From an uncultured Bacteroidota bacterium (GTDB taxonomy: Bacteria; Bacteroidota; Bacteroidia; Chitinophagales; Chitinophagaceae): a stretch of DNA of 58,801 bases. The stretch spans positions 1 through 58,801 of the forward strand of contig CAIVEH010000014.1 of assembly GCA_903904855.1 (NCBI GenBank), given 5' to 3'. Each line of letters opens with the position of its first letter. Position 1 is the first letter of the stretch. The position numbers and the translations under genes were made by a program. Of the stretch, positions 1-58,801 are shown one piece after another. The notes under the pieces are model-generated. The model did not search any database. It was not told the DNA's origin and worked only from the letters and a program-made list of their open reading frames with translations.

Positions 1-2972
1 ACATCCTGAGGCGGAAAAAGATCCTCTGCATAGAATTGATTCGACCCGGGTCCGCACACTATTACCGGCATTTTACCAAGGTCGGTTTCTGCAACCATCA
101 CCCCCTTGCTATCATAGAGCTGGCTTGATATTCTGGCGTTGAAACTTTTGCCAGTATTATTGTTTATAACCAAACTGGCAGTCTCCCTGTGCTGTTGCCA
201 GTCGGATAGATATGGCGGTGGATACGAATTCATTACCAAAGTGAAACTGATTGGCCCGGTACTAAACGCAAAATATCCCGATCTACCTTCATTAGCGCCC
301 AAAGGCCTGTCCTGATCGTCAAGTGCTTGTACGCTCCATACATATGTATTGCCAGTATCCAGTTTTATATCATTGGGCAAGGTGGCACTGGCAGCATTTT
401 TAAAGTCTTTTTCCATCATCGGGCGGTTGGTCCTGTATGCCTGCTCAGGTGTCTGTCCTTTACCAACTTCTTTTATTGTTAACCGGTAAGTTACACTTCC
501 TCCGGTAACTGAAGGCTGCACTGGTGTCCATTGAAACACAGGCCTTCTTGTCTGGCTAACTACACAGGGTTCGCCATTTCTCGGCGATATCAGTGAGGGC
601 GGCTGGATGGCAGTAATTGTAAAGTTACCATACTGTGGTTGCTGGGTAGTCAGCGCAGTCAGAGTTGTTGGGTTCACCAGTTGCACACTTAACCGGTAAT
701 TGTCATCTGGTATACGCCCAGTCATGGTAGCTGCCTTTGCACCATGGTATTTTACATCCTGAGGCGGAAAAAGATCCTCTGCATAGAATTGATTCGACCC
801 GGGTCCGCACACTATTACCGGCATTTTACCAAGGTCGGTTTCTGCAACCATCGCCCCCTTGCTATCATAGAGCTGGCTTGATATTCTGGCGTTGAAACTT
901 TTGCCAGTATTATTGTTTATAACCAAACTGGCAGTCTCCCTGTGCTGTTGCCAGTCGGATAGATATGGCGATGGATACGAATTCATTGCCAAAGTGAAAC
1001 TGATTGGCCCGGTACTAAAAGTAAAATACCCCGATCTCCCTTCATTGCTTCCCAAAGGCCTGTCCTGATCGTCAAGTGCCTGCAATTGCCACACATATGT
1101 TTTGCCCGTTTCAAGATTCCCATTTTCCGGCAACGATGTACCTGTCGTATTTCTTGAAATCGCTTCGAATATCGGCTTTCTTCTGGGTATGTATCTCTTA
1201 TTTGCATTGGGTTGGCTTCCCTCATCAACTTCGTATATCTTTAGTTGGTAATTAACGTTACCGCCTTTTACAGATGGTTGCACAGGCGTCCAACTGAATG
1301 CATTTTGTTTATTCAGCTCCTCAGCAGTTACGGTTGCATTGTCGGTAGGTGTCAGCAATGTTACACCTGTATTATTTTCCGGTTGCACCACACTAAAAGA
1401 ACTCCATTCCGTCCTTCCTTCATTATCGCCCAGGGGCATCATGTTCTCATCAAGCGCCTGAATTCCCCATACATACTGAGCGCTTGTATCCGGAGTGCCA
1501 AGAGTTGGGTGCCAGGGAGCATTGTTAATACTTTTATAGTCTTTTTGCAACATCGGCTTTTGTCTGATTCTGATCTGGGCAGGGGCGTCTCCCTTATCCC
1601 CCCTGTAAATCGTCATCCGGTAAGTAACTGTTTCTCCGGATTTTGCAGGTTGTACTGGTGTCCAGCTGAAAGCATTTGGTTTATTCAGTTCATCTGCAGT
1701 TACTGTAGCATTGTCGGATGGCTTCAGTAATGTTACACCAGTATTATCTCCCGGTTGCCCTACACTAAATGCAAAATACCCCGATCTCCCTTCATTGCTT
1801 CCCAAAGGCCTGTCCTGATCGTCAACAGCCTGCACTTCCCACACATACTGTGCGCCTGTATCCGGTGTTCCCAGCTTTGTTGGCCAGGATGTAGTGGTAA
1901 TGCTTTTATAATCATGAGTAAGTATAGGCTTTCCATGGTGGGGAATCAGGGTAGGTTCCTCGCCCTTATTCCCCTTGTATATCGTCATCCGGTAAGTTAC
2001 CAGACCACCGGCCATTGGGGTTTGTGTTGATGTCCAGCTGAAGGCATTTGGTTTATTCAGGTCGTCAGCTGTTATTGTTGCATTATCAGCTGGTGTCAGC
2101 AGGTTCACCTGTGGTGGTGTTATCAGGTTAAGGTTAGCCACACAATTAAATGTAAAATACCCCGACCTTCCCTCATTGCTTCCTAGAGGCCTGTCCTGGT
2201 CATCAAGCGCTGTTACACTCCAAACATAGCTCATTCCGGTATCAGGCAATGCGTAATCTACCGGCCAGCTTGCTGTAACACGGCTTTTAAAGTCTTTTTC
2301 CAGTATTGGCCTATTGGTTCTGTATGCCTGTCCCGGCTCCTGTCCCGGCAGCACTTCCATTACCTGCAGCCTGTAGGTAACTATTCCACCGGTATAGGCA
2401 GGCTGTAGCGGAGTCCATTCAAACTGAGGCCTTCTGGTCTGGCTGGCTACACAGGGTTCGCCATTTCTTGGTGATATCAGCGAAGGTGGCTCGTAGGCAA
2501 TAATCGAAAAATTGCTGCACTGAGGCTGCTGTGTAGTCAGAGCCGCAAGGGTTGTAGGGTTCACGAGTTGGACGCAGATCCGGTAATTGTCATCTGGTAT
2601 ACGCCCCGTCATGGCAGCTGCCTTTTGATCAAAATGTCCACGGTATTTTACATCCTGAGGCGGGAAAATATCCTCAGCATAGAATTGGCTCGAACCTGGC
2701 TCGCAGGCTATTACCGGCATTTTACCAAGGTCGGTTTCAGCAATCATCTCCCCCTTGCCATCATAAAGCTGGCACGATATCTTTGCGTTGATACTTTTGC
2801 CTGTGGTATTGGTTATTACCACGATGGGGGTCTCCCGGTGCTGTTGCCAGTCGGATAGGTACGGCGACGGATGCGAATTCATCACAAAATTGATGGTCTG
2901 GCCCTGGGCGCTCATGCCTAATGCAATCAGCACCAGGGAGATAATTAATCGGATGGTTCTGTAAGTTTGCAT
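1..2972 (-). CDS. Large secreted FN3-like repeat protein (3' end beyond window)
   Basis: The frame is open from ATG at 2972 to the left edge, about 990 codons without a stop, so the C-terminus is missing. It opens with a signal peptide (MQTYRTIRLIISLVLIALGMSAQG). I see two module types. The A module (about 115 aa) begins near NSHPSPYLSDWQQHRET and carries AETDLGKMPVI and FPPQDVKY. The FN3-like module (about 125 aa) has F.WTP near its start and YVW.V.ALDDQDRPLG.NEGRSGYF at its end. The order is A, five FN3-like modules with a second A before the fifth, then a third A cut by the edge. It starts 3 bp after the stop of the outer-membrane barrel gene upstream, so the two are surely co-transcribed and may act together at the surface. 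Whether it ends in a T9SS sorting domain cannot be seen. The ligand is unknown. Confidence 0.85.
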   Translation of the reverse strand, partial: MQTYRTIRLIISLVLIALGMSAQGQTINFVMNSHPSPYLSDWQQHRETPIVVITNTTGKSINAKISCQLYDGKGEMIAETDLGKMPVIACEPGSSQFYAEDIFPPQDVKYRGHFDQKAAAMTGRIPDDNYRICVQLVNPTTLAALTTQQPQCSNFSIIAYEPPSLISPRNGEPCVASQTRRPQFEWTPLQPAYTGGIVTYRLQVMEVLPGQEPGQAYRTNRPILEKDFKSRVTASWPVDYALPDTGMSYVWSVTALDDQDRPLGSNEGRSGYFTFNCVANLNLITPPQVNLLTPADNATITADDLNKPNAFSWTSTQTPMAGGLVTYRMTIYKGNKGEEPTLIPHHGKPILTHDYKSITTTSWPTKLGTPDTGAQYVWEVQAVDDQDRPLGSNEGRSGYFAFSVGQPGDNTGVTLLKPSDNATVTADELNKPNAFSWTPVQPAKSGETVTYRMTIYRGDKGDAPAQIRIRQKPMLQKDYKSINNAPWHPTLGTPDTSAQYVWGIQALDENMMPLGDNEGRTEWSSFSVVQPENNTGVTLLTPTDNATVTAEELNKQNAFSWTPVQPSVKGGNVNYQLKIYEVDEGSQPNANKRYIPRRKPIFEAISRNTTGTSLPENGNLETGKTYVWQLQALDDQDRPLGSNEGRSGYFTFSTGPISFTLAMNSYPSPYLSDWQQHRETASLVINNNTGKSFNARISSQLYDSKGAMVAETDLGKMPVIVCGPGSNQFYAEDLFPPQDVKYHGAKAATMTGRIPDDNYRLSVQLVNPTTLTALTTQQPQYGNFTITAIQPPSLISPRNGEPCVVSQTRRPVFQWTPVQPSVTGGSVTYRLTIKEVGKGQTPEQAYRTNRPMMEKDFKNAASATLPNDIKLDTGNTYVWSVQALDDQDRPLGANEGRSGYFAFSTGPISFTLVMNSYPPPYLSDWQQHRETASLVINNNTGKSFNARISSQLYDSKGVMVAETDLGKMPVIVCGPGSNQFYAEDLFPPQD
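754..1019. repeat. Near-identical 266-bp internal duplication (mate at 1-266)
   Basis: Bases 754-1019 match 1-266 with only three differences that I can see, a spacing of 753 bp. The unit encodes an A module of the FN3-like repeat protein. The older copy around 2647-2890 is clearly related but much more diverged. Near identity against that background suggests recent duplication or gene conversion. Confidence 0.9.
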
Positions 2973-2975
2973 ATA

Positions 2976-4649
2976 CTATAGTTTATAAATTAACGATGTT
3001 CTCAAAAGATTTTCGGTGTATTTATTTAGCGGGTTCTGTGCTCCTGCATTGAATGTGTTGATGGTGCCTGTTACGCTGAAATTAAGCGCCTTGCTTATTT
3101 TATATTTTACACCCAGCATGGTGTTCAGCTGCTTCGATGGCCCTATGCTATTCAGCATGCTTTGCGTATAAGTTTCGCCAGCGCTGAGCCGCAGCGTATT
3201 TTTGTGGAGGCTATAACTGCAGGTGACACCTCCCGAGTTGACACTTAGCAGACCAGAAGACAGCTGGTTGTTATAACTGCTGGCAAGCAGTGAAAAAGAA
3301 AGCGGGTTCTCTGAAAATGCAAGACTATATAAAAACATTCCCGAATTGGCATCATTGTTATTCAGGCTGCCGCTGATAGTATTGTAATCCCGGAACTGAT
3401 CGTGAGATAAGGTGAGGGCAAACATATTGATGGTCTTGCCGATTTTAATTTTATAGTTTGGATTAAAGCTGTAAGACATAGAAACCATCTGCAGCCGCAG
3501 CGAATCATTGGTAACTGTGTTGCGGAACCCGTAGTTCGAAAAATTACCAGACAGGTTAAGGTCTTTTGTAGCCTGCACACTAATATTGGCATACCCTATA
3601 ATTGCAGAGCTGGTAGCGCCCCTTGTCTGGGTAAGGTTATTCAGGCGTTCTCCTATGCCTCCGCTTATATTTACCTTATGATTGAACAGGCTGAATCTTG
3701 GGTCAAGAGTTACTTCCATTCTATCGGTCTGCATAAACGGGTATCCCAGCGACACATATCCATCGCCATAGTATTTACCAACCGCCTTCAATCCGAATTG
3801 TTTGCCATCATATCCAATTGTAAGAATATCGGCATTATCTGTGCGTGTGCTATACCGTACCGGAAAAACTGAAGTCGGCACATAATTTGCTGCATCAGAT
3901 ACCAGTTGCGCCCGCTGGTCCCTGGTAAATACTGAGATAGCCGACTCGCCTTTCACATAAAATTGTTTGGAGAGGTTAATTCTGTAATCCAGTGATGTGA
4001 GCATCCCGTTCTGCGGATTGGTATATACCGGTTTTATTTTCAGGCTGTTGGTGTCATCCACCGAATAGCCTCCTATAAGGTAGATATGCGAGCCTTCTTC
4101 TTTTCCGTAACCTATCTTGGCCGATACCAGGGTTCTCTTAAAGGCGCCCTTAATATTATTGATCGTATCCTCGGCAATAGCCTGCTGCGATGTGCCACCA
4201 AAACATTCAAAACGGAACTTTCCGGGAGTAAGCCTGAGGCCCGCTCCGAAAACCGGCTGGTCGCCGAAGGTTAGCTCCGAATAGTGCGGTATCTGTGTGC
4301 CTAGCAAAAGTTGCACCCATTTGTATTTAGGCGCTATACCCAACTGGTTCAACGGATTGGCCAGGTACTGTCCGAAATTTTTATAGGCCGGAACAGGCGC
4401 TATAACACTGGTACTCTGGGGACTGATATTGATAAGAAAAGGAAGTGAAAAGTCTCTGTAACTGAAGGTGGGATTGCATACCAGCCTGTACAAGGCAGGT
4501 GGCCTCCTTGCAGGAATGGTAGAGTCTGCATCCATCTGATAAAAATCGGCATACAATCCTATGGTGCCGGTTACTGTTGGTGATTTCTGCGCAAATACAC
4601 CAATGGGTAATAACAGAATAAGGAGTATCTTTTTTATGGTCTTGCACAT
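2976..4649 (-). CDS. Outer-membrane beta-barrel protein, partner of the FN3-like protein
   Basis: This is a 557-aa protein when started at ATG 4649, which gives a clean signal peptide (MCKTIKKILLILLLPIGVFAQ). An upstream in-frame ATG at 4757 would add 36 residues that run through the promoter and repeat region, so I reject it. The mature part is rich in alternating hydrophobic and aromatic residues (YKWVQLLLGTQIPHY, FRFECFGGTSQQ, MVSMSYSFNPNYKIKIG) and ends in LIYKL, as expected for a large Bacteroidota barrel. I recognise no named family. It is the first gene of a two-gene unit with the FN3-like protein, 3 bp apart. The promoter region carries the duplicated LytTR-like box. Inference: the barrel anchors or exports the repeat protein. 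Confidence 0.75.
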   Translation of the reverse strand: MCKTIKKILLILLLPIGVFAQKSPTVTGTIGLYADFYQMDADSTIPARRPPALYRLVCNPTFSYRDFSLPFLINISPQSTSVIAPVPAYKNFGQYLANPLNQLGIAPKYKWVQLLLGTQIPHYSELTFGDQPVFGAGLRLTPGKFRFECFGGTSQQAIAEDTINNIKGAFKRTLVSAKIGYGKEEGSHIYLIGGYSVDDTNSLKIKPVYTNPQNGMLTSLDYRINLSKQFYVKGESAISVFTRDQRAQLVSDAANYVPTSVFPVRYSTRTDNADILTIGYDGKQFGLKAVGKYYGDGYVSLGYPFMQTDRMEVTLDPRFSLFNHKVNISGGIGERLNNLTQTRGATSSAIIGYANISVQATKDLNLSGNFSNYGFRNTVTNDSLRLQMVSMSYSFNPNYKIKIGKTINMFALTLSHDQFRDYNTISGSLNNNDANSGMFLYSLAFSENPLSFSLLASSYNNQLSSGLLSVNSGGVTCSYSLHKNTLRLSAGETYTQSMLNSIGPSKQLNTMLGVKYKISKALNFSVTGTINTFNAGAQNPLNKYTENLLRTSLIYKL

Positions 4650-4669
4650 AGAAAAATGAAGTTTGTAAC

Positions 4670-4677
4670 CAAAACTA
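4670..4677 (-). promoter_or_regulatory. Candidate -7 element of the barrel/FN3 operon
   Basis: The minus strand reads TAGTTTTG, matching the Bacteroidota -7 consensus TAnnTTTG, 21 bp upstream of ATG 4649. The nearest TACCGTTG half-site is 36 bp upstream of it, the same distance as at the 1779-aa gene promoter. Confidence 0.45.
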
Positions 4678-4712
4678 ATTCTAACATCCCAGCCGCCCAC
4701 GCACAAATGAGG

Positions 4713-4741
4713 CAACGGTAGTATTGGTTGAGGCAACGGTA
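4713..4741 (-). promoter_or_regulatory. Direct-repeat operator, LytTR-like (copy 1)
   Basis: The minus strand has TACCGTTG twice (4741-4734 and 4720-4713), 21 bp apart, two helical turns. The core ACCGTT fits the first six positions of the LytTR half-site pattern [TA][AC][CA]GTTN[AG][TG]; such sites normally occur as direct repeats 12-13 bp apart, as here. A LytTR response regulator gene lies at 15361-16143. Binding is inferred. Confidence 0.5.
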
Positions 4742-4881
4742 AATTGAATGGTTTCATACGCTGTTTTTATATAAAATCGGTTAATTCAGTAGCCGGAATT
4801 CTGCGCAGCTTACCTGCTGCAAACTGGGTGAATTTAGGTGTAAAGGTGCGGAAACAACACACCCCCAGAAAGAGTCGAATG

Positions 4882-4957
4882 ACTGATAAGTGAGATGAAA
4901 CAAACGGTAATTTTAATACCGTTAAACAACGGTACCGGTACCGTCGTTTAACGGTAT
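4882..4957. repeat. 76-bp exact intergenic repeat with 42-bp palindrome (copy 1)
   Basis: These 76 bases are identical to 12220-12295. The last 42 (4916-4957) form a palindrome centred on ACCGGT with one mismatched pair. It contains TACCGT-type half-sites on both strands at 22-bp spacing. It lies 175 bp upstream of the paired TACCGTTG boxes (177 bp in copy 2). Confidence 0.85.
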
Positions 4958-5066
4958 AGCCAGGAAAATAAAGGGATAAAATCCTGCAAAATATAAACGT
5001 AAATTTCTTTACAGAAGACGTACTACCATACTCGAAATATGGATCAGCGTATACTACAAAAAGCAC

Positions 5067-5093
5067 AAAAGCCATACTTGAGATATGGCTTTT
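5067..5093 (-). terminator. Hairpin terminator after the 407-aa Ig-like protein
   Basis: AAAAGCCATA pairs with TATGGCTTTT across a 7-nt loop, starting about 25 bp past the stop codon at 5118. A T-rich stretch follows on the minus strand. Confidence 0.65.
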
Positions 5094-5117
5094 GTCTTTT
5101 TGTTTGAATTTAATCCA

Positions 5118-6341
5118 TTATTCAACTACTAACTTTCCGTTATAATTCCCATGTTCAGTATTTACAGTTATAAAATAGATACCTGCCGGTGTATCCAGTT
5201 TTATATCATTCTTCTTGTTGGTAAGGGTATTGAATTCTTTCACCTTATCCCCTGTTATGTTTGTAATAACAACAACAGAATTCTCAGTCTTATCTGAATT
5301 TAAGGTAATAGAGAACTCACCATTAGATGGATTTGGTATAATATTCAATACTGTTTTTACCAGGTTCAGATTGTTTACACTCAGCTTGTTGCAGGTATCT
5401 GTTGATAATATTTCAAGTGCAAAAAGCGCTGTATCTGTTCCGCAACTGTTGGTTACACCATATTTAATCATTACTACTCCCGCAGCCAGGCCGTTTACGG
5501 TGCCCGTCAATGAGCCAACTGAGGCTATCGATGCATCGCTACTGCTCCAAACACCGCAACATGCATTGCTGGCTAACGTAGTAGAGTTACTCAGGCAAAC
5601 AAAATCATTGCCTGTTACAGTACCTGCATTAGCCGCTGGGTTCACCGTAATTGTTTTGTAAGCAGCACAACCCGATGGCAATGTATACGTAATGGAGGCC
5701 GCCCCTTGAGTTAACCCTGTGATATTACCCGCGGCAGCTCCTATTGATATGATAGCCGGGGTACTTGTGCTCCAGGTTCCTCCACCTATTTCATAAAGCG
5801 TATCAGTGGCCCCAACACAATAAACACTGGTGGCAATAATAGCTGGTGGCATAGCATTAACCGTTACTAAAACTGACTTAGAACATCCGTTGGCACCCGT
5901 ATAATAAATAGAAGCAGTATCCCCCGAGATTCCTACTAATACCCCAGTGCTGTCATCTATCATAGCCACAAGGTTGTTGCTGCTGCTCCAGAGTCCCCCG
6001 GTTGTTGCGTCTGTAAATATAATGGCGCTGCCTGCGCATACGCTCGATGTTCCCGAAATAGCCGCTGGCAGTGCATTAACCGTTATTGTCGCACTAACAG
6101 ATCCTCCTCCACTAAAGTAGTAGGTAATTATAGAAGTCCCAGGTGCAATGCCATTGAGATTTCCTGAAAAACTATCAATAGTAGCAACAGATAATGTGCT
6201 ACTTGCCCATATTCCACCTGGTGAGGCATCGGTAAGGCTTGTGGCCGAACCAGCGCAAACGCTGGTAGCGCCTGTTATTGGCTGCGCCATTAAATTAAGC
6301 GCTCCAGATAATAATATCAAAATTAAAATTGTCTTTTTCAT
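5118..6341 (-). CDS. Secreted Ig-like (Big_2) repeat protein with T9SS sorting domain
   Basis: This is a 407-aa protein from ATG 6341, chosen because it gives a signal peptide (MKKTILILILLSGALNLMAQ); an ATG 16 codons upstream adds a non-signal extension. Four bacterial Ig-like modules follow. Each opens with a GxxSVCAG or similar Cys motif, continues as GG.WSSS....A.I, and ends with G...I.Y. The C-terminal ~80 residues (IIPNPSNGEFSITL ... TPAGIYFITVNTEHGNYNGKLVVE) are a type A T9SS sorting domain, so the product should be exported across the outer membrane and surface-attached or released. It is a short paralogue of the 1779-aa protein upstream, and their last 80 residues are very similar. 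Confidence 0.85.
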   Translation of the reverse strand: MKKTILILILLSGALNLMAQPITGATSVCAGSATSLTDASPGGIWASSTLSVATIDSFSGNLNGIAPGTSIITYYFSGGGSVSATITVNALPAAISGTSSVCAGSAIIFTDATTGGLWSSSNNLVAMIDDSTGVLVGISGDTASIYYTGANGCSKSVLVTVNAMPPAIIATSVYCVGATDTLYEIGGGTWSTSTPAIISIGAAAGNITGLTQGAASITYTLPSGCAAYKTITVNPAANAGTVTGNDFVCLSNSTTLASNACCGVWSSSDASIASVGSLTGTVNGLAAGVVMIKYGVTNSCGTDTALFALEILSTDTCNKLSVNNLNLVKTVLNIIPNPSNGEFSITLNSDKTENSVVVITNITGDKVKEFNTLTNKKNDIKLDTPAGIYFITVNTEHGNYNGKLVVE

Positions 6342-6387
6342 ATGTTTTGTATGATTTTTATTGTTTAAGAATAGTATCACCAGAACC

Positions 6388-6431
6388 AATAAGCGGCGGC
6401 AACTAAGAAAAACGCTTATTAATTGCCGCCG
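6388..6431 (-). terminator. Overlapping alternative hairpins between two adhesin-like genes
   Basis: CGGCGGCAA (6394-6402) pairs with TTGCCGCCG (6423-6431), while AATAAGCG (6388-6395) pairs with CGCTTATT (6413-6420). The two stems share bases, so they exclude each other. There is no clear T run, so this could be a weak terminator of the 1779-aa gene or an attenuator for the gene downstream. Confidence 0.45.
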
Positions 6432-6440
6432 TTATATTGA

Positions 6441-9400
6441 TTATTCTACCACTACTTTAGCTACATAATTCCCATTGGCAGTTGTTACCGAAACCATATA
6501 AATTCCGGGTGCATTGTCAATCTGAACCATATTATCCTTGTTAGTAACCGTAGTAAACTTCTTAATCGTTTCACCTATTACATTGGTTACCTTCACTTCC
6601 GCCGATTCATTTTTATCTGTCTGAAGGTTTACTGTAAAAGAACCCTGGTTTGGATTAGGGAAAACTTTCAGTTCAGTAGCAGGAAGCACATCTGTCTCAT
6701 CACCTGCAGTGGATCCTTTATGCTTACACAGCTCTACAGTATAAGTGTTGGATACTGATCTTGTCCCGCAGCCTGGCACGTTAGGTGTTGTATAGGTAAG
6801 TATGCAGGAATGAGAGAATGGCCACCAACCCCAGAAATCGCCTAAAATAGTTCCACCTCCAACTCCAGGGGTCATAGTTGCATATGGCAATGAACAACTC
6901 GTAGACCACGTTCCACCTGGCGTTGCACCGCCCCAGTTTGCAAAATTAATAGTCCCGCCTACGCACACAATATTTGACGGCGACCATAATATTACACCAG
7001 GTACTGGTGGTGCATTTACCGTAATAGGTTTGTAGGAAATACAACCAGCCAACGATTTAGCTTTAAGGGTAACAGATCCAGCTGAGAGCCCATTAATATT
7101 AGTTGATGTACCTAAGAATGAACTTAAAGACGCATACGGGCTAGAAGGAATTAGAGACCATACACAATTCATTCCAGTGAGCTCGGTTTCGGAAATTGAT
7201 GAGCCCACACAGACTACTGATGGCCCTGAAGCAATCGGAAGTGGATTGACAGTAACTACTCCAAAAGTAATACAACCGTTCTTATTGTAGGTAATATACT
7301 CTGTACATAAGCCGCTGATCCCGGTTAAAACACCTGCGGATGTTATACTGGCACAACCTGATGACAAGCCAAATGTACCTCCTGTAGGATTAACAGTACA
7401 GGTTACCGATGAACCTACACAAACATTTGGTGGCACGTTTATTGTTGGTATAGGATAAACAGTTACGGTAACCTGAGCAAAGCATCCCGTAGTATTGTTG
7501 GTGTAATAGAACACTTCAGTTCCAGGGCTATTTGCATTTACACCTGTAATTGGGCTGGTTGTTGAAATCGGAGTTGCATGGCCTAAACCGGAAGTCGACC
7601 AGGTTCCTGGGCCTCCTGTTGCTGTTAGCGTATTAATATACGACATGTAAGTACAATAACCCAACGTTGTAGCCGAAATAGTCGGCACCGGGTTATTAGT
7701 TACCGTATAGGTACTGGTGCAACCACCCGCGGAAGTATAAGTAATTGTTGCGGAACATGGAATGGTACCTGTAGTTCCGCCTGTGCAAACACCAGAAATT
7801 GGATTTACAGAAACACAAGTCGGGTTGCTGCTGCTCCAGGTTCCACCCACACAGGTTGTGGCTAAAACAATGGAACTTCCTGAACATACTGTATGAGGGT
7901 GCACCAATGGCCCTGTAATAGGACAAGCTGCATTCACAGTAACCGGAACATTAACCGAACATCCGCCCACAGAATAGGTCACTGACCCAACACATGGTGC
8001 AAACAACCCGGTTATAACTCTTGAAGAAGTAGAGCCAACCGGTGTCATTGATACACATGGTGTACCGGTCCACGTACCACCCGAAGGGGTAGGGTTAAGA
8101 GTTACAGAAGTACCCAGGCAAATACTTACCGGGTTTGGTGTAACGGTTGGTACTGGAGTGGAGCATACTGTAGCATAACTGATGCAGCCTGCCATTGTGG
8201 TATAACTGATACGAGAGCAACATGGCGCTGATAAACTTGTGCAGACACCGGTTGCCGGGTTTACCACTATGCATGCCGGATTGCTGCTGCTCCACACACC
8301 GCCAATACAGCAGGTAGTAAGGGTAGTACTGCCGCCCGCACAAATACTGAGTGTGCCAGATATAGGGCATGATGGGTTAACTGTAATGGTATAAGTAGAT
8401 ACACAACCTGCAACTGTTGTATAGGAAATGATAACCACTCCCGCTGCTACAGCGGAAACAACACCTGAGCAGTTAACAGTTGCCACTGAGGTATTGCTGC
8501 TGCTCCATGGGCATGATGGAACTGGGCTGCAGGAGCCTGTGATCATGGTCAGATTATCACCTACACACATAGATGTAACAGTTCCGAGGATCGGACATGG
8601 AGAATTAGGTGTAGAAGTTGCAGAACCCGACATAGTGCTTGTGCAACCAATAGTATTGGTAGCCTTAACCGTATAGGTGCAAGGGCCGCACTCAGGGCCA
8701 AAATCAAGAGCGCTGCCTGTTCCTGCCAGCAATGGAGTTACCAGGGTAGATCCGCACGATAATTGGTAATTAACCCCAACCTGTGAACAACCTAAAAATA
8801 CATGTGGGCATGTGGTCCCAATGCAGTATGGTCCTCCACCGGTTACAGTACATACTGTTGGCAATGCATCTACAGTAACGGTAATAAAAGTACTGCAACC
8901 TATATCAGATACATGGGTAATGGTTACGGTGCCGCCCGAAATGCCGGTTACAACACCTGTGCAAGAACCAATAGTAGCTACACTTGTATTACTGCTGCTC
9001 CATACGCAACTGCTGCAACTGCTCAGAGTTGTAGTACCACCGGCACAGATATGTGTATTGCCGGTAATTTCGCAACCTTCACAACAACAATGTGTCGCTT
9101 TGTTTTCATTAACAAAAGAACCCGAATCATCTGCCGATTTAATTGTACCCACAACATTAAGCCCCATTGAGTTCGGAGATATATTATAGGCGGCTGAATA
9201 ATTATAGAGATCAACATTTAAATAGTGGGTACCCGCTGATAGAAAAACAGTGGTTGACGTAGTATGAAACGAAGCTGTAGAGCAATTATTTACTACTCCT
9301 GATGAGTAAAATGATGTTCCGTCAATATTGGTCGAAAGGATATAGTTGTCATATGCTAATTGCAGATTTACATTTACCAAATCTGCCTTGCACATCGTGA

Positions 9401-11780
9401 ATGGCCTGGTGAGTATTGTATGGTAAGTATATATACCTCCGATTGTAGTAAATCCCTGACTGTTATTAACACAGCTTATCCAGCTACTTTTAGGATTTGT
9501 GGCCCAGCAAGAGGGGAAACCGATGCCTATAACATCTGCACTTCCACCAGAAGTTACTTCTATTTCACCTGTGCATATAGGATTGGAAATCAGGGAAGCT
9601 GCAATAGCAGGGTCTTCATAAGTAACAATCCACTTTGGATCTTTTACAGGTGCGCCACAATCCAAACCAGGAACCACTGCCGAATTTGTAACAGGATCAT
9701 AACCAGTATTAACCTTGATTGAATCCACACAACAGGATGTAGTATCTCTTGGGCCTATTACAGGGCCACAATACGGTATAGTAACGGTGGTTGTTACAAA
9801 ACATCCGGGAGATATCAGATACTTGATAGTAGCAGTGCAAGGGCCGGGGCCGGGATTAGTTGCAGTTACAACACCTGTAGTACTAATCGTACCACATGAT
9901 GGAGTAAGGCTGCTCCACACACCAGCGGGGGTGGCGTCTGCCAGAGTTGTTGTTGTTGAAGGGCAGGCTATTGTTGTTGCCCCGGTTATTGGCGCTGGTA
10001 GAATGTTTGTTACAGATGCGCTTCCCGACATAGTACTGGTGCATCCGGTCGTATTATCAGTTGCTGTAATTGTATAAGTGCAGGGGGAGCATTGGGTACC
10101 AAAATCCAATGCAACTCCTGTTCCACCCCTTGACGTTATCAGTGCAGTACCACAATAAACCTTATAGGTAACTCCTACCTGCGAACCACTCAAACCAATA
10201 TGAGGGCAACCAAAGCTGCTATCGCAATAATTGCCGCCACCGGTTACGTTATACACAACAGGTAATGGCGCCACTGTTACTGTAACGCTGCCATTCATTG
10301 TATCACTACATCCGGTTGTGGCATTGGTTGCTACAACTTTATAAACACAATTAGTGCAGAATAATCCGAAATCAAGTGGTGCACCTGAACCAGATAACGG
10401 AGCGCCAACTATGGTAGTACCGCAGTACAACTGATAATTGATACCTGGAGATGAACAACTTAAACCAACATGAACACCACTGCTTCCGGCGCAGCAAAAT
10501 CCGCCGCCGGTAACATTACACAATGGAGGCAATGCCCCCAAAGTTACTATCGCGCTGCCTGTCATCGTACTGCTGCATCCTGTAACCGTGTTAATGGCTA
10601 CTACAGTGTAAGTACACGCAGTACAAAATGCTCCAAAATCAATAGCAGAGCCAGTTCCTGTAACTGGAGCACCAACTGTGCTAGTGCCACAATATAGCTG
10701 ATAACTTATACCGGGTGTGGAGCAACTCAAACCAACATGCACTCCTGAGCCTCCAGGGCAGCATACACCGCCACCGGTTACTGTACACAATGGTGGTAAT
10801 GGATTTACAGTTACCGTTACAGACTGTGGTAAACCTGGGCAACCATTGGCCGATGGAGTTATTGTTATAGTAGCCACTACCGGAGTTGTTCCAGTATTAA
10901 CTGCTGTAAATGAAGGTATGAGAGATCCTGTACCCGATGCCGCAAGTCCAATAGATGGGTTACTGTTGGTCCAGGAATAGGTTGTTCCTGTTACTGTAGA
11001 CGTAAATATAATCGGAGCAGTGTTTGCGTCACTGCAACGAACCTGTGTGCCGGTTACAGTTAATACCGGTACGGGGTATACAGTTACTGTTGCAGTACTA
11101 TAGCAGCCATCCGGCAATGTATAGGTAATTAATCCTGTGCACGGAAGAGATGTTGAAATGCCGGTACATACTCCCGTACCTGCCACTACAGAAACACAGC
11201 TGCCGCCGCCATTAAATGTACCACCGGGGGTTGCATCTGCCAAGGTTGTGGTTCCCCCTGTGCCGCAGATAGTTCTTGTTCCCGTTATAGCTGCCGGGGC
11301 CGCATTCACGGTTACTGCCTGTGTCACATAACAGCCTGTGTTGCCATAAGTAATTATAGCCACACATCCAGCTGTAATACCGGTTACAACCCCTGCAGGG
11401 CTTACAATGGCACAAGATGATGAAGTAGACCATGTACCTCCCGCCGTTATATCAGAAAGCGCAATGGTAGAACCTACGCACACACTTGTTGGCCCGGAAA
11501 TGGGCGCTGGTGTGGGATAGACTGTTACCGGATAAGTAGTGGAACCACCAATTGAAAAATTGTAAGTGATGGTAACAACTCCTGCCGCAATACCGGTAAT
11601 TATCCCGGTACCACTTCCTATACTAGCCATTGCAGGGTTGCTGCTTACCCAGGAACCTGGTGAGGCATCGGTTAGTGTAATCGTCGATCCTGTACACACT
11701 GCGCTCGGGCCTGTTATCAGTTGTGCAAAAGCGCCAACTGCGCTTAAGTATAACACGAGTAATAAAAATATTTTTTTCAT
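6441..11780 (-). CDS. Giant Cys-rich Ig-like adhesin with T9SS sorting domain
   Basis: This is a 1779-aa protein with a signal peptide (MKKIFLLLVLYLSAVGAFAQ). Successive Big_2/PKD-like modules carry SVCVGSTI, GGTWSSS and I.Y signatures. Four modules of the VTGGG...VGLSCS..GISYQLYCGT type lie in the first two thirds (first around residue 330). A separate ~200-residue region (around 690-890; SCCVDSIKVNTGYDPV ... YNISPNSMGLNVVG) looks like a jelly-roll or carbohydrate-binding fold, but I cannot name it. The last ~75 residues (VFPNPNQGSFTVNL ... APGIYMVSVTTANG) are a T9SS type A sorting domain. Cysteines are unusually frequent (CCPGG, LYCGT, FCTACTYT), unlike the related modules of the plus-strand 1962-aa protein. 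Its promoter carries LytTR-like boxes and its transcript the leader element at 11911-11944. Surface adhesion is inferred. Confidence 0.85.
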   Translation of the reverse strand: MKKIFLLLVLYLSAVGAFAQLITGPSAVCTGSTITLTDASPGSWVSSNPAMASIGSGTGIITGIAAGVVTITYNFSIGGSTTYPVTVYPTPAPISGPTSVCVGSTIALSDITAGGTWSTSSSCAIVSPAGVVTGITAGCVAIITYGNTGCYVTQAVTVNAAPAAITGTRTICGTGGTTTLADATPGGTFNGGGSCVSVVAGTGVCTGISTSLPCTGLITYTLPDGCYSTATVTVYPVPVLTVTGTQVRCSDANTAPIIFTSTVTGTTYSWTNSNPSIGLAASGTGSLIPSFTAVNTGTTPVVATITITPSANGCPGLPQSVTVTVNPLPPLCTVTGGGVCCPGGSGVHVGLSCSTPGISYQLYCGTSTVGAPVTGTGSAIDFGAFCTACTYTVVAINTVTGCSSTMTGSAIVTLGALPPLCNVTGGGFCCAGSSGVHVGLSCSSPGINYQLYCGTTIVGAPLSGSGAPLDFGLFCTNCVYKVVATNATTGCSDTMNGSVTVTVAPLPVVYNVTGGGNYCDSSFGCPHIGLSGSQVGVTYKVYCGTALITSRGGTGVALDFGTQCSPCTYTITATDNTTGCTSTMSGSASVTNILPAPITGATTIACPSTTTTLADATPAGVWSSLTPSCGTISTTGVVTATNPGPGPCTATIKYLISPGCFVTTTVTIPYCGPVIGPRDTTSCCVDSIKVNTGYDPVTNSAVVPGLDCGAPVKDPKWIVTYEDPAIAASLISNPICTGEIEVTSGGSADVIGIGFPSCWATNPKSSWISCVNNSQGFTTIGGIYTYHTILTRPFTMCKADLVNVNLQLAYDNYILSTNIDGTSFYSSGVVNNCSTASFHTTSTTVFLSAGTHYLNVDLYNYSAAYNISPNSMGLNVVGTIKSADDSGSFVNENKATHCCCEGCEITGNTHICAGGTTTLSSCSSCVWSSSNTSVATIGSCTGVVTGISGGTVTITHVSDIGCSTFITVTVDALPTVCTVTGGGPYCIGTTCPHVFLGCSQVGVNYQLSCGSTLVTPLLAGTGSALDFGPECGPCTYTVKATNTIGCTSTMSGSATSTPNSPCPILGTVTSMCVGDNLTMITGSCSPVPSCPWSSSNTSVATVNCSGVVSAVAAGVVIISYTTVAGCVSTYTITVNPSCPISGTLSICAGGSTTLTTCCIGGVWSSSNPACIVVNPATGVCTSLSAPCCSRISYTTMAGCISYATVCSTPVPTVTPNPVSICLGTSVTLNPTPSGGTWTGTPCVSMTPVGSTSSRVITGLFAPCVGSVTYSVGGCSVNVPVTVNAACPITGPLVHPHTVCSGSSIVLATTCVGGTWSSSNPTCVSVNPISGVCTGGTTGTIPCSATITYTSAGGCTSTYTVTNNPVPTISATTLGYCTYMSYINTLTATGGPGTWSTSGLGHATPISTTSPITGVNANSPGTEVFYYTNNTTGCFAQVTVTVYPIPTINVPPNVCVGSSVTCTVNPTGGTFGLSSGCASITSAGVLTGISGLCTEYITYNKNGCITFGVVTVNPLPIASGPSVVCVGSSISETELTGMNCVWSLIPSSPYASLSSFLGTSTNINGLSAGSVTLKAKSLAGCISYKPITVNAPPVPGVILWSPSNIVCVGGTINFANWGGATPGGTWSTSCSLPYATMTPGVGGGTILGDFWGWWPFSHSCILTYTTPNVPGCGTRSVSNTYTVELCKHKGSTAGDETDVLPATELKVFPNPNQGSFTVNLQTDKNESAEVKVTNVIGETIKKFTTVTNKDNMVQIDNAPGIYMVSVTTANGNYVAKVVVE

Positions 11781-11910
11781 CTTTTTGTTTTAATTAGTTA
11801 ATTGAATTGATTTGGTTTTGCGAATTATTATTTACAAATCTTGTAAATAGTTTTTATCAGCCATCTGGCAACCGGATATGATGTTGTATTTCTTTCATGA
11901 TGCTTATTTT

Positions 11911-11944
11911 TGTACCTACTCTTTTCCCTTTTCGGCAACCGGGT
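11911..11944 (-). promoter_or_regulatory. Structured leader element, copy a (giant adhesin)
   Basis: The minus strand reads stem CCC (11943-11941), a 12-nt loop ending CCGAAAA, stem GGG (11928-11926), then AAAAGAGTAGGTA. It lies about 130 nt upstream of ATG 11780 and about 60 nt downstream of the predicted -7 element, so it should be transcribed. It matches four copies at 43401, 45197, 46246 and 46829. Confidence 0.6.
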
Positions 11945-12005
11945 GCATACTCTATTTTGGATTTTCTGCATGCTCCTGTTTGAGATATCAGTTTTGATAC
12001 CGGAT

Positions 12006-12013
12006 GCAACTTA
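12006..12013 (-). promoter_or_regulatory. Candidate -7 element of the giant adhesin gene
   Basis: The minus strand reads TAAGTTGC, an imperfect match to TAnnTTTG. It is 36 bp downstream of the nearest TACCGTTG half-site, exactly the spacing seen at 4670-4677. Most of the support comes from this shared geometry. Confidence 0.35.
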
Positions 12014-12048
12014 TCTTGAATTGCTGACTCAATGATGCGCAAATGAGC

Positions 12049-12077
12049 CAACGGTATATTTGGTTGAGGCAACGGTA
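12049..12077 (-). promoter_or_regulatory. Direct-repeat operator, LytTR-like (copy 2)
   Basis: The minus strand has TACCGTTG at 12077-12070 and 12056-12049, again 21 bp apart. Flanking bases are shared with copy 1 at 4713-4741, including CTCATTTG after the second half-site. Confidence 0.5.
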
Positions 12078-12219
12078 AAATGTGCTTTTCCATATACTGT
12101 TTTTGTGTAAAAAATGGATAATCATGAATCTGGAATGTATTACAGTATATTCGCTGCAAACCGGTATAAAATCAGATGTAAAGGTGCGTCAACAGCACAT
12201 CCTCAGAAAGAGTTCAACA

Positions 12220-12295
12220 ACTGATAAGTGAGATGAAACAAACGGTAATTTTAATACCGTTAAACAACGGTACCGGTACCGTCGTTTAACGGTAT
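12220..12295. repeat. 76-bp exact intergenic repeat with 42-bp palindrome (copy 2)
   Basis: Identical to 4882-4957; the palindrome is at 12254-12295. It sits 86 bp beyond the stop of the histidine kinase gene and upstream of the giant adhesin gene. Confidence 0.85.
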
Positions 12296-12380
12296 TGCTG
12301 AGAAAAGAAGTGATAAATAATACGGAAATCCTGATTAAAATAGATTTTTATTCAACAGGAATCGCAATTAATAGAACGCA

Positions 12381-15359
12381 TCACGAAAGATCATCCGGCA
12401 ACAGAAACTCGACTGCAGTTCCCCTGTATTGCTTGTCCGGAAAAGCATCTTCAATATGTATATAGAGTTCTTTGCCGGTTAGCTGAGAAATAAGATCCAG
12501 CCGTTGCTGGGTAATTTTCATCCCTTTGCTTATATGTGTTTTCAGTCCCTCTCGTCCAAATGTTCCCTCTTTTGGTATCCCCATTCCATCATCGATGATC
12601 CTTATCTTCAGCATACCCTTTTTTGCTTTACTGATTGTGATTTCCAAGTGGCCATTTTCTTTCTTTGGCAGTATACCATGCCAAATAGCATTTTCTATAA
12701 ATGGCTGCATCAGCATTACCGGTACCATGGTTTCATCGCCGTCTATCTCAGGGTCAATGTTTATTTTATAGGTAAGCTTCTCGCCAAACCTCAGGCCTTC
12801 CATCTCAAGGTAAAGTTTAAGGTATTCTATTTCATCATCAAGAGGAATATACTTCTTCGAAGAAATATCCAGGTTCATACGGATAAGCCTCGCAAAATTC
12901 GATAGGTATAAGTTGGCCTCGTGCGTTTCATTGTTGTTGATATACACTTGTATAGAGTTCATTACATTGAAAATGAAATGAGGGTTCATCATAGCCTGCA
13001 GCGCCTGTTGCTCCAATTGAGTCACCTGGTCCTTTATCATCAATTCTTCACGGTGTTTCCGTCTCGATACTTTCAGTCGCATCCTGGCAATTAACACAAC
13101 AATCAGCATAAATATAAAAGCGCACACTAGCCAGAACCATAGCGCCTTCCAAAAGGGGAGTGCAATGCTGAAATGAAATGAACGGGGTTCGCTCCATAAA
13201 CCATTGAGTATCCTGGCTCTTACCTGGAAATGGTAGTTTCCGGGTGATAATGAAGAGAAATAAATGGTAGTATTTTGGGTCACATCCCACTCCTGATCAT
13301 CCTTAAGTTTGTATTGGTAGATTACTTCATTTCCCTGCTTGAAAGCTATTGCTATAAAATCAAAACGGAGATTGTTTTGGCTAAAATCGAAAGAATAGCT
13401 GCGCTCCGGATTCAGAGATTCATGCCCATTCTGAACTTCAGATATATATATCGGCGGCGGAACAGAATGTATGCCTGTTGCCGTTTTACGATCTATAACA
13501 GTCAATCCCGCAGAAGTGGCAAAGCAAAGCTCACTGTCATCAGCAAAAACATCATTAACGTCATTTGAACCTAGTCCATCACCAATTGTAAATTTTCTCG
13601 TAACGGTTAAAGTTCCCCCTTCGGATTTCAATAATGTTACTCCCTTGCTGGTAGCAACAAATACTTCGGTTTTATGCACAAATACCTTTTTGCAGATATT
13701 GCTGCTCAGCCCTTGAATCTCACCCACAAAACCTAATTTTGTGTCATTTTTATATAAGGATATGCCTTGGCCATAGGTTGCAATAAGAAATACCGAATCT
13801 GAAGTTTCGGAAATGGAACTGATCCTGTATCCGCTACTCACCTTCTTACGTGCGCTATTTAGGTATGCACCTTGTTTCTTGCTATATAAACCTTCTTCTG
13901 TACCATACCATGTTTCATTATTTACATCTGTAAAAACGGAATAAATCCTGATCCCCTCTGGATTTATATAGTGCAATGGATTCCCATTGGCAACATCCGC
14001 CGACTCACCTTCATATATTCCTTTTGCTGAAGCAATGCTAAGCTGGTCATTCCTGAGGCATAAATCTTTTACATTTATTATTTGTTTGGGATTGTTTCGC
14101 AGGATCTGCGTATAATCTAGTAGATGTGAAGTTTTTCGAATGTTGTCCATATACAACATAAAAGCGTCCGATCCTATCCACATGTGTTTGCCAGAAACTA
14201 TTATTTTCAATATCCTGTTATCCGGCCTTTTATATTCTCCAATCAGGTCCGGATTTATCCTGTCTTTTTGTATAGCTGCAACTCTTCCATTATCAAGCCC
14301 CGCATAAATTATACCTTCAGCTTTTGTTACGGAGGCAACATAATTGCCGCCCAATCCGTTTACCGCATTGTAGTTTCTTACTGCTTCAAATCCATGTGGA
14401 AGCATATATAGACCGTCGCCTATGGTTGAGATCCAGAAATTGCCTTCAAAGTCTTCACAAATATCGCAGGTATTTTCGCCTGGCATATAGTGTTCAGGTA
14501 TTTTCGTAAGGTCATTATAATCATAACAAAATACACCGTTTCCTTTTGTAGACATCCAGAGTTTATTGCTCCTGCTCAGGTAAATTGACCTTATTATATT
14601 CGGGTCAAAATCTTTGCTCAATGGTAGTATCATTTTTTGCAATGTATCTTTTTGCAATACAATTCCTTTAGGCGAGCAGAATAAAGTGCCACCATCCTTT
14701 AGATAACAATACCCACTTTTATAATTACTGAAATATCTGCTGCTGAATCGTTTTATAGTGTCATTTGATAAATAAATCAAGGGAATAATACCGCCATAAT
14801 TCTGCGAAATAATATAGTTGCCTGCTCCGCTGCTATTCATTATAATACCACCAACCGGTAACTTCGCACTTACGGGGTCAATTCTCTTTAAATTCAGTCC
14901 ATCAATGACTACATATTCATGTTCAGTTGCAAACCAGAGCCGGTGTTGTTTATCTTCAAAAAAATGTAAAAATGACCCTTTCGATGTTGCCGAAGCAAGC
15001 AACCTGCTATTATAGAAATTGTAGAATTCTCCATTAAAATAATAGGTTAGTGTACCATTGAATCCCAGAAACCAGATTCTGCCTTCCATATCCTCATATA
15101 CACGCAACATTTCATTATCAGAAAGGGCAAGAGGTGTACTGAAATTAGTGAATTTATGACCATCATACCTTGATACCCCATCTTGTGTGCATATCCACAA
15201 ATAGCCTTTACTGTCATTGAGCACAGAATATACAATACTACTTGCCAGCCCGTCGTTAACGGTAAAATGCCGCATATTGATTTCTCTGCCTGATAGCGTA
15301 CATGCCTGCAAAATGAGTATCAGGCCAATGGTTACAATGCGGCGAATAAAGTCTGTCAT
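12381..15359 (-). CDS. Two-component sensor kinase: beta-propeller, Y_Y_Y and LytS-type kinase
   Basis: This is a 992-aa membrane kinase. An N-terminal signal or anchor (residues 1-24, ending LILQACTLSG) is followed by a periplasmic two-component-regulator propeller (about 25-620; repeats such as DGLASSIVYSVLNDSKGYLWICT and GNFWISTIGDGLY). A Y_Y_Y domain follows (YQYKLKDDQEWDV ... LSPGNYHFQVRA), then a membrane helix near 750-770. The kinase is of the His_kinase (LytS) type, with MNPHFIFN giving His794, FIENAIWHG as the N box near residue 890 and DDGMGIP as the G1 box. The reading frame is complete. It starts one base after the stop of the LytTR regulator gene, so the two form an operon. The propeller suggests an extracellular ligand such as a glycan, but this is not shown. 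Likely targets are the two promoters with TACCGTTG boxes. Confidence 0.9.
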   Translation of the reverse strand: MTDFIRRIVTIGLILILQACTLSGREINMRHFTVNDGLASSIVYSVLNDSKGYLWICTQDGVSRYDGHKFTNFSTPLALSDNEMLRVYEDMEGRIWFLGFNGTLTYYFNGEFYNFYNSRLLASATSKGSFLHFFEDKQHRLWFATEHEYVVIDGLNLKRIDPVSAKLPVGGIIMNSSGAGNYIISQNYGGIIPLIYLSNDTIKRFSSRYFSNYKSGYCYLKDGGTLFCSPKGIVLQKDTLQKMILPLSKDFDPNIIRSIYLSRSNKLWMSTKGNGVFCYDYNDLTKIPEHYMPGENTCDICEDFEGNFWISTIGDGLYMLPHGFEAVRNYNAVNGLGGNYVASVTKAEGIIYAGLDNGRVAAIQKDRINPDLIGEYKRPDNRILKIIVSGKHMWIGSDAFMLYMDNIRKTSHLLDYTQILRNNPKQIINVKDLCLRNDQLSIASAKGIYEGESADVANGNPLHYINPEGIRIYSVFTDVNNETWYGTEEGLYSKKQGAYLNSARKKVSSGYRISSISETSDSVFLIATYGQGISLYKNDTKLGFVGEIQGLSSNICKKVFVHKTEVFVATSKGVTLLKSEGGTLTVTRKFTIGDGLGSNDVNDVFADDSELCFATSAGLTVIDRKTATGIHSVPPPIYISEVQNGHESLNPERSYSFDFSQNNLRFDFIAIAFKQGNEVIYQYKLKDDQEWDVTQNTTIYFSSLSPGNYHFQVRARILNGLWSEPRSFHFSIALPFWKALWFWLVCAFIFMLIVVLIARMRLKVSRRKHREELMIKDQVTQLEQQALQAMMNPHFIFNVMNSIQVYINNNETHEANLYLSNFARLIRMNLDISSKKYIPLDDEIEYLKLYLEMEGLRFGEKLTYKINIDPEIDGDETMVPVMLMQPFIENAIWHGILPKKENGHLEITISKAKKGMLKIRIIDDGMGIPKEGTFGREGLKTHISKGMKITQQRLDLISQLTGKELYIHIEDAFPDKQYRGTAVEFLLPDDLS

Positions 15360-15360
15360 A

Positions 15361-16143
15361 TCAGGCTATAAATTGTTTCGCCCTTTCAAGCAATTCTGTA
15401 CTTCTGCGTCGTGACACCGCCAGCGACCGTCCATCCGACATAATCACGTCAATGCCGTTTTCTTTATTTATATTTTTGAGGTGTGTAAAATTGATGATGC
15501 TCGATTTGTGTATCCTGAAAAATCCCAGATCGGCCAGCAGGCTCTCATATTCTTTCAGCGTTTTCGATACCACTACTTTGTGGCTCCTGGCCATGTAGAA
15601 TGAGGTATAATTATCATCCCCCTCCAGGTACATCACATCTTCAAGGTCCACTATATTGTACCCATTGGTATCGGGCAAAGTAATTTTTTTTATTGCACCG
15701 GGGTTATGCAGCATATTCACAAGGTGGTTAACCACAGCGCTGTAATTTTCATTGTCATTAGCCTTTCTCATCGCCTGTATCTTAAGCAGCTTTTCTTCCA
15801 CCTGTATTAATTCATTCACATCCACCGGCTTCAGCAAAAAGTCTACTGCCGATGCTTTTATAGCATTGAGCGCATATTTTTCGTGTGCCGTTACAAATAC
15901 TATCAGTGGCACATACTCTATCATTTTTAGCAGTTCAAAACCATTCTTACGGGGCATCGCTATATCCAGATAAACCACATCTGGCCGCTTGTCATTTATG
16001 ACAAGGGCTGCGGCCTCAGCACCCATGGCTGTATCAATTACCTCAATAGCCGGGCAGTATATACCAAGCAGCTTATTAAGGTTGGTTATGGCATGCAATT
16101 CATCATCTACTATTATGGCTTTTAGATATTTTTTATCAGGCAT
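15361..16143 (-). CDS. LytTR-family response regulator
   Basis: This is a 260-aa protein when started at ATG 16143, directly before the receiver strand (MPDKKYLKAIIVDDE). An ATG at 16206 would add 21 hydrophobic residues out of place in a cytosolic regulator. The receiver domain (1-120) has the acidic pair D13/D14, phospho-acceptor D60 (VVYLDIAMP), T in FVTAHEKYA and K in LLKPVD. The LytTR DNA-binding domain (about 155-258) has IVDLEDVMYLEGDDNYTSFY and FFRIHKSSIINFTHL. TGATATG links it to the kinase gene. LytTR proteins bind direct repeats about two helical turns apart, and such repeats occur in front of the genes at 4649 and 11780, the basis for proposing a local regulon. Confidence 0.92.
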   Translation of the reverse strand: MPDKKYLKAIIVDDELHAITNLNKLLGIYCPAIEVIDTAMGAEAAALVINDKRPDVVYLDIAMPRKNGFELLKMIEYVPLIVFVTAHEKYALNAIKASAVDFLLKPVDVNELIQVEEKLLKIQAMRKANDNENYSAVVNHLVNMLHNPGAIKKITLPDTNGYNIVDLEDVMYLEGDDNYTSFYMARSHKVVVSKTLKEYESLLADLGFFRIHKSSIINFTHLKNINKENGIDVIMSDGRSLAVSRRRSTELLERAKQFIA

Positions 16144-16559
16144 ATTTCGGGGCAACTGGTTTAGTCCAATAAATATACTCAGGATAAGTTGAAATGACAA
16201 CTTCATGACGAATATAATATTTTAAATTCCTAATATGTGGTTATGTCTCAACTCCCATTAATAAAAGATGAAGAAATCCTTCACTTCTTCATTAATCCAG
16301 CCCGGTTAGGTCTGGAGAAATTTTGCAAATTTTTTACAAAATTCTGACTGGCTTTAAATCTCATAAATGTAGGTAGTCAACTAATTTGTTTTAAGTTCCG
16401 AAGGATTTCGGAAGAAGCTTTTTATTCTTCTCGGGTTGGGGGCTTGGGTTTATAAAATTGAAATATAGCAGCATAGAGTATCTGAAAACCTATGCAGGTA
16501 TGTATTCTTGTATAAAATCAAGCCTTAGAAATTATATCTGAAAATAAGAATAAGATATT
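16144..16559. other. 416-bp intergenic region between regulator and protease operon
   Basis: No gene is seen. It contains AAGTTG/CAACTT (16186-16203) in the leader of the regulator gene, and a perfect 7-bp hairpin TTCCGAA-GGAT-TTCGGAA at 16396-16413. The latter is a possible end signal for the gene at 16560, although no strong T run follows it on the minus strand. No TACCGTTG box is present. Confidence 0.5.
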
Positions 16560-17045
16560 TTATTTTACTCTCCTGCACTTTTTATCCAGTTCCCTATGGT
16601 CAATCCAATCATTGAGTTGCTTTACCAAGGCAGTATCCTGGCCTCGTTTCAGTCCGCAGTCATACATGGCAACCATTGGGTTTTTATCGGTTATCCTGCT
16701 CATAAATTCAGCAGGGGAGGGTAGCTCTTTAAGTGTGCTGTATTCCTTATATGTATAATTTGTAAAAGCTGAATTAATGCCCACGCCCCGGCGGTCGAGC
16801 AGGTAGCCTTTATGAAGCAAAACAGGAAGCGCGCCTGCGCCTCCTGTTTTTATATCCGACTGGTCGGGGTAAGATTCTACCTGTTTTTTATCGGTCGATA
16901 GAACAACCGCTACCCGGTTCCTGTAGTCTTTCTTTGTTTTATAAACAATAATATGCGGCAATGCTGAAACAGGTTTTGTTTGTGCTGTTACAAACGTGTT
17001 GAGCAGTAAAACAGCAACTGAAAAACCAGTAATTTTTTTCATCAT
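16560..17045 (-). CDS. Small secreted protein coupled to a C10 protease
   Basis: This is a 161-aa protein with a signal peptide (MMKKITGFSVAVLLLNTFVTAQ). The mature part has LPHIIVYKTKKDYRNRVAVVLSTDKKQ, LLDRRGVGINSAFTNYTYKEY and MVAMYDCG. I recognise no named family. Its ATG overlaps the TGA of the protease gene (ATGA), so translation is coupled. By position it could be an inhibitor or accessory factor of the protease, as inhibitors often accompany C10 enzymes, but no inhibitor motif is visible and this is only inference. A second ATG one codon downstream is an equally possible start. Confidence 0.7.
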   Translation of the reverse strand: MMKKITGFSVAVLLLNTFVTAQTKPVSALPHIIVYKTKKDYRNRVAVVLSTDKKQVESYPDQSDIKTGGAGALPVLLHKGYLLDRRGVGINSAFTNYTYKEYSTLKELPSPAEFMSRITDKNPMVAMYDCGLKRGQDTALVKQLNDWIDHRELDKKCRRVK

Positions 17046-19354
17046 TTTGCGATCACTATTTTCTTGGTTACCATCCCTTCTGGGGTATGGATCTGCGCCA
17101 GGTAAATTCCAGGTGCAAAACTGCTTACACGTATATTGATTGTATGCTGGTTGCTATCCACATTCATAGCAAGTATTTCGCGGCCCTGCATGTCTGTAAC
17201 AGTAATATGGTCGATAGTTACATCCTGTGCAATAATGTTAACCACATCCCTTGCAGGATTGGGGAAAACAGCAATATTATCAGCAAGCGTAACGGTGTTT
17301 ACTCCCACATTGGTATGTATTTGAACAATAACGGGGTTAACATAGAAATCGCTTCCGGCATATAAAAAAGAACTGCTGCCTGATGGCTCATACTGCACTG
17401 CGAATACGTACTGGCCGCTGGCCGCTGTTACATGGGCGTTATTGAAAGTGTAGGAGTTGAAATTCTGATTGGCAATGGTTTCAGACGGGAAGTTCTGCAC
17501 CACAAAAGTTGCCCCCGTTGTAGTGTTGATGAGTGTGCCTTGTATAGCTCCACTGTAATCGGGGTGGCCGGTCATTGAACTTGGGCTAAACATGTTATTC
17601 ATTATTTTAGTGGTTACATTTATAGGCCCGTTGATAATCATATTTGTACCGGTGGTTACAGCAACCGGCGCATATACTTCAAGCAGGTCGGAAGTAAAGC
17701 CTGTGATTCTTACGTCCACCCGGTTGTCATTATAGAAAATACCACTATTGGCGGCTGCTGTCCATGTGGTTGTTCCGGTTGCCTGGTACATAATACGTAC
17801 TATGTATCGACCCGGAATCATTGCCATTAAACCTGAGGGATTTGAAAAGATAAGTGCCGATGATGTAGAGCCAGCAGCAATTGTCTGACTGGTCAGGGTC
17901 TGAATAGTAGCTACGTAGTGATTCAATGTATCGAAAACCTGTGCTGCTATGCTGCCGCTGAATGCTGTAGTATTTGTGTTGGTTACAGTAGCAATAGCAG
18001 ATATTGGTGCGTTATAAACATATGGATCGTTATTTGGGACATCAAGAAAAGACGCCATTTTAATTTTGCCGGTTGAAGATAAGGCGCTGTCGGGCATAAT
18101 ACCCATCAAAACTGCCTGATCGGTATTAAAGTTACCGCCGCCGCCACCAGTACCCAGAGAAGGAGGTGCAATTGCATCAACAGTATAATACCCGTTAGGG
18201 CCCATGCCGCCCCAGCCCCAGTTAAAATGCATTTTGTTTGTAGCATCATAACCATCACAAACCCAGCAATGACCACCTGCCGAGCCTACACCTTTATACA
18301 GTAGGGGTCTTTTGGCATTTAGTTCTGCCTGAATCAGGCTAATCCAACCAGATGTACTATATGCAGCCTGGGTGGGGGTGTGAAATGCATTATAAATATC
18401 TCCAAGAACGACCGATGGGGAAGTGGTAATTACTGTTCCGCTCCTCAGATACCCTTTCAATGACCTTTTATAACGGAAATAAGTTGGAAAGGCATACTCT
18501 GCGTTATTGGTATAGGGAGGCGATGTTTCGCTCTTGGTAACGTAAGTACCACTTTCAGATGGAGTATACTGCATATCAAGCGATACGCCTACATGATACA
18601 TCAGCGTTTCTATGGCTGCGTTAGCTGCTGTAAGCGAAGTATTCATAGAAGTCCAGTCGTAACCCGTACTTCCGAAATCTGCTGTCTGGCCGCCATACAT
18701 TCCACCTGGCGGAGTATAGGTATGGGATGCGCATCCCACCGAAGGCCAGTTCCAGTACTTCATTACCTGAGCCATTGCGGTTGCTACACAACCTGTTGGG
18801 GAGCTTCCGGGACACAGATTATTGTAAACGGGGAGTTGATCCCAAGTGGTATTGCATAAAAAATAAGTGCTGCTGGGAAATACAGCTGTTGTTCTTGCTG
18901 CCGGGCTGTTTCTGGCCACCATAAGATTAGCCCATTGTTCGGCTGTTCCTTCCCTGGCAGGAAGATTGTGCTCCAGAGCTGCCGTTATCTGGTTCTGATA
19001 GCCCTCCGTCCAGTCTTTTGCAGAAGGAGACATTTTTTGCCGGTCAAAAAAAGATTCGAAAGAATAAGCAAGTACAGGTATAATATTATCATCACCTGAT
19101 ACCATAATGAAACCAGGGCCAGAAGTGAAATTAAACACATAGTAATCAACCACGTTTGCACCATTTATCTGCGCAGTGGCCACATAGCTGGTAGCAAGCT
19201 CATTGCTGCTACTAACGCCGGGAATATTATTGGAAATCAGGAAATTACTGCCGATGGTTTTTGCTGTATTTTCACTTACAGCTTTTCCATAACTGGCAAT
19301 GCCAGCCCCCAGGAGCAGCAACAGGATGTTGGTTGTAATAAAGTTCTTTTTCAT
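17042..19354 (-). CDS. C10-family (streptopain-like) cysteine protease with T9SS sorting domain
   Basis: This is a 770-aa secreted protease. After the signal peptide (residues 1-23) comes a propeptide of the Spi/SpeB-inhibitor type (about 30-130; VYYVF-like NVVDYYVFNFTSGPGFIMVSGDD). The catalytic domain runs from about 150 to 420. Cys189 lies in SPTGCVATAMAQVMKYW, His362 in GGHCWVCDGYD, and the conserved tryptophan in FNWGWGG near 381. A middle region of Ig-like strands leads to the T9SS type A sorting domain (VFPNPARDVVNII ... APGIYLAQIHTPEGMVTKKIVIAK). All catalytic residues are present. Family members cleave host or environmental proteins; the substrate here is unknown. It is co-transcribed with the small gene at 16560-17045. 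Confidence 0.93.
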   Translation of the reverse strand: MKKNFITTNILLLLLGAGIASYGKAVSENTAKTIGSNFLISNNIPGVSSSNELATSYVATAQINGANVVDYYVFNFTSGPGFIMVSGDDNIIPVLAYSFESFFDRQKMSPSAKDWTEGYQNQITAALEHNLPAREGTAEQWANLMVARNSPAARTTAVFPSSTYFLCNTTWDQLPVYNNLCPGSSPTGCVATAMAQVMKYWNWPSVGCASHTYTPPGGMYGGQTADFGSTGYDWTSMNTSLTAANAAIETLMYHVGVSLDMQYTPSESGTYVTKSETSPPYTNNAEYAFPTYFRYKRSLKGYLRSGTVITTSPSVVLGDIYNAFHTPTQAAYSTSGWISLIQAELNAKRPLLYKGVGSAGGHCWVCDGYDATNKMHFNWGWGGMGPNGYYTVDAIAPPSLGTGGGGGNFNTDQAVLMGIMPDSALSSTGKIKMASFLDVPNNDPYVYNAPISAIATVTNTNTTAFSGSIAAQVFDTLNHYVATIQTLTSQTIAAGSTSSALIFSNPSGLMAMIPGRYIVRIMYQATGTTTWTAAANSGIFYNDNRVDVRITGFTSDLLEVYAPVAVTTGTNMIINGPINVTTKIMNNMFSPSSMTGHPDYSGAIQGTLINTTTGATFVVQNFPSETIANQNFNSYTFNNAHVTAASGQYVFAVQYEPSGSSSFLYAGSDFYVNPVIVQIHTNVGVNTVTLADNIAVFPNPARDVVNIIAQDVTIDHITVTDMQGREILAMNVDSNQHTINIRVSSFAPGIYLAQIHTPEGMVTKKIVIAK

Positions 19355-19472
19355 ACTAGATTTAATTGGTTTTGGTGCTTGGTTAAAGAATCAGAAAAAT
19401 GATATTTAGTAAAAATAAGTAAAAATGAATTGTGAAACTTGTTACTGCCAAAAAAATATTTTAATAAACAAA

Positions 19473-19589
19473 AAAATCCACCATCCCGCTTTTGTCATTT
19501 TTAGCCAGATGTAAATTCTTTCACAATGCACTGTGGTGAAAGCCTTTACAAAGGATAATAATTACAGAAAAAGCAGGATGGTGGATTTT
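19473..19589 (-). terminator. Large nested terminator after the TonB receptor gene
   Basis: A 21-nt arm (19473-19493) pairs with 19569-19589 with one mismatch, and on the minus strand it runs straight into a T run. Nested inside is a second stem: GTAAA (19511-19515) and CTTTCAC (19518-19524) pair with GTGAAAG (19536-19542) and TTTAC (19545-19549). It starts about 20 bp past the stop codon at 19608. The size and nesting are unusual for a simple terminator. Confidence 0.75.
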
Positions 19590-19607
19590 GATAGGTCAAT
19601 TCCAGTC

Positions 19608-22067
19608 TTACTTCTTCTTAAAATCGATCGGCACTATTAATTTTAAACTTATGTTTCTTCCCATATTCGACACGCCGGTCTGCTGTACTCCATTAACAAT
19701 ATTGCTGTTATATTTAAACCTGCTCATATAATCAATATACGAGGTGTTTGCGATATTCGTTCCGCAGATATACAATGAAAATGCCTTCCTGTTGTGAATT
19801 ACAACATCACTTCCCAGCCCGATATTGATGAGCGTATAAGCAGGCGTGGTTGGGACTTTGTCTGGTACCCCGGCATAGGCACTGGCCTGCTGGTAAACAT
19901 TTGATTGTTCAAATGCATGAACCACACCTATACGGAAGTAAGAATTATCAAGCCAGCTTTTGAGTTTTCTGGCCGTTATGGTAATTTCTGACTTCAAAGA
20001 GGCTGGTGGTGTAAAAGGTATATACTTTACACTATCTGGCACATTATTAAGGTGCACATTAGCTACCGCATAAGAGTTATACCAGTCGAACCACTTCAAA
20101 CCTGAAGGATGAATATCGAGCAAAACCTCTCCACCTGAAATTGTAGCGTCGGTTTGCGAATAGCGGAATACAGAAGCGTCAGGGAAGCCTGGATTACTGC
20201 TGTTTACTGAATCCTGTCCATTGGTAGCCATTAACTTCTGGGCATAAATAAAATTACTGATGCTGTTGTAAAACAGGCTTGCCTCAGCAGTTACATCCTT
20301 CGATTTATAGCTGGGTGTGAAATCGAATTCAAAACTTGTTTCAGGTTTCAGTTTAGGGTCTCCTATTTCATAAATCACTGTACCGTCGTGGATGCCGTTT
20401 GAACCGGTTTCAGCCACATTAGGCGCACGGAATCCCTGGGCTATATTAGCTTTGATATAGCATTTTTTAGTGGCATTGTAAGTTGCACCAAGCGAGCCCG
20501 ACAGACCGCTGAAATTGGATGAATAGGCGGTAAACTGATGAATAGCATCCGGGTCGGTGGACGGAAGTTGATTGCCGTTACTGTCCACATAATCATCGTG
20601 GCCTTTGAAGGTGCGGGTATCGTACCTTAAACCTGCGCTGATAAAGAATTTACCGGCCTGCTTGTTGGCGATGGCAAAAGCACCCAGATCGAACAGATCA
20701 TATTCCGGAATAAGAAGCAAGGTTCCTTTATTCTTTGAATTCTGATACATGCCATTGGCGCCTGCTGTAAAATTGAGGCCATTCCATGTTGGTGACACAT
20801 AACGCAGGTCGTAATTATAAGTATTGAGGTAGTACCAGATATTGGAAGTGTTGGGGATAGTGATATCATTGTTTTCCTGCCTGCTGTTTGTCTGCATGGC
20901 AAATCTCCCTATGATTCTTCCTTCGCCTACTGCAAGGCTGTTATCCCAAACCAGTTTATCGTGTTTCACTAACTGGTGTATAACGAAAGGACTGTAAGAT
21001 TTCAGGTCGCTGTTACTTACTTCAGTTTCAGAAGGATCGCCGTTGGCATCCAGTATCTGTTTCATAAAGGTACCTGCTGAATCTTTCACGCCTTCGGCAA
21101 TCCCGGTGCGGAATTCAAAATGACTGTAATGCAACTGGGAGAAGCCCCATTTGCGGTGTATGCCCACTGTAGCATCATAATTCAGGTTATTGAACTGGGT
21201 GTTGAAAACGTAACCATCGGCAGGGTTCTGGTAGGCATGAGCAGCAGTGTAATCCACTCGGCCACCAAAGCTAATGCCCTTCAGCGTGCCTGCAATCTGG
21301 CCTTCTGTGCCTATAAGTCCGTTGTTGGTCTGGTATCCCATGTTTACTTCACCTTTTATCTGCCCCTCGGGCAAGGTTTTTTCAGGCAGTATATTGATTA
21401 CTCCTGAAATTGCATCAGAACCATAAACCAATGATGCCGGCCCTTTCAGAATTTCTATTCTGTCAGCAGAATATCCATCAATTTCTATGCCAAACTCATC
21501 GCCCCACTGCTGACCCTCCTGGCGCACACCATCGTTAATGGTTACAACCCGGTTATATCCCAGGCCCCTGATCACAGGTTTCGAGATGCTCTGGCCATCA
21601 CTTATACCCGATACACCTGGTATGCGGGACAAGGCATCGATAATGTTGGTAGATGCATTTTGCTGTAAATAACTTTTTGTTACTTCGGTTACCGGCTGCG
21701 GACTGTTCTCTGCAATTTTTGCCTGGCTGGTTCCGGTTACGACCACTTCATGTTCTTCTACTGCAGATTCGGAAAGGGCAAAATCTTTTATTGTTGCTCC
21801 TTTTATTTTTACTATTTCAGCCTTGCTCTCAAAACCTAGGACGTGTACTGCAACCAGGTAAGATCCTTCGGGTAATTGCTTTAATGAGTAATTGCCTTCT
21901 ATATTGGTCATTGCGCCAATTTTAAGGTCTTCAACATAGATACTGGCAAACGGAACAGGTTTACTGTTTTTATCGGTAACCTTGCCGTTCAGCTCATTCT
22001 GAGCGAATGATTTTATAGAAAATAAACACAGTAATAAAACTGATAAACGAATATACTTCGAGTTCAT
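19608..22067 (-). CDS. TonB-dependent outer-membrane receptor
   Basis: This is an 819-aa protein with a signal peptide (MNSKYIRLSVLLLCLFSIKSFAQ) and an N-terminal CarboxypepD_reg-like domain (about 25-105; LNGKVTDKNSKPVPFASIYVEDLKIGAMTN). A plug domain follows (about 110-230; ALSRIPGVSGISDGQSISKPVIRGLGYNRVV, IEILKGPASLVYGSDAISGVINILPE), then a barrel of about 580 residues. NDGVRQEGQQWGDE resembles receptors that take up metal ions or small chelates (ZnuD-like), and the small membrane protein upstream is His-rich. A metal substrate is therefore plausible but not established. It lies 132 bp downstream of that gene on the same strand and ends in a strong nested terminator. Confidence 0.92.
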   Translation of the reverse strand: MNSKYIRLSVLLLCLFSIKSFAQNELNGKVTDKNSKPVPFASIYVEDLKIGAMTNIEGNYSLKQLPEGSYLVAVHVLGFESKAEIVKIKGATIKDFALSESAVEEHEVVVTGTSQAKIAENSPQPVTEVTKSYLQQNASTNIIDALSRIPGVSGISDGQSISKPVIRGLGYNRVVTINDGVRQEGQQWGDEFGIEIDGYSADRIEILKGPASLVYGSDAISGVINILPEKTLPEGQIKGEVNMGYQTNNGLIGTEGQIAGTLKGISFGGRVDYTAAHAYQNPADGYVFNTQFNNLNYDATVGIHRKWGFSQLHYSHFEFRTGIAEGVKDSAGTFMKQILDANGDPSETEVSNSDLKSYSPFVIHQLVKHDKLVWDNSLAVGEGRIIGRFAMQTNSRQENNDITIPNTSNIWYYLNTYNYDLRYVSPTWNGLNFTAGANGMYQNSKNKGTLLLIPEYDLFDLGAFAIANKQAGKFFISAGLRYDTRTFKGHDDYVDSNGNQLPSTDPDAIHQFTAYSSNFSGLSGSLGATYNATKKCYIKANIAQGFRAPNVAETGSNGIHDGTVIYEIGDPKLKPETSFEFDFTPSYKSKDVTAEASLFYNSISNFIYAQKLMATNGQDSVNSSNPGFPDASVFRYSQTDATISGGEVLLDIHPSGLKWFDWYNSYAVANVHLNNVPDSVKYIPFTPPASLKSEITITARKLKSWLDNSYFRIGVVHAFEQSNVYQQASAYAGVPDKVPTTPAYTLINIGLGSDVVIHNRKAFSLYICGTNIANTSYIDYMSRFKYNSNIVNGVQQTGVSNMGRNISLKLIVPIDFKKK

Positions 22068-22199
22068 AAATAAATAGTTTGAAATAAATTAATAAATAAA
22101 TGCCAGCCTTGAATGAGGCTGAAATGAAAAATCATTGCGGGGAACCAATAATAATGAACTGAAATTGCTCATTAGTCTTATGGTCTTCCCAATAAATAC

Positions 22200-22736
22200 T
22201 TAACTGAATAAGCCCGAATCGGGTGGGGGTTTCAGAATTGAGGCTAACTGAAAAGAATAACTTGAGTGTAAATAATAAAAAGTAGGCACCGCAGTAGTTT
22301 CACACCCCAGAAATTCAAAATTGTAATAGGAAAGAATTTTTCCGTCTGTTGGCGGGTGGATGTGATGCCTTGTCATGTGTACCAAATTATCTGCCGTAAT
22401 TCTATCGTTTGGCTCAAAGCTTTCTGCAATACTGTGAATGAGGCTTTCTTCATTACAGTCGTGAAAAACGGTTACTGAAACAAAACCATCCTTAATTGTA
22501 AAATTACTTATATCATATAATTCGCCATTTTGCCACAATTCATCAGCCCCGTTTAATTGTTTAAATTCCTCAAGCGACAATTGAATGACTTCAAGTTTTT
22601 CCCGCGATTTTAATTCATGTTGCGCTTGTTTTTTATCCCGGAACTGAGCTATATCATAATATAAATACAACAAGGCACTGAAACCGAAGCAAAGTATCAG
22701 CAATATGTTTAATGCCTTATGTATAATTTTCTTCAC
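22200..22736 (-). CDS. Small membrane-anchored protein upstream of TonB receptor
   Basis: This is a 178-aa protein with one N-terminal membrane helix (ILLILCFGFSALLYLYY) and a soluble, presumably periplasmic part. It contains HDCNEE, HMTRHHIHPPTDG and a C-terminal FQLASILKPPPDSGLFS. The histidine cluster and proline-rich tail recall small proteins that accompany metal-type TonB receptors in Bacteroidota. I cannot assign a named family. It probably forms a unit with the receptor gene. A TAACTTTG -7-like element lies 18 bp upstream of the start. Confidence 0.7.
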   Translation of the reverse strand: MKKIIHKALNILLILCFGFSALLYLYYDIAQFRDKKQAQHELKSREKLEVIQLSLEEFKQLNGADELWQNGELYDISNFTIKDGFVSVTVFHDCNEESLIHSIAESFEPNDRITADNLVHMTRHHIHPPTDGKILSYYNFEFLGCETTAVPTFYYLHSSYSFQLASILKPPPDSGLFS

Positions 22737-22753
22737 TGGAAGGTATGTTAGGG

Positions 22754-22761
22754 CAAAGTTA
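22754..22761 (-). promoter_or_regulatory. Candidate -7 element (TAACTTTG)
   Basis: The minus strand fits TAnnTTTG exactly, 18 bp upstream of ATG 22736. It would drive the small membrane protein and TonB receptor unit. Confidence 0.45.
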
Positions 22762-22863
22762 CCATTTCGGAGTAGAAAAGGGAAAAAATATCAAACTAAG
22801 CTTTTATTACCAATTCAACCCAATTTAAAATAAGCTGAACAATCGCTTTTCAGGAGAATAAGG

Positions 22864-22871
22864 TATATTTG
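22864..22871 (+). promoter_or_regulatory. Candidate -7 element (TATATTTG)
   Basis: An exact TAnnTTTG match 17 bp upstream of ATG 22888, divergent from the element at 22754. No good -33 TTTG is seen. Confidence 0.45.
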
Positions 22872-22887
22872 CCACCCAATTTATTAT

Positions 22888-23538
22888 ATGAGTTTCAGAC
22901 GTATATTAGTATTATACCGATTGCCAATTGCGATTGCTTTATTTGCCCTTGGTTTTTTGCTGGGTTTCAAAGTTACCTGGTGGATTGCATGGATTCCTTT
23001 CCTGGTTTCCATATTGATGGTTGTAGCTTATTTTATGATTGGCCCTATGACACTCATCCAGGGATATATGGAAAGCGGTGATATGGAAGGCGCCAAAAAG
23101 CTGCTAAGCAAAGTAAAGTTCCCTGACCTGCTTTACAAGCCTATCCGTTCCTCCTTTTATATGCTACAGGCCAATTTCTCGACGATGGGAGAAGACCTGG
23201 ATCTCGCTGAGACGCAATTAAGAAAAGGACTGGAATCCGGAGTAACTGAAAAGGAATACGAGGGTACTGCCTACCTGCAGTTGGGTGCCATTGCTCAGAA
23301 AAAGGGTAAAACCAAGGAGGCTTACGAGCATTTACGTAAGGCTGTTCAGCTGGGGTTACCTGATAAAGACAATTCCGCAACTGCTTATCTGCAGTTATCC
23401 AGCATCTGTATACAGCGCCGTGACTTCAGGAATGCCAAAATTTATTTTAATAAGGCAAAAGCCTGCAAGGCTACAAATGTTCAGGTAGTGGAGCAGATCA
23501 AGGAAATGTCGAAATACATTGCTCGTATACCAGGGTAA
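22888..23538 (+). CDS. TPR-repeat inner-membrane protein
   Basis: This is a 216-aa protein. Two adjoining membrane helices fill residues 10-60 (LPIAIALFALGFLLGF, WIAWIPFLVSILMVVAYFMI). Tetratricopeptide repeats follow (about 85-205), for example AETQLRKGLESG..EKEYEGTAYLQLGAIAQKKGKTKEAYEHLRKAVQLG and SICIQRRDFRNAKIYFNKAKA. It is probably a cytosol-facing scaffold. No partner can be named: it stands alone and diverges from the TonB receptor unit. Confidence 0.8.
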   Translation: MSFRRILVLYRLPIAIALFALGFLLGFKVTWWIAWIPFLVSILMVVAYFMIGPMTLIQGYMESGDMEGAKKLLSKVKFPDLLYKPIRSSFYMLQANFSTMGEDLDLAETQLRKGLESGVTEKEYEGTAYLQLGAIAQKKGKTKEAYEHLRKAVQLGLPDKDNSATAYLQLSSICIQRRDFRNAKIYFNKAKACKATNVQVVEQIKEMSKYIARIPG

Positions 23539-23808
23539 TCAAAAGTGTAATTGATTGATATTTTATTTGAATTTATTTAGTTTTATATTTCCATATCCAA
23601 TATATCTTTTCGCTAAATTGGTAAATCGCCAAGCATCCAACAAAAAGTTTAATTTGGCAGATAAAGGTTTAGATTAATGCTAACCTGGATTGTTCACCAT
23701 GCAAATATTTTTTTCTCAAAAAGTTAATGTATTTTTTTTGTCTCTAATCTTTTTTTAGTAAGTTTACCATTTATTAAGAAAAATAATTCTCTATTTAAGA
23801 ACAGGCAT

Positions 23809-26800
23809 ATGAAAAGAAACGTTTTACTCACGTCAGCTTACCCTAACACAACAGGCGCTTTCCGTTTAAAATCAATCAGAACAAGCATAATGGTTATGCT
23901 GTTATGTTTAGCTGGTTTTAATGGCTTTTCAGCCGTAACGGTTGTTCCCGCGCCCAATGGTGGCAACATATGCAGCACAGTAGCTACCTCGCCAACCAAT
24001 GTGGGCGTTATTACCATTACTGAAGGTTTTAACAATGATTTTCCTGCTGGCGCCAGCCAGTTGGTTATTGCTCCACCAGTTGGCTGGTCATTTGTTGCAG
24101 TTTTGCCATCAGTGGTTGCTACAGGTGGCGATGTTACCATCGGAGTAATGAGCATCACAGCCGGTTTATATACTATAAATTTCAATTCTCCCACAACAAC
24201 ACACATTGACGCTATTACTATTACCGGCCTCCAGGTTACAGCCAACACTGTCGGCTCATTGCCCGGCAATTTATTTGCTCAGACCAATCTAGGTATTACA
24301 GGAATTACCACAGGTTCAGCAGGTACCAATTTTGGTTCACTGGCTATTACATCTGCTGTGGTTCCCTCAGTTACTATTTCCGGAGCACCGTCCGGCCCTA
24401 TATGTGCCGGGACAGGCGTAGTATTCACTCCTGTGCCAACTAATGGCGGTGTATCGCCTACTTACCAGTGGTTTGTAAATGGATTATCTGTTGGTACTTC
24501 ACCATTTTATTCCACCAGTACTCTTGCCAATGGCAACACTGTTTATTGTATCATGACCCCAACTGCAGGTGGTTGTACTTCTCCGGCTACAGCTACTTCA
24601 GCTACTATTACCATGACTGTTAACCCATTGCCTACTGCGGTAACAGTGAGCGGTGGTGGTACTTTTTGCGGAAACACTACAATTACAGCAGCTAATGGCG
24701 GCAGTGGCACAATATACTACCAGGGAACAACATCCGGAGGTACTTCAACTGCTACTCCTTCTGTATCACAGGTTATTGCTACATCAGGTACCTATTATTT
24801 CAATGCTCAGTCAGCAGCAGGTTGCTGGGGAACACAGGGCAGCGCAACTGTTGTTGTTAATACATTACCTTCTACTGTTACTGTTACCGGCGGCGGAAGT
24901 TTCTGCGGTGGTACTACTACATTGAATGCATCGAATCTCGGTGATGGTACAATCTATTATCAGGGTATTACCTCCAATGGTGTTTCTGTGGCATCACCTA
25001 CCAGTTCGCAGGTTATTGCAGCTTCTGGCACTTATTATTTCAGGGCTTATAACGGCACCTGCTGGAGCAATCAGGGTAGCGCAGTTGTAACTATCAATGC
25101 ACTGCCTACAGTTATTACCGTAACCGGTGCAGGGACTTTTTGTGGCAATACAACAATAACTGCAGCTAACGGCGGAAGCGGTACCATATATTTCCAGGGT
25201 ACAACTTCAGGTGGCACTTCAACCGCCACTCCATCTGCATCTCAGGTGATAACTACATCCGGCACTTATTATTTTAATGCTCAGTCGGGCGCTGGTTGCT
25301 GGGGACCTCAAGGTAGCGCGGTTGTAACCATCAATCCTGCTGCAACTGCAAATGCAGGTTTACCTCAGTCCATTTGCGCAGGTACTACTATAGCCCTCTC
25401 AGGAAGTATTGGTGGCAGTGCATCTACTTCTACCTGGAGCGCACCTAGCGGATCTTTCTCTAATGCAAGTTCATTAACTTCAAATTATACTCCATCAATT
25501 GGCTGTGGTGTTGTAACACTGACACTGACTACAAACGACCCCGATGGTGCTGGGCCTTGTTCTGCAGCTACAAGTACAGTAAATATCACAGTTAACCCAT
25601 TGCCCAATACTCCTACTGTCACAGGAGGCGGCACTGCTTGTGGTTTTACAACATTAAATGCTTCTCTGGTAGGCGGTGGAACTATTTATTTCCAGAATAC
25701 TACATCTGGCGGAACAAGCATTATTCTTGGCGGAACACCACAGGTTGTTACTACAACAAATACTTACTACTTCAGGGCGCTTAACGGCGGTTGCTGGGGA
25801 CCTCAATCTGTAACTGCTGTTACTATCAATCCACTACCTAACCCTTATACGGTTACTGGCGGCGGCGGATATTGCACCGGCAGTACAGGTAGCGATGTGG
25901 GCTTGAGCGGTTCTGATGCAGGCATTAGCTATCAGTTGCAGAGAGGTGGCATTAACGTTGGTGCAACAGTACCAGGCACCCTGGCTGCTCTTGATATGGG
26001 TTTGCAGACAGTAGCAGGAATTTATACTGTTATTGCTACCAATCCTTCTACAAGCTGTACACTTACAATGGGCGGCAGCGCTTCAGTTTCAATTAATGCT
26101 TTGCCTACACAATATACTGTTTCAGGTACTGGTAGCTATTGCGCTGGTGGTGCGGGAGTAACAGTTAACCAATCAGGATCAGCTGCCGGTGTAAACTACC
26201 AGTTGATGCTTGCTGGTCTTCCGGTAGGTTCTCCTGTTGCAGGAACCGGCGCTCCAATAACTTTTGGCCCGCAGACTTCTGCTGGTACTTATACTGCAAT
26301 TGCAACAAATACCACTACCGGCTGTACCAACAATATGCTGGGTAGCGCTGTAATAACTATTAACCCTGCACCTGCTGCATTCTCTGTTACAGGTGGTGGC
26401 GCAGTTTGTACTGGCGGTCTTGGACTGGCAGTAGGACTTGCAGGTTCAGTTGTTGGTACTTCATACCAATTATATAAAGGTGGTGTTATTTCAGGTGCGG
26501 CAGTTGCAGGTACCGGTGGTGCATTATCTTTCGGTTTACAGACTACCGCAGCTACCTATACAGTAGTAGCAACTATTGTTGCCACTGGTTGTACTGCTAC
26601 AATGACCGGCAGTGCTATTATTACTAATAATCCTTTACCTGGCGCTTTTGCAGTTTCCGGCGGCGGTAATTATTGTTCTGGTGGAACTGGTGTTGCAGTT
26701 GGCCTTTCAGGTTCAGCCGTTGGTATCAATTACCAGTTATACCTTGGAGGTGTTTCTATAGGAACAGCAGTAGCTGGTACAGGCTCTGCTATCAGTTTTG

Positions 26801-29697
26801 GTTTACAAACCGGTGCCGGTACTTATACTGTAGTGGCAACAAATGCAACTACTGGTTGTACTGCAAATATGACCGGCAATGCTGTAGTCGTGATTAATGC
26901 ATTACCTACAGCATTTACGATTACAGGCGGCGGCAGCGATTGCACTGGTGGTGCAGGTCTGAATATTGGTCTCTCTGGCTCTCAGGTAGGTGTTACTTAC
27001 CAGCTTTTCTTGTCATTCGTTCCATTGGGTGCCCCTATAGCAGGTACCGGCGCGGCCCTGAGCTTGGGACTTCATACTACAGCCGGATTTTATACTGTGG
27101 TTGCAACCAATACAACTACCAGCTGTACCAACAATATGACGGGTGGAGTTGCAATTACTATACTTCCTTTGCCTACAGCATATGCTGTAACAGGTGGCGG
27201 TGGATATTGCACTGGTGGCACTGGTGTTCATGTTGGATTGAGCAATTCAGATATTGGTGTTAACTATCTCTTATATCTCGGGGCTGTACCAGTAGGTGTA
27301 CCGGTTGCCGGCACAGGTGGCTCGCTTGATTTTGGTTTACAGACTGCAGGCGGTACTTACACTGTTATCGGAACCAGCACATCTACAACCTGTGTAAATA
27401 ATATGTCTGGAAGCGTTGTTATAACAATCAATCCATTACCAGGAGTATTTAATGTAACAGGTGGTGGCTCCTATTGTTCAGGCGGTACCGGCGTGACTGT
27501 TGGCCTTAGTGGTTCGGCTGTTGGAGTTGATTATCAGTTGATGCTTGGCGGTTTCCCAATGGGGGCAGCTTTACCAGGCACTGGTGCATCGCTTGACTTT
27601 GGTTTGCAGACTGCATCAGGTACATATACTGTTGTTGCAACAAATACCACTACAACCTGCACCAACAATATGACAGGTAGTGCAGATGTCACTATTAATC
27701 CATTGCCCACAGCCTATAATATTACCGGCGGCGGCGGCAGTTATTGTGCCGGTGGCACAGGTTTTGATTTAGGATTAGATAATTCTGATCCAGTGATAAA
27801 TTATTCATTATACAATGGTGGCAGCCTCGTGGCTACATTGTCTGGTACAGGCGCTGCACTCGATTTTGGTTTCCAGACTGTAGCTGGTACCTATACAATA
27901 ATTGCTATTGACCTCTCAACTGGTTGTACTTCAACTATGGCGGGCAGTGTAGTAATTAATATTGTTCCATTACCAACTGTTTATAACCTCACTGGCGGCG
28001 GCGCTTATTGTGCCGGTGGAACAGGTGTCGATGTTTCCTTAAGTGGTTCAGAAGTTGGAAAAAATTATCAGTTATTTGTGGGTGGCGTAGCTACCGGTGC
28101 TGCAATGCCTGGTACAGGTTCTGCTCTTGATTTCGGACTTCAGACTGCTGTTGGTACTTATTCCTGTGTAGCAACTGATGCTACTGCCGGATGTACCAAT
28201 AATATGACTGGTGCTCCGGCCATAACCACCAATCCTGCGCCTGCCGCTTTTGCTGTTACTGGCGGTGGCCCTTACTGCGTAGGTGGTACAGGTTCTGATG
28301 TTGGTTTGGGTGGTTCTGTAGTTGGTGTTGATTACCAGTTATTTAATGGTATAACACCAGTAGGAGCTGCTATGGCAGGTACCGGTGCGGCTCTTGATTA
28401 TGGCTTGCAGACAGTAGTTGGTACTTATTCAGTTATTGCTACCGACCCGTCAGTTACGTGTACTGCTACAATGACTGGCAGCGCGGTTGTGTCTACCGTT
28501 GCTTATCCTGTTGTTGCAGCTATTTCAGGCCCTTCAGTTGTTTGTCAGGGTGCAACAGCTACTCTTGCTGATGCTACTCCTGCAGGAGTTTGGAGCAGTA
28601 TTACACCTGCAATAGCAACAATAGATGTAGCTGGCGTGGTTACTGGTGTAACAGGCGGGATTGATTCTATTAATTATACAGTTACCAACGGTGCAGGCTG
28701 TGCTACCACTGTTGCTGTTACTATCGATGTGTTGGCTGGTCCTGCTGTTGCAGCAATAGGGGGTACATCAACTACCATATGCCAGGGATCAACCGGTACT
28801 TTTACTGAGACTACTACCGGTGGTGTATGGAGCAGCAGTAACACTGCTGTAGCTACTGTAAGCACAAGCGGTGTAGTAACCGGAGTTGCTACAGGAAGTG
28901 CTACTATATCGTACACTGTTACCGGTGGTACCGGCTGTGCAAATTCTGCTACAGTGGCAGTTACTATCGGATCAACAATTCCATCAAGCGCTCTGTTACC
29001 AACTACTTCTGCCACAATGTGCGATACCAACCTGGTTAAGCTTTATGTAGCTACAGCCGGCGGCGGTAGCGGACTGTTCTATACATGGTATCTCGGTGGT
29101 GTTGCTATTCCTGGCGCTATTACTGATACTTATTATGCTACCACTCCGGGTTCTTATACTGCAATGATCAGTAATGGTACCTGCAGCGAAACATTCCCGG
29201 CAACTACGGTTCTTAATCCACCACATCCGGTTATTTCGCTTGATACTATTCCTTTCTTGTTGTTTACAGGATCATTTGTAGGCTATCAGTGGAATATGAA
29301 CGGTGCACCAGTACCAGGAGCAACAACCAACAATACCCCTGAGCGTGGCGCTGACAGTACCTATTATACAGTTACGGTTACAGATGTAAATGGATGTGCA
29401 CGTACTTCTGATACCTTCTGGGTATTGCTGGCCGATACTGCGCTTGCAGTGCATCCGGTTGTTAATCCTGTATATGATATCCGTATCTATCCAAACCCAG
29501 CCAGCTCTGTCATTCATATTGATGCGCCCGTAAAGGTATTTGTATCAGTACTGAACATAGATGGCAGCTTGCTGATAGATCGCAAGGAAGCTATCAGCCT
29601 TAATGTAGGCGGCCTCACTAATGGCACCTATATACTGATGGTTTATGATGAAAACAATAATCTGCTGAAAACAGAGAAACTGGTTAAGCTGCAATAG
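23809..29697 (+). CDS. Giant modular adhesin-like protein with T9SS sorting domain
   Basis: This is a 1962-aa protein with a long signal region (residues 1-40, ending LCLAGFNGFSA). An N-terminal domain of about 140 aa is followed by an Ig-like domain (YQWFVNG). Then come four ~79-aa modules of the VTVSGGGTFCGNTT...TSGTYYFNA type, one interrupted by a domain with NAGLPQSICAGTTIALSGS. Ten ~89-aa modules follow (VTGGG.YC.GGTG..VGLSGS..GV.YQL ... FGLQT..GTYTVVAT). Two Big_2-like modules (VWSS....A.I/V), a final Ig-like region and a T9SS type A sorting domain (IYPNPASSVIHIDA ... GLTNGTYILMVYDENN) end it. The ten modules are homologous to the Cys-rich ones in the minus-strand 1779-aa protein. A surface adhesin or matrix protein is likely. 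It has its own terminator and no leader element of the minus-strand type. Confidence 0.88.
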   Translation: MKRNVLLTSAYPNTTGAFRLKSIRTSIMVMLLCLAGFNGFSAVTVVPAPNGGNICSTVATSPTNVGVITITEGFNNDFPAGASQLVIAPPVGWSFVAVLPSVVATGGDVTIGVMSITAGLYTINFNSPTTTHIDAITITGLQVTANTVGSLPGNLFAQTNLGITGITTGSAGTNFGSLAITSAVVPSVTISGAPSGPICAGTGVVFTPVPTNGGVSPTYQWFVNGLSVGTSPFYSTSTLANGNTVYCIMTPTAGGCTSPATATSATITMTVNPLPTAVTVSGGGTFCGNTTITAANGGSGTIYYQGTTSGGTSTATPSVSQVIATSGTYYFNAQSAAGCWGTQGSATVVVNTLPSTVTVTGGGSFCGGTTTLNASNLGDGTIYYQGITSNGVSVASPTSSQVIAASGTYYFRAYNGTCWSNQGSAVVTINALPTVITVTGAGTFCGNTTITAANGGSGTIYFQGTTSGGTSTATPSASQVITTSGTYYFNAQSGAGCWGPQGSAVVTINPAATANAGLPQSICAGTTIALSGSIGGSASTSTWSAPSGSFSNASSLTSNYTPSIGCGVVTLTLTTNDPDGAGPCSAATSTVNITVNPLPNTPTVTGGGTACGFTTLNASLVGGGTIYFQNTTSGGTSIILGGTPQVVTTTNTYYFRALNGGCWGPQSVTAVTINPLPNPYTVTGGGGYCTGSTGSDVGLSGSDAGISYQLQRGGINVGATVPGTLAALDMGLQTVAGIYTVIATNPSTSCTLTMGGSASVSINALPTQYTVSGTGSYCAGGAGVTVNQSGSAAGVNYQLMLAGLPVGSPVAGTGAPITFGPQTSAGTYTAIATNTTTGCTNNMLGSAVITINPAPAAFSVTGGGAVCTGGLGLAVGLAGSVVGTSYQLYKGGVISGAAVAGTGGALSFGLQTTAATYTVVATIVATGCTATMTGSAIITNNPLPGAFAVSGGGNYCSGGTGVAVGLSGSAVGINYQLYLGGVSIGTAVAGTGSAISFGLQTGAGTYTVVATNATTGCTANMTGNAVVVINALPTAFTITGGGSDCTGGAGLNIGLSGSQVGVTYQLFLSFVPLGAPIAGTGAALSLGLHTTAGFYTVVATNTTTSCTNNMTGGVAITILPLPTAYAVTGGGGYCTGGTGVHVGLSNSDIGVNYLLYLGAVPVGVPVAGTGGSLDFGLQTAGGTYTVIGTSTSTTCVNNMSGSVVITINPLPGVFNVTGGGSYCSGGTGVTVGLSGSAVGVDYQLMLGGFPMGAALPGTGASLDFGLQTASGTYTVVATNTTTTCTNNMTGSADVTINPLPTAYNITGGGGSYCAGGTGFDLGLDNSDPVINYSLYNGGSLVATLSGTGAALDFGFQTVAGTYTIIAIDLSTGCTSTMAGSVVINIVPLPTVYNLTGGGAYCAGGTGVDVSLSGSEVGKNYQLFVGGVATGAAMPGTGSALDFGLQTAVGTYSCVATDATAGCTNNMTGAPAITTNPAPAAFAVTGGGPYCVGGTGSDVGLGGSVVGVDYQLFNGITPVGAAMAGTGAALDYGLQTVVGTYSVIATDPSVTCTATMTGSAVVSTVAYPVVAAISGPSVVCQGATATLADATPAGVWSSITPAIATIDVAGVVTGVTGGIDSINYTVTNGAGCATTVAVTIDVLAGPAVAAIGGTSTTICQGSTGTFTETTTGGVWSSSNTAVATVSTSGVVTGVATGSATISYTVTGGTGCANSATVAVTIGSTIPSSALLPTTSATMCDTNLVKLYVATAGGGSGLFYTWYLGGVAIPGAITDTYYATTPGSYTAMISNGTCSETFPATTVLNPPHPVISLDTIPFLLFTGSFVGYQWNMNGAPVPGATTNNTPERGADSTYYTVTVTDVNGCARTSDTFWVLLADTALAVHPVVNPVYDIRIYPNPASSVIHIDAPVKVFVSVLNIDGSLLIDRKEAISLNVGGLTNGTYILMVYDENNNLLKTEKLVKLQ
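25837..28500 (+). repeat. Ten tandem ~267-bp coding repeats
   Basis: Ten copies of an ~89-aa module follow one another inside the 1962-aa protein, starting near 25837, 26103, 26371 and so on to the last near 28233. They share TGGG.YC, YQL and LDFGLQT..GTYTV signatures but differ clearly in nucleotide sequence, so the array looks old and under protein-level selection. Confidence 0.85.
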
Positions 29698-29722
29698 CAC
29701 GAATTCTTATCTTATAAAATAT

Positions 29723-29751
29723 CAAACCCGTGGATGATCTCTGCGGGTTTG
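29723..29751 (+). terminator. Terminator after the 1962-aa adhesin gene
   Basis: CAAACCCG (29723-29730) pairs with CGGGTTTG (29744-29751), followed by TTTTG, 25 bp past the stop. Confidence 0.8.
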
Positions 29752-29986
29752 TTTTGTAATGTAATTTATAGAATCCTCAACTGGTCCATGCAAAATATGG
29801 ATACTTATGAAGCATGTTATTTATTTATTCTCTTTATAGAGAGTGTATTACTTGCATCCAGGCTGAATAAATTTATATGAAACATCGTTTTTTGGAGCAG
29901 AACTTATGCAATAAATATGTTAGAATAGCTCTCAGCCATTACACTACTAACATACTATCCAACCTAGTTCACTATTAGATTACATA

Positions 29987-30652
29987 CTAATCTTTGTTCT
30001 CACTGCGGAAATCTATAAGGTGGTGCGTGTAAGCATATTTCACCAGGCCAACGATAGAGCCTGTGCCTGTTTTGCGAAAGATGTTTTTGCGGTGGGTTTC
30101 TACAGTGCGCTCACTGATAAAGAGCCGGTCGGCAATATCTTTATTGGTGAGTTCTTTTTCAATAAGTTGAATGATTTCTACTTAGCGCAGGGTCAGGTGA
30201 GCTTCTTCATTCTGTTTCTTTATTTGGCTGAAAGTGCTGAGCTCCAGAATCACTTCTTCGCTGAAGTAGATTCCTCCGGCATGAATTTTTTGTATAGCCG
30301 ATAGCAGTTCTTCTTTGCTTAGATTTTTAAGCACGTACCCAGCTATATCTGATTCATTAATCATGGCATCTACCATCTGCCCCTGCCCGCTCATGCTTAA
30401 CGCCAGTATTCTTGTCTGCGGAAATTTTTCCTTTACCTTTTTCGCCAGTTCCCGACCATTCATTTCAGGCATGAATACATCCGTAATTAGCACATCTGCT
30501 TCAGTAATATTCAGTGATTCCAGGATCTGCGAAGGCGAGGTGGTACTGGCCACAATATCAATTCCCTCTTCGTTTTTCAGTAATGCAAAAATGCCGTCTA
30601 TAACTATCTGGTGGTCGTCAACTATAGCAACCCTTATTTTGTCATTACGCAT
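29987..30652 (-). pseudogene. NarL-family response regulator interrupted by one in-frame stop
   Basis: From ATG 30652 the frame encodes a complete receiver domain: D12/D13, phospho-acceptor D58 in VLITDVFMP, S/T in ALSMSG and K in YVLKNLS. It stops at TAA (30184-30182), codon 157, inside ...HLTLR-stop-VEIIQLIEKELTNKDI. The same frame continues without further stops through the whole LuxR-type HTH (IADRLFISERTVETHRKNIFRKTG) to TAG at 29989-29987, for 221 codons in all. Relatives have Glu at the stop position (LTxREVEI), so a GAA-to-TAA change explains it. The product would be a receiver without DNA-binding domain. It may be a recent null allele or a sequencing error; the intact downstream frame favours recent origin. 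It sits in the same run as a HisKA_3 kinase gene. Confidence 0.85.
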
Positions 30653-30739
30653 ATTGGCCCGGTTTGAGTGGGCCAATATACATAATAATAAGGGCAGCAC
30701 GCTCGCAATTATAAGCCAGCCCCTGAAATTAATTTTACC

Positions 30740-31192
30740 TTAACGGATAGCAATATTGGTAAAGGATCCCTTAACGTGAGTATAGAGTCCTCCAGTGAAA
30801 GTTATATCGAATGTGCCACTAGCTTTGCCTCCTGTAGCCAATGTAACCACTACTGAACCACCTGTACCTCCATAGAAGGTTACATCATTCCATAAAATGA
30901 AATCGCCTTGTGCAGGAATACTGTATGTGCTGGCAATATTATTATTCAGGTTAATCTCCAGCATCTTTTTCTTTGGGTCGCCCAGTTTATAGGCATTAAT
31001 GTAAGAGGCTGTCGAGCCACCTGTGCCCATTGTGAAAAATGCAGAGTCGGCAGTAATATTACTGCCACCGTCTTCTGTCCATGTAAAGCCTGGTGTAGTC
31101 ACAGGTGTAATAGGAGTTGAAGTAGAACTTTTTTTGCATGAATGCAAGGCGACCACAAATAGTAATGCGAGAATGATTGCTGTCTTTTTCAT
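30740..31192 (-). CDS. Putative lipoprotein between kinase and regulator genes
   Basis: This is a 150-aa protein with a lipoprotein signal (MKKTAIILALLFVVALHSC), Cys19 being the likely lipidated residue. A Ser/Thr/Pro linker leads to a Gly- and Thr-rich beta region (FTWTEDGGSNITADSAFF, GSVVVTLATGGKASGTFDITFTG). I recognise no named family; it resembles small Bacteroidota lipoproteins of beta-sandwich type. It lies 96 bp downstream of the kinase gene and 87 bp upstream of the regulator. A TACCC-N6-GGGTA dyad 52 bp upstream of its start suggests its own regulated promoter. Confidence 0.75.
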   Translation of the reverse strand: MKKTAIILALLFVVALHSCKKSSTSTPITPVTTPGFTWTEDGGSNITADSAFFTMGTGGSTASYINAYKLGDPKKKMLEINLNNNIASTYSIPAQGDFILWNDVTFYGGTGGSVVVTLATGGKASGTFDITFTGGLYTHVKGSFTNIAIR

Positions 31193-31243
31193 TATTGTTT
31201 ATTTTTAATGACAGCAAAACTATAATACAGGTAAAAACCTGAA

Positions 31244-31261
31244 ATACCCGCATCAGGGTAT
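31244..31261. promoter_or_regulatory. Dyad operator ATACCC-N6-GGGTAT (copy 1)
   Basis: A perfect 6-bp inverted repeat with 6-bp spacer, 52 bp upstream of the lipoprotein start at 31192. Read as 7-2-7 half-sites it has the shape of NarL-type operators (TACCCnn-N2-nnGGGTA). A second copy lies at 34241-34258. Confidence 0.5.
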
Positions 31262-31288
31262 ATTGAGGCTGTGTAAATCTGATGCATA

Positions 31289-33238
31289 TTATGCCGGCAC
31301 ATGTATTGCTACAATGGTACCCTTACCTGGTGCACTGCTCCATTCTACTGTGCCGTTCAGGTATTTTATACGGGTTTCTATGTTTTTCAGGCCTAAACCA
31401 TTTTGGTTTGCTTTGTTTGTAATATCAAACCCCTTTCCATTGTCTTCTATGGTTACAGAGATACCCTGGCTGTCTTTCTCCAGCGATATATCCAGGTGGT
31501 TTGCTCCTGAGTGTTTTATCACATTGTTTACGCATTCCTGCACCACACGGTATAATACATTTTCAGTGCTTGGTTCAATGTGTTTGTCAAGCCCTTCCGT
31601 GTAAAGCTGAACCTTTATAACGCGACTGTCTAAATGGTTCACAAACTCCTTTATTGCGGCCGATAACCCTGCCTTAATAAGGGTATTAGGCATCATGTTG
31701 TGCGATACTGTCCGTACTTCCTTGCAGCCCGAATCAATGAGGTTAATTACTGTCTTAAATAACTGCTCATCTTCCTTACCTGCAAATGACAATCTCGATT
31801 CTATTGCCGAAAGGTTCATTTTGGCGGCAGTCATTGTTTGCCCCACACCGTCATGCAGATCAGAGGCAATGCGGTTTCGCTCATTTTCCTCTGCTTCCAG
31901 CACAGCTTTGGTGGCCAGGTTTTGCTGGTGATGAATCTCTTCATTCAGCCTTGCTTTTTGTTTCAGTGCGCTCCTGTGGTAATAAGAATATCCCGATACA
32001 GACAGCAGCAGCAAGAGCCCTGCAATACTGTAGCTCACAATTTTCTGTTTTGAAATGGCCAGTTCCTGTTGAGCTATTTTCTCTTCTTTTTTGGCGGTCT
32101 CATACTTTGTTTCCATTTCTGCCACACGCGCACTTATGTCCTTATTAAAGATACTATCATTTAGTACTCTGAATTTATTAAGGTATTCGTAAGCCGATTT
32201 GTAGTCGGTCATACTAAACAGTATTTCAGCGCGCAGCCGGTAAGTACTTGCGAGCAGGTTCTTATCTCCTGTTATCTGACAGAAATAAATACCTGAATCA
32301 TTTGCAGAAACGGCCTGCTTTAATTTATTCGACTTTAAGTAAATGTCGCAGAGGTATTGGTACGACTCTGCGAGATTTTCCAGGTCGTCGATTTTCTTTT
32401 CATACCCAATACTCTCAGTTATATATTGCAGTGCAGAGTCCAGCTTCCTGAGTTTCAGATATACGCCACCCATGTTCAGCGAAGCGGTACCCAGTCCTTT
32501 TGTGTTGTTGGTTTCTTTATAGATTTTGTACGACTTCATTTGGTATGCAAGTTCCAGCGTGTCGTTTTTCAATTCACCATAAGCGGTTGCCATACTGTTA
32601 TAAAGGTTCGCCATAAGCCTTTTATCATGTCTTGTTTCAGCAAGAGGTATGGCTTTATTCAGTGTAAGTATCCCTTTATCTAATTGTTTCAGCCTCACGT
32701 AAGAGTTGGCTATATTGCCAAGTGTTGAAGCAAGCAGGCCTGTATCATTAATTTCTTCAGCATACTTTACCGCCTTTTGAAAATAATCTACTGCCTGTTC
32801 ATAGTTGCTTTTATGATTTGCCAGGTTGCCCAGGTTGTTGTAGGCTTTTGCTACTATGAGTTTGTTGTTATACTTGCTACCAAGTGGCAGGTTGCGGCCA
32901 TAATATTGCTCTGCACTGTCGTATTTACCGGTATACATAAAATAGGTGCCGAAAATATTATTTGTCATGGATTGAAGCTTCACATAGGGAGCTGAAGTTT
33001 TCCCATCAACTTTTTCATTCAATACATTTCTATACGCAAATATCTCTGAATCCGCATGCAGGGCATCCTTAAAGGCATAATCCTGTATAATGTATATTTT
33101 TTCTGTGTCATCCTTTTTCAAAGACCATACTGAATCTATGATATGTGCGGCATTCTTTTGTTGAGCGTTGGCCACGGCACAGAAAAACATCGGAAATACA
33201 AGTATAAAATAAAAGTATAATACATTCATAATTATCAA
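31289..33238 (-). CDS. TPR-containing sensor histidine kinase (HisKA_3 type)
   Basis: This is a 649-aa protein with a signal peptide (FYFILVFPMFFCAVANAQ). Five or more tetratricopeptide repeats fill about residues 90-340 (ALQYITESIGYEKKIDD, YNNLGNLANHKSNYEQAVDYFQKAVKYAEE), followed by a coiled coil (KEEKIAQQELAISKQ), a membrane helix (IVSYSIAGLLLLLSVSGY) and the kinase. The phosphorylated His462 is in RIASDLHDGVGQT. The ATPase domain has VVQECVNNVIKHSGA (N box), EDNGKGFD and GLGLKNIETRI. The start could be ATG 33238 or 33229. Kinases of this type signal to NarL-family regulators; the expected partner is the interrupted regulator at 29987-30652, so this system may be uncoupled. Confidence 0.92.
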   Translation of the reverse strand: MIIMNVLYFYFILVFPMFFCAVANAQQKNAAHIIDSVWSLKKDDTEKIYIIQDYAFKDALHADSEIFAYRNVLNEKVDGKTSAPYVKLQSMTNNIFGTYFMYTGKYDSAEQYYGRNLPLGSKYNNKLIVAKAYNNLGNLANHKSNYEQAVDYFQKAVKYAEEINDTGLLASTLGNIANSYVRLKQLDKGILTLNKAIPLAETRHDKRLMANLYNSMATAYGELKNDTLELAYQMKSYKIYKETNNTKGLGTASLNMGGVYLKLRKLDSALQYITESIGYEKKIDDLENLAESYQYLCDIYLKSNKLKQAVSANDSGIYFCQITGDKNLLASTYRLRAEILFSMTDYKSAYEYLNKFRVLNDSIFNKDISARVAEMETKYETAKKEEKIAQQELAISKQKIVSYSIAGLLLLLSVSGYSYYHRSALKQKARLNEEIHHQQNLATKAVLEAEENERNRIASDLHDGVGQTMTAAKMNLSAIESRLSFAGKEDEQLFKTVINLIDSGCKEVRTVSHNMMPNTLIKAGLSAAIKEFVNHLDSRVIKVQLYTEGLDKHIEPSTENVLYRVVQECVNNVIKHSGANHLDISLEKDSQGISVTIEDNGKGFDITNKANQNGLGLKNIETRIKYLNGTVEWSSAPGKGTIVAIHVPA

Positions 33239-33279
33239 ACTATGAGGTTAAAGATAGTGGTAAATCTAACAGAAAATAA

Positions 33280-34179
33280 CTAACTTTTCTTTGCTTTTTT
33301 CCACCTTCTGTCCATGCATATTCCCAGGTTCAGCTCATACTGGCTGATGAGTACTTTACTATTAAGAGTGCCGCCGTCTTGATACCCCATCGCCATCCTG
33401 CCGTTGATCAGTTCATATTTAAGCCCTGCTGTTATCCCGAGCCGTTTGCCTGCAAAGCATACAACGTTTATATAGCTATCATTGCTTATTTTAAAGGTGT
33501 TTCTGTTTGAACAGAAGTTAACACCAGCAACTGATGCCAGGGAGAATTTTTTGAAGTTTTTACGGTATGCCACATTTGGCCCAATCAGCGTTTTAAGCAT
33601 ATTTGCATCATTCATGTTGTGATATATGTATTGGTGATTATTATCTTCAAACCAGGTGAATGGGCCACGTATACCAACCAACTTGAACAGGATATTAACC
33701 CCGAAATTCAGATTTTTTTTACCGAATTCTCCTTTTATGTCTATACCGTTAAAATTCCAGAAACGGCCTGGTTTTTTGAAATCTACCGGTGCCTGCACAT
33801 TACCTAGAGTTTTAGATGGTGTTGTAAACAAATTGGCAAGCGAGTAATACAGTTCTCCGTTATGATTTGAGTTCATGTTGCCGAAATAGCTTAACAGGTA
33901 TAGCAGGCCATCAAGGTTATATATTTCAAATCCACTCTTGCTGAATTTATAAAATTGTGCATCCAGGTTTATAGCTGAACCATTATCTTTCATTAACTCT
34001 ATCTTTTCTGTACGGTAAATCACTGCCGGACTTCCAAGGTCTTGTACCTTTAGATACATGCCGCTATAGGATGTGGATTTGTACTTCAGGCCCAATGTAA
34101 TCGTTCCAGATTGAAATACATCCACCTGCGCAAATCCTGCCAGGGGAAGTAGTAAAAAGAGCATTGCAAATCTTTTCAT
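33280..34179 (-). CDS. Putative outer-membrane protein (unknown family)
   Basis: This is a 299-aa protein with a signal peptide (MKRFAMLFLLLPLAGFAQ) and alternating strands typical of a small barrel (GTITLGLKYKSTSYSGMYLKV, NLNFGVNILFKLVGIRG, LGITAGLKYELINGRMAMGY). The C-terminus is Lys-rich, not the usual terminal aromatic, so a barrel is only probable. It sits 41 bp upstream of the kinase gene and is probably co-transcribed with it. A TACCC-N6-GGGTA dyad lies 62 bp upstream of its start. Confidence 0.65.
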   Translation of the reverse strand: MKRFAMLFLLLPLAGFAQVDVFQSGTITLGLKYKSTSYSGMYLKVQDLGSPAVIYRTEKIELMKDNGSAINLDAQFYKFSKSGFEIYNLDGLLYLLSYFGNMNSNHNGELYYSLANLFTTPSKTLGNVQAPVDFKKPGRFWNFNGIDIKGEFGKKNLNFGVNILFKLVGIRGPFTWFEDNNHQYIYHNMNDANMLKTLIGPNVAYRKNFKKFSLASVAGVNFCSNRNTFKISNDSYINVVCFAGKRLGITAGLKYELINGRMAMGYQDGGTLNSKVLISQYELNLGICMDRRWKKAKKS

Positions 34180-34240
34180 TGAATGTAGTTTTTGAAGTTA
34201 TTAACCGGGCATAAAAGTAGGATCTATGTGAGCTGGGGAA

Positions 34241-34258
34241 ATACCCTACAGTGGGTAT
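34241..34258. promoter_or_regulatory. Dyad operator ATACCC-N6-GGGTAT (copy 2)
   Basis: The same 6-6-6 inverted repeat as at 31244-31261 with a different spacer (TACAGT), 62 bp upstream of the outer-membrane protein gene start. Confidence 0.5.
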
Positions 34259-34584
34259 TCTGATTGGAGAACTATTTTAAAGTTAGTTGAAAAGCCAGTG
34301 GAGGCGAGGGTAGCGAAGCTTTTTTAAGTGTTAACTGGCTTCATTGTTTATTTACTGAATAACTGGAACCAGGTTATAGGAGACAGGAGTAATTGAATTG
34401 GGATTTTTTAATGTTGGTTCACTATTTCCTTTTGAGCTTTGGATTTATGCGATACATTAAGCATCGGTAAATAATCCCATTCGAATACTATAAACAAATA
34501 ATACCTTTGGGATTACGATCAAACCAATTATAATAAGCATCAAGGAGCGATGCCAGCCGTTGAACACACAGTATATTGGAATAA

Positions 34585-34615
34585 ATAAAAGCGCACTGTT
34601 TGAGTGCGCTTTTAT
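34585..34615 (-). terminator. clpB terminator
   Basis: ATAAAAGCGCACT pairs with AGTGCGCTTTTAT over a 5-nt loop, just past the clpB stop at 34636; T-rich on both strands. Confidence 0.85.
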
Positions 34616-34635
34616 TTTGTGATACTTCGTTTTTT

Positions 34636-37263
34636 TTATTTTACAGCTACTCCGTTTTTAGCTTCGTTTCGCATGACCACAAGGCCATCGAAAACATCAA
34701 TGAGGACTGGTTTTGACTTGTCTATTTCTCCACCGATGATTTTGCGGGAGAGCATATTGATTATGTCTTTCTGTATGAGCCTTTTGAGCGGGCGGGCGCC
34801 ATACTGAGGGTCGAAGCCGCGCTGGGAAAGGTAATCGAGGGCATAATCGGTGAACTGGAGTGTGATATCCTGAGTGAGGAGTTGCTTCTGCAGAAGTTCC
34901 AGCTGAATGCGGATGATACCTTTTATTTCCTTGCGCATAAGCGGGCGGAACATGATTACATCATCGATGCGGTTAAGGAATTCGGGGCGAAGCGACTGGC
35001 GCAGAACATCCATTACCTGTTCCTTTGTGGCTTCCATCAGCATGTCGATATCCTGGCCGTCTTTGAGGTCGGCGAAGTTTTCCTGAATGATGTTGCTGCC
35101 CATGTTGCTCGTCATGATGATGATCGTATTCTTGAAGTTGACCACGCGGCCTTTGTTGTCCGTAAGGCGGCCATCGTCGAGTACCTGAAGGAGTACATTG
35201 AACACATCGGGATGCGCTTTTTCGATTTCATCGAGCAGGATCACGGAGTATGGCTTGCGGCGCACGGCTTCGGTAAGCTGGCCACCTTCGTCGTAACCAA
35301 TGTATCCCGGAGGGGCACCAACCAGGCGGCTGACACTATGCTTTTCCTGGTACTCACTCATGTCGATACGGGTCATCATGGAGTCGTCGTCGAACAGGAT
35401 CTCTGCAAGAGCTTTTGCCAGTTCGGTTTTACCTACACCAGTGGTGCCTATGAATATAAAAGACCCTATAGGTTTGCGGGGATCCTGCAGACCAGCACGA
35501 CCACGCCGGATGGCATCAGAGACTGCTGTGATAGCTTCGTCCTGACCCACAACGCGTTTGTGTATTTCGTCTTCGAGGTTAAGTAGTTTAGTCCGCTCAC
35601 TGGTCATCATGCGTTGCACTGGTATACCTGTGGATTTTGCTACATTTTCGGCTATGTCTTCGGCATCTACTTCTTCTTTCAGCAGTCGTTTATGCTGGCT
35701 GTCCATTTCGTGCAGTTGTGTGGAAAGCGCCTCGATGGTGGCTTCTTCATGCTGCACTTTGCCATAGCGTATTTCGGCTACGCGGCCATAGTTGCCCTCT
35801 CGCTCGGCCTGCTCGGCTTCCAGCTTGAGGTGTTCGATGGCGTTCTTCGATTTGTTTATTTTATCTACAATTTCTTTCTCTTCGAGCCATTTGGCCTTCA
35901 AGGTATCGCGCTGAACTGTAAGTACTGATATTTCCTGGCTCAGTTCTTTGAGTTTGCTGTCGTCTTTCTCCCTCTTAATTGCTTCACGCTCAATCTCCAA
36001 CTGGCGGATACGGCGCTCAAGTTCGTCGAGGGCTTCGGGCATGGAGTTGAGTTCGAGTTTAAGTTTAGCTGCGCTTTCGTCTATCAGATCGATAGCTTTA
36101 TCGGGCAGGAAGCGGTCGGTAATATAGCGGTGTGATAATTCGACTGCAGCAATAATAGCTTCGTCTTTAATGCGTACCTGGTGGTGGCTTTCGTAGCGGT
36201 CTTTGAGGCCACGGAGAATGGAGATGGCATCTTCGGGAGATGGCTCATCAACAAACACCTTCTGGAAACGGCGTTCAAGCGCCTTATCTTTTTCGAAATA
36301 TTTCTGGTATTCGTTGAGAGTGGTGGCGCCTATGGCACGGAGTTCGCCCCGGGCCAGGGCGGGTTTTAGTATGTTGGCTGCATCCATAGCGCCTTCCATG
36401 GCACCTGCACCAATGAGGGTGTGAATCTCATCAATAAAGAGAATCACATTGCCATCGCTTTCGGCTACTTCCTTGATAACTGCTTTGAGCCTTTCTTCAA
36501 ATTCGCCACGGTATTTGGCCCCGGCCATAAGTGCACCCATGTCGAGTGCGAATATGATTTTTGATTTCAGGTTCTCTGGCACATCGCCGTTAATGATACG
36601 GTTGGCGAGGCCTTCTACAATAGCTGTTTTACCAACACCGGGTTCGCCCACAAGAATAGGGTTGTTTTTTGAGCGCCGGGAGAGGATATGAAGTGTTCTG
36701 CGGATTTCTTCGTCGCGGCCAATTACGGGGTCCATTTTGCCATTGCGTGCTAGCTCGTTGAGGTTGCGTGCATATCTCTGGAGAGCGTTGTATTGCTGGT
36801 CGGAGGTCTGGGAATTGACTGTACCACCTTTGCGGAGTTCCTTAATGGCAGTTGTGAGGTCTTTCTCGGTGAGGCCGGCATCTTTGAGCAACTTGCCGGT
36901 ATCGTCGTTTACCTGTAGCAGTCCAATGAGCAGGTGCTCGGGAGTAACGAATTCATCGCCGAAAGTCTTTAAAATACTGGCAGTGCGCAGAATAAGGCTG
37001 TTGACATCGCGGCTGATATTCTGGGCAGGTTCGCCCCCCTGAAGTTTGGGCAGGCGTTTAATCAGTTCCTGGAGTTTGTTTTCAACAAACGAAATATTGA
37101 TGTTGTTCTTTTTGAGCAGGTATGCAATGGGGCCATCATTATCATTCAATAATGCCTGCAAGACATGGGCTGTTTCGATGCTGGGGTTCTTGTTATCGAA
37201 GGCGAGTTGCTGTGCCTGCTGCACTATTTCCTGAGCCTTGATGGTAAAGTTGTTCAGATTCAT
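34636..37263 (-). CDS. clpB: ATP-dependent disaggregase ClpB
   Basis: This is an 875-aa cytosolic AAA+ chaperone that rescues aggregated proteins with DnaK. The N domain (1-150) is present ([26 protein letters not shown]). NBD1 has Walker [10 protein letters not shown] near 205 and Walker [16 protein letters not shown]. The long coiled-coil middle domain (about 410-530; [24 protein letters not shown]) distinguishes ClpB from ClpA/ClpC. NBD2 has Walker [17 protein letters not shown] near 605, Walker [14 protein letters not shown] and sensor [12 protein letters not shown]. Length and all motifs are normal. It is a single-gene unit with its own terminator. No CIRCE-type repeat is seen upstream. 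Confidence 0.98.
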
Positions 37264-37713
37264 ATAGTTGTTGTTTCCTGTTTACAAAATTCAAATAATA
37301 AAAGTCAATTGCGTATGATGCAGGTCAATGCAGCGACTAATTGAGCATCAGATAGAAACCATAAAAACCGTTCCAAAATAATTATTCGGAAAAAATGGCA
37401 TATAAATTGGGTGAGGTGGGTCAAGGTGGCGGGAAATTGGGAATGAGACTGAAAATGTTGCAGAAATTTCAGTGTTTTCCTATTTGATATAATTAAACAT
37501 AAATTTCCATTCTTTCCTTGAAACTATTGAGGACAAATCTGTGTTTATGACGGAATTTGATGTAAAATCGGGCTTTTATGCTATTCTCAGCACAATGTCG
37601 TCTGACCACTGAAGGAGCGGTACCGAGGACTTTGAGGTCGCGTTTTTCATATAATTAATAAACGAAATAATGCATTTCGATTAAATTAGAATCATACCTG
37701 TTGCTGGAGGAAG
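37264..37713. other. 450-bp intergenic region upstream of clpB
   Basis: No gene or RNA is recognised. A small hairpin CGAAAT/ATTTCG (about 37664-37680) could end the gene at 37714. The clpB promoter must lie near 37264-37330; TTGAC and GAATTTTG occur there, but the match to the consensus is weak. Confidence 0.5.
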
Positions 37714-39027
37714 TTACTTCTTGTTTTTAGTCGCAGGTTTGGTTTGCTGATATATCAATTCGGAGAGTATAACTTTATTTGCTCCTTCCAGGTAGGGGTT
37801 ATTGGTCATTACCTTAGTTACTTCTTCTTCCTGCAGAGTTTTGTAATCGGTTTCTGGGCGGTAATTTTTATTGAAAAATTTCTTGAGGCGGTCAACATAT
37901 TCGAGCATTTTGGGAGAATTCAGCGCTTCAGTATTATATTTTACCTGTGCCATGTATTCTTCCTTAATCCGGGTTAGTGCGGTCGCATTGTCAACACTCT
38001 GGCCATCTTCGGTATCATAAAATACGGAGAGATTCTTATATACATTCTGACCTCCATTGCCTACTGCCACATAATCGGTACCTGTAACGGGACCAAACTG
38101 AAGAGGCCTGCTGCGGTTTTCGCCAAGACGAACAGTAAAAACCGGTTCCCTAGAGCGATCAGGCTCACCCAGCCTGTCAGTGTATTTCTGCGAAAGTGGC
38201 ATTTCGCGGGCATAAAGTGCATAGGCATTTTTCTTGTATGCTTCAGCAAAATTGCGGTACTCCTTCAGGGCATCTGTTACGTTATCAGTAAATGTATAGG
38301 GTTCGTTGGCATTTGTCCTGAAATTATGGATTGTGATTTTTTTGTTACGGCAATGTTCAATATCCTCTGTTGTGAATTTCTCACCCATAAGATCTTTATA
38401 ATTGTCGAAAAGGAAATGCTCATCGGGGTTCATTTTTGAGAGAAGTTGCCTGCAGTTTTTTACTGATACCGAAGGGGTCATGCCGGCATATTCGAGCTCT
38501 GTGGCTATGGTGCTGTTGAGGCTCAGTTTGAAGAATTGATGTTTCTGTTCATCAAAACTCAGCATCTCGCCCGATTTGCCGAAGTTCAATACCAGTTCAT
38601 TATCAATAGGGTTGTACTTCATGTCCTGCTTTATAACCTGTATGCCGTAATCGGCAGAGAACATACTGTTTCCTCCTTCTCCTTCATTAGCTTTCAGAAT
38701 ATCTTCTTTATCTTTTATATGCAGCTTACCCTGGTTATTTGCGGCTATGTTTTCAAATATCGTAAAGCCTGCAGGATCGGCGGCCAGGTCAGTGAGTATA
38801 TCTTCTACTACTTTGTATTTGCCGGGATATTTAGTCAGATCAATATCAATCTGAACGACTTTGGGCCATAGATATTGTTTTGCAAGCGGTTGATTTGTAT
38901 TTATGGACTTGGGTCTTGCCTGTTGAGGTATTGAGATGCTATGAGTAGTTTGTGCATAACCAACTGTACCGGCTACGAGCGAAATAACCAATAAGAATAT
39001 TAAATCAAGCCGATGCTTCCCAATCAT
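37714..39027 (-). CDS. Secreted protein of unknown function
   Basis: This is a 437-aa protein with a signal peptide (LIFLLVISLVAGTVGYAQ). The mature part is largely hydrophilic, mixed alpha/beta by appearance (YLWPKVVQIDIDLTKYPGKYKVVEDILTDLAADPAGF, VKNCRQLLSKMNPDEHFLFDNYKDLM), with a helical, charged C-terminus (DRLKKFFNKNYRPETDYKTLQEEEV) and a Lys-rich end. No T9SS sorting domain, lipobox or known motif is visible. It is divergent from lemA with a 192-bp intergenic region and appears monocistronic. Confidence 0.7.
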   Translation of the reverse strand: MIGKHRLDLIFLLVISLVAGTVGYAQTTHSISIPQQARPKSINTNQPLAKQYLWPKVVQIDIDLTKYPGKYKVVEDILTDLAADPAGFTIFENIAANNQGKLHIKDKEDILKANEGEGGNSMFSADYGIQVIKQDMKYNPIDNELVLNFGKSGEMLSFDEQKHQFFKLSLNSTIATELEYAGMTPSVSVKNCRQLLSKMNPDEHFLFDNYKDLMGEKFTTEDIEHCRNKKITIHNFRTNANEPYTFTDNVTDALKEYRNFAEAYKKNAYALYAREMPLSQKYTDRLGEPDRSREPVFTVRLGENRSRPLQFGPVTGTDYVAVGNGGQNVYKNLSVFYDTEDGQSVDNATALTRIKEEYMAQVKYNTEALNSPKMLEYVDRLKKFFNKNYRPETDYKTLQEEEVTKVMTNNPYLEGANKVILSELIYQQTKPATKNKK

Positions 39028-39196
39028 AATTCAGGTAAAGTTACGCACTTTGCTGGTGAGATCATGCTAATGAGGGTTTAAGGGATTCCTAAAATTCGGA
39101 AGATGCAATAATTCGTGACAAAATCTTATAATAATTTAGTTCACCGATTAAGAGCCGCTACTGACCTAAATCAAATAAAAATGAATTTATATGGCT

Positions 39197-39204
39197 TACT
39201 TTTG
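39197..39204 (+). promoter_or_regulatory. Candidate -7 element of the lemA operon (TACTTTTG)
   Basis: An exact TAnnTTTG match 16 bp upstream of ATG 39220. The -33 side is not obvious. Confidence 0.4.
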
Positions 39205-39219
39205 TAAAAAATATAAACA

Positions 39220-39810
39220 ATGAAGGGATCTTATATTGCTTTGGGTGTGCTGGCGCTGATGCTGCTATGGAGTGGCTGCAGCTACAATAGTATGAATGCC
39301 GGCAGGATAAATATGAACCAGAAATGGGCTAATGTACAGTCGAACTACCAAAGAAGGGCCGACCTGATACCCAACCTCGTGGCTACTGTAAAGGGTGCAG
39401 CTGATTTTGAAAAGTCGACTTATATACAAACAGCGCTGGCCCGGGCTGGTGCACTGCATACGGCTATTGATAAAGTGAGCGCAGACCAACTGACTCCGGC
39501 AAAAATAGCGGAGATACAGAAAGCCTCGGCTGATGCACAAAGCGCTGCAAGAATGGCTATCAATGTTTCGATTGAAGCTTATCCGCAACTGAAGGCTAAC
39601 CAGAATTTCCTTTCGCTGCAGGACCAGCTGGAGGGTACTGAAAACAGGATCAATGTGGCCAGGAATGAATTTAATAAAGCTGTTGGCGATTTTAATATAT
39701 CGGTTACATCGTTTCCGGGAAATATGCTGGCTAAGCTTTTCGGATTTAAGGAACAACTGATGTTTCAGGCTGATGCAGGGGCTGAGAATGCTCCAAAGGT
39801 GCAGTTCTGA
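39220..39810 (+). CDS. lemA: LemA family protein
   Basis: This is a 196-aa protein. The N-terminal hydrophobic segment ends in a lipobox-like LLWSGC. The LemA core has MNQKWANVQSNYQRRADLIPNLVATVKGAADFEKSTYIQTALARA, then helical stretches and ENRINVARNEFNKAVGDFNISVTSFPGNMLAKLFGFKEQLMF near the end, all hallmark LemA segments. Length is typical. It heads a LemA-TPM-TPM unit, a very common arrangement in Bacteroidota; its biochemical role is unknown. Confidence 0.95.
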   Translation: MKGSYIALGVLALMLLWSGCSYNSMNAGRINMNQKWANVQSNYQRRADLIPNLVATVKGAADFEKSTYIQTALARAGALHTAIDKVSADQLTPAKIAEIQKASADAQSAARMAINVSIEAYPQLKANQNFLSLQDQLEGTENRINVARNEFNKAVGDFNISVTSFPGNMLAKLFGFKEQLMFQADAGAENAPKVQF

Positions 39811-39970
39811 CCTGAGTTTATGCTGAAAATAAAGATGCAAGGAAGTTGAATCTCAAAGCACACAAAGGATTTCACAAAGTGCACTATTTCATTAAATTAT
39901 ATTAGAAAAGGCACATAGATAAATTCCAATGTAATTGCCTTTATTCCACGCGCAATATAAATATTTGCTT

Positions 39971-40429
39971 ATGTTTTCATTGTTTGCCAGGAAGCCAATA
40001 CTGGATAAACCATCGCAGGATAAGATCGTAGCCAGTATACAACAGGCTGAGCGCAATACCAGCGGTGAGATACGGGTATACATGGAGCATCATTGCAGCT
40101 TTATGGATCCCATGGATAGAGCTAAGGAAATATTCGGGAAGCTGAAAATGGCCAAAACAGCTGCACGCAATGCCATTATCGTTTATATAGCGCTTACCGA
40201 CAGACAGTTTGCCTTGTTTGGTGATGTGGCAATTTTTGAAAAAGCGGGAGGCGCGGAGTTCTGGAAAAGTGCTGCAGACCGACTGACAGGTCATCTGAAA
40301 ATGAATGAGGTGGCAGATGGTGTGTGCAACTGTATACATGAGTTGGGGACTGCCTTGGCGGCGCACTTTCCACCGGACCCTGCGATAAAGAAAAATGAAT
40401 TGCCTGACGAAATAGTATTTGGGAAATGA
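39971..40429 (+). CDS. TPM-domain protein, lemA operon (first)
   Basis: This is a 152-aa protein when started at ATG 39971 (MFSLFARKPILDKPSQDKIV). An upstream ATG at 39935 adds 12 residues without merit. The TPM fold is visible in IVASIQQAERNTSGEIRVYMEHHC, AARNAIIVYIALTDRQFALFGDVAIFEKAG and FWKSAADRLTGHLKMNEVADGV. There is no signal peptide or membrane helix, so it is probably cytosolic or peripheral. The next gene overlaps it by ATGA. Confidence 0.85.
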   Translation: MFSLFARKPILDKPSQDKIVASIQQAERNTSGEIRVYMEHHCSFMDPMDRAKEIFGKLKMAKTAARNAIIVYIALTDRQFALFGDVAIFEKAGGAEFWKSAADRLTGHLKMNEVADGVCNCIHELGTALAAHFPPDPAIKKNELPDEIVFGK

Positions 40430-41232
40430 TGAACAGGATAAACAGCGGGTTGCGGTTATTGGGTATTATGTTGCTCGTGCTGGTAATGACAGGACTGAGG
40501 AGCAAGGCAGATGATAAGGTTTATCCGGAAAAACCAAATCCGCCGAGGCTGGTAAATGACCTGGCCCATATATTGAGCAGTGACCAGGTAGCCCAACTGG
40601 AGAACAAGCTGGAGGAATTTGCAAGGACGACATCGAACCAGGTCACAATTGTGACTATGAAAAACCTGGGTGGGTACGATGTGCAGGAATACTCGGTGGA
40701 GGTATTTAATCGGTGGGGTCTGGGACAGAGCGATAAAAATAACGGGGTACTGCTGCTGGTATCGATGGATGACCATAAGGCATGGATAACTGTAGGAAAG
40801 GGCCTGGAAGGTGTGCTCACAGATGCAAAATCCGGGCTGATATTCAGGAACGAACTCCGGCCGGCATTCAAAGGGGGAGACTACTACAAAGGGCTGAATG
40901 ACGCTACCGATGCGATTATAGCTGTAACCAAGGGAGAATATAAAGCCGATAAGGCGGAAAAGGATGATAACCTGCCAATGACTGCAATAATTATCGTTAT
41001 TGTTTTCATTATTATTATCATCAGGATTTTCAGAGGCGGTGGCAAGGGCGGTGGCAATTATTATAGCAGGGGCGGCTGGGGCAGTTTTTTTACAGGTATG
41101 TTTCTGGGTAATATGCTTGGCGGTGGTTGGGGCGGCGATAATGATGGTGGTTTTGGCGGCGGCGATGGTGGCGGATTTGGTGGTTTTGGAGGTGGAAGTT
41201 CAGGTGGTGGCGGGGCTGGTGGCAGCTGGTAA
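40426..41232 (+). CDS. TPM-domain membrane protein with Gly-rich tail, lemA operon (second)
   Basis: This is a 268-aa protein. A signal peptide or N-terminal anchor (residues 1-28) precedes a TPM domain (about 35-165) with RLVNDLAHILSSDQVAQLENKLEEFARTTSNQVTIVTM, YSVEVFNRWGLGQSDKNNGVLLLVSMDDHKAWITVGKGLEGVLTD and a conserved R..L-rich end. One membrane helix (TAIIIVIVFIIIIIRIF) and a Gly-rich cytosolic tail ending GGGGAGGSW follow, the usual form of this family. The start overlaps the previous stop by ATGA; a second ATG one codon later is possible. Confidence 0.92.
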   Translation: MMNRINSGLRLLGIMLLVLVMTGLRSKADDKVYPEKPNPPRLVNDLAHILSSDQVAQLENKLEEFARTTSNQVTIVTMKNLGGYDVQEYSVEVFNRWGLGQSDKNNGVLLLVSMDDHKAWITVGKGLEGVLTDAKSGLIFRNELRPAFKGGDYYKGLNDATDAIIAVTKGEYKADKAEKDDNLPMTAIIIVIVFIIIIIRIFRGGGKGGGNYYSRGGWGSFFTGMFLGNMLGGGWGGDNDGGFGGGDGGGFGGFGGGSSGGGGAGGSW

Positions 41233-41568
41233 GATCTTTAATAAAAGTTGTGCCACACTTTGTAAATGGAGCACAACTGTGTAATATCGATATTTTGCTT
41301 TTACCGGGCTAAAGATTTATTATTCCGGCAATTGTTATACTGCTGATATTAGTAGGCAGGGTTTAATTCCTTACTTTTTTTATAAGTCAATTAACTGGAG
41401 ATTGAAGAATGATTTTTGTGGTTATATTTTATTATTTTCTCCTGGTTGTAATCCCTTGTGCATCTGGATTATAATGGTGTATGAAACCTGGGCTTTACTC
41501 AATGTAAAATGAGCAATAGCTTTATCGAAATGGAACAGCTTTAAGCCTGAATCGTAAATGATTTTTAC
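41233..41568. other. 336-bp convergent intergenic region
   Basis: It lies between the lemA operon and the ricin-type lectin gene. A hairpin GTTGTGC/GCACAAC (41247-41253 and 41271-41277) just after the TPM gene is a possible terminator but lacks an immediate T run. Nothing else is seen. Confidence 0.5.
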
Positions 41569-42561
41569 TTATTCCACAATTGTGATTCGCCATTTCATAT
41601 AGTCGTTGTTAAGCCATTCCCACATTTCCACTTTGGCCCCTTTGCGGCCCCACGAGCCTGCATCTACTGCCAGTACTTTGCCACTGCTCACAACTTCTAT
41701 TTTATACACATCATCGCCAAGGTTGATCAATCGCCATTTCATAAAATCATTATTCAGCCAGTCCCACATTTCCACGAGGCCGCCGTTGTTGTTCGATTGA
41801 CCGCCATCGGCTGCTAGCACCTTATCTCCCGAGACCAGTTTAATTTCATACACATTGCCACCCACATTTATCAGCCTCCATTTCATGAAATTATTGTTCA
41901 GCCAATCCCACGTTTCTACCAGTCCACCTTTGTTGTTAAACTGGCCGCCATCCTCCGCCAGAACCTGGCCTGAATTCATACAAGAAATCCTGCAAATGCG
42001 GCCATCCAGGCGGTGCGTATTTTCCCTGCCATCTCTGTCCCCAAAATTCCGGTGTTCATCTTCCACTGGTATAATTCTCCATTTCTGGTGCATATTATTT
42101 TGATTATCCCAAAGTTGTATTTTAGTGCCGGGTCGGTTAAGTGTGCCCGCATCTGCATCCAGCACACGCCCGCCTTCCACGCACACTATTGAATACGCTC
42201 CTGTTCCATCATCTGTAAGCCTCCATTTCTGATGTTCGTTATTACTGTTATCCCATAGTTGAACCCTTGTGCCGTTTTGGCGCAGGCCACCGGCATCGGC
42301 GTCCAGCACTCGCCCGCTTTGCAAACATTCAATCAGGTAAACTCCCTGGCGCACCTCTGTAAACCTCCATTTCTGATGGTCGTTACGCACATTGTCCCAT
42401 AGTTGCACCCTGGTACCGTTATTACCCAGTGTTCCGGCATCGGCATCCAATACCCTTCCGGATTCTACACATTGTATCTGGCAGATTCTGCCATCGAATT
42501 GCGCTTTTGCATTTATGCCCCAATATGCGAGGGCTATTAATAATATGCTGATCTTTTTCAT
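41569..42561 (-). CDS. Secreted double ricin-type beta-trefoil lectin
   Basis: This is a 330-aa protein with a signal peptide (MKKISILLIALAYWGINAKAQ). Six ~45-residue repeats form two beta-trefoils. Repeats 1-3 (about 22-170) each read GRVLDADAG..........QLWDN..N.HQKWR, with the classic QxW signature. Repeats 4-6 (about 188-330) read G.VLA.DGG..NN.G.VE.WDWLNN.FMKWR, where the Gln of QxW is replaced by Met. The first half looks like a canonical glycan-binding lectin and the second like a diverged one. No T9SS sorting domain is present. It is the last gene of the lectin island and the only one without the leader element directly in front; instead a terminator-like hairpin lies 37 bp upstream. 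Confidence 0.88.
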   Translation of the reverse strand: MKKISILLIALAYWGINAKAQFDGRICQIQCVESGRVLDADAGTLGNNGTRVQLWDNVRNDHQKWRFTEVRQGVYLIECLQSGRVLDADAGGLRQNGTRVQLWDNSNNEHQKWRLTDDGTGAYSIVCVEGGRVLDADAGTLNRPGTKIQLWDNQNNMHQKWRIIPVEDEHRNFGDRDGRENTHRLDGRICRISCMNSGQVLAEDGGQFNNKGGLVETWDWLNNNFMKWRLINVGGNVYEIKLVSGDKVLAADGGQSNNNGGLVEMWDWLNNDFMKWRLINLGDDVYKIEVVSSGKVLAVDAGSWGRKGAKVEMWEWLNNDYMKWRITIVE

Positions 42562-42591
42562 TTTTTAGTTTTGAGTTTTAATTTGATTTTA

Positions 42592-42624
42592 AAAAAGTTA
42601 CGGATACCTTCAGAATACCCGTAA
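42592..42624 (-). terminator. Hairpin with T run just upstream of a lectin gene
   Basis: TTACGG pairs with CCGTAA (42619-42624 and 42598-42603) and is followed on the minus strand by CTTTTTT. It is 31 bp upstream of ATG 42561, leaving no room for a promoter between them, so either read-through or attenuation must supply that gene. Confidence 0.6.
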
Positions 42625-42647
42625 CCAATACATATGATAGGGCCAGC

Positions 42648-42856
42648 TTAACGAATTATTGTCCAGTGTGTGCCAGAGGCGTCTCTTTCTCTTGTATCGG
42701 CGGCAAGGTTTATGCGGCCAGATCCGGTCAGTCCATTGAGACAAATATGATCCGGATTGTGGTCCGCCCCCCAATATTCAAATGCTGCAATGCCATTCGG
42801 TAATCGCCTGATTGAATTATTTATGACTGCAGTATTCGATATGCCAGTGTCTGAGT
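42648..42856 (-). pseudogene. Coding remnant in lectin island
   Basis: An open stretch of about 70 codons ends in TAA at 42650-42648 and has no in-frame ATG; an in-frame stop lies just upstream, inside the end of the preceding gene. The translation looks protein-like (FEYWGADHNPDHICLNG, TRERDASGTHWTIIR), rich in Trp, Asn and Gly as in neighbouring secreted proteins. It may be the tail of a decayed gene of unknown family. Support is compositional only. Confidence 0.35.
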
Positions 42857-42858
42857 GT

Positions 42859-43371
42859 TTACAAAACAGGTATTATACGCCACTTCTGGTTTATATTATT
42901 TAAAGGTTGCCAAAGTTGCAGGTTTCCACCTTCCCTGTTGAAGGTAGGGCCGGTGGCATCCAGCATCCATTCACCAGAAAGGCTTTGAATGGAATATATA
43001 CCCGGAGCTACCTGCCGCACCCTCCATTTCTGGTTATTGCCATTCAGCCAGTCCCAGATCTGCATTCTGGTACCATTGCCATGCATGGATCCGCCATCAT
43101 GCTCCAGCACCTTGTGGTTAAAACTCTCGAATGTGTATACGCCCTGTTCTACTTCTTTGGCTATCCATTCCTGATTGTTCTGGCCGTTCTGGCTAAACAG
43201 GTGTACTTCCGTTCCGTTTGTACCGTAGTTATTTCCCCCGGCCATATCTGCATCTACTACTCTGCCATTTTCGGCATTCTGAATTTTGCACCTGAATATA
43301 TTTCTATGCTGTGCCATGCTGTGGAAACCACAGAGCATAATGGTCATTAATATAATTGAAAGCTTTTTCAT
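42859..43371 (-). CDS. Secreted ricin-type beta-trefoil protein
   Basis: This is a 170-aa protein with a signal peptide (MKKLSIILMTIMLCGFHSMAQ) and one beta-trefoil of three repeats: GRVVDADMAGG...TEVHLFSQNGQNNQEWI, KVLEHDGGSMHGNGTRMQIWDWLNGNNQKWR and EWMLDATGPTFNREGGNLQLWQPLNNINQKWR. All three keep Q.W. A glycan-binding role is expected from the family; the ligand is unknown. It starts 30 bp downstream of leader element b. Confidence 0.88.
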   Translation of the reverse strand: MKKLSIILMTIMLCGFHSMAQHRNIFRCKIQNAENGRVVDADMAGGNNYGTNGTEVHLFSQNGQNNQEWIAKEVEQGVYTFESFNHKVLEHDGGSMHGNGTRMQIWDWLNGNNQKWRVRQVAPGIYSIQSLSGEWMLDATGPTFNREGGNLQLWQPLNNINQKWRIIPVL

Positions 43372-43400
43372 TGTTTTGTTATTTTGTTAAATTGAAGTTT

Positions 43401-43436
43401 TTACCTACTCTGTTCAAGGCTTTTCGGTTACTGCCT
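43401..43436 (-). promoter_or_regulatory. Structured leader element, copy b
   Basis: The minus strand has stem AGGC (43436-43433), a 12-nt loop ending ACCGAAAA, stem GCCT (43420-43417), then TGAACAGAGTAGGTA. It lies 30 nt upstream of ATG 43371. Confidence 0.6.
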
Positions 43437-43477
43437 AATTTCATTGGTTAAAAGTGCTTTTTCAGTTATCCAATTAT

Positions 43478-45010
43478 TTAGCGGCGCGACGCCCAGGTTC
43501 TTATTCCTAAATGATCTGGGTCATCGCCATGATAAACTTCCAGCACACCATTGTCCTGCAGCAGAGCTATAAAATGTTTTCCGCCTGAATTACATTCGCC
43601 TGCCCAGTAAGGACCCTTGTTATCGCCCGGCCCCGTTCCTTTGTAAGCAACAAAATTGCCATCATCCTGCATAATCAGGAAGAAATCACGGCCATCAGAA
43701 TGACTGTTGCTCGACCATACCTGTACTCCTTTAAAGTTGGGGCCTGCGCCATTATAAATTGCAAAATTTCCGTTTGGTTCCATCTGCATGAAGTACTGAC
43801 GATTACCTGAAGTCAGGTAGTCACCGGTTTTCAGATAATCATTGGTTTTCAGAAAAGGATATTCAGTGCCGTTATTAAACATTACCGGCGGAGTTGGTGG
43901 TGTTGGATTTGTTGATTGTATGGGCATACCCATATTCATAGGTGTAGCGCTGGCAATCTTCATTTTCAGTTCTCCCTTTTTGTATTTAAGGCTGTAGGTA
44001 ATATTGGTATAATTTCCGTTTACATCCTTCATTATCGCTGTCCTCTTTGTTATAGAGCCTTTCGATGTATCATCAAAAATCACTTTAAGGCTGTAAGAAC
44101 CTTCGGCCAGGCCATCTGCTTTTACATTAGGCTGTGGCACACTATTACTGAGCTGGCCATTTGCCAGCAACTTGAAATTATCCCCATCCTCAGAGAATAC
44201 AGTAATAACGCCCGAGCCATAGGTAGAGCTGGTATTCATACCTGTGTTGACAGGCTGAGCATTACCATAGTTTGCATCGTTATTCATCCCTGTGTTAACG
44301 GGCTGAGAACCACTATAGTTTGAACCGGCATTCATATTTATGGTGGCGGGCTGAGCGCCACCATCCGTTTTAGCATGGAGTCCCAGGTTTATATCCAGTT
44401 TCAACGTTGACTGCACCTGAACCGGCTGATCACCACCATTATTATAACCGCGGTCATGGTCATCATGGCGTTGTTCGCGGTTGTCGCGGAAGGCATAATA
44501 ATCATCCACATCGCCCACTGGCACCATCTTCCATTGGTGATTTGGCCCTGGGTCAAAAGTCCAGAGCATCAGGGAGCGGTCATCCGTATTGTTGTCTATA
44601 ACCCGGCCTGTGACCGGGCACGTAATAAAATAAACATCGGTTGAAACAAATGTGAGCTTCCAGCACTGATTGGAGTTTCCAGTCTTGTCCGATAGCATCA
44701 AAACAGTACCATCCCGGTACAATGATTCGTTTTCAGCAGTTAATACTTTCCCGTTTGCATGGCATGTTATTAAATATAGGTTCCCGGAAACTTCATTAAA
44801 ATCCCATATCTGGTTAATATCCGATGATTTGGGGTCGCCGGAATGTATCCTGGAGCCATTTGTGAACCGGTTGCTCCCGGCTGCATCATCGGCATCCATA
44901 AACTGATTGGTGTAAAGGCTGTAGATTTTGCACCTGAAATGCCTGTACTGGGCATTAGTATTCATGCCCCAAAGCAGAATTGCTGCTAATAAAATCGTGA
45001 TCTTTTTCAT
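43478..45010 (-). CDS. Secreted protein with ricin-type and bulb-type lectin domains
   Basis: This is a 510-aa protein from ATG 45010 (signal peptide MKKITILLAAILLWGMNTNAQ); an ATG 13 codons upstream is rejected. The N-terminal ~150 residues are a ricin-like trefoil (SDINQIWDF, NSNQCWKL, PNHQWKMV). A low-complexity middle (about 185-270) repeats QPVNTGMN. A beta-rich domain follows (FSEDGDNFKLLANGQL ... EGSYSLKVIFDDTSKGSI). The C-terminal ~110 residues are a bulb-type (GNA-like) mannose lectin fold with three repeats, MEPNGNFAIY, MQDDGNFVAY and LQDNGVLEVY; the consensus is QxDxNxVxY, so several binding positions are altered. Two lectin folds in one secreted protein suggest glycan cross-linking, which is inference. 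Leader element c precedes it. Confidence 0.85.
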   Translation of the reverse strand: MKKITILLAAILLWGMNTNAQYRHFRCKIYSLYTNQFMDADDAAGSNRFTNGSRIHSGDPKSSDINQIWDFNEVSGNLYLITCHANGKVLTAENESLYRDGTVLMLSDKTGNSNQCWKLTFVSTDVYFITCPVTGRVIDNNTDDRSLMLWTFDPGPNHQWKMVPVGDVDDYYAFRDNREQRHDDHDRGYNNGGDQPVQVQSTLKLDINLGLHAKTDGGAQPATINMNAGSNYSGSQPVNTGMNNDANYGNAQPVNTGMNTSSTYGSGVITVFSEDGDNFKLLANGQLSNSVPQPNVKADGLAEGSYSLKVIFDDTSKGSITKRTAIMKDVNGNYTNITYSLKYKKGELKMKIASATPMNMGMPIQSTNPTPPTPPVMFNNGTEYPFLKTNDYLKTGDYLTSGNRQYFMQMEPNGNFAIYNGAGPNFKGVQVWSSNSHSDGRDFFLIMQDDGNFVAYKGTGPGDNKGPYWAGECNSGGKHFIALLQDNGVLEVYHGDDPDHLGIRTWASRR

Positions 45011-45196
45011 TGTTTTGTTTTTTAGGGCTTCTGCGAGTAAGTTGTTCAATAGTGGCGAAATTATTTTTCTTTTTTTTAAGCTGCCAAAGCTGCGAATAGC
45101 AAACCTATTTAAGGATTTGGCAGCGAAGAAAAAATGGAAAAGAACGAGTCAATATGAACAAGTTATTTGCAGTAGCCCTTAGTTAAGCTGAAGGTT

Positions 45197-45233
45197 GTAC
45201 CTACTCTTTTCAAGGTTTTTCGGTTTCCACCTT
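45197..45233 (-). promoter_or_regulatory. Structured leader element, copy c
   Basis: The minus strand has stem AAGGT (45233-45229), a 12-nt loop ending ACCGAAAA, stem ACCTT (45216-45212), then GAAAAGAGTAGGTAC. It lies about 187 nt upstream of ATG 45010 and follows the gene ending at 45304. Confidence 0.6.
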
Positions 45234-45303
45234 TTTATTGATTTAATTATATTTCATTGTTGAATTCTGCAATGGTTTACTGTATTTTAATTTTTGAAAC
45301 CGC

Positions 45304-46212
45304 TTATTCCAGAATCAGTTTTTTGGATTCCATGCCTATTTCATCTGCGATTGTAACGATGTAATTCCCTTTAAATAATCCGATAAATTCAATCGGTATA
45401 TTATTGGCGCCATATACTACCGGTGCAGTGATATTTTTAACGGCATGGCCAGCAATATCTGTAACATAGATATTTACGTTTCCATTGAACAGGCTGTAGT
45501 AGCTGATGGTCGTATTATCCTTAGCCGGATTAGGATAGATTGTTGTTTCCTGATGTTCAGTTACCTGTTCAACGCCTGTTGCCACAGTGCCTGAAAAAGC
45601 AAGGTTATCAAGATATAAATAGCTACCAGCTACAGGAGTTGTTGCGCTCGACGAAGCCAGGATCATAGCCGAATCCGGGTATTTGCCGCTCCTGTAGGTA
45701 AGTGGTATCGTGAACGTGGCCCAGGTAGTTTGCGTGGTAGGCAGGCCAGGTACAGCATAGGTGGTAAATGCTACTGTATCCTTCCTGTGCAGGGTTGTAT
45801 TCCATTTAGATAATAATACCACAATCTGGGCATGGTCGGCCCCTGATGCCTGGTATTGCCAGCTGCCGGTAAGGTTCTGAGGACGGGTAGTGCAGGCAAA
45901 TCCGCCGCTTACACCATATGTAGTACCTGATAATGATATTGTACCTGTAACTGCCACGCCTGGTATTACAGCGGTAAGTACTGTTTTGGAGGTCAGTTTA
46001 AGGTAGAAGGAGCCGGCACCTGTAGCGCCGCCAGTGCCTTTTTCACAATTGTAAACGCTGGCCATGCTGGTCAGTGAGTTGGTATTGCCCCAGCTATCGG
46101 GAGTGTCGTAACCGGTATGTGCGGTCCATGTTTCGAAGCTTGCATTGGGAATCTGCGCAATGGCTGCGCATGAGATCATTAACGATAAAAAAAGAATAGA
46201 ATAGCTCTTCAT
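45304..46212 (-). CDS. Secreted PCMD-like protein with T9SS sorting domain
   Basis: This is a 302-aa protein with a signal peptide (MKSYSILFLSLMISCAAIAQ). The start of the mature chain, IPNASFETWTAHTGYDTPDSWGNTNSL, is typical of the Bacteroidota PCMD (putative carbohydrate metabolism) or jelly-roll family, and YLYLDNLAFSGT closes that domain. The C-terminal ~80 residues (TIYPNPAKDNTTISY ... GLFKGNYIVTIADEIGMESKKLILE) are a T9SS type A sorting domain. It is probably a surface-exposed glycan-binding protein; enzyme activity is not evident. Leader element d lies 34 bp upstream. Confidence 0.82.
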   Translation of the reverse strand: MKSYSILFLSLMISCAAIAQIPNASFETWTAHTGYDTPDSWGNTNSLTSMASVYNCEKGTGGATGAGSFYLKLTSKTVLTAVIPGVAVTGTISLSGTTYGVSGGFACTTRPQNLTGSWQYQASGADHAQIVVLLSKWNTTLHRKDTVAFTTYAVPGLPTTQTTWATFTIPLTYRSGKYPDSAMILASSSATTPVAGSYLYLDNLAFSGTVATGVEQVTEHQETTIYPNPAKDNTTISYYSLFNGNVNIYVTDIAGHAVKNITAPVVYGANNIPIEFIGLFKGNYIVTIADEIGMESKKLILE

Positions 46213-46245
46213 AAAATTAAATTTTGAATGGTGAATTGTTTATTT

Positions 46246-46286
46246 CTCCTACTCGTTTCACGGGTTTTCAGATTTCCCCCTCCCGC
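46246..46286 (-). promoter_or_regulatory. Structured leader element, copy d
   Basis: The minus strand has stem GCGGG (46286-46282), a loop of about 17 nt ending CTGAAAA, stem CCCGT (46264-46260), then GAAACGAGTAGGAG. Similarity to copy e extends upstream to a shared CCCCGCACA. Confidence 0.6.
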
Positions 46287-46344
46287 TTTGATCAATTGTG
46301 CGGGGCAATTCAATGTTATTTGTTGTTTTAAACAACCTGAAGCT

Positions 46345-46406
46345 ATCTGATGCTCCCAGCCGGATCAGCATTTTACGGGTAGTCCGGCTGGAAACAGGCA
46401 TCAGAT
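46345..46406 (-). terminator. Double-stem structure after the 127-aa gene
   Basis: An outer stem ATCTGATGC/GCATCAGAT (46345-46353 and 46398-46406) encloses a perfect 9-bp inner stem CCAGCCGGA/TCCGGCTGG (46356-46364 and 46383-46391). It begins 15 bp past the stop at 46421. There is no long T run, so it may be an RNA-processing or stability element instead of a terminator. Confidence 0.6.
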
Positions 46407-46420
46407 GTTACTTTTAAAAC

Positions 46421-46804
46421 TTACCACGTAAACACCACAATCAGGTTATTCCAGTTGTGGGCCGGGTTCTGGTCTTGCGAAAAAACGGTAATGCAATTGG
46501 GTGACTCAACAATTTTCACATAAGAAGGATACCAGGTTGCCTGATTACTGCCATGGTCGCTGTTGATAATTACGTTGACCGGGTATTGCTGAAATGTGCC
46601 ATAAGAGGCCGGGGTATTGATAACCGGACGTGGCAGGGTAATAACCTGTGTACCCTGACCAATTCCACCTTCATTGGTGAGGTTGTTTGGGTCTGATAAA
46701 GCAACCTGTTCGTGCCAACCGGCGAATCCAACTACGGCAGTAATACTAACCTGGGTATTCAATGGCAGATAAGCAGTAACCGCATTGTTGATTACGTAAG
46801 ACAT
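46421..46804 (-). CDS. Small protein of unknown function at head of lectin island
   Basis: This is a 127-aa protein without signal peptide or membrane helix (MSYVINNAVTAYLPLNTQVSITAVVGFAGWHEQVALSD...). It looks all-beta, with regularly spaced Trp (GWHEQ, ATWYPSYVKI, HNWNNLIVVFTW) and Asn, in the manner of small lectins or pore-forming folds, but I cannot assign a family. The lack of an export signal contrasts with every neighbour. Leader element e lies 25 bp upstream of the start and a double-stem structure follows the stop. Confidence 0.7.
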   Translation of the reverse strand: MSYVINNAVTAYLPLNTQVSITAVVGFAGWHEQVALSDPNNLTNEGGIGQGTQVITLPRPVINTPASYGTFQQYPVNVIINSDHGSNQATWYPSYVKIVESPNCITVFSQDQNPAHNWNNLIVVFTW

Positions 46805-46828
46805 AAAAATTGAATTATTTGAATTAAG

Positions 46829-46868
46829 TTCCTACTCTTTTCACGGGTTTTCAGATTCCCCCTCCCGC
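46829..46868 (-). promoter_or_regulatory. Structured leader element, copy e
   Basis: The minus strand has stem GCGGG (46868-46864), a 16-nt loop ending CTGAAAA, stem CCCGT (46847-46843), then GAAAAGAGTAGGAA, 25 nt upstream of ATG 46804. Confidence 0.6.
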
Positions 46869-47032
46869 TTTGATTGCCTGTGCGGGGCAGGCCCTGTTTT
46901 TCTGTGGTTCCGGATCCACCATCAATGTAGCTACCAGTTGATGATGCAAATGTCTAAAGAGAACTGAAGCCCTGTAAGAGCAGAAATAACCGAATTTAAA
47001 AACAGAGCTATTTATCCGTTTTTAAAAAACAT

Positions 47033-47050
47033 ACAGGTATAAATACCTGT
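47033..47050. promoter_or_regulatory. Inverted repeat ACAGGTAT-AA-ATACCTGT
   Basis: Two 8-bp arms around a 2-bp centre, 127 bp upstream of the operon that encodes a NarL-type regulator. It is a candidate operator for autoregulation. Confidence 0.45.
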
Positions 47051-47176
47051 TTTTGAACGAAAAGACCTTTAAGTATAGATTAGGTATTGTTTTCTTAGCT
47101 TTATTTGTCCTGCAATGAAAAAAATCATCTATTGCACAAACAAATTTTTTCTTAACCTCCAAAAACAAAAAAAGAA

Positions 47177-47791
47177 ATGAAAAACAAACTCTTTACTGTC
47201 TTACTGACAATTGGTGTTACCGCTGCGGTTACCTTTATTTTTACCATCACAAGTTGTAATAACAAGCAAGAGGCTGATTCGGCCAAAAGCTCAAAACAAA
47301 ATATTTCGGAGAATGATTTGGGCTGTGATAGCCTGGCTATGTTTACTCAAAAATTATTATATCCTGTAAATAGCGCTATTGCTGATATAAATAATTTTTA
47401 CACAAAATGCGCAACTACATTAGATCAAAATGGTAAGCCAATATTTTCACCCGTCCATTGTTTTACAGTCCGCGCGCAAGACTTAGCAATAGCCATGGGA
47501 ATACCAATGTCAGCTCCTTTCAACTTTAAGTATGCCCGTGTTTATATAGGATATAATGCAGCAATTGACAGCTTTAAATTGTTTTTTGTTCCTGTGCAAG
47601 GTGGTTGTCTAGCAACAGGCAAAGGGGGAACTGATATTTTGATTGGTAGTAATGGAGCACCAGGGTTTGATAGTGTATCTGGTAAGGCGAACGGTTTAAA
47701 TGTCTTAGATTTAGTTGCGCCCTGCCCAAGTTTTTGCCCGGAAAATAGCATTCTATGTACTGACTGTACTCCCAATTCATTAAAAAAATGA
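47177..47791 (+). CDS. Putative lipoprotein, first gene of a sensor operon
   Basis: This is a 204-aa protein with a lipoprotein signal (VTAAVTFIFTITSC, lipidated Cys near residue 27). The mature part has NNFYTKCATTLDQNGKP, RVYIGYNAAIDSFKLFFVPVQGGC and a Cys-rich end (APCPSFCPENSILCTDC). No family is recognised. Its TGA overlaps the ATG of the membrane protein gene, so it belongs to an operon with a histidine kinase and a response regulator; it may be the sensed or output lipoprotein. Confidence 0.75.
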   Translation: MKNKLFTVLLTIGVTAAVTFIFTITSCNNKQEADSAKSSKQNISENDLGCDSLAMFTQKLLYPVNSAIADINNFYTKCATTLDQNGKPIFSPVHCFTVRAQDLAIAMGIPMSAPFNFKYARVYIGYNAAIDSFKLFFVPVQGGCLATGKGGTDILIGSNGAPGFDSVSGKANGLNVLDLVAPCPSFCPENSILCTDCTPNSLKK

Positions 47792-48450
47792 ACCGATACC
47801 TATATGATATAGTCTACATTTCGTTGCTGCCGATTCTGGCAACAGTAATATTGGCCGCAGTAAACTATCGTAAATCAGGAAAATCCTTAAAGGTATTTTC
47901 CTGGTTTATTTTTTTGTCTGGATTTATCCAATTTACCTCAACTGCAGTTATTTTCATTAAAATCAATAATCTGCCATTTTTACACCTTTATGTAGCATCA
48001 GGGTTACCTTGCCTGGTATGGTTCTATAAAACGGTACTTGACGGGTTTATCAGCTCCCGTATCATGTGGTGTATTGCTTTGGCATTCCTTGTTTTTACCA
48101 TTATTAATTCCCTGTTTTTTCAGGATATATTCCATTTCAATTCTTATGCCCTTTTTCTGGAGTCAATTATTATTATAGTACTGGCACTTTTTACTTTTAT
48201 GTTCTTATTGAATAATACCATGAGGGAAACCGGTATTGTTGATATTAAAAGCATAACGTGGATCAATGCGGGTTTGTTTGTTTATTACCTAACCTGCCTT
48301 ATGTTATATTATTTTGCTGAAAAAATATTTACCCGATATTCGAGGGAACTCCTCAATTATACCTGGGTATTTCATGATATTGTCTCAATGATTATGTACA
48401 GTTGCTTTTTTATTGGTTTATGGAAACGATCAAAAACCCCATCTATATAG
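47788..48450 (+). CDS. Polytopic membrane protein in sensor operon
   Basis: This is a 220-aa protein with about seven predicted membrane helices (YISLLPILATVILAAV, VFSWFIFLSGFIQFTSTAV, IMWCIALAFLVFTIINSLFF, YALFLESIIIIVLALFTFMFLL, WINAGLFVYYLTCLMLYYF, IVSMIMYSCFFIGLW). There are few charged loops. It overlaps the genes on both sides (ATGA at its start, about 31 bp with the kinase at its end). By position it is probably the membrane sensory partner of the kinase, which itself has only one helix; a split 7TM-kinase is an inference. Confidence 0.8.
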   Translation: MNRYLYDIVYISLLPILATVILAAVNYRKSGKSLKVFSWFIFLSGFIQFTSTAVIFIKINNLPFLHLYVASGLPCLVWFYKTVLDGFISSRIMWCIALAFLVFTIINSLFFQDIFHFNSYALFLESIIIIVLALFTFMFLLNNTMRETGIVDIKSITWINAGLFVYYLTCLMLYYFAEKIFTRYSRELLNYTWVFHDIVSMIMYSCFFIGLWKRSKTPSI

Positions 48451-49232
48451 ATGTCCTTATTCCTTTAATGGTCATCGTCTTCATCATAGGGGTGGGGGTG
48501 GTACTGCTTTATCAGCATTTCCAGAAAAACCTGTTTATCCATAAGTTAAAACAGGAGACAATGAAGGCCAACTATCATAACGACCTGCTACGATCCAACA
48601 TAAGAGCGGAAGAAGAGGAACGGAAATGGATAGCCCAGGACCTGCACGATGAAATGGGGGCTGTACTATCTATTATGCGCATGAACCTGGTGCTGCTGGA
48701 ACAGCAAAGCATGCAGGCTACTGAATCTCTTACTCCAGGGCTTGAAAATGTGCGCAAGCTCACCGAAAACGCAATAACGAGTATGCGCAACATCAGTCAC
48801 CGGCTCATGCCCCCGCAACTGGAGACTTTCGGCCTCGTTAAAACCCTTGAAGCAGTAGCCCGGCAAATAAGTGAAACAGGCAAAATAGCCATTCAGATCC
48901 ATGCCCCGGAGCAAATGCCTGATCTGCCATGGGTAATAAAACTGGGCCTGTACCGCATAGTAATGGAGCTGATCAATAATACCATCAAACACTCTGGTGC
49001 AACACAAGTTATTATTGATATTCAAAGCAGCAAAGATCAGGTAATATCTCTGTATCATGATAATGGGAAAGGCCTGGATAAAGCAGATGCAGGCAGCGGC
49101 CTTGGATTTAAGAGCATTGAAGGACGGATCAATGCAATGAATGGTTTTTTTGAAATTGGGGCTGAGCAGGCGCATGGATTTAAGGCGACGATACAGATAC
49201 CACTGGCGCCAATTCAAAATGCAGAAGTATAA
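48420..49232 (+). CDS. Sensor histidine kinase (HisKA_3 type)
   Basis: This is a 270-aa kinase from ATG 48420; an ATG at 48402 is also in frame. A single membrane helix (IDVLIPLMVIVFIIGVGVVLL) is followed by a coiled coil and the HisKA_3 domain, RKWIAQDLHDEMGAVL with His76. The HATPase domain has LYRIVMELINNTIKHSGA, HDNGKGL and GLGFKSIEGRI. There is no periplasmic sensor domain, consistent with sensing through the membrane protein encoded immediately upstream and overlapping. It is paired with the NarL-type regulator 62 bp downstream. Confidence 0.93.
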   Translation: METIKNPIYIDVLIPLMVIVFIIGVGVVLLYQHFQKNLFIHKLKQETMKANYHNDLLRSNIRAEEEERKWIAQDLHDEMGAVLSIMRMNLVLLEQQSMQATESLTPGLENVRKLTENAITSMRNISHRLMPPQLETFGLVKTLEAVARQISETGKIAIQIHAPEQMPDLPWVIKLGLYRIVMELINNTIKHSGATQVIIDIQSSKDQVISLYHDNGKGLDKADAGSGLGFKSIEGRINAMNGFFEIGAEQAHGFKATIQIPLAPIQNAEV

Positions 49233-49294
49233 TCGGGCATACTTGATTTTTCAAAAAAAATACATAAGTTTATAGTGTTTTATTTCAAAACGCT

Positions 49295-49966
49295 ATGCCC
49301 GAAAAAATTTTGGTAGGATTGGTAGAAGACCAATACCTCTTCAGGGAAGGAATGAAGGCCATACTCAACACCTGGCCGGATATAGAAGTGATATTCGAAT
49401 CGCCTGAAGGATACTCCGTACCCGAAAAACTCAGCAATGCGGTTCAGATCCCCGACGTAATGCTTGTAGACCTATCTCTGCCGCCCAACGGCAAAACAGA
49501 ATTCAGCGGGCTGCATGTAACCCAATACCTTACCGAGGCATTCCCGCAGATGAAAATTATTATCCTCTCAGTGCACGACGATGAAAACTTCATCAACCAG
49601 CTTATAGAATGCGGAGCTCATGGCTACCTGGTAAAAGATTGCAACCCACAGGAAGTACACGAAGCAATAGTAAGCGCCTACACAAGAGGCACCTACATCA
49701 ACGAAAAAACCCTTAAGGCCATTCAGCACAATATGGGCAGAAAGCCGTCGCAGAAAAAGATAAGCGCTGAACTCACCAACCGAGAAGAGGAGATCCTCCG
49801 CCTGGTGTGCCAGCAATATACAGCTGAAGAGATTGCCGATCAGCTCTTCATAAGTGTAAAAACCGTAAACGGCCATCGCAACAACCTGCTCCTGAAAACC
49901 GGCTCGCGCAATGTAACCGGACTGGTTTTATTCGCTGTGAGGAACAACATAATAACCGTGGTGTGA
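49295..49966 (+). CDS. NarL/FixJ-type response regulator
   Basis: This is a 223-aa protein. Its receiver domain (1-130) has E11/D12, phospho-acceptor D59 in VMLVDLSLP, S in IILSVHDDE and K in YLVKDCN. The LuxR-type HTH (about 155-215) is intact: ELTNREEEILRLVCQQYTAEEIADQLFISVKTVNGHRNNLLLKTG. It is a useful comparison for the interrupted regulator at 29987-30652, which has a stop where this protein has Glu (TNREEEI). It is probably phosphorylated by the adjacent kinase. Confidence 0.95.
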   Translation: MPEKILVGLVEDQYLFREGMKAILNTWPDIEVIFESPEGYSVPEKLSNAVQIPDVMLVDLSLPPNGKTEFSGLHVTQYLTEAFPQMKIIILSVHDDENFINQLIECGAHGYLVKDCNPQEVHEAIVSAYTRGTYINEKTLKAIQHNMGRKPSQKKISAELTNREEEILRLVCQQYTAEEIADQLFISVKTVNGHRNNLLLKTGSRNVTGLVLFAVRNNIITVV

Positions 49967-50009
49967 TTCAATTACTTTCTTAATTTTAAACAATAAATTA
50001 AGGCATACT

Positions 50010-52706
50010 TTGAATAAAGGATTACCGAAAAAAATAAAACTAACGGGAACTGAAAAACCACAACCAGATACAGATGATCAGCAGGACAACTCGTCGGTGG
50101 AACTGAAATCCGAAATTCTCCGGTGGATATTTTCAATTTCAGGTGCGTTATTGGTTTATATTTTGTATGCGGTAATTGTGCAGGCAGTTTATAATCCTGA
50201 TATTGATGAGTTATTAAAAACGGCCCAAAGTATACTGATTGATTCTGATATGGCCTTGCCAGAACCTATGGAAGCCTTACTATTCAGGTCAGGTATTCTC
50301 CTAATCCTGGGGGGCTTATTTGGGTTTTATTACTTGTTCTTACGTAGCAGATTGGTAATTTATCTGGCCTCAAAACGGGCATTTACTATTATATCCCTTG
50401 CGGCAGTGGTTGTAATTGCTGCTGTAATAATCATTGATTTTGCTGCTCCTAATCTATCTGATTTTGGCAGCAGGCGTTTTCCACCAACCGATCAGGATTA
50501 TGCCAACACAAATTTCAACTTTTATTTCAATGAATTTTTTCTGGGAAAGTATCTGTGGCTATATGTGCTGCTGGTGGTTCCGGCTATCGCGGTCTTCTTT
50601 TTAAAGGGATTAAAAATGTTGCAATGGGAGACCCGGAAAAACCACAAAGTACTCGTGCCTTTTATAGGCTACCTGGTTACAGGCGCTGTGGTACTGGCTA
50701 TTGTGCTGATGAACATTTTTAGTTTACCTTATTCCGTTGATAATACAATGGATTTTAATGCGGTTTATTATTCTATGGCACAGGTTTATGCCGGAGTGCC
50801 CATGTTGGTGGACGGCTTTACCAATACTTATGGACTTTACCCTCATTTTCTGAACCTTATTTTCAAATTTACAGGCCTCGATATCTTTAAGTTTACATTG
50901 GTGTTATCATTACTGCTGGGTCTTTGTTTTGTACTTAATTTCCTCTCACTCAGGAAGTTTGTGCGCAACCCCGTGATACTGTTTCTGGGGTTCGCTACAG
51001 TGCTTTTCTTTTCTTATCTCGACCGCAAATTGCTGAATGTTTTTGACTGTTATTTTGCACTTTTTCCGATCAGGTACCTGGCGCCATCGGTTCTGGTTTT
51101 TCTAGCGGGAATTTATGTTGTTAGACCTTCCCGATGGCTGTATTGGCTGATGATTACCGGGATAGGATTTTTCGTACTATGGAACCCTGAGATGGGCCTG
51201 GTAAGCTATGTTTCCATGATACTGTTTTTCGTTTATTACGAATTTTATGCTGCTGACGGAAAACTGGCAATCAGAAAAATTGGTACACATATTATTGCTG
51301 GTATTGTGGTACTGCCGTTGGTTTTTTATGTTTATAAATTGCTGATTTATGCATTTTATGGTTCTGCACCAGATCTGTCAATGTTGTTCAGTACAATAGG
51401 GGTATTCAGTAAGGTTGGCTTCGGGCTGCTGCCAATGGCAATGGTCCACCCGTGGAACCTGGTTGTGCTCATCTTGATTTCAGGGTTTGGGTATGCATTG
51501 ATGCATTGGTATAAGAGAGCAGTAACACCAAAGTCGGCTATTGTATTTCTGCTCTCGCTGATAGGTGTGGGGTACTTATTTTATTATCAGGGCCGCAGCC
51601 ATAGTGTCAATTTATCGGTCAGCACCGGGTTCTGCATACTGATGCTTACAATACTTGGAGATGAATTATGGCTTGTAGTTAAGAGTAAAAAAATCCTGGC
51701 TTTGAATGGCTTGTTTGTTCTGTTTCTTTTTTTGGTTTCGTTCTCGTTTATCGAACTGATTGCCGGCTCAGGGAAAATATACGGCATGGTAAGTGAGCAG
51801 GATAAGGTAGATATAGAGCTAACCCAACGGTTTCTGGAAAGCAATCGTAAACTTATAGCAGATAATACCGGTGAGCAGGAAAAAATCCTGGTACTTACAG
51901 TTGCCAAAGATCAATCCTTATATTTTGATGGAACGAGGTTGCGATCGGCGTTTAATCCGGGATTAGGAGATATGTTTCTGAAGAGTGATCAGGACCGCTT
52001 CAATAAACTGGTAAGAGATTCGTCGTTCACTATCTTTATTGAACCAACAATGTTCGCAAAACCCGCTATGCAGCAGGCTAGTGCAACAATAGCTTCGACT
52101 TATGAGTTGAATAAATTGAGCCTATCTATGGCTATGTTAATAAGACGTACCACATCCATACCATCAGCCAACTATTTCAACAACGGCAGCAACCTGATTT
52201 TTCATAGAAAATATAATGATGATACAGCGGGGATCAGCGCCAGGATAAAAGATGCTTTTGGCACGGTACCGGTAACAATGGCGCCTGAGTTCAGTGTACA
52301 GGTATTATTTAACACTAAGATTCAGATTTATAAGAATGCAGCAGTAATTGGCAACCAGTCGGATTCAAAGGGATTTGTAATAAGGAATGAATTTAATTCG
52401 CCTGATTATTGGTTTGGCATCAATGGGGAAGGGGTAAGGGTGCATGTACCGCAAAACAAATGGATTTATGCAGTGTTGAATGTTTATCCCGATCATATGG
52501 ATGTTTACCTTAACGGCACTCTGGCCACCACCCAAACACTCACCAGGCCAATGACTCAATCGGATGTGCCATTGGTTATAGGGAATATGAAATATATGCA
52601 ATATTATGTAGGCGCGATAGCTGAAGTAGCTATTAGCGTGGGTAGTTTAAGCGCTGAAAAGATACAGGAGACTTGGGCGAGAGTGGAGAGTGGGGTAGGG
52701 AAGTGA
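50010..52706 (+). CDS. Large polytopic membrane protein with C-terminal LamG-like domain
   Basis: This is an 898-aa protein that I start at TTG 50010; no ATG occurs in frame before the first helices, so a non-ATG start is required. A charged N-terminus (1-45) leads to about a dozen helices (ISGALLVYILYAVIVQAVY, GILLILGGLFGFYYLF, LWLYVLLVVPAIAVFFL and others). A loop with DGFTNTYGLYPHFLNLIFKFTGLD resembles GT-C type glycosyltransferases, but no catalytic motif is certain. After residue ~600 comes an extracytoplasmic part ending in a LamG/concanavalin-like fold (about 735-890; FSVQVLFNTKIQIYKN, NKWIYAVLNVYPDHMDVYLNGTLATTQTL, IGNMKYMQYYVGAIAEVAIS). It probably glycosylates or exports a sugar polymer; this is inference. 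Confidence 0.75.
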   Translation: MNKGLPKKIKLTGTEKPQPDTDDQQDNSSVELKSEILRWIFSISGALLVYILYAVIVQAVYNPDIDELLKTAQSILIDSDMALPEPMEALLFRSGILLILGGLFGFYYLFLRSRLVIYLASKRAFTIISLAAVVVIAAVIIIDFAAPNLSDFGSRRFPPTDQDYANTNFNFYFNEFFLGKYLWLYVLLVVPAIAVFFLKGLKMLQWETRKNHKVLVPFIGYLVTGAVVLAIVLMNIFSLPYSVDNTMDFNAVYYSMAQVYAGVPMLVDGFTNTYGLYPHFLNLIFKFTGLDIFKFTLVLSLLLGLCFVLNFLSLRKFVRNPVILFLGFATVLFFSYLDRKLLNVFDCYFALFPIRYLAPSVLVFLAGIYVVRPSRWLYWLMITGIGFFVLWNPEMGLVSYVSMILFFVYYEFYAADGKLAIRKIGTHIIAGIVVLPLVFYVYKLLIYAFYGSAPDLSMLFSTIGVFSKVGFGLLPMAMVHPWNLVVLILISGFGYALMHWYKRAVTPKSAIVFLLSLIGVGYLFYYQGRSHSVNLSVSTGFCILMLTILGDELWLVVKSKKILALNGLFVLFLFLVSFSFIELIAGSGKIYGMVSEQDKVDIELTQRFLESNRKLIADNTGEQEKILVLTVAKDQSLYFDGTRLRSAFNPGLGDMFLKSDQDRFNKLVRDSSFTIFIEPTMFAKPAMQQASATIASTYELNKLSLSMAMLIRRTTSIPSANYFNNGSNLIFHRKYNDDTAGISARIKDAFGTVPVTMAPEFSVQVLFNTKIQIYKNAAVIGNQSDSKGFVIRNEFNSPDYWFGINGEGVRVHVPQNKWIYAVLNVYPDHMDVYLNGTLATTQTLTRPMTQSDVPLVIGNMKYMQYYVGAIAEVAISVGSLSAEKIQETWARVESGVGK

Positions 52707-52753
52707 GATCTGTTTGGAATGATAACCCTTTTGTAATTATTCTAACTTCTGAC

Positions 52754-53149
52754 TCAATTATCCTTTGCCCCCTGCTCAATCCATAGTAATATGAGCTTTT
52801 GCTCACCAGCAGGCAGGGCGGCCAGTGGAGGCTTGGGCATAACACCGGTAGTGAGTTCTACATAGAATATGCTGGCTGTTGGGTTCTTTGTAGTAATGTA
52901 GCCTTTTGAGGTCAATGAGGTGTAGGCTACTGCACTATCGAGGTCTATTTCATGGTTCAGGCTGTTGGCTCCCAAATGGCAACCGCTATTGAGTAGACAA
53001 CCTGCGTTGAGAATAGGTATGATATCCTTGCTGAAACTGACTATGGGTTGAGGTGAAATGCTGTGGGTACATGATATCTCTGCCGTGATACTCAGGAGTA
53101 CCAAGGCAGAGATTATATGGCTTTTGGTGAATTTCTTTTTATTGTTCAT
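52754..53149 (-). CDS. Cytochrome c-like lipoprotein, copper cluster
   Basis: This is a 131-aa protein with a hydrophobic leader (IISALVLLSITAEISC), the Cys being a likely lipid site. The core SFSKDIIPILNAGCLLNSGCH resembles Bacteroidota c-type cytochrome-like proteins (SF..DI.PI....C....CH). Here the two cysteines are five residues apart (C-X5-CH), while the usual forms are C-X2-CH or C-X4-CH, so heme attachment is uncertain. MPKPPLAALPAGEQKLILLWIEQGAKDN is the expected end with its distal Met. It overlaps the MbnP-like gene upstream by 11 bp. Confidence 0.75.
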   Translation of the reverse strand: MNNKKKFTKSHIISALVLLSITAEISCTHSISPQPIVSFSKDIIPILNAGCLLNSGCHLGANSLNHEIDLDSAVAYTSLTSKGYITTKNPTASIFYVELTTGVMPKPPLAALPAGEQKLILLWIEQGAKDN

Positions 53150-53990
53150 AACTGAACATACCTGAAATCTGAGTGGCGAATGAATCTGCCAGTGCCGGAT
53201 TTGTATCTGTATTGTTGTTGGTCGTTAAATTGTTTATAGATGCCAGAAATCTGGAATAGTCGGCATATAGATGAATGTATTGAGTAGATCCGGCAGTTAC
53301 AATGTAAATGGGGTAGGAGCTGTATACGCCGGTACCCCGGGTGGGTAAAACGACCCGGTTGCCAGTAGTGGCTGTAATACTGTTGGGTATTTTGAACGTA
53401 AACGGCACAGGACTAATTCCGGTATGAGATAGTGTGGTATCGTATGCCCCCTTCAGAATAATACCGTAATACCCCAGGGTTGTAGAACCCATCCACATGC
53501 TTGATTGGAAGGGGTAGGGAACACTATCATTAACAAACTGGGTAGTAGGTGGTAATCCATTTTGTGCTGAGCCAAGGCCAACAGTGAAGCTGGCTGAAGT
53601 ATAAGTGCCTACCGGAACTTTACAGCAATAATAATCTTCGCTGTCGAGGCCTTTTAAAAGAACCACATTATTCAGGCTATAAGTAGTTCCTGTGGCATTT
53701 ACCAGAACAATACCGGAAATGAAAAACTGAGGCACAAAAAGTTCAATTCGCCTGCCAATAGCATCAAAGTTCCAGGGCGATGCGCCCGGGCCTGCCGTGT
53801 TGCTATCGGCGCCACCGGTGTTGCCACCTATAGTGCTGTCTATCATCCGGGTGTGAATATGAAACCAGATGGCGCCTGAGTCGGCACGGGAGCTAACCTT
53901 ATGAGGTTTGGTGCAAGATGATGTAAGAAGTACAGAAAAGGAATAAATAACAGCAATTGCTGCAAGAAGTATGATTGATTGTTTTTTCAT
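53139..53990 (-). CDS. MbnP-like secreted protein
   Basis: This is a 283-aa protein with a lipoprotein-like signal (IYSFSVLLTSSC). The body has the pattern of MbnP family proteins: FHIHTRM near the start, RRIELFVPQFFISGIVLVN, VVLLKGLDSEDYY..KVPVGTYTSASFTVGLGSAQNGLP, and FTFKIP. MbnP proteins occur beside MbnH or cytochrome-like partners in copper or methanobactin-related loci; a cytochrome-like gene overlaps it here. The Ser/Gly/Thr linker (STIGGNTGGADSNTAGPG) is unusual. It is probably involved in copper binding or oxidation at the periplasmic or outer face. Confidence 0.75.
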   Translation of the reverse strand: MKKQSIILLAAIAVIYSFSVLLTSSCTKPHKVSSRADSGAIWFHIHTRMIDSTIGGNTGGADSNTAGPGASPWNFDAIGRRIELFVPQFFISGIVLVNATGTTYSLNNVVLLKGLDSEDYYCCKVPVGTYTSASFTVGLGSAQNGLPPTTQFVNDSVPYPFQSSMWMGSTTLGYYGIILKGAYDTTLSHTGISPVPFTFKIPNSITATTGNRVVLPTRGTGVYSSYPIYIVTAGSTQYIHLYADYSRFLASINNLTTNNNTDTNPALADSFATQISGMFSYEQ

Positions 53991-54094
53991 AAAATATTTT
54001 GAGAAATGAGGGTGTTAATAGATGTTTTTTTATTGCTTAATTGTGCCATACCTCAAAGGTGCGGCACATCTAAGCAGTCGACTATACTTAATAA

Positions 54095-55210
54095 TTAAAA
54101 AGAATACTGAACGCCCAGGTAAAGGTTTGATTTCAGCGCCATCTGGGTGCCGTTGAGGTTCTGGTAAACCGGCATTCCATATTCGGCCAATATCCGGAAT
54201 TTATCAAGAACAGGCTTCATGATATGGAAGTTGAAACCAAGATAAAGATTAACTACATCGCCGCCGTAATTGCTGGTTTTAGTGGTAGGGTCGCTTGTTT
54301 GGTAAACAGGGATAGCAATAACAGAGTCGGAACCTGATATCCTTGCTGTATGCACACCTTCTGCCCTTAACGTAGCGCTTACCCATGGCAGCAACTGATA
54401 GCCCGCCCATGTGCTGGCATGATATGAATTACCCACCCGGTAGCCGAGTGAGTTAAAATTCAGTTTCAGGTCAGCTCCGGCATCTGCGCCAAAATACCAC
54501 AGGCCCTTTTTGCGCACATATGTAATGCCTGGTGCAAGGCTATATGAGCCTGTACTAATCTGCATATCATAAGGTACGCGTTGGTTATCGCCCAGAAGAG
54601 TAGTACCGGTAGCATTAATAGATCCGGTTGGCAGGCTTATCCCCAGGCTTCCTATTATTCGTTGGTTGGCCTTATTTGAAAAGTTATAAAGAGCTGACAA
54701 TTTGGTGTCTGTAAATCCTGATGTAGATGTCTGCATTCCGGGATTAGTGTAGCCCGGCATAGACATCCATTGGCCATTCATAAACATCATACCGCCAGCG
54801 GTATCCATATTCATGTTCATACTATTGGTCATATAGCCACCCATCGCCATCAATGTAAGCCGGTCGGTAACGCCATACATGAGCATAGCCATATGCATAG
54901 TCATGTTCATCGTTTCGGGCGACATCATATAGTTCTGGTACACCATTGCATCGCTGGCTTGTTTTGCCCCTATGCGGTTGCCCTTCATCCGGGTATTCAT
55001 ATAAGAATAGCTGAGCATCCAGGTGCCTTTATCGTGGATGTGGTCGGTCATAACGCCCAGCGGCGCCTGGCTGTTTCCATCGCAGCAGCAGCTGCCCTCG
55101 CAGCTTTTATCTTTATTTTCAGTTGGTATATGATGTTCCTCCTGTTGTGCATAGCTGCATACAGATATCATGCAAGCAAGCAATAACAGGCATTTGCCGG
55201 TTAGTTTCAT
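54095..55210 (-). CDS. Met-rich outer-membrane protein, probable copper handling
   Basis: This is a 371-aa protein from ATG 55210 (signal peptide MKLTGKCLLLLACMISVCSYAQ); an upstream ATG at 55249 is rejected. After the signal come a His pair (EEHHIPTENK) and a Cys cluster (CEGSCCCDG). Residues about 60-150 are strikingly Met-rich (NYMMSPETMNMTMHMAMLM, NSMNMNMDTAGGMMFM), with methionines spaced as in Cu(I)-binding segments. The rest looks like a beta-barrel (TYVRKKGLWYFGADAGADLKLNF, VVNLYLGFNFHIMKPV, SNLYLGVQYSF), with a terminal aromatic. It is grouped with the MbnP-like and Cys-rich proteins. A role in copper transport or sequestration at the outer membrane is likely but unproven. Confidence 0.8.
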   Translation of the reverse strand: MKLTGKCLLLLACMISVCSYAQQEEHHIPTENKDKSCEGSCCCDGNSQAPLGVMTDHIHDKGTWMLSYSYMNTRMKGNRIGAKQASDAMVYQNYMMSPETMNMTMHMAMLMYGVTDRLTLMAMGGYMTNSMNMNMDTAGGMMFMNGQWMSMPGYTNPGMQTSTSGFTDTKLSALYNFSNKANQRIIGSLGISLPTGSINATGTTLLGDNQRVPYDMQISTGSYSLAPGITYVRKKGLWYFGADAGADLKLNFNSLGYRVGNSYHASTWAGYQLLPWVSATLRAEGVHTARISGSDSVIAIPVYQTSDPTTKTSNYGGDVVNLYLGFNFHIMKPVLDKFRILAEYGMPVYQNLNGTQMALKSNLYLGVQYSF

Positions 55211-55285
55211 AAAAAATGTTTTTAAGTTAATAATGAAATAGGGCATCACAAATTTTGTGCATGCCTATGATCAAACTAAAAAACA

Positions 55286-55657
55286 TTATGCTGATGGCGG
55301 ATGGAAAACGGAATGATGATAAGCACAGGTATGCAACTCATCGTAGCTGAAATGACTGAAAGTGGTAATAAAGAAAACTGGCGTGGAAATTTTAAACTGA
55401 TTATTGGAACAGAATAGATTAATTACCTGTTCGCTTTTCTGGTTGCGGGAGGTGGGCGCCTGCTCCTTACCTTCTTTGGCCAGTTTCTTTTTGAGGCAGC
55501 ATTTGCCTTCGCAGTGCAACTGAGGTTTATCCTTGTTTTCGCAAAGGTTTTTGGCAATAAAATCTTTATTGGCATAATAGCTGCCTACTATTACAACCTG
55601 ACTGAAGGTTTGCAACAGGATGCCGATAAGGGCGAATATGGCGACTATTTTTTTCAA
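55286..55657 (-). CDS. Small Cys/His-rich protein of copper cluster
   Basis: This is a 123-aa protein with an N-terminal helix or signal (IVAIFALIGILLQTFSQVVIVG). NLCENKDKPQLHCEGKCCLKKKL is a motif I associate with small proteins next to copper-type receptors and Met-rich outer-membrane proteins in Bacteroidota. The tail CAYHHSVFHPPSA adds a His cluster. Together with the gene at 54095 it forms the start of the minus-strand copper cluster, 75 bp upstream of it. Metal binding is inferred. Confidence 0.75.
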   Translation of the reverse strand: MKKIVAIFALIGILLQTFSQVVIVGSYYANKDFIAKNLCENKDKPQLHCEGKCCLKKKLAKEGKEQAPTSRNQKSEQVINLFCSNNQFKISTPVFFITTFSHFSYDELHTCAYHHSVFHPPSA

Positions 55658-55973
55658 AACCAGGTTATACTAGCCTATACCCTAACAAAGTTAAGAGATG
55701 TAGTGGAGAATTGGTTAAGTTGGTTTAACTATTTTTAAAGACACGAGTAGTACCTCGGATAGAAAAAAAACGGTGATTTGCTATTAATAATTAATAGTTA
55801 ATCAACGCTGTATTGGACGGAATTCTGAGTTTTAGTTTGCGGTTTCATGTGTCTATTGAGTAACTGTTTATCAGCGGATTCTCAGAAAAAAAATATCCAT
55901 TATTCCATATTAGCATCACTAATTTTCCCTTTCAAAAAGAGTAAATCAACGGGAAAATGTTTAATTTTATCTT
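55658..55973. other. 316-bp divergent intergenic region
   Basis: It lies between the copper cluster (minus) and the lipoprotein gene at 55974 (plus). It is AT-rich with short inverted repeats (for example TGGTTAAGTTGGTTTAACTA near 55713). No gene or clear operator is seen. Confidence 0.5.
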
Positions 55974-56381
55974 ATGAAACCTAACGTCATTATTACCTCA
56001 ATCCTTGTAATCCTTCTGCTTTCGGTTGGTTGTAAGCCAAAGTCCAATTGCGTTAGTGCGGGTGGAGGGAAGGGCGGTTCGGCAATTATTACCATTACGC
56101 CCAAACACATAGGACTGAATGTAGACAGCTGCACCATTTATGTCAAGTATGGCACACTTGATGCCCCCACAAGCGGAGTTTATGACGACTCGCAAAAGGT
56201 AATTTTGGTTGACACAACGCCAGTTGCCATTTTTACCCACCTTAAGGCGGGGCTGTATTATTTTTATGGCAAAGGTTATCATGTGCCCTACAGCGCTTAT
56301 GTAAAAGGTGGGGCTAATTACACCATGTGCAGCGAACATGCCGAAACTGTATATTTACCCACCTACGCCTATATTCCTTAA
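55974..56381 (+). CDS. Putative lipoprotein of unknown function
   Basis: This is a 135-aa protein with a lipoprotein signal (IITSILVILLLSVGC). The body is a small beta-sandwich by appearance (GSAIITITPKHIGLNVDSCTIYVKYGTLDAP, LVDTTPVAIFTHLKAGLYYFYGKGYH), with four cysteines after the lipidated one. The family is not recognised. It is convergent with the cystathionine beta-synthase gene (3 bp between stops) and diverges from the copper cluster, so a link to metal stress is possible but only by position. Confidence 0.7.
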   Translation: MKPNVIITSILVILLLSVGCKPKSNCVSAGGGKGGSAIITITPKHIGLNVDSCTIYVKYGTLDAPTSGVYDDSQKVILVDTTPVAIFTHLKAGLYYFYGKGYHVPYSAYVKGGANYTMCSEHAETVYLPTYAYIP

Positions 56382-56384
56382 TCC

Positions 56385-57752
56385 TTAACCTTTAGAGAAA
56401 GCATTCAGGATATCGTACTTGGTAAGTATGCTGTACTGGCCACTTTCATCACGGGTAAGTACTGCACCATTATCTTTATTGATATAGTGAGTGAGGCGTT
56501 CAAGAGGGGTCTCCATACTTACAACAGGTAATGGTTTGTCCATAACATCGGCCACCAGCTGGTCGCGAACATCGGTTTCTTCTATCAGTTTTTTAAAGAG
56601 GCTTGCCTGCGATATGCTGCCTGTAAGTTCCAGATTTTTCATTACTGGTATGTGCTCAATGTCGTATTTCTTCATGAGCGCCAGTGCATCCAGTACTTTG
56701 CTGTCTTCATCTATCGTTACCAGCCTGCGGCGACCAAGGCCGCCTATAAGATCGCCTACTGTTTCTACTTCGAGGAAACCACGGTCGAGCATCCATTCGT
56801 CGTTGTATACTTTAGCTACATACCGGCTGCCATGGTCGTGGAAGATTACCACTACCAGATCGTCTTTTTTGAGTTTGTCTTTGAGTTGCCTTAAACCTGC
56901 TACTACGCTGCCAGCTGAATAACCTATAAATATGCCTTCCTCGCGGGTAATCCGTCTGGCCATTAGGGCACCGTCGCGGTCGGTAACTTTTTCGAAAAGG
57001 TCGATTGCGTCATGATCATAATTCTGGGGCAGGAAATCTTCACCGAACCCTTCAGATACATATGGGTGCACCTCGTTCATATCCAGCTCGCCTGTATCAA
57101 ACCATTTTTTGAGCAGACTGCCGTAGGTATCAATAGCCCATACCTGCACATTGGGGTTTTGCTCTTTAAGGTACATGCCTGTGCCTACAATAGTGCCACC
57201 AGTTCCGGCTGCAACTACCAGGTGGGTAACCTTTCCTTCGGTTTGTTTCCAGATTTCGGGGCCGGTTTGCTCATAATGTGCCTGGCGGTTGGCAAGGTTA
57301 TCATACTGGTTTACATACCAGCTGTTTGGTATTTCGCGCTGCAGGCGGCGGGCCACCTGGTAATAACTGCGGGGGTCTTCGGGGTCTACATTGGTAGGGC
57401 ATACTATTACCTCAGCGCCATGTGCCTTGAGTATATCTGCCTTTTCCTTGCTTTGCTTGTCGGTAGTAGCGAAGATACATTTATAGCCCTTTATGATGGC
57501 AGCCAGCGCCAGCCCCATGCCGGTATTGCCGCTTGTGCCTTCTATAATAGTACCACCCGGTTTTATCTTGCCTTCCTGCTCAGCAACCTCCAGCATCTTA
57601 ATAGCCATGCGGTCTTTTATACTGTTGCCGGGGTTGAAAGTTTCCACTTTGGCATAAACCTTGCAAGGCAAATCTGCCACAACACGGTTGAGGCGCACCA
57701 ATGGGGTATTGCCTATAGTTTGCAGTATATTATCGTAAACGCGGTCTGGCAT
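56385..57752 (-). CDS. Cystathionine beta-synthase (PLP enzyme with CBS pair)
   Basis: This is a 455-aa protein from ATG 57752 (MPDRVYDNILQTIGNTPLVRLNRVV); the upstream ATG at 57788 adds 12 residues. The type II PLP fold holds the Schiff-base Lys in FNPGNSIKDRMAIKM, the substrate loop EGTSGNTGMGLALAA and the PLP phosphate loop GTGGTIVGTG; EEGIFIGYSAGSVVAG is also typical. The C-terminal ~120 residues are two CBS domains (VLDALALMKKYDIEHIPVM, LERLTHYINKDNGAVL). The domain order matches cystathionine beta-synthase (serine plus homocysteine to cystathionine), not plain cysteine synthase; some homologues use O-acetylserine. The downstream ruvX gene is upstream in transcription order, 63 bp away. 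Confidence 0.9.
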   Translation of the reverse strand: MPDRVYDNILQTIGNTPLVRLNRVVADLPCKVYAKVETFNPGNSIKDRMAIKMLEVAEQEGKIKPGGTIIEGTSGNTGMGLALAAIIKGYKCIFATTDKQSKEKADILKAHGAEVIVCPTNVDPEDPRSYYQVARRLQREIPNSWYVNQYDNLANRQAHYEQTGPEIWKQTEGKVTHLVVAAGTGGTIVGTGMYLKEQNPNVQVWAIDTYGSLLKKWFDTGELDMNEVHPYVSEGFGEDFLPQNYDHDAIDLFEKVTDRDGALMARRITREEGIFIGYSAGSVVAGLRQLKDKLKKDDLVVVIFHDHGSRYVAKVYNDEWMLDRGFLEVETVGDLIGGLGRRRLVTIDEDSKVLDALALMKKYDIEHIPVMKNLELTGSISQASLFKKLIEETDVRDQLVADVMDKPLPVVSMETPLERLTHYINKDNGAVLTRDESGQYSILTKYDILNAFSKG

Positions 57753-57815
57753 AAAATCTGGTATTAATTCGGGTGCGAAGGTAAGCAACGATGGTGAAAT
57801 AACAGGTATAAAAGG

Positions 57816-58220
57816 CTATCCAAGATATTCCTGCAACATCATTACTGCGCTAACTGCATCTATCAGTTCCTTTTTCTCCCGGTCTTTTTTCTTCAGACCC
57901 ATGCCGGAGATAGCCTGTGATGCCATTTTGGAGGTCATGCGCTCATCGGTTTTTTCGACGGGGATATTGGGGAATACATTGCCAAATTTGATGATGAATT
58001 TTTCAACCAGGGGGGTTGCATCTGTGGGCGAATTATCAAAATTGAGGGGGTAGCCTATGATGATCTTCTCTACTGGCTCGCGGGCAATATATTTTTTCAG
58101 GTAGCCAATGAGTTCATTGGAGTCAACTGTATCGAGCGCAGTGGCAATGATCTTCAGCGGGTCGCTGACTGCGAGGCCGGTTCGTTTTTTTCCGTAATCT
58201 ATTGCGATGATGCGTGCCAA
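57816..58220 (-). CDS. ruvX: RuvX/YqgF family RNase H-fold protein
   Basis: This is a 134-aa protein of normal length. It has the RNase H-like core MARIIAIDYGKKRTGLAVSDPLKIIATAL, with the catalytic Asp at residue 8, then KIIIGYPLNFDNSPTD with its Gly-Tyr-Pro turn, ...VEKTDERMTS and a final KELIDAVSAVMMLQEYL with the last acidic residue. The family acts in pre-16S rRNA end processing and was once called a putative Holliday junction resolvase. It is the first gene of a short minus-strand unit. Confidence 0.95.
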   Translation of the reverse strand: MARIIAIDYGKKRTGLAVSDPLKIIATALDTVDSNELIGYLKKYIAREPVEKIIIGYPLNFDNSPTDATPLVEKFIIKFGNVFPNIPVEKTDERMTSKMASQAISGMGLKKKDREKKELIDAVSAVMMLQEYLG

Positions 58221-58801
58221 ATGGGAATTTGTTGTTTATTGGAGAAAGTTATTTGAGGGTGGTAAAATTAAGCAGAATATAATATTAATTTGAAGGCCTA
58301 AATTACCCTCCTTTAAGAAATAAAAAAAGCCCCGCATTGTTATTGATAATCAATGGAAATGGGGTGAAAAATGTCCCATTTATTACCTGAGTGGGTAATT
58401 CCTGATCTTTATTTCCTACTTATTGCAAACGTACTACTATTTATATTGCTCGCTGTGTAAAATTGCGCAATGATATGTTTCACGTAAAGGCGCAAAGCCG
58501 CAAACCAATAAATTGATAGCTGGTATTATTTAAAGGCAAGACCGCAAAGCCATCAACGATTGCAATGCATAATTTTATGCGGATTAAACTTTAAAATGGC
58601 TTTTTGTTTGGTTATCCTTTTCTCTATAAAAAACGCGATGGGATAATGGTAATAGCTGAAACCTTTGCTGGTGGCTGATATAAAATAAATTCCGATTATC
58701 TCATCATATCCCATTATATCCTACTTAGGCATTGATGTCCTGATATCTTTATCCTGATGGGCGCGATGTACTTTTCTTTTCTGCAGGAAAAAGAATAGTA
58801 C
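58221..58801. other. 581-bp region at right edge without a gene
   Basis: No frame with a family resemblance is seen. It contains a minus-oriented terminator at 58322-58364 and an inverted repeat ATTACC-N6-GGTAAT at 58382-58399. The last 300 bases hold several AT-rich stretches and nothing recognisable. Confidence 0.55.
58322..58364 (-). terminator. Terminator for a minus-strand transcript entering from the right
   Basis: On the minus strand CCCC (58364-58361) pairs with GGGG (58333-58330), and CATTG (58355-58351) with CAATG (58339-58335), followed by CTTTTTTT. It would end transcription from beyond the window before ruvX. Confidence 0.5.

What the first reader, a model, noticed from the sequence alone, without database searches (positions are those of the whole stretch)
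43401..46868. Candidate leader-RNA family with covarying stem in front of four consecutive lectin-island genes
Seen: four elements (43401-43436, 45197-45233, 46246-46286, 46829-46868), one directly upstream of each of the genes starting at 43371, 45010, 46212 and 46804, all on the minus strand. Each has a short stem, a loop ending C(C/T)GAAAA and a tail matching GAAAAGAGTAGG with at most one change. The stem differs between copies but stays paired: AGGC/GCCT, AAGGT/ACCTT and GCGGG/CCCGT (two copies). The loop is exactly 12 nt in the two copies with ACCGAAAA. Known: paired changes of this kind indicate RNA structure. Inference: an undescribed cis-acting leader (riboswitch, translational control or protein-binding element) that marks extracellular proteins. 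Its presence before each gene in a same-strand run suggests it acts gene by gene, not only at an operon promoter.
Basis: partly seen in the sequence, partly recalled or inferred. Interest (0 to 1): 0.88.

Follow-up and report, generated by a model that had tools for sequence, protein, structure and literature searches.

The report
Start-codon-proximal pseudoknot leader RNA (DUF805b)
The four small RNA elements are real but belong to an RNA family already catalogued as DUF805b; closer study shows a covarying pseudoknot sitting about 20 bases before start codons in Bacteroidota and in viral contigs, which points to a role in starting translation that can now be tested.

Summary
The four elements exist and are not chance, but the family is not undescribed: Rfam RF02914 (DUF805b) matches three above its cut-off and the fourth just below; my own model finds 37 matches in the genome. 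What this work adds: (1) besides stem P1, a three-base loop-tail helix P2 makes an H-type pseudoknot (97.6% paired, strong covariation). The Rfam consensus line lacks it; whether the original paper shows it could not be checked. (2) The near-invariant core GAAAA/GAGUA fits a sarcin-ricin (loop E) module beside P2 (inference). (3) The pseudoknot ends 14-30 nt before an AUG in 137 of 155 cases, while promoter boxes are scattered. (4) Copies lie close behind upstream ORFs and in phages, often before ParB-like genes. (5) In the window the one displaced leader of the four has a 160-nt dispersed repeat in its linker; without it the spacing is 28 nt. Best reading: a cis element acting gene by gene on translation initiation; its partner (ribosome, protein or ligand) and sign are unknown. 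It is not specific to extracellular proteins.

The parts
43402..43437 (-). DUF805b leader 1: P1 43433-43436/43417-43420; P2 43426-43428/43403-43405 (ACC/GGU); core GAAAA 43421-43425 and GAGUA 43406-43410; 31 nt before ATG 43371
   Evidence: Rfam RF02914, 43.2 bits; pseudoknot; spacing
45198..45233 (-). DUF805b leader 2: P1 45229-45232/45213-45216; P2 45222-45224/45199-45201 (ACC/GGU); 188 nt before ATG 45010 because of the repeat at 45022-45181
   Evidence: Rfam RF02914, 48.5 bits
45022..45181 (.). 160-nt dispersed, partly palindromic repeat (outer arms 45024-45048 and 45155-45179) between leader 2 and its gene; without it the spacing would be 28 nt
   Evidence: 29 matches in own genome, itself included
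46246..46281 (-). DUF805b-like leader 3: P1 46277-46280/46261-46264 (3 of 4 pairs), P2 46270-46272/46247-46249 (UCU/GGA); 34 nt before ATG 46212
   Evidence: Rfam 31.9 bits, below the 35.6 cut-off; own model 37.9 bits; P1 and P2 present
46282..46309 (-). Second, upstream pseudoknot of leader 3: hairpin AUUG(46306-46309)/CAAU(46295-46298), loop CCCCGC pairing with GCGGG 46282-46286
46829..46864 (-). DUF805b leader 4: P1 46860-46863/46844-46847 (3 of 4 pairs), P2 46853-46855/46830-46832 (UCU/GGA); 25 nt before ATG 46804
   Evidence: Rfam RF02914, 41.4 bits
46864..46891 (-). Second, upstream pseudoknot of leader 4: hairpin CCUG(46888-46891)/CAGG(46877-46880), loop CCCCGC pairing with GCGGG 46864-46868
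11913..11977 (-). Tandem pair: upstream copy (P2 GCA/UGC) and downstream copy (P2 GCC/GGU) with no nucleotide between; 15 nt before an ATG of a 13-aa ORF and 133 nt before ATG 11780
   Evidence: Rfam 34.4 bits for the downstream copy, below the cut-off
46424..46804 (-). 127-aa protein, no Pfam family; target of leader 4
45307..46212 (-). Protein with type IX secretion sorting domain (Por_Secre_tail); target of leader 3
43481..45010 (-). Ricin-type lectin-like protein; target of leader 2
42862..43371 (-). Ricin-type lectin; target of leader 1
42596..42626 (-). Terminator-like hairpin (13 pairs, then a T run) after the run of four genes
   Evidence: 13 terminator-like sites in the region, 5.8 expected

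Best explanation
The elements are DUF805b RNAs (Rfam RF02914). Shown by sequence: each is a compact H-type pseudoknot of about 35 nt. P1 (3-4 bp) and P2 (3 bp between loop and tail) both covary, while GAAAA (between P2 5' and P1 3') and GAGUA (just before P2 3') hardly change. Inferred: GAAA/GAGUA form a sarcin-ricin (loop E) module stacked on P2, giving one quasi-continuous helix. Shown: the pseudoknot is placed relative to the AUG (14-30 nt, rarely closer), just upstream of an A-rich initiation region, without a fixed distance to promoter boxes, and some copies lie a few nt behind an upstream ORF. Inferred: it acts on translation initiation of the gene right behind it, by presenting a folded RNA at the mRNA exit side of the 30S subunit. 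I lean to a positive or gated role through a trans partner (30S platform, bS1 or an RNA-binding protein) rather than sequestration of the start site. Rough likelihoods: family identity 0.97, pseudoknot 0.95, action at translation 0.7, mainly enhancing 0.4.
For: Family. P2: 97.6% of cells paired against 76.7 (sd 1.3) in shuffles; covariation 0.568 against 0.169 (sd 0.016), 0 of 500; slid partners at most 46.4% and 0.132. With all three P1 pairs 167 of 176 matches have 3 P2 pairs; with two P1 pairs 16 of 32; with fewer 11 of 49. Pattern set where P1 was not imposed: 112 of 118 form it, shuffles mean 19.7, max 29. 11 tandem pairs found, all with a 0-nt gap and with different P2 5' strands. Spacing: 137 of 155 at 14-30 nt, 2 of 155 below 14; 91 of 111 in the pattern-selected genome set; 86 of 103 in viral contigs. 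TAnnTTTG boxes scattered over the 200 nt scanned, none within 17 nt of P1. Targets have more A at -13, -12, -11, -6 and -3 (144 targets, 141 control ORFs) and a more open start region; A at -3, -6, -12 and -13 and low pairing go with strong initiation in F. johnsoniae (PMC6847099, passages). Position behind ORFs: 19 of 165 begin within 35 nt of an upstream same-strand ORF stop; in a Flavobacterium phage the Rfam match begins 4 nt after the gp40 stop and ends 20 nt before gp41.
Against: No experiment: transcription, folding and effect on expression are untested, and the sign of the effect is undetermined. A ligand-sensing translational riboswitch would show the same spacing. P2 is incomplete in some elements: with a wider descriptor 21 of 204 own-and-relative elements lack one or more P2 pairs (17 lack one), and the middle P2 pair hardly varies. 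The sarcin-ricin module is inferred from near-invariant letters, so it has little covariation; the variant test was small (GAACA/UAGUA 6 of 57 pattern matches pass P1 and spacing, GAACA/GAGUA 0 of 32, GAAAA/UAGUA 2 of 33, GAACA/CAGUA 4 of 58, those 4 looking like coding chance). GAAAA/GAGTA were part of my descriptor and patterns; among 29 Rfam hits outside it 27 keep both. Control ORF starts are predicted and may be wrong, which could inflate the contrast. The upstream ORFs are open frames, not verified genes. Many viral contigs are close relatives, so their counts are not independent.
Confidence: 0.6

Rival explanations
1. A small-molecule or second-messenger riboswitch: the compact pseudoknot is a ligand aptamer (like preQ1-I in size and fold), and ligand binding toggles initiation of many unrelated genes.
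For: Size (about 35 nt), H-type pseudoknot with covarying stems and near-invariant unpaired core; many copies per genome, which recalls c-di-GMP riboswitches (from memory); tandem copies.
Against: No metabolic coherence seen among targets; phage copies before ParB-like genes; the start region is predicted more open than in controls, so no built-in closing helix was seen (a model without pseudoknots); no riboswitch family matched in the window.
Confidence: 0.2
2. A binding site for a dedicated RNA-binding protein that represses or activates a secretion, competition or stress regulon post-transcriptionally.
For: Near-invariant core with freely varying stems; targets include secreted enzymes, lectins and RiPP-type precursors; position next to the initiation region.
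Against: No candidate protein was sought or identified; phages with other kinds of genes use it too. It overlaps the best explanation and differs only in naming the partner.
Confidence: 0.25
3. An mRNA 5'-end stabiliser or processing site.
For: Structured RNA in 5' regions.
Against: Promoter boxes lie at scattered distances, so it is not fixed to the 5' end; some copies begin a few nt after upstream stop codons; spacing to the AUG is the tight variable.
Confidence: 0.1
4. A DNA-level element such as a promoter or operator.
For: Repeated near genes of one functional flavour.
Against: Compensatory changes in two interleaved helices, fixed distance and orientation to the AUG, copies close behind upstream ORFs.
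Confidence: 0.02

Closest known systems
Rfam RF02914 DUF805b RNA
   Same: Three of four copies score above its cut-off over all 35 positions; hairpin P1, GAAAA loop end and GAGUAGG tail are its consensus.
   Different: Its printed consensus structure has only P1. The P2 pseudoknot, AUG spacing, tandem form, upstream second pseudoknot and phage copies were found here; whether the Rfam seed or its original paper notes any of them could not be checked.
Rfam RF03081 DUF805 RNA (same clan)
   Same: Its 3' half is the same module; the copy in this genome (C173, 79.6 bits) lies 20 nt before the ATG of a DUF805 protein.
   Different: It has an upstream GUGG/CCAC hairpin; the window showed no match to it at the gathering score, and two window copies carry a different upstream hairpin (CCUG/CAGG or AUUG/CAAU) whose loop pairs with GCGGG next to P1.
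preQ1-I riboswitch (recalled, no call)
   Same: Very small H-type pseudoknot with an A-rich third loop, near the start codon.
   Different: No Rfam match to it in the window; here many copies before unrelated genes and a 5-nt GAAAA between P2 5' and P1 3'.
Sarcin-ricin / loop E module (PMC8450098, passages)
   Same: The 5x4 internal-loop size fits; that GAA/AGUA is its sequence signature is recalled.
   Different: Here it would lie inside a pseudoknot and be closed by a normal helix on the P2 side only; not tested structurally.
SD-based autoregulation of rpsU in F. johnsoniae (PMC9976891, passages)
   Same: A leader element tuning initiation in bacteria whose anti-SD is sequestered.
   Different: That is a strong SD for bS21-free ribosomes; this is a folded pseudoknot with a variable P2 tail.

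Membership tests
Rfam RF02914 DUF805b | Covariance-model score at or above the gathering score 35.6 | tested here: met
   43402-43437, 45198-45233 and 46829-46864: 43.2, 48.5, 41.4 bits
Rfam RF02914 DUF805b | Same score test for the fourth copy, 46246-46281 | tested here: not met
   31.9 bits, E 4e-6; it shares P1, P2 and the core, so it is called DUF805b-like
Rfam RF02914 DUF805b | Upstream of protein genes in Bacteroidota (the family's taxon is recalled) | tested here: met
   172 of 176 elements have an ORF of 40+ codons starting within 300 nt; 52 of 198 sampled genomes of the phylum, own included, match at E <= 1e-6, 0 of 14 control genomes; 77 of 80 listed named records are Bacteroidota, 3 unnamed
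Rfam RF03081 DUF805 | Match to the two-hairpin model | tested here: not met
   no match in the window at the gathering score; one search shows only the best member of a clan, so a weak RF03081 match there could be hidden; one match elsewhere in the genome
H-type pseudoknot | Loop-tail helix with compensatory changes | tested here: met
Sarcin-ricin (loop E) module | Sequence pattern GAA / AGUA next to a helix, 5x4 size | tested here: met
   letters nearly invariant, partly by selection; size from PMC8450098
Sarcin-ricin (loop E) module | Concerted change at its variable non-canonical pair | tested here: inconclusive
   6 of 57, 0 of 32, 2 of 33 and 4 of 58 in four variant scans; strand order of the pairs listed in the paper not established
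Sarcin-ricin (loop E) module | Non-canonical base pairs and bulged-G triple | not testable with these tools
   needs probing or a structure
Metabolite riboswitch | Ligand binding and switching | not testable with these tools
   no experiment; no riboswitch family matched in the window

The most novel reading that the evidence does not exclude
DUF805b is a structured translation-initiation enhancer that stands in for the Shine-Dalgarno sequence in a phylum that hardly uses one: a pseudoknot with a sarcin-ricin module docks at the mRNA exit side of the 30S subunit (or on bS1) and recruits ribosomes gene by gene; phages of Bacteroidota carry it for their own genes, and some hosts elaborate it into tandem or double-pseudoknot forms.
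Probability: 0.22. Interest if true: 0.87.

Novelty: new member of a known kind. Interest (0 to 1): 0.58.

Why it matters
DUF805b is filed in Rfam only as a cis-regulatory RNA, and my text searches found no held paper that names it, apart from one listing of its accession. A covarying pseudoknot held 14-30 nt from AUGs, in bacteria whose ribosomes largely ignore Shine-Dalgarno sequences, and shared with phages, turns it into a concrete question about how Bacteroidota select and tune translation starts. If it enhances initiation it would also be a compact expression part for these bacteria.

Tried and rejected
Undescribed family: rejected by Rfam. Marker of extracellular proteins only: rejected as a general rule. 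DNA operator or promoter: rejected by the covariation and the AUG-fixed position. Coding leader: rejected because the spacer between P1 and GAGTA varies by single nucleotides. Fixed distance to promoter: not found (42 TAnnTTTG boxes in 162 upstream regions against 21 and 18 in two control patterns, scattered). Upstream second pseudoknot as a general feature: rejected (12 of 116 outside G000 and G003 against a shuffled mean of 10.1; G003 2 of 17 against 1.15); it stands out only in the own genome (13 of 34 against a mean of 1.9, maximum 7; about 3 of the 13 look like AT-rich chance). RNAalifold finds only P1, as it cannot show pseudoknots. The genome-wide GAAAA-N5-20-GAGTA count is not above its backward control (354 against 417), so the letters alone are not diagnostic. 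The original description of the motif (Weinberg et al. 2017, recalled) is not held.

Rows and samples: alignment A1 holds the first 150 of 162 distinct elements, including at least three chance rows (window:43252-43285 inside a lectin gene, L121:1056, L141:373), which also went into model R1 and explain its match at 43252. One search looked at 32 Rfam hits that I picked, mostly those my descriptor had missed; 29 were outside it. Searches used 99 of 103 phage ORFs; four with an ATG 89 or more nt away were dropped (one at 91 was kept). Family tables show only the first 25 families. In one search ten upstream tandem copies were set aside (165 to 155).


Full report
1. Observation. The four elements are present on the minus strand and exceed chance: 9 GAAAA-N5-14-GAGTA matches in the window, 1.07 expected, 0 of 100 shuffles reaching 9. 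For the 46246 and 46829 copies the stem was mis-assigned: in the geometry common to all copies P1 is GGG/CCC, and the GCGGG before it can pair with the loop of an upstream hairpin.

2. Identity. Rfam calls three of them DUF805b (RF02914: 48.5, 43.2 and 41.4 bits; cut-off 35.6) and gives the fourth 31.9 bits. The own genome has 42 matches at E <= 1, 16 above the cut-off; at that loose threshold all 14 control genomes also gave matches, none above the cut-off. A model built from my alignment finds 37 at E <= 0.1, one of them the RF03081 copy. The sister family RF03081 (DUF805) has one match above its cut-off in the 19 stretches scanned, 20 nt before the ATG of a DUF805 protein.

3. Distribution. 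RF02914 matches 15 of 20 genomes (own plus 19 relatives) at E <= 0.001, the own genome having most (33), and 52 of 198 sampled genomes of the phylum, own included, at E <= 1e-6 with stricter filters; 0 of 14 control genomes match at these thresholds. In Flavobacterium phage vB_FspS_lillamy9-1 an Rfam match of 52.1 bits begins 4 nt after the stop of gp40 and ends 20 nt before the ParB-like gp41. A variant with GAACA and TAGTA precedes gp81 of phage elemoE; it was not matched by Rfam at the gathering score.

4. Structure. A descriptor using GAAAA, GAGTA and three P1 pairs, but not P2, gave 176 distinct elements in the 204 sequences then held (window and 203 loci); 167 of 176 form all three P2 pairs, against 16 of 32 matches with two P1 pairs and 11 of 49 with fewer. 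On a MAFFT alignment of 150 of the 162 distinct elements, P1+P2 score 92.8% paired and covariation 0.758 (shuffles 61.5% and 0.172); P2 alone 97.6% and 0.568 (76.7% and 0.169), 0 of 500 shuffles. P2 types include GCC/GGC, UCC/GGA, ACC/GGU, GCU/AGC, CCC/GGG, GCA/UGC and UCU/AGA; the middle pair is nearly always C-G. L1 is mostly 4 nt, sometimes 5 or 3 (165, 14 and 4 of 183, where 21 of 204 elements form fewer than 3 P2 pairs). In a set that fixed P2 but not P1, 112 of 118 form P1 (shuffles mean 19.7). All 11 tandem pairs found have a 0-nt gap and differ in their P2 5' strand, as expected if the pseudoknots must not cross-pair; in one (L125) the first copy forms only two P2 pairs and shares the 3' strand letters.

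5. Core. GAAAA and GAGTA are nearly invariant: of 176 hits of a relaxed scan 158 have no mismatch, 2 have one, 16 have two (reversed control 8, all with two). This is biased by how the loci were chosen; among 29 Rfam hits outside my descriptor 27 keep both. GAAA opposite GAGUA beside P2 has the size (5x4) of a sarcin-ricin internal loop (PMC8450098, passages) and would make P2, module and P1 one stacked column; the reading of AGUA/GAA as that motif is from memory. A test of variants at its variable pair was weakly favourable but small.

6. Placement. Counting only the downstream copy of tandems, P2 ends 14-30 nt before an ATG of a 40+ codon ORF in 137 of 155; 2 of 155 are closer. Of the elements outside 14-34 nt, several have an ATG 15-29 nt away that opens a shorter or in-frame ORF. 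The pattern-selected named set gives 91 of 111, viral contigs 86 of 103; the named set may overlap the first, and the viral set holds close relatives. As a caution, 15 of 49 core matches without P1 also have an ATG at 14-34 nt; some of these are probably true elements with L1 of 3 or 5. Promoter -7 boxes are scattered. The linker is A-rich and G-poor; A at -13, -12, -11, -6 and -3 is commoner than in control ORFs (0.70/0.44, 0.74/0.55, 0.74/0.55, 0.49/0.34, 0.63/0.44), and the start region is predicted more open (-15 to 0: 0.62/0.56; 0 to +10: 0.58/0.48; no difference at -30 to -15 and +10 to +30). In F. johnsoniae A at -3, -6, -12 and -13 goes with strong initiation, pairing is low from -20 to +20, and bS1 is suggested to reach -12 to -15 (PMC6847099, passages). 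So the pseudoknot stops about where the initiation region starts.

7. The window. Leader 2 is 188 nt from its ATG. Between them lies a 160-nt partly palindromic sequence (outer arms 25 nt, 84% complementary) with 29 matches in the genome, itself included, most covering its central part. Without it the spacing is 28 nt. No TAnnTTTG box lies on the minus strand between 45107 and 50864, and a terminator-like hairpin follows the run, so the four genes may share one transcript; this is not shown.

8. Targets. Own genome, 31 proteins: T9SS sorting domain 3, ricin-type lectin 2, class 3 lipase 2, carbonic anhydrase 1, class I lanthipeptide leader 3. Relatives, 126 proteins: T9SS 4, subtilase 3, sulfatase 3, astacin 3, rhodopsin 2, lanthipeptide, bacteriocin-like, TIGR04149 and CCPGW families 2 each. 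Viral contigs, 99 proteins: the commonest ParB-like family 29; most Pfam matches there are single. No test of enrichment against whole genomes was made, apart from the signal-peptide heuristic.

9. Mechanism. The tight variable is distance to the AUG, not to the promoter; some copies lie directly behind upstream ORFs; the start region is open. This favours action on translation initiation from outside the initiation region, so a partner is needed. Whether that is the ribosome, a protein or a ligand, and whether it raises or lowers initiation, is open. Shared use by hosts and phages makes a generic positive role attractive, but this is inference.

10. Literature. No held paper contains 'DUF805b', 'DUF805 RNA', 'DUF805 motif' or RF03081; RF02914 appears in one machine-learning paper (PMC7682815, search listing only). 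A transcriptome paper on F. psychrophilum does not mention DUF805 in its main text (PMC9723704, passages). The original description is not held, so I cannot say that the pseudoknot is unpublished.

Noticed in passing
window 45022-45181: 160-nt palindromic dispersed repeat, 29 matches in the genome with itself (mostly its central 95 nt, about 74-81% identical), between a leader and its gene; it carries a TAGGTTTG box (45100-45107).
   Followed up: partly
window 11857-11898 (-): A 13-codon ORF starts 15 nt after the tandem leader, 133 nt upstream of the large T9SS protein gene at 11780; possibly the true start served by the element, or a leader peptide.
   Followed up: no
L032 (own genome C119:49000-62500): Five leaders, each before a short precursor-like ORF (MKKK...GKL...), some matching class I lanthipeptide leaders, in one cluster.
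   Followed up: partly
L246 (Cytophagales MAG): Seven DUF805b matches within 8 kb on one strand; the gene behind the one traced match starts with a GG-leader-like peptide.
   Followed up: no
window 41569-42561 (-): Ricin-lectin gene next in the run, behind a terminator-like hairpin (42596-42626), without a leader element.
   Followed up: no
L355, L361, L363, L384, L414, L434, L442 (viral contigs): Viral contigs with two or three leader elements each in the stretch held.
   Followed up: partly
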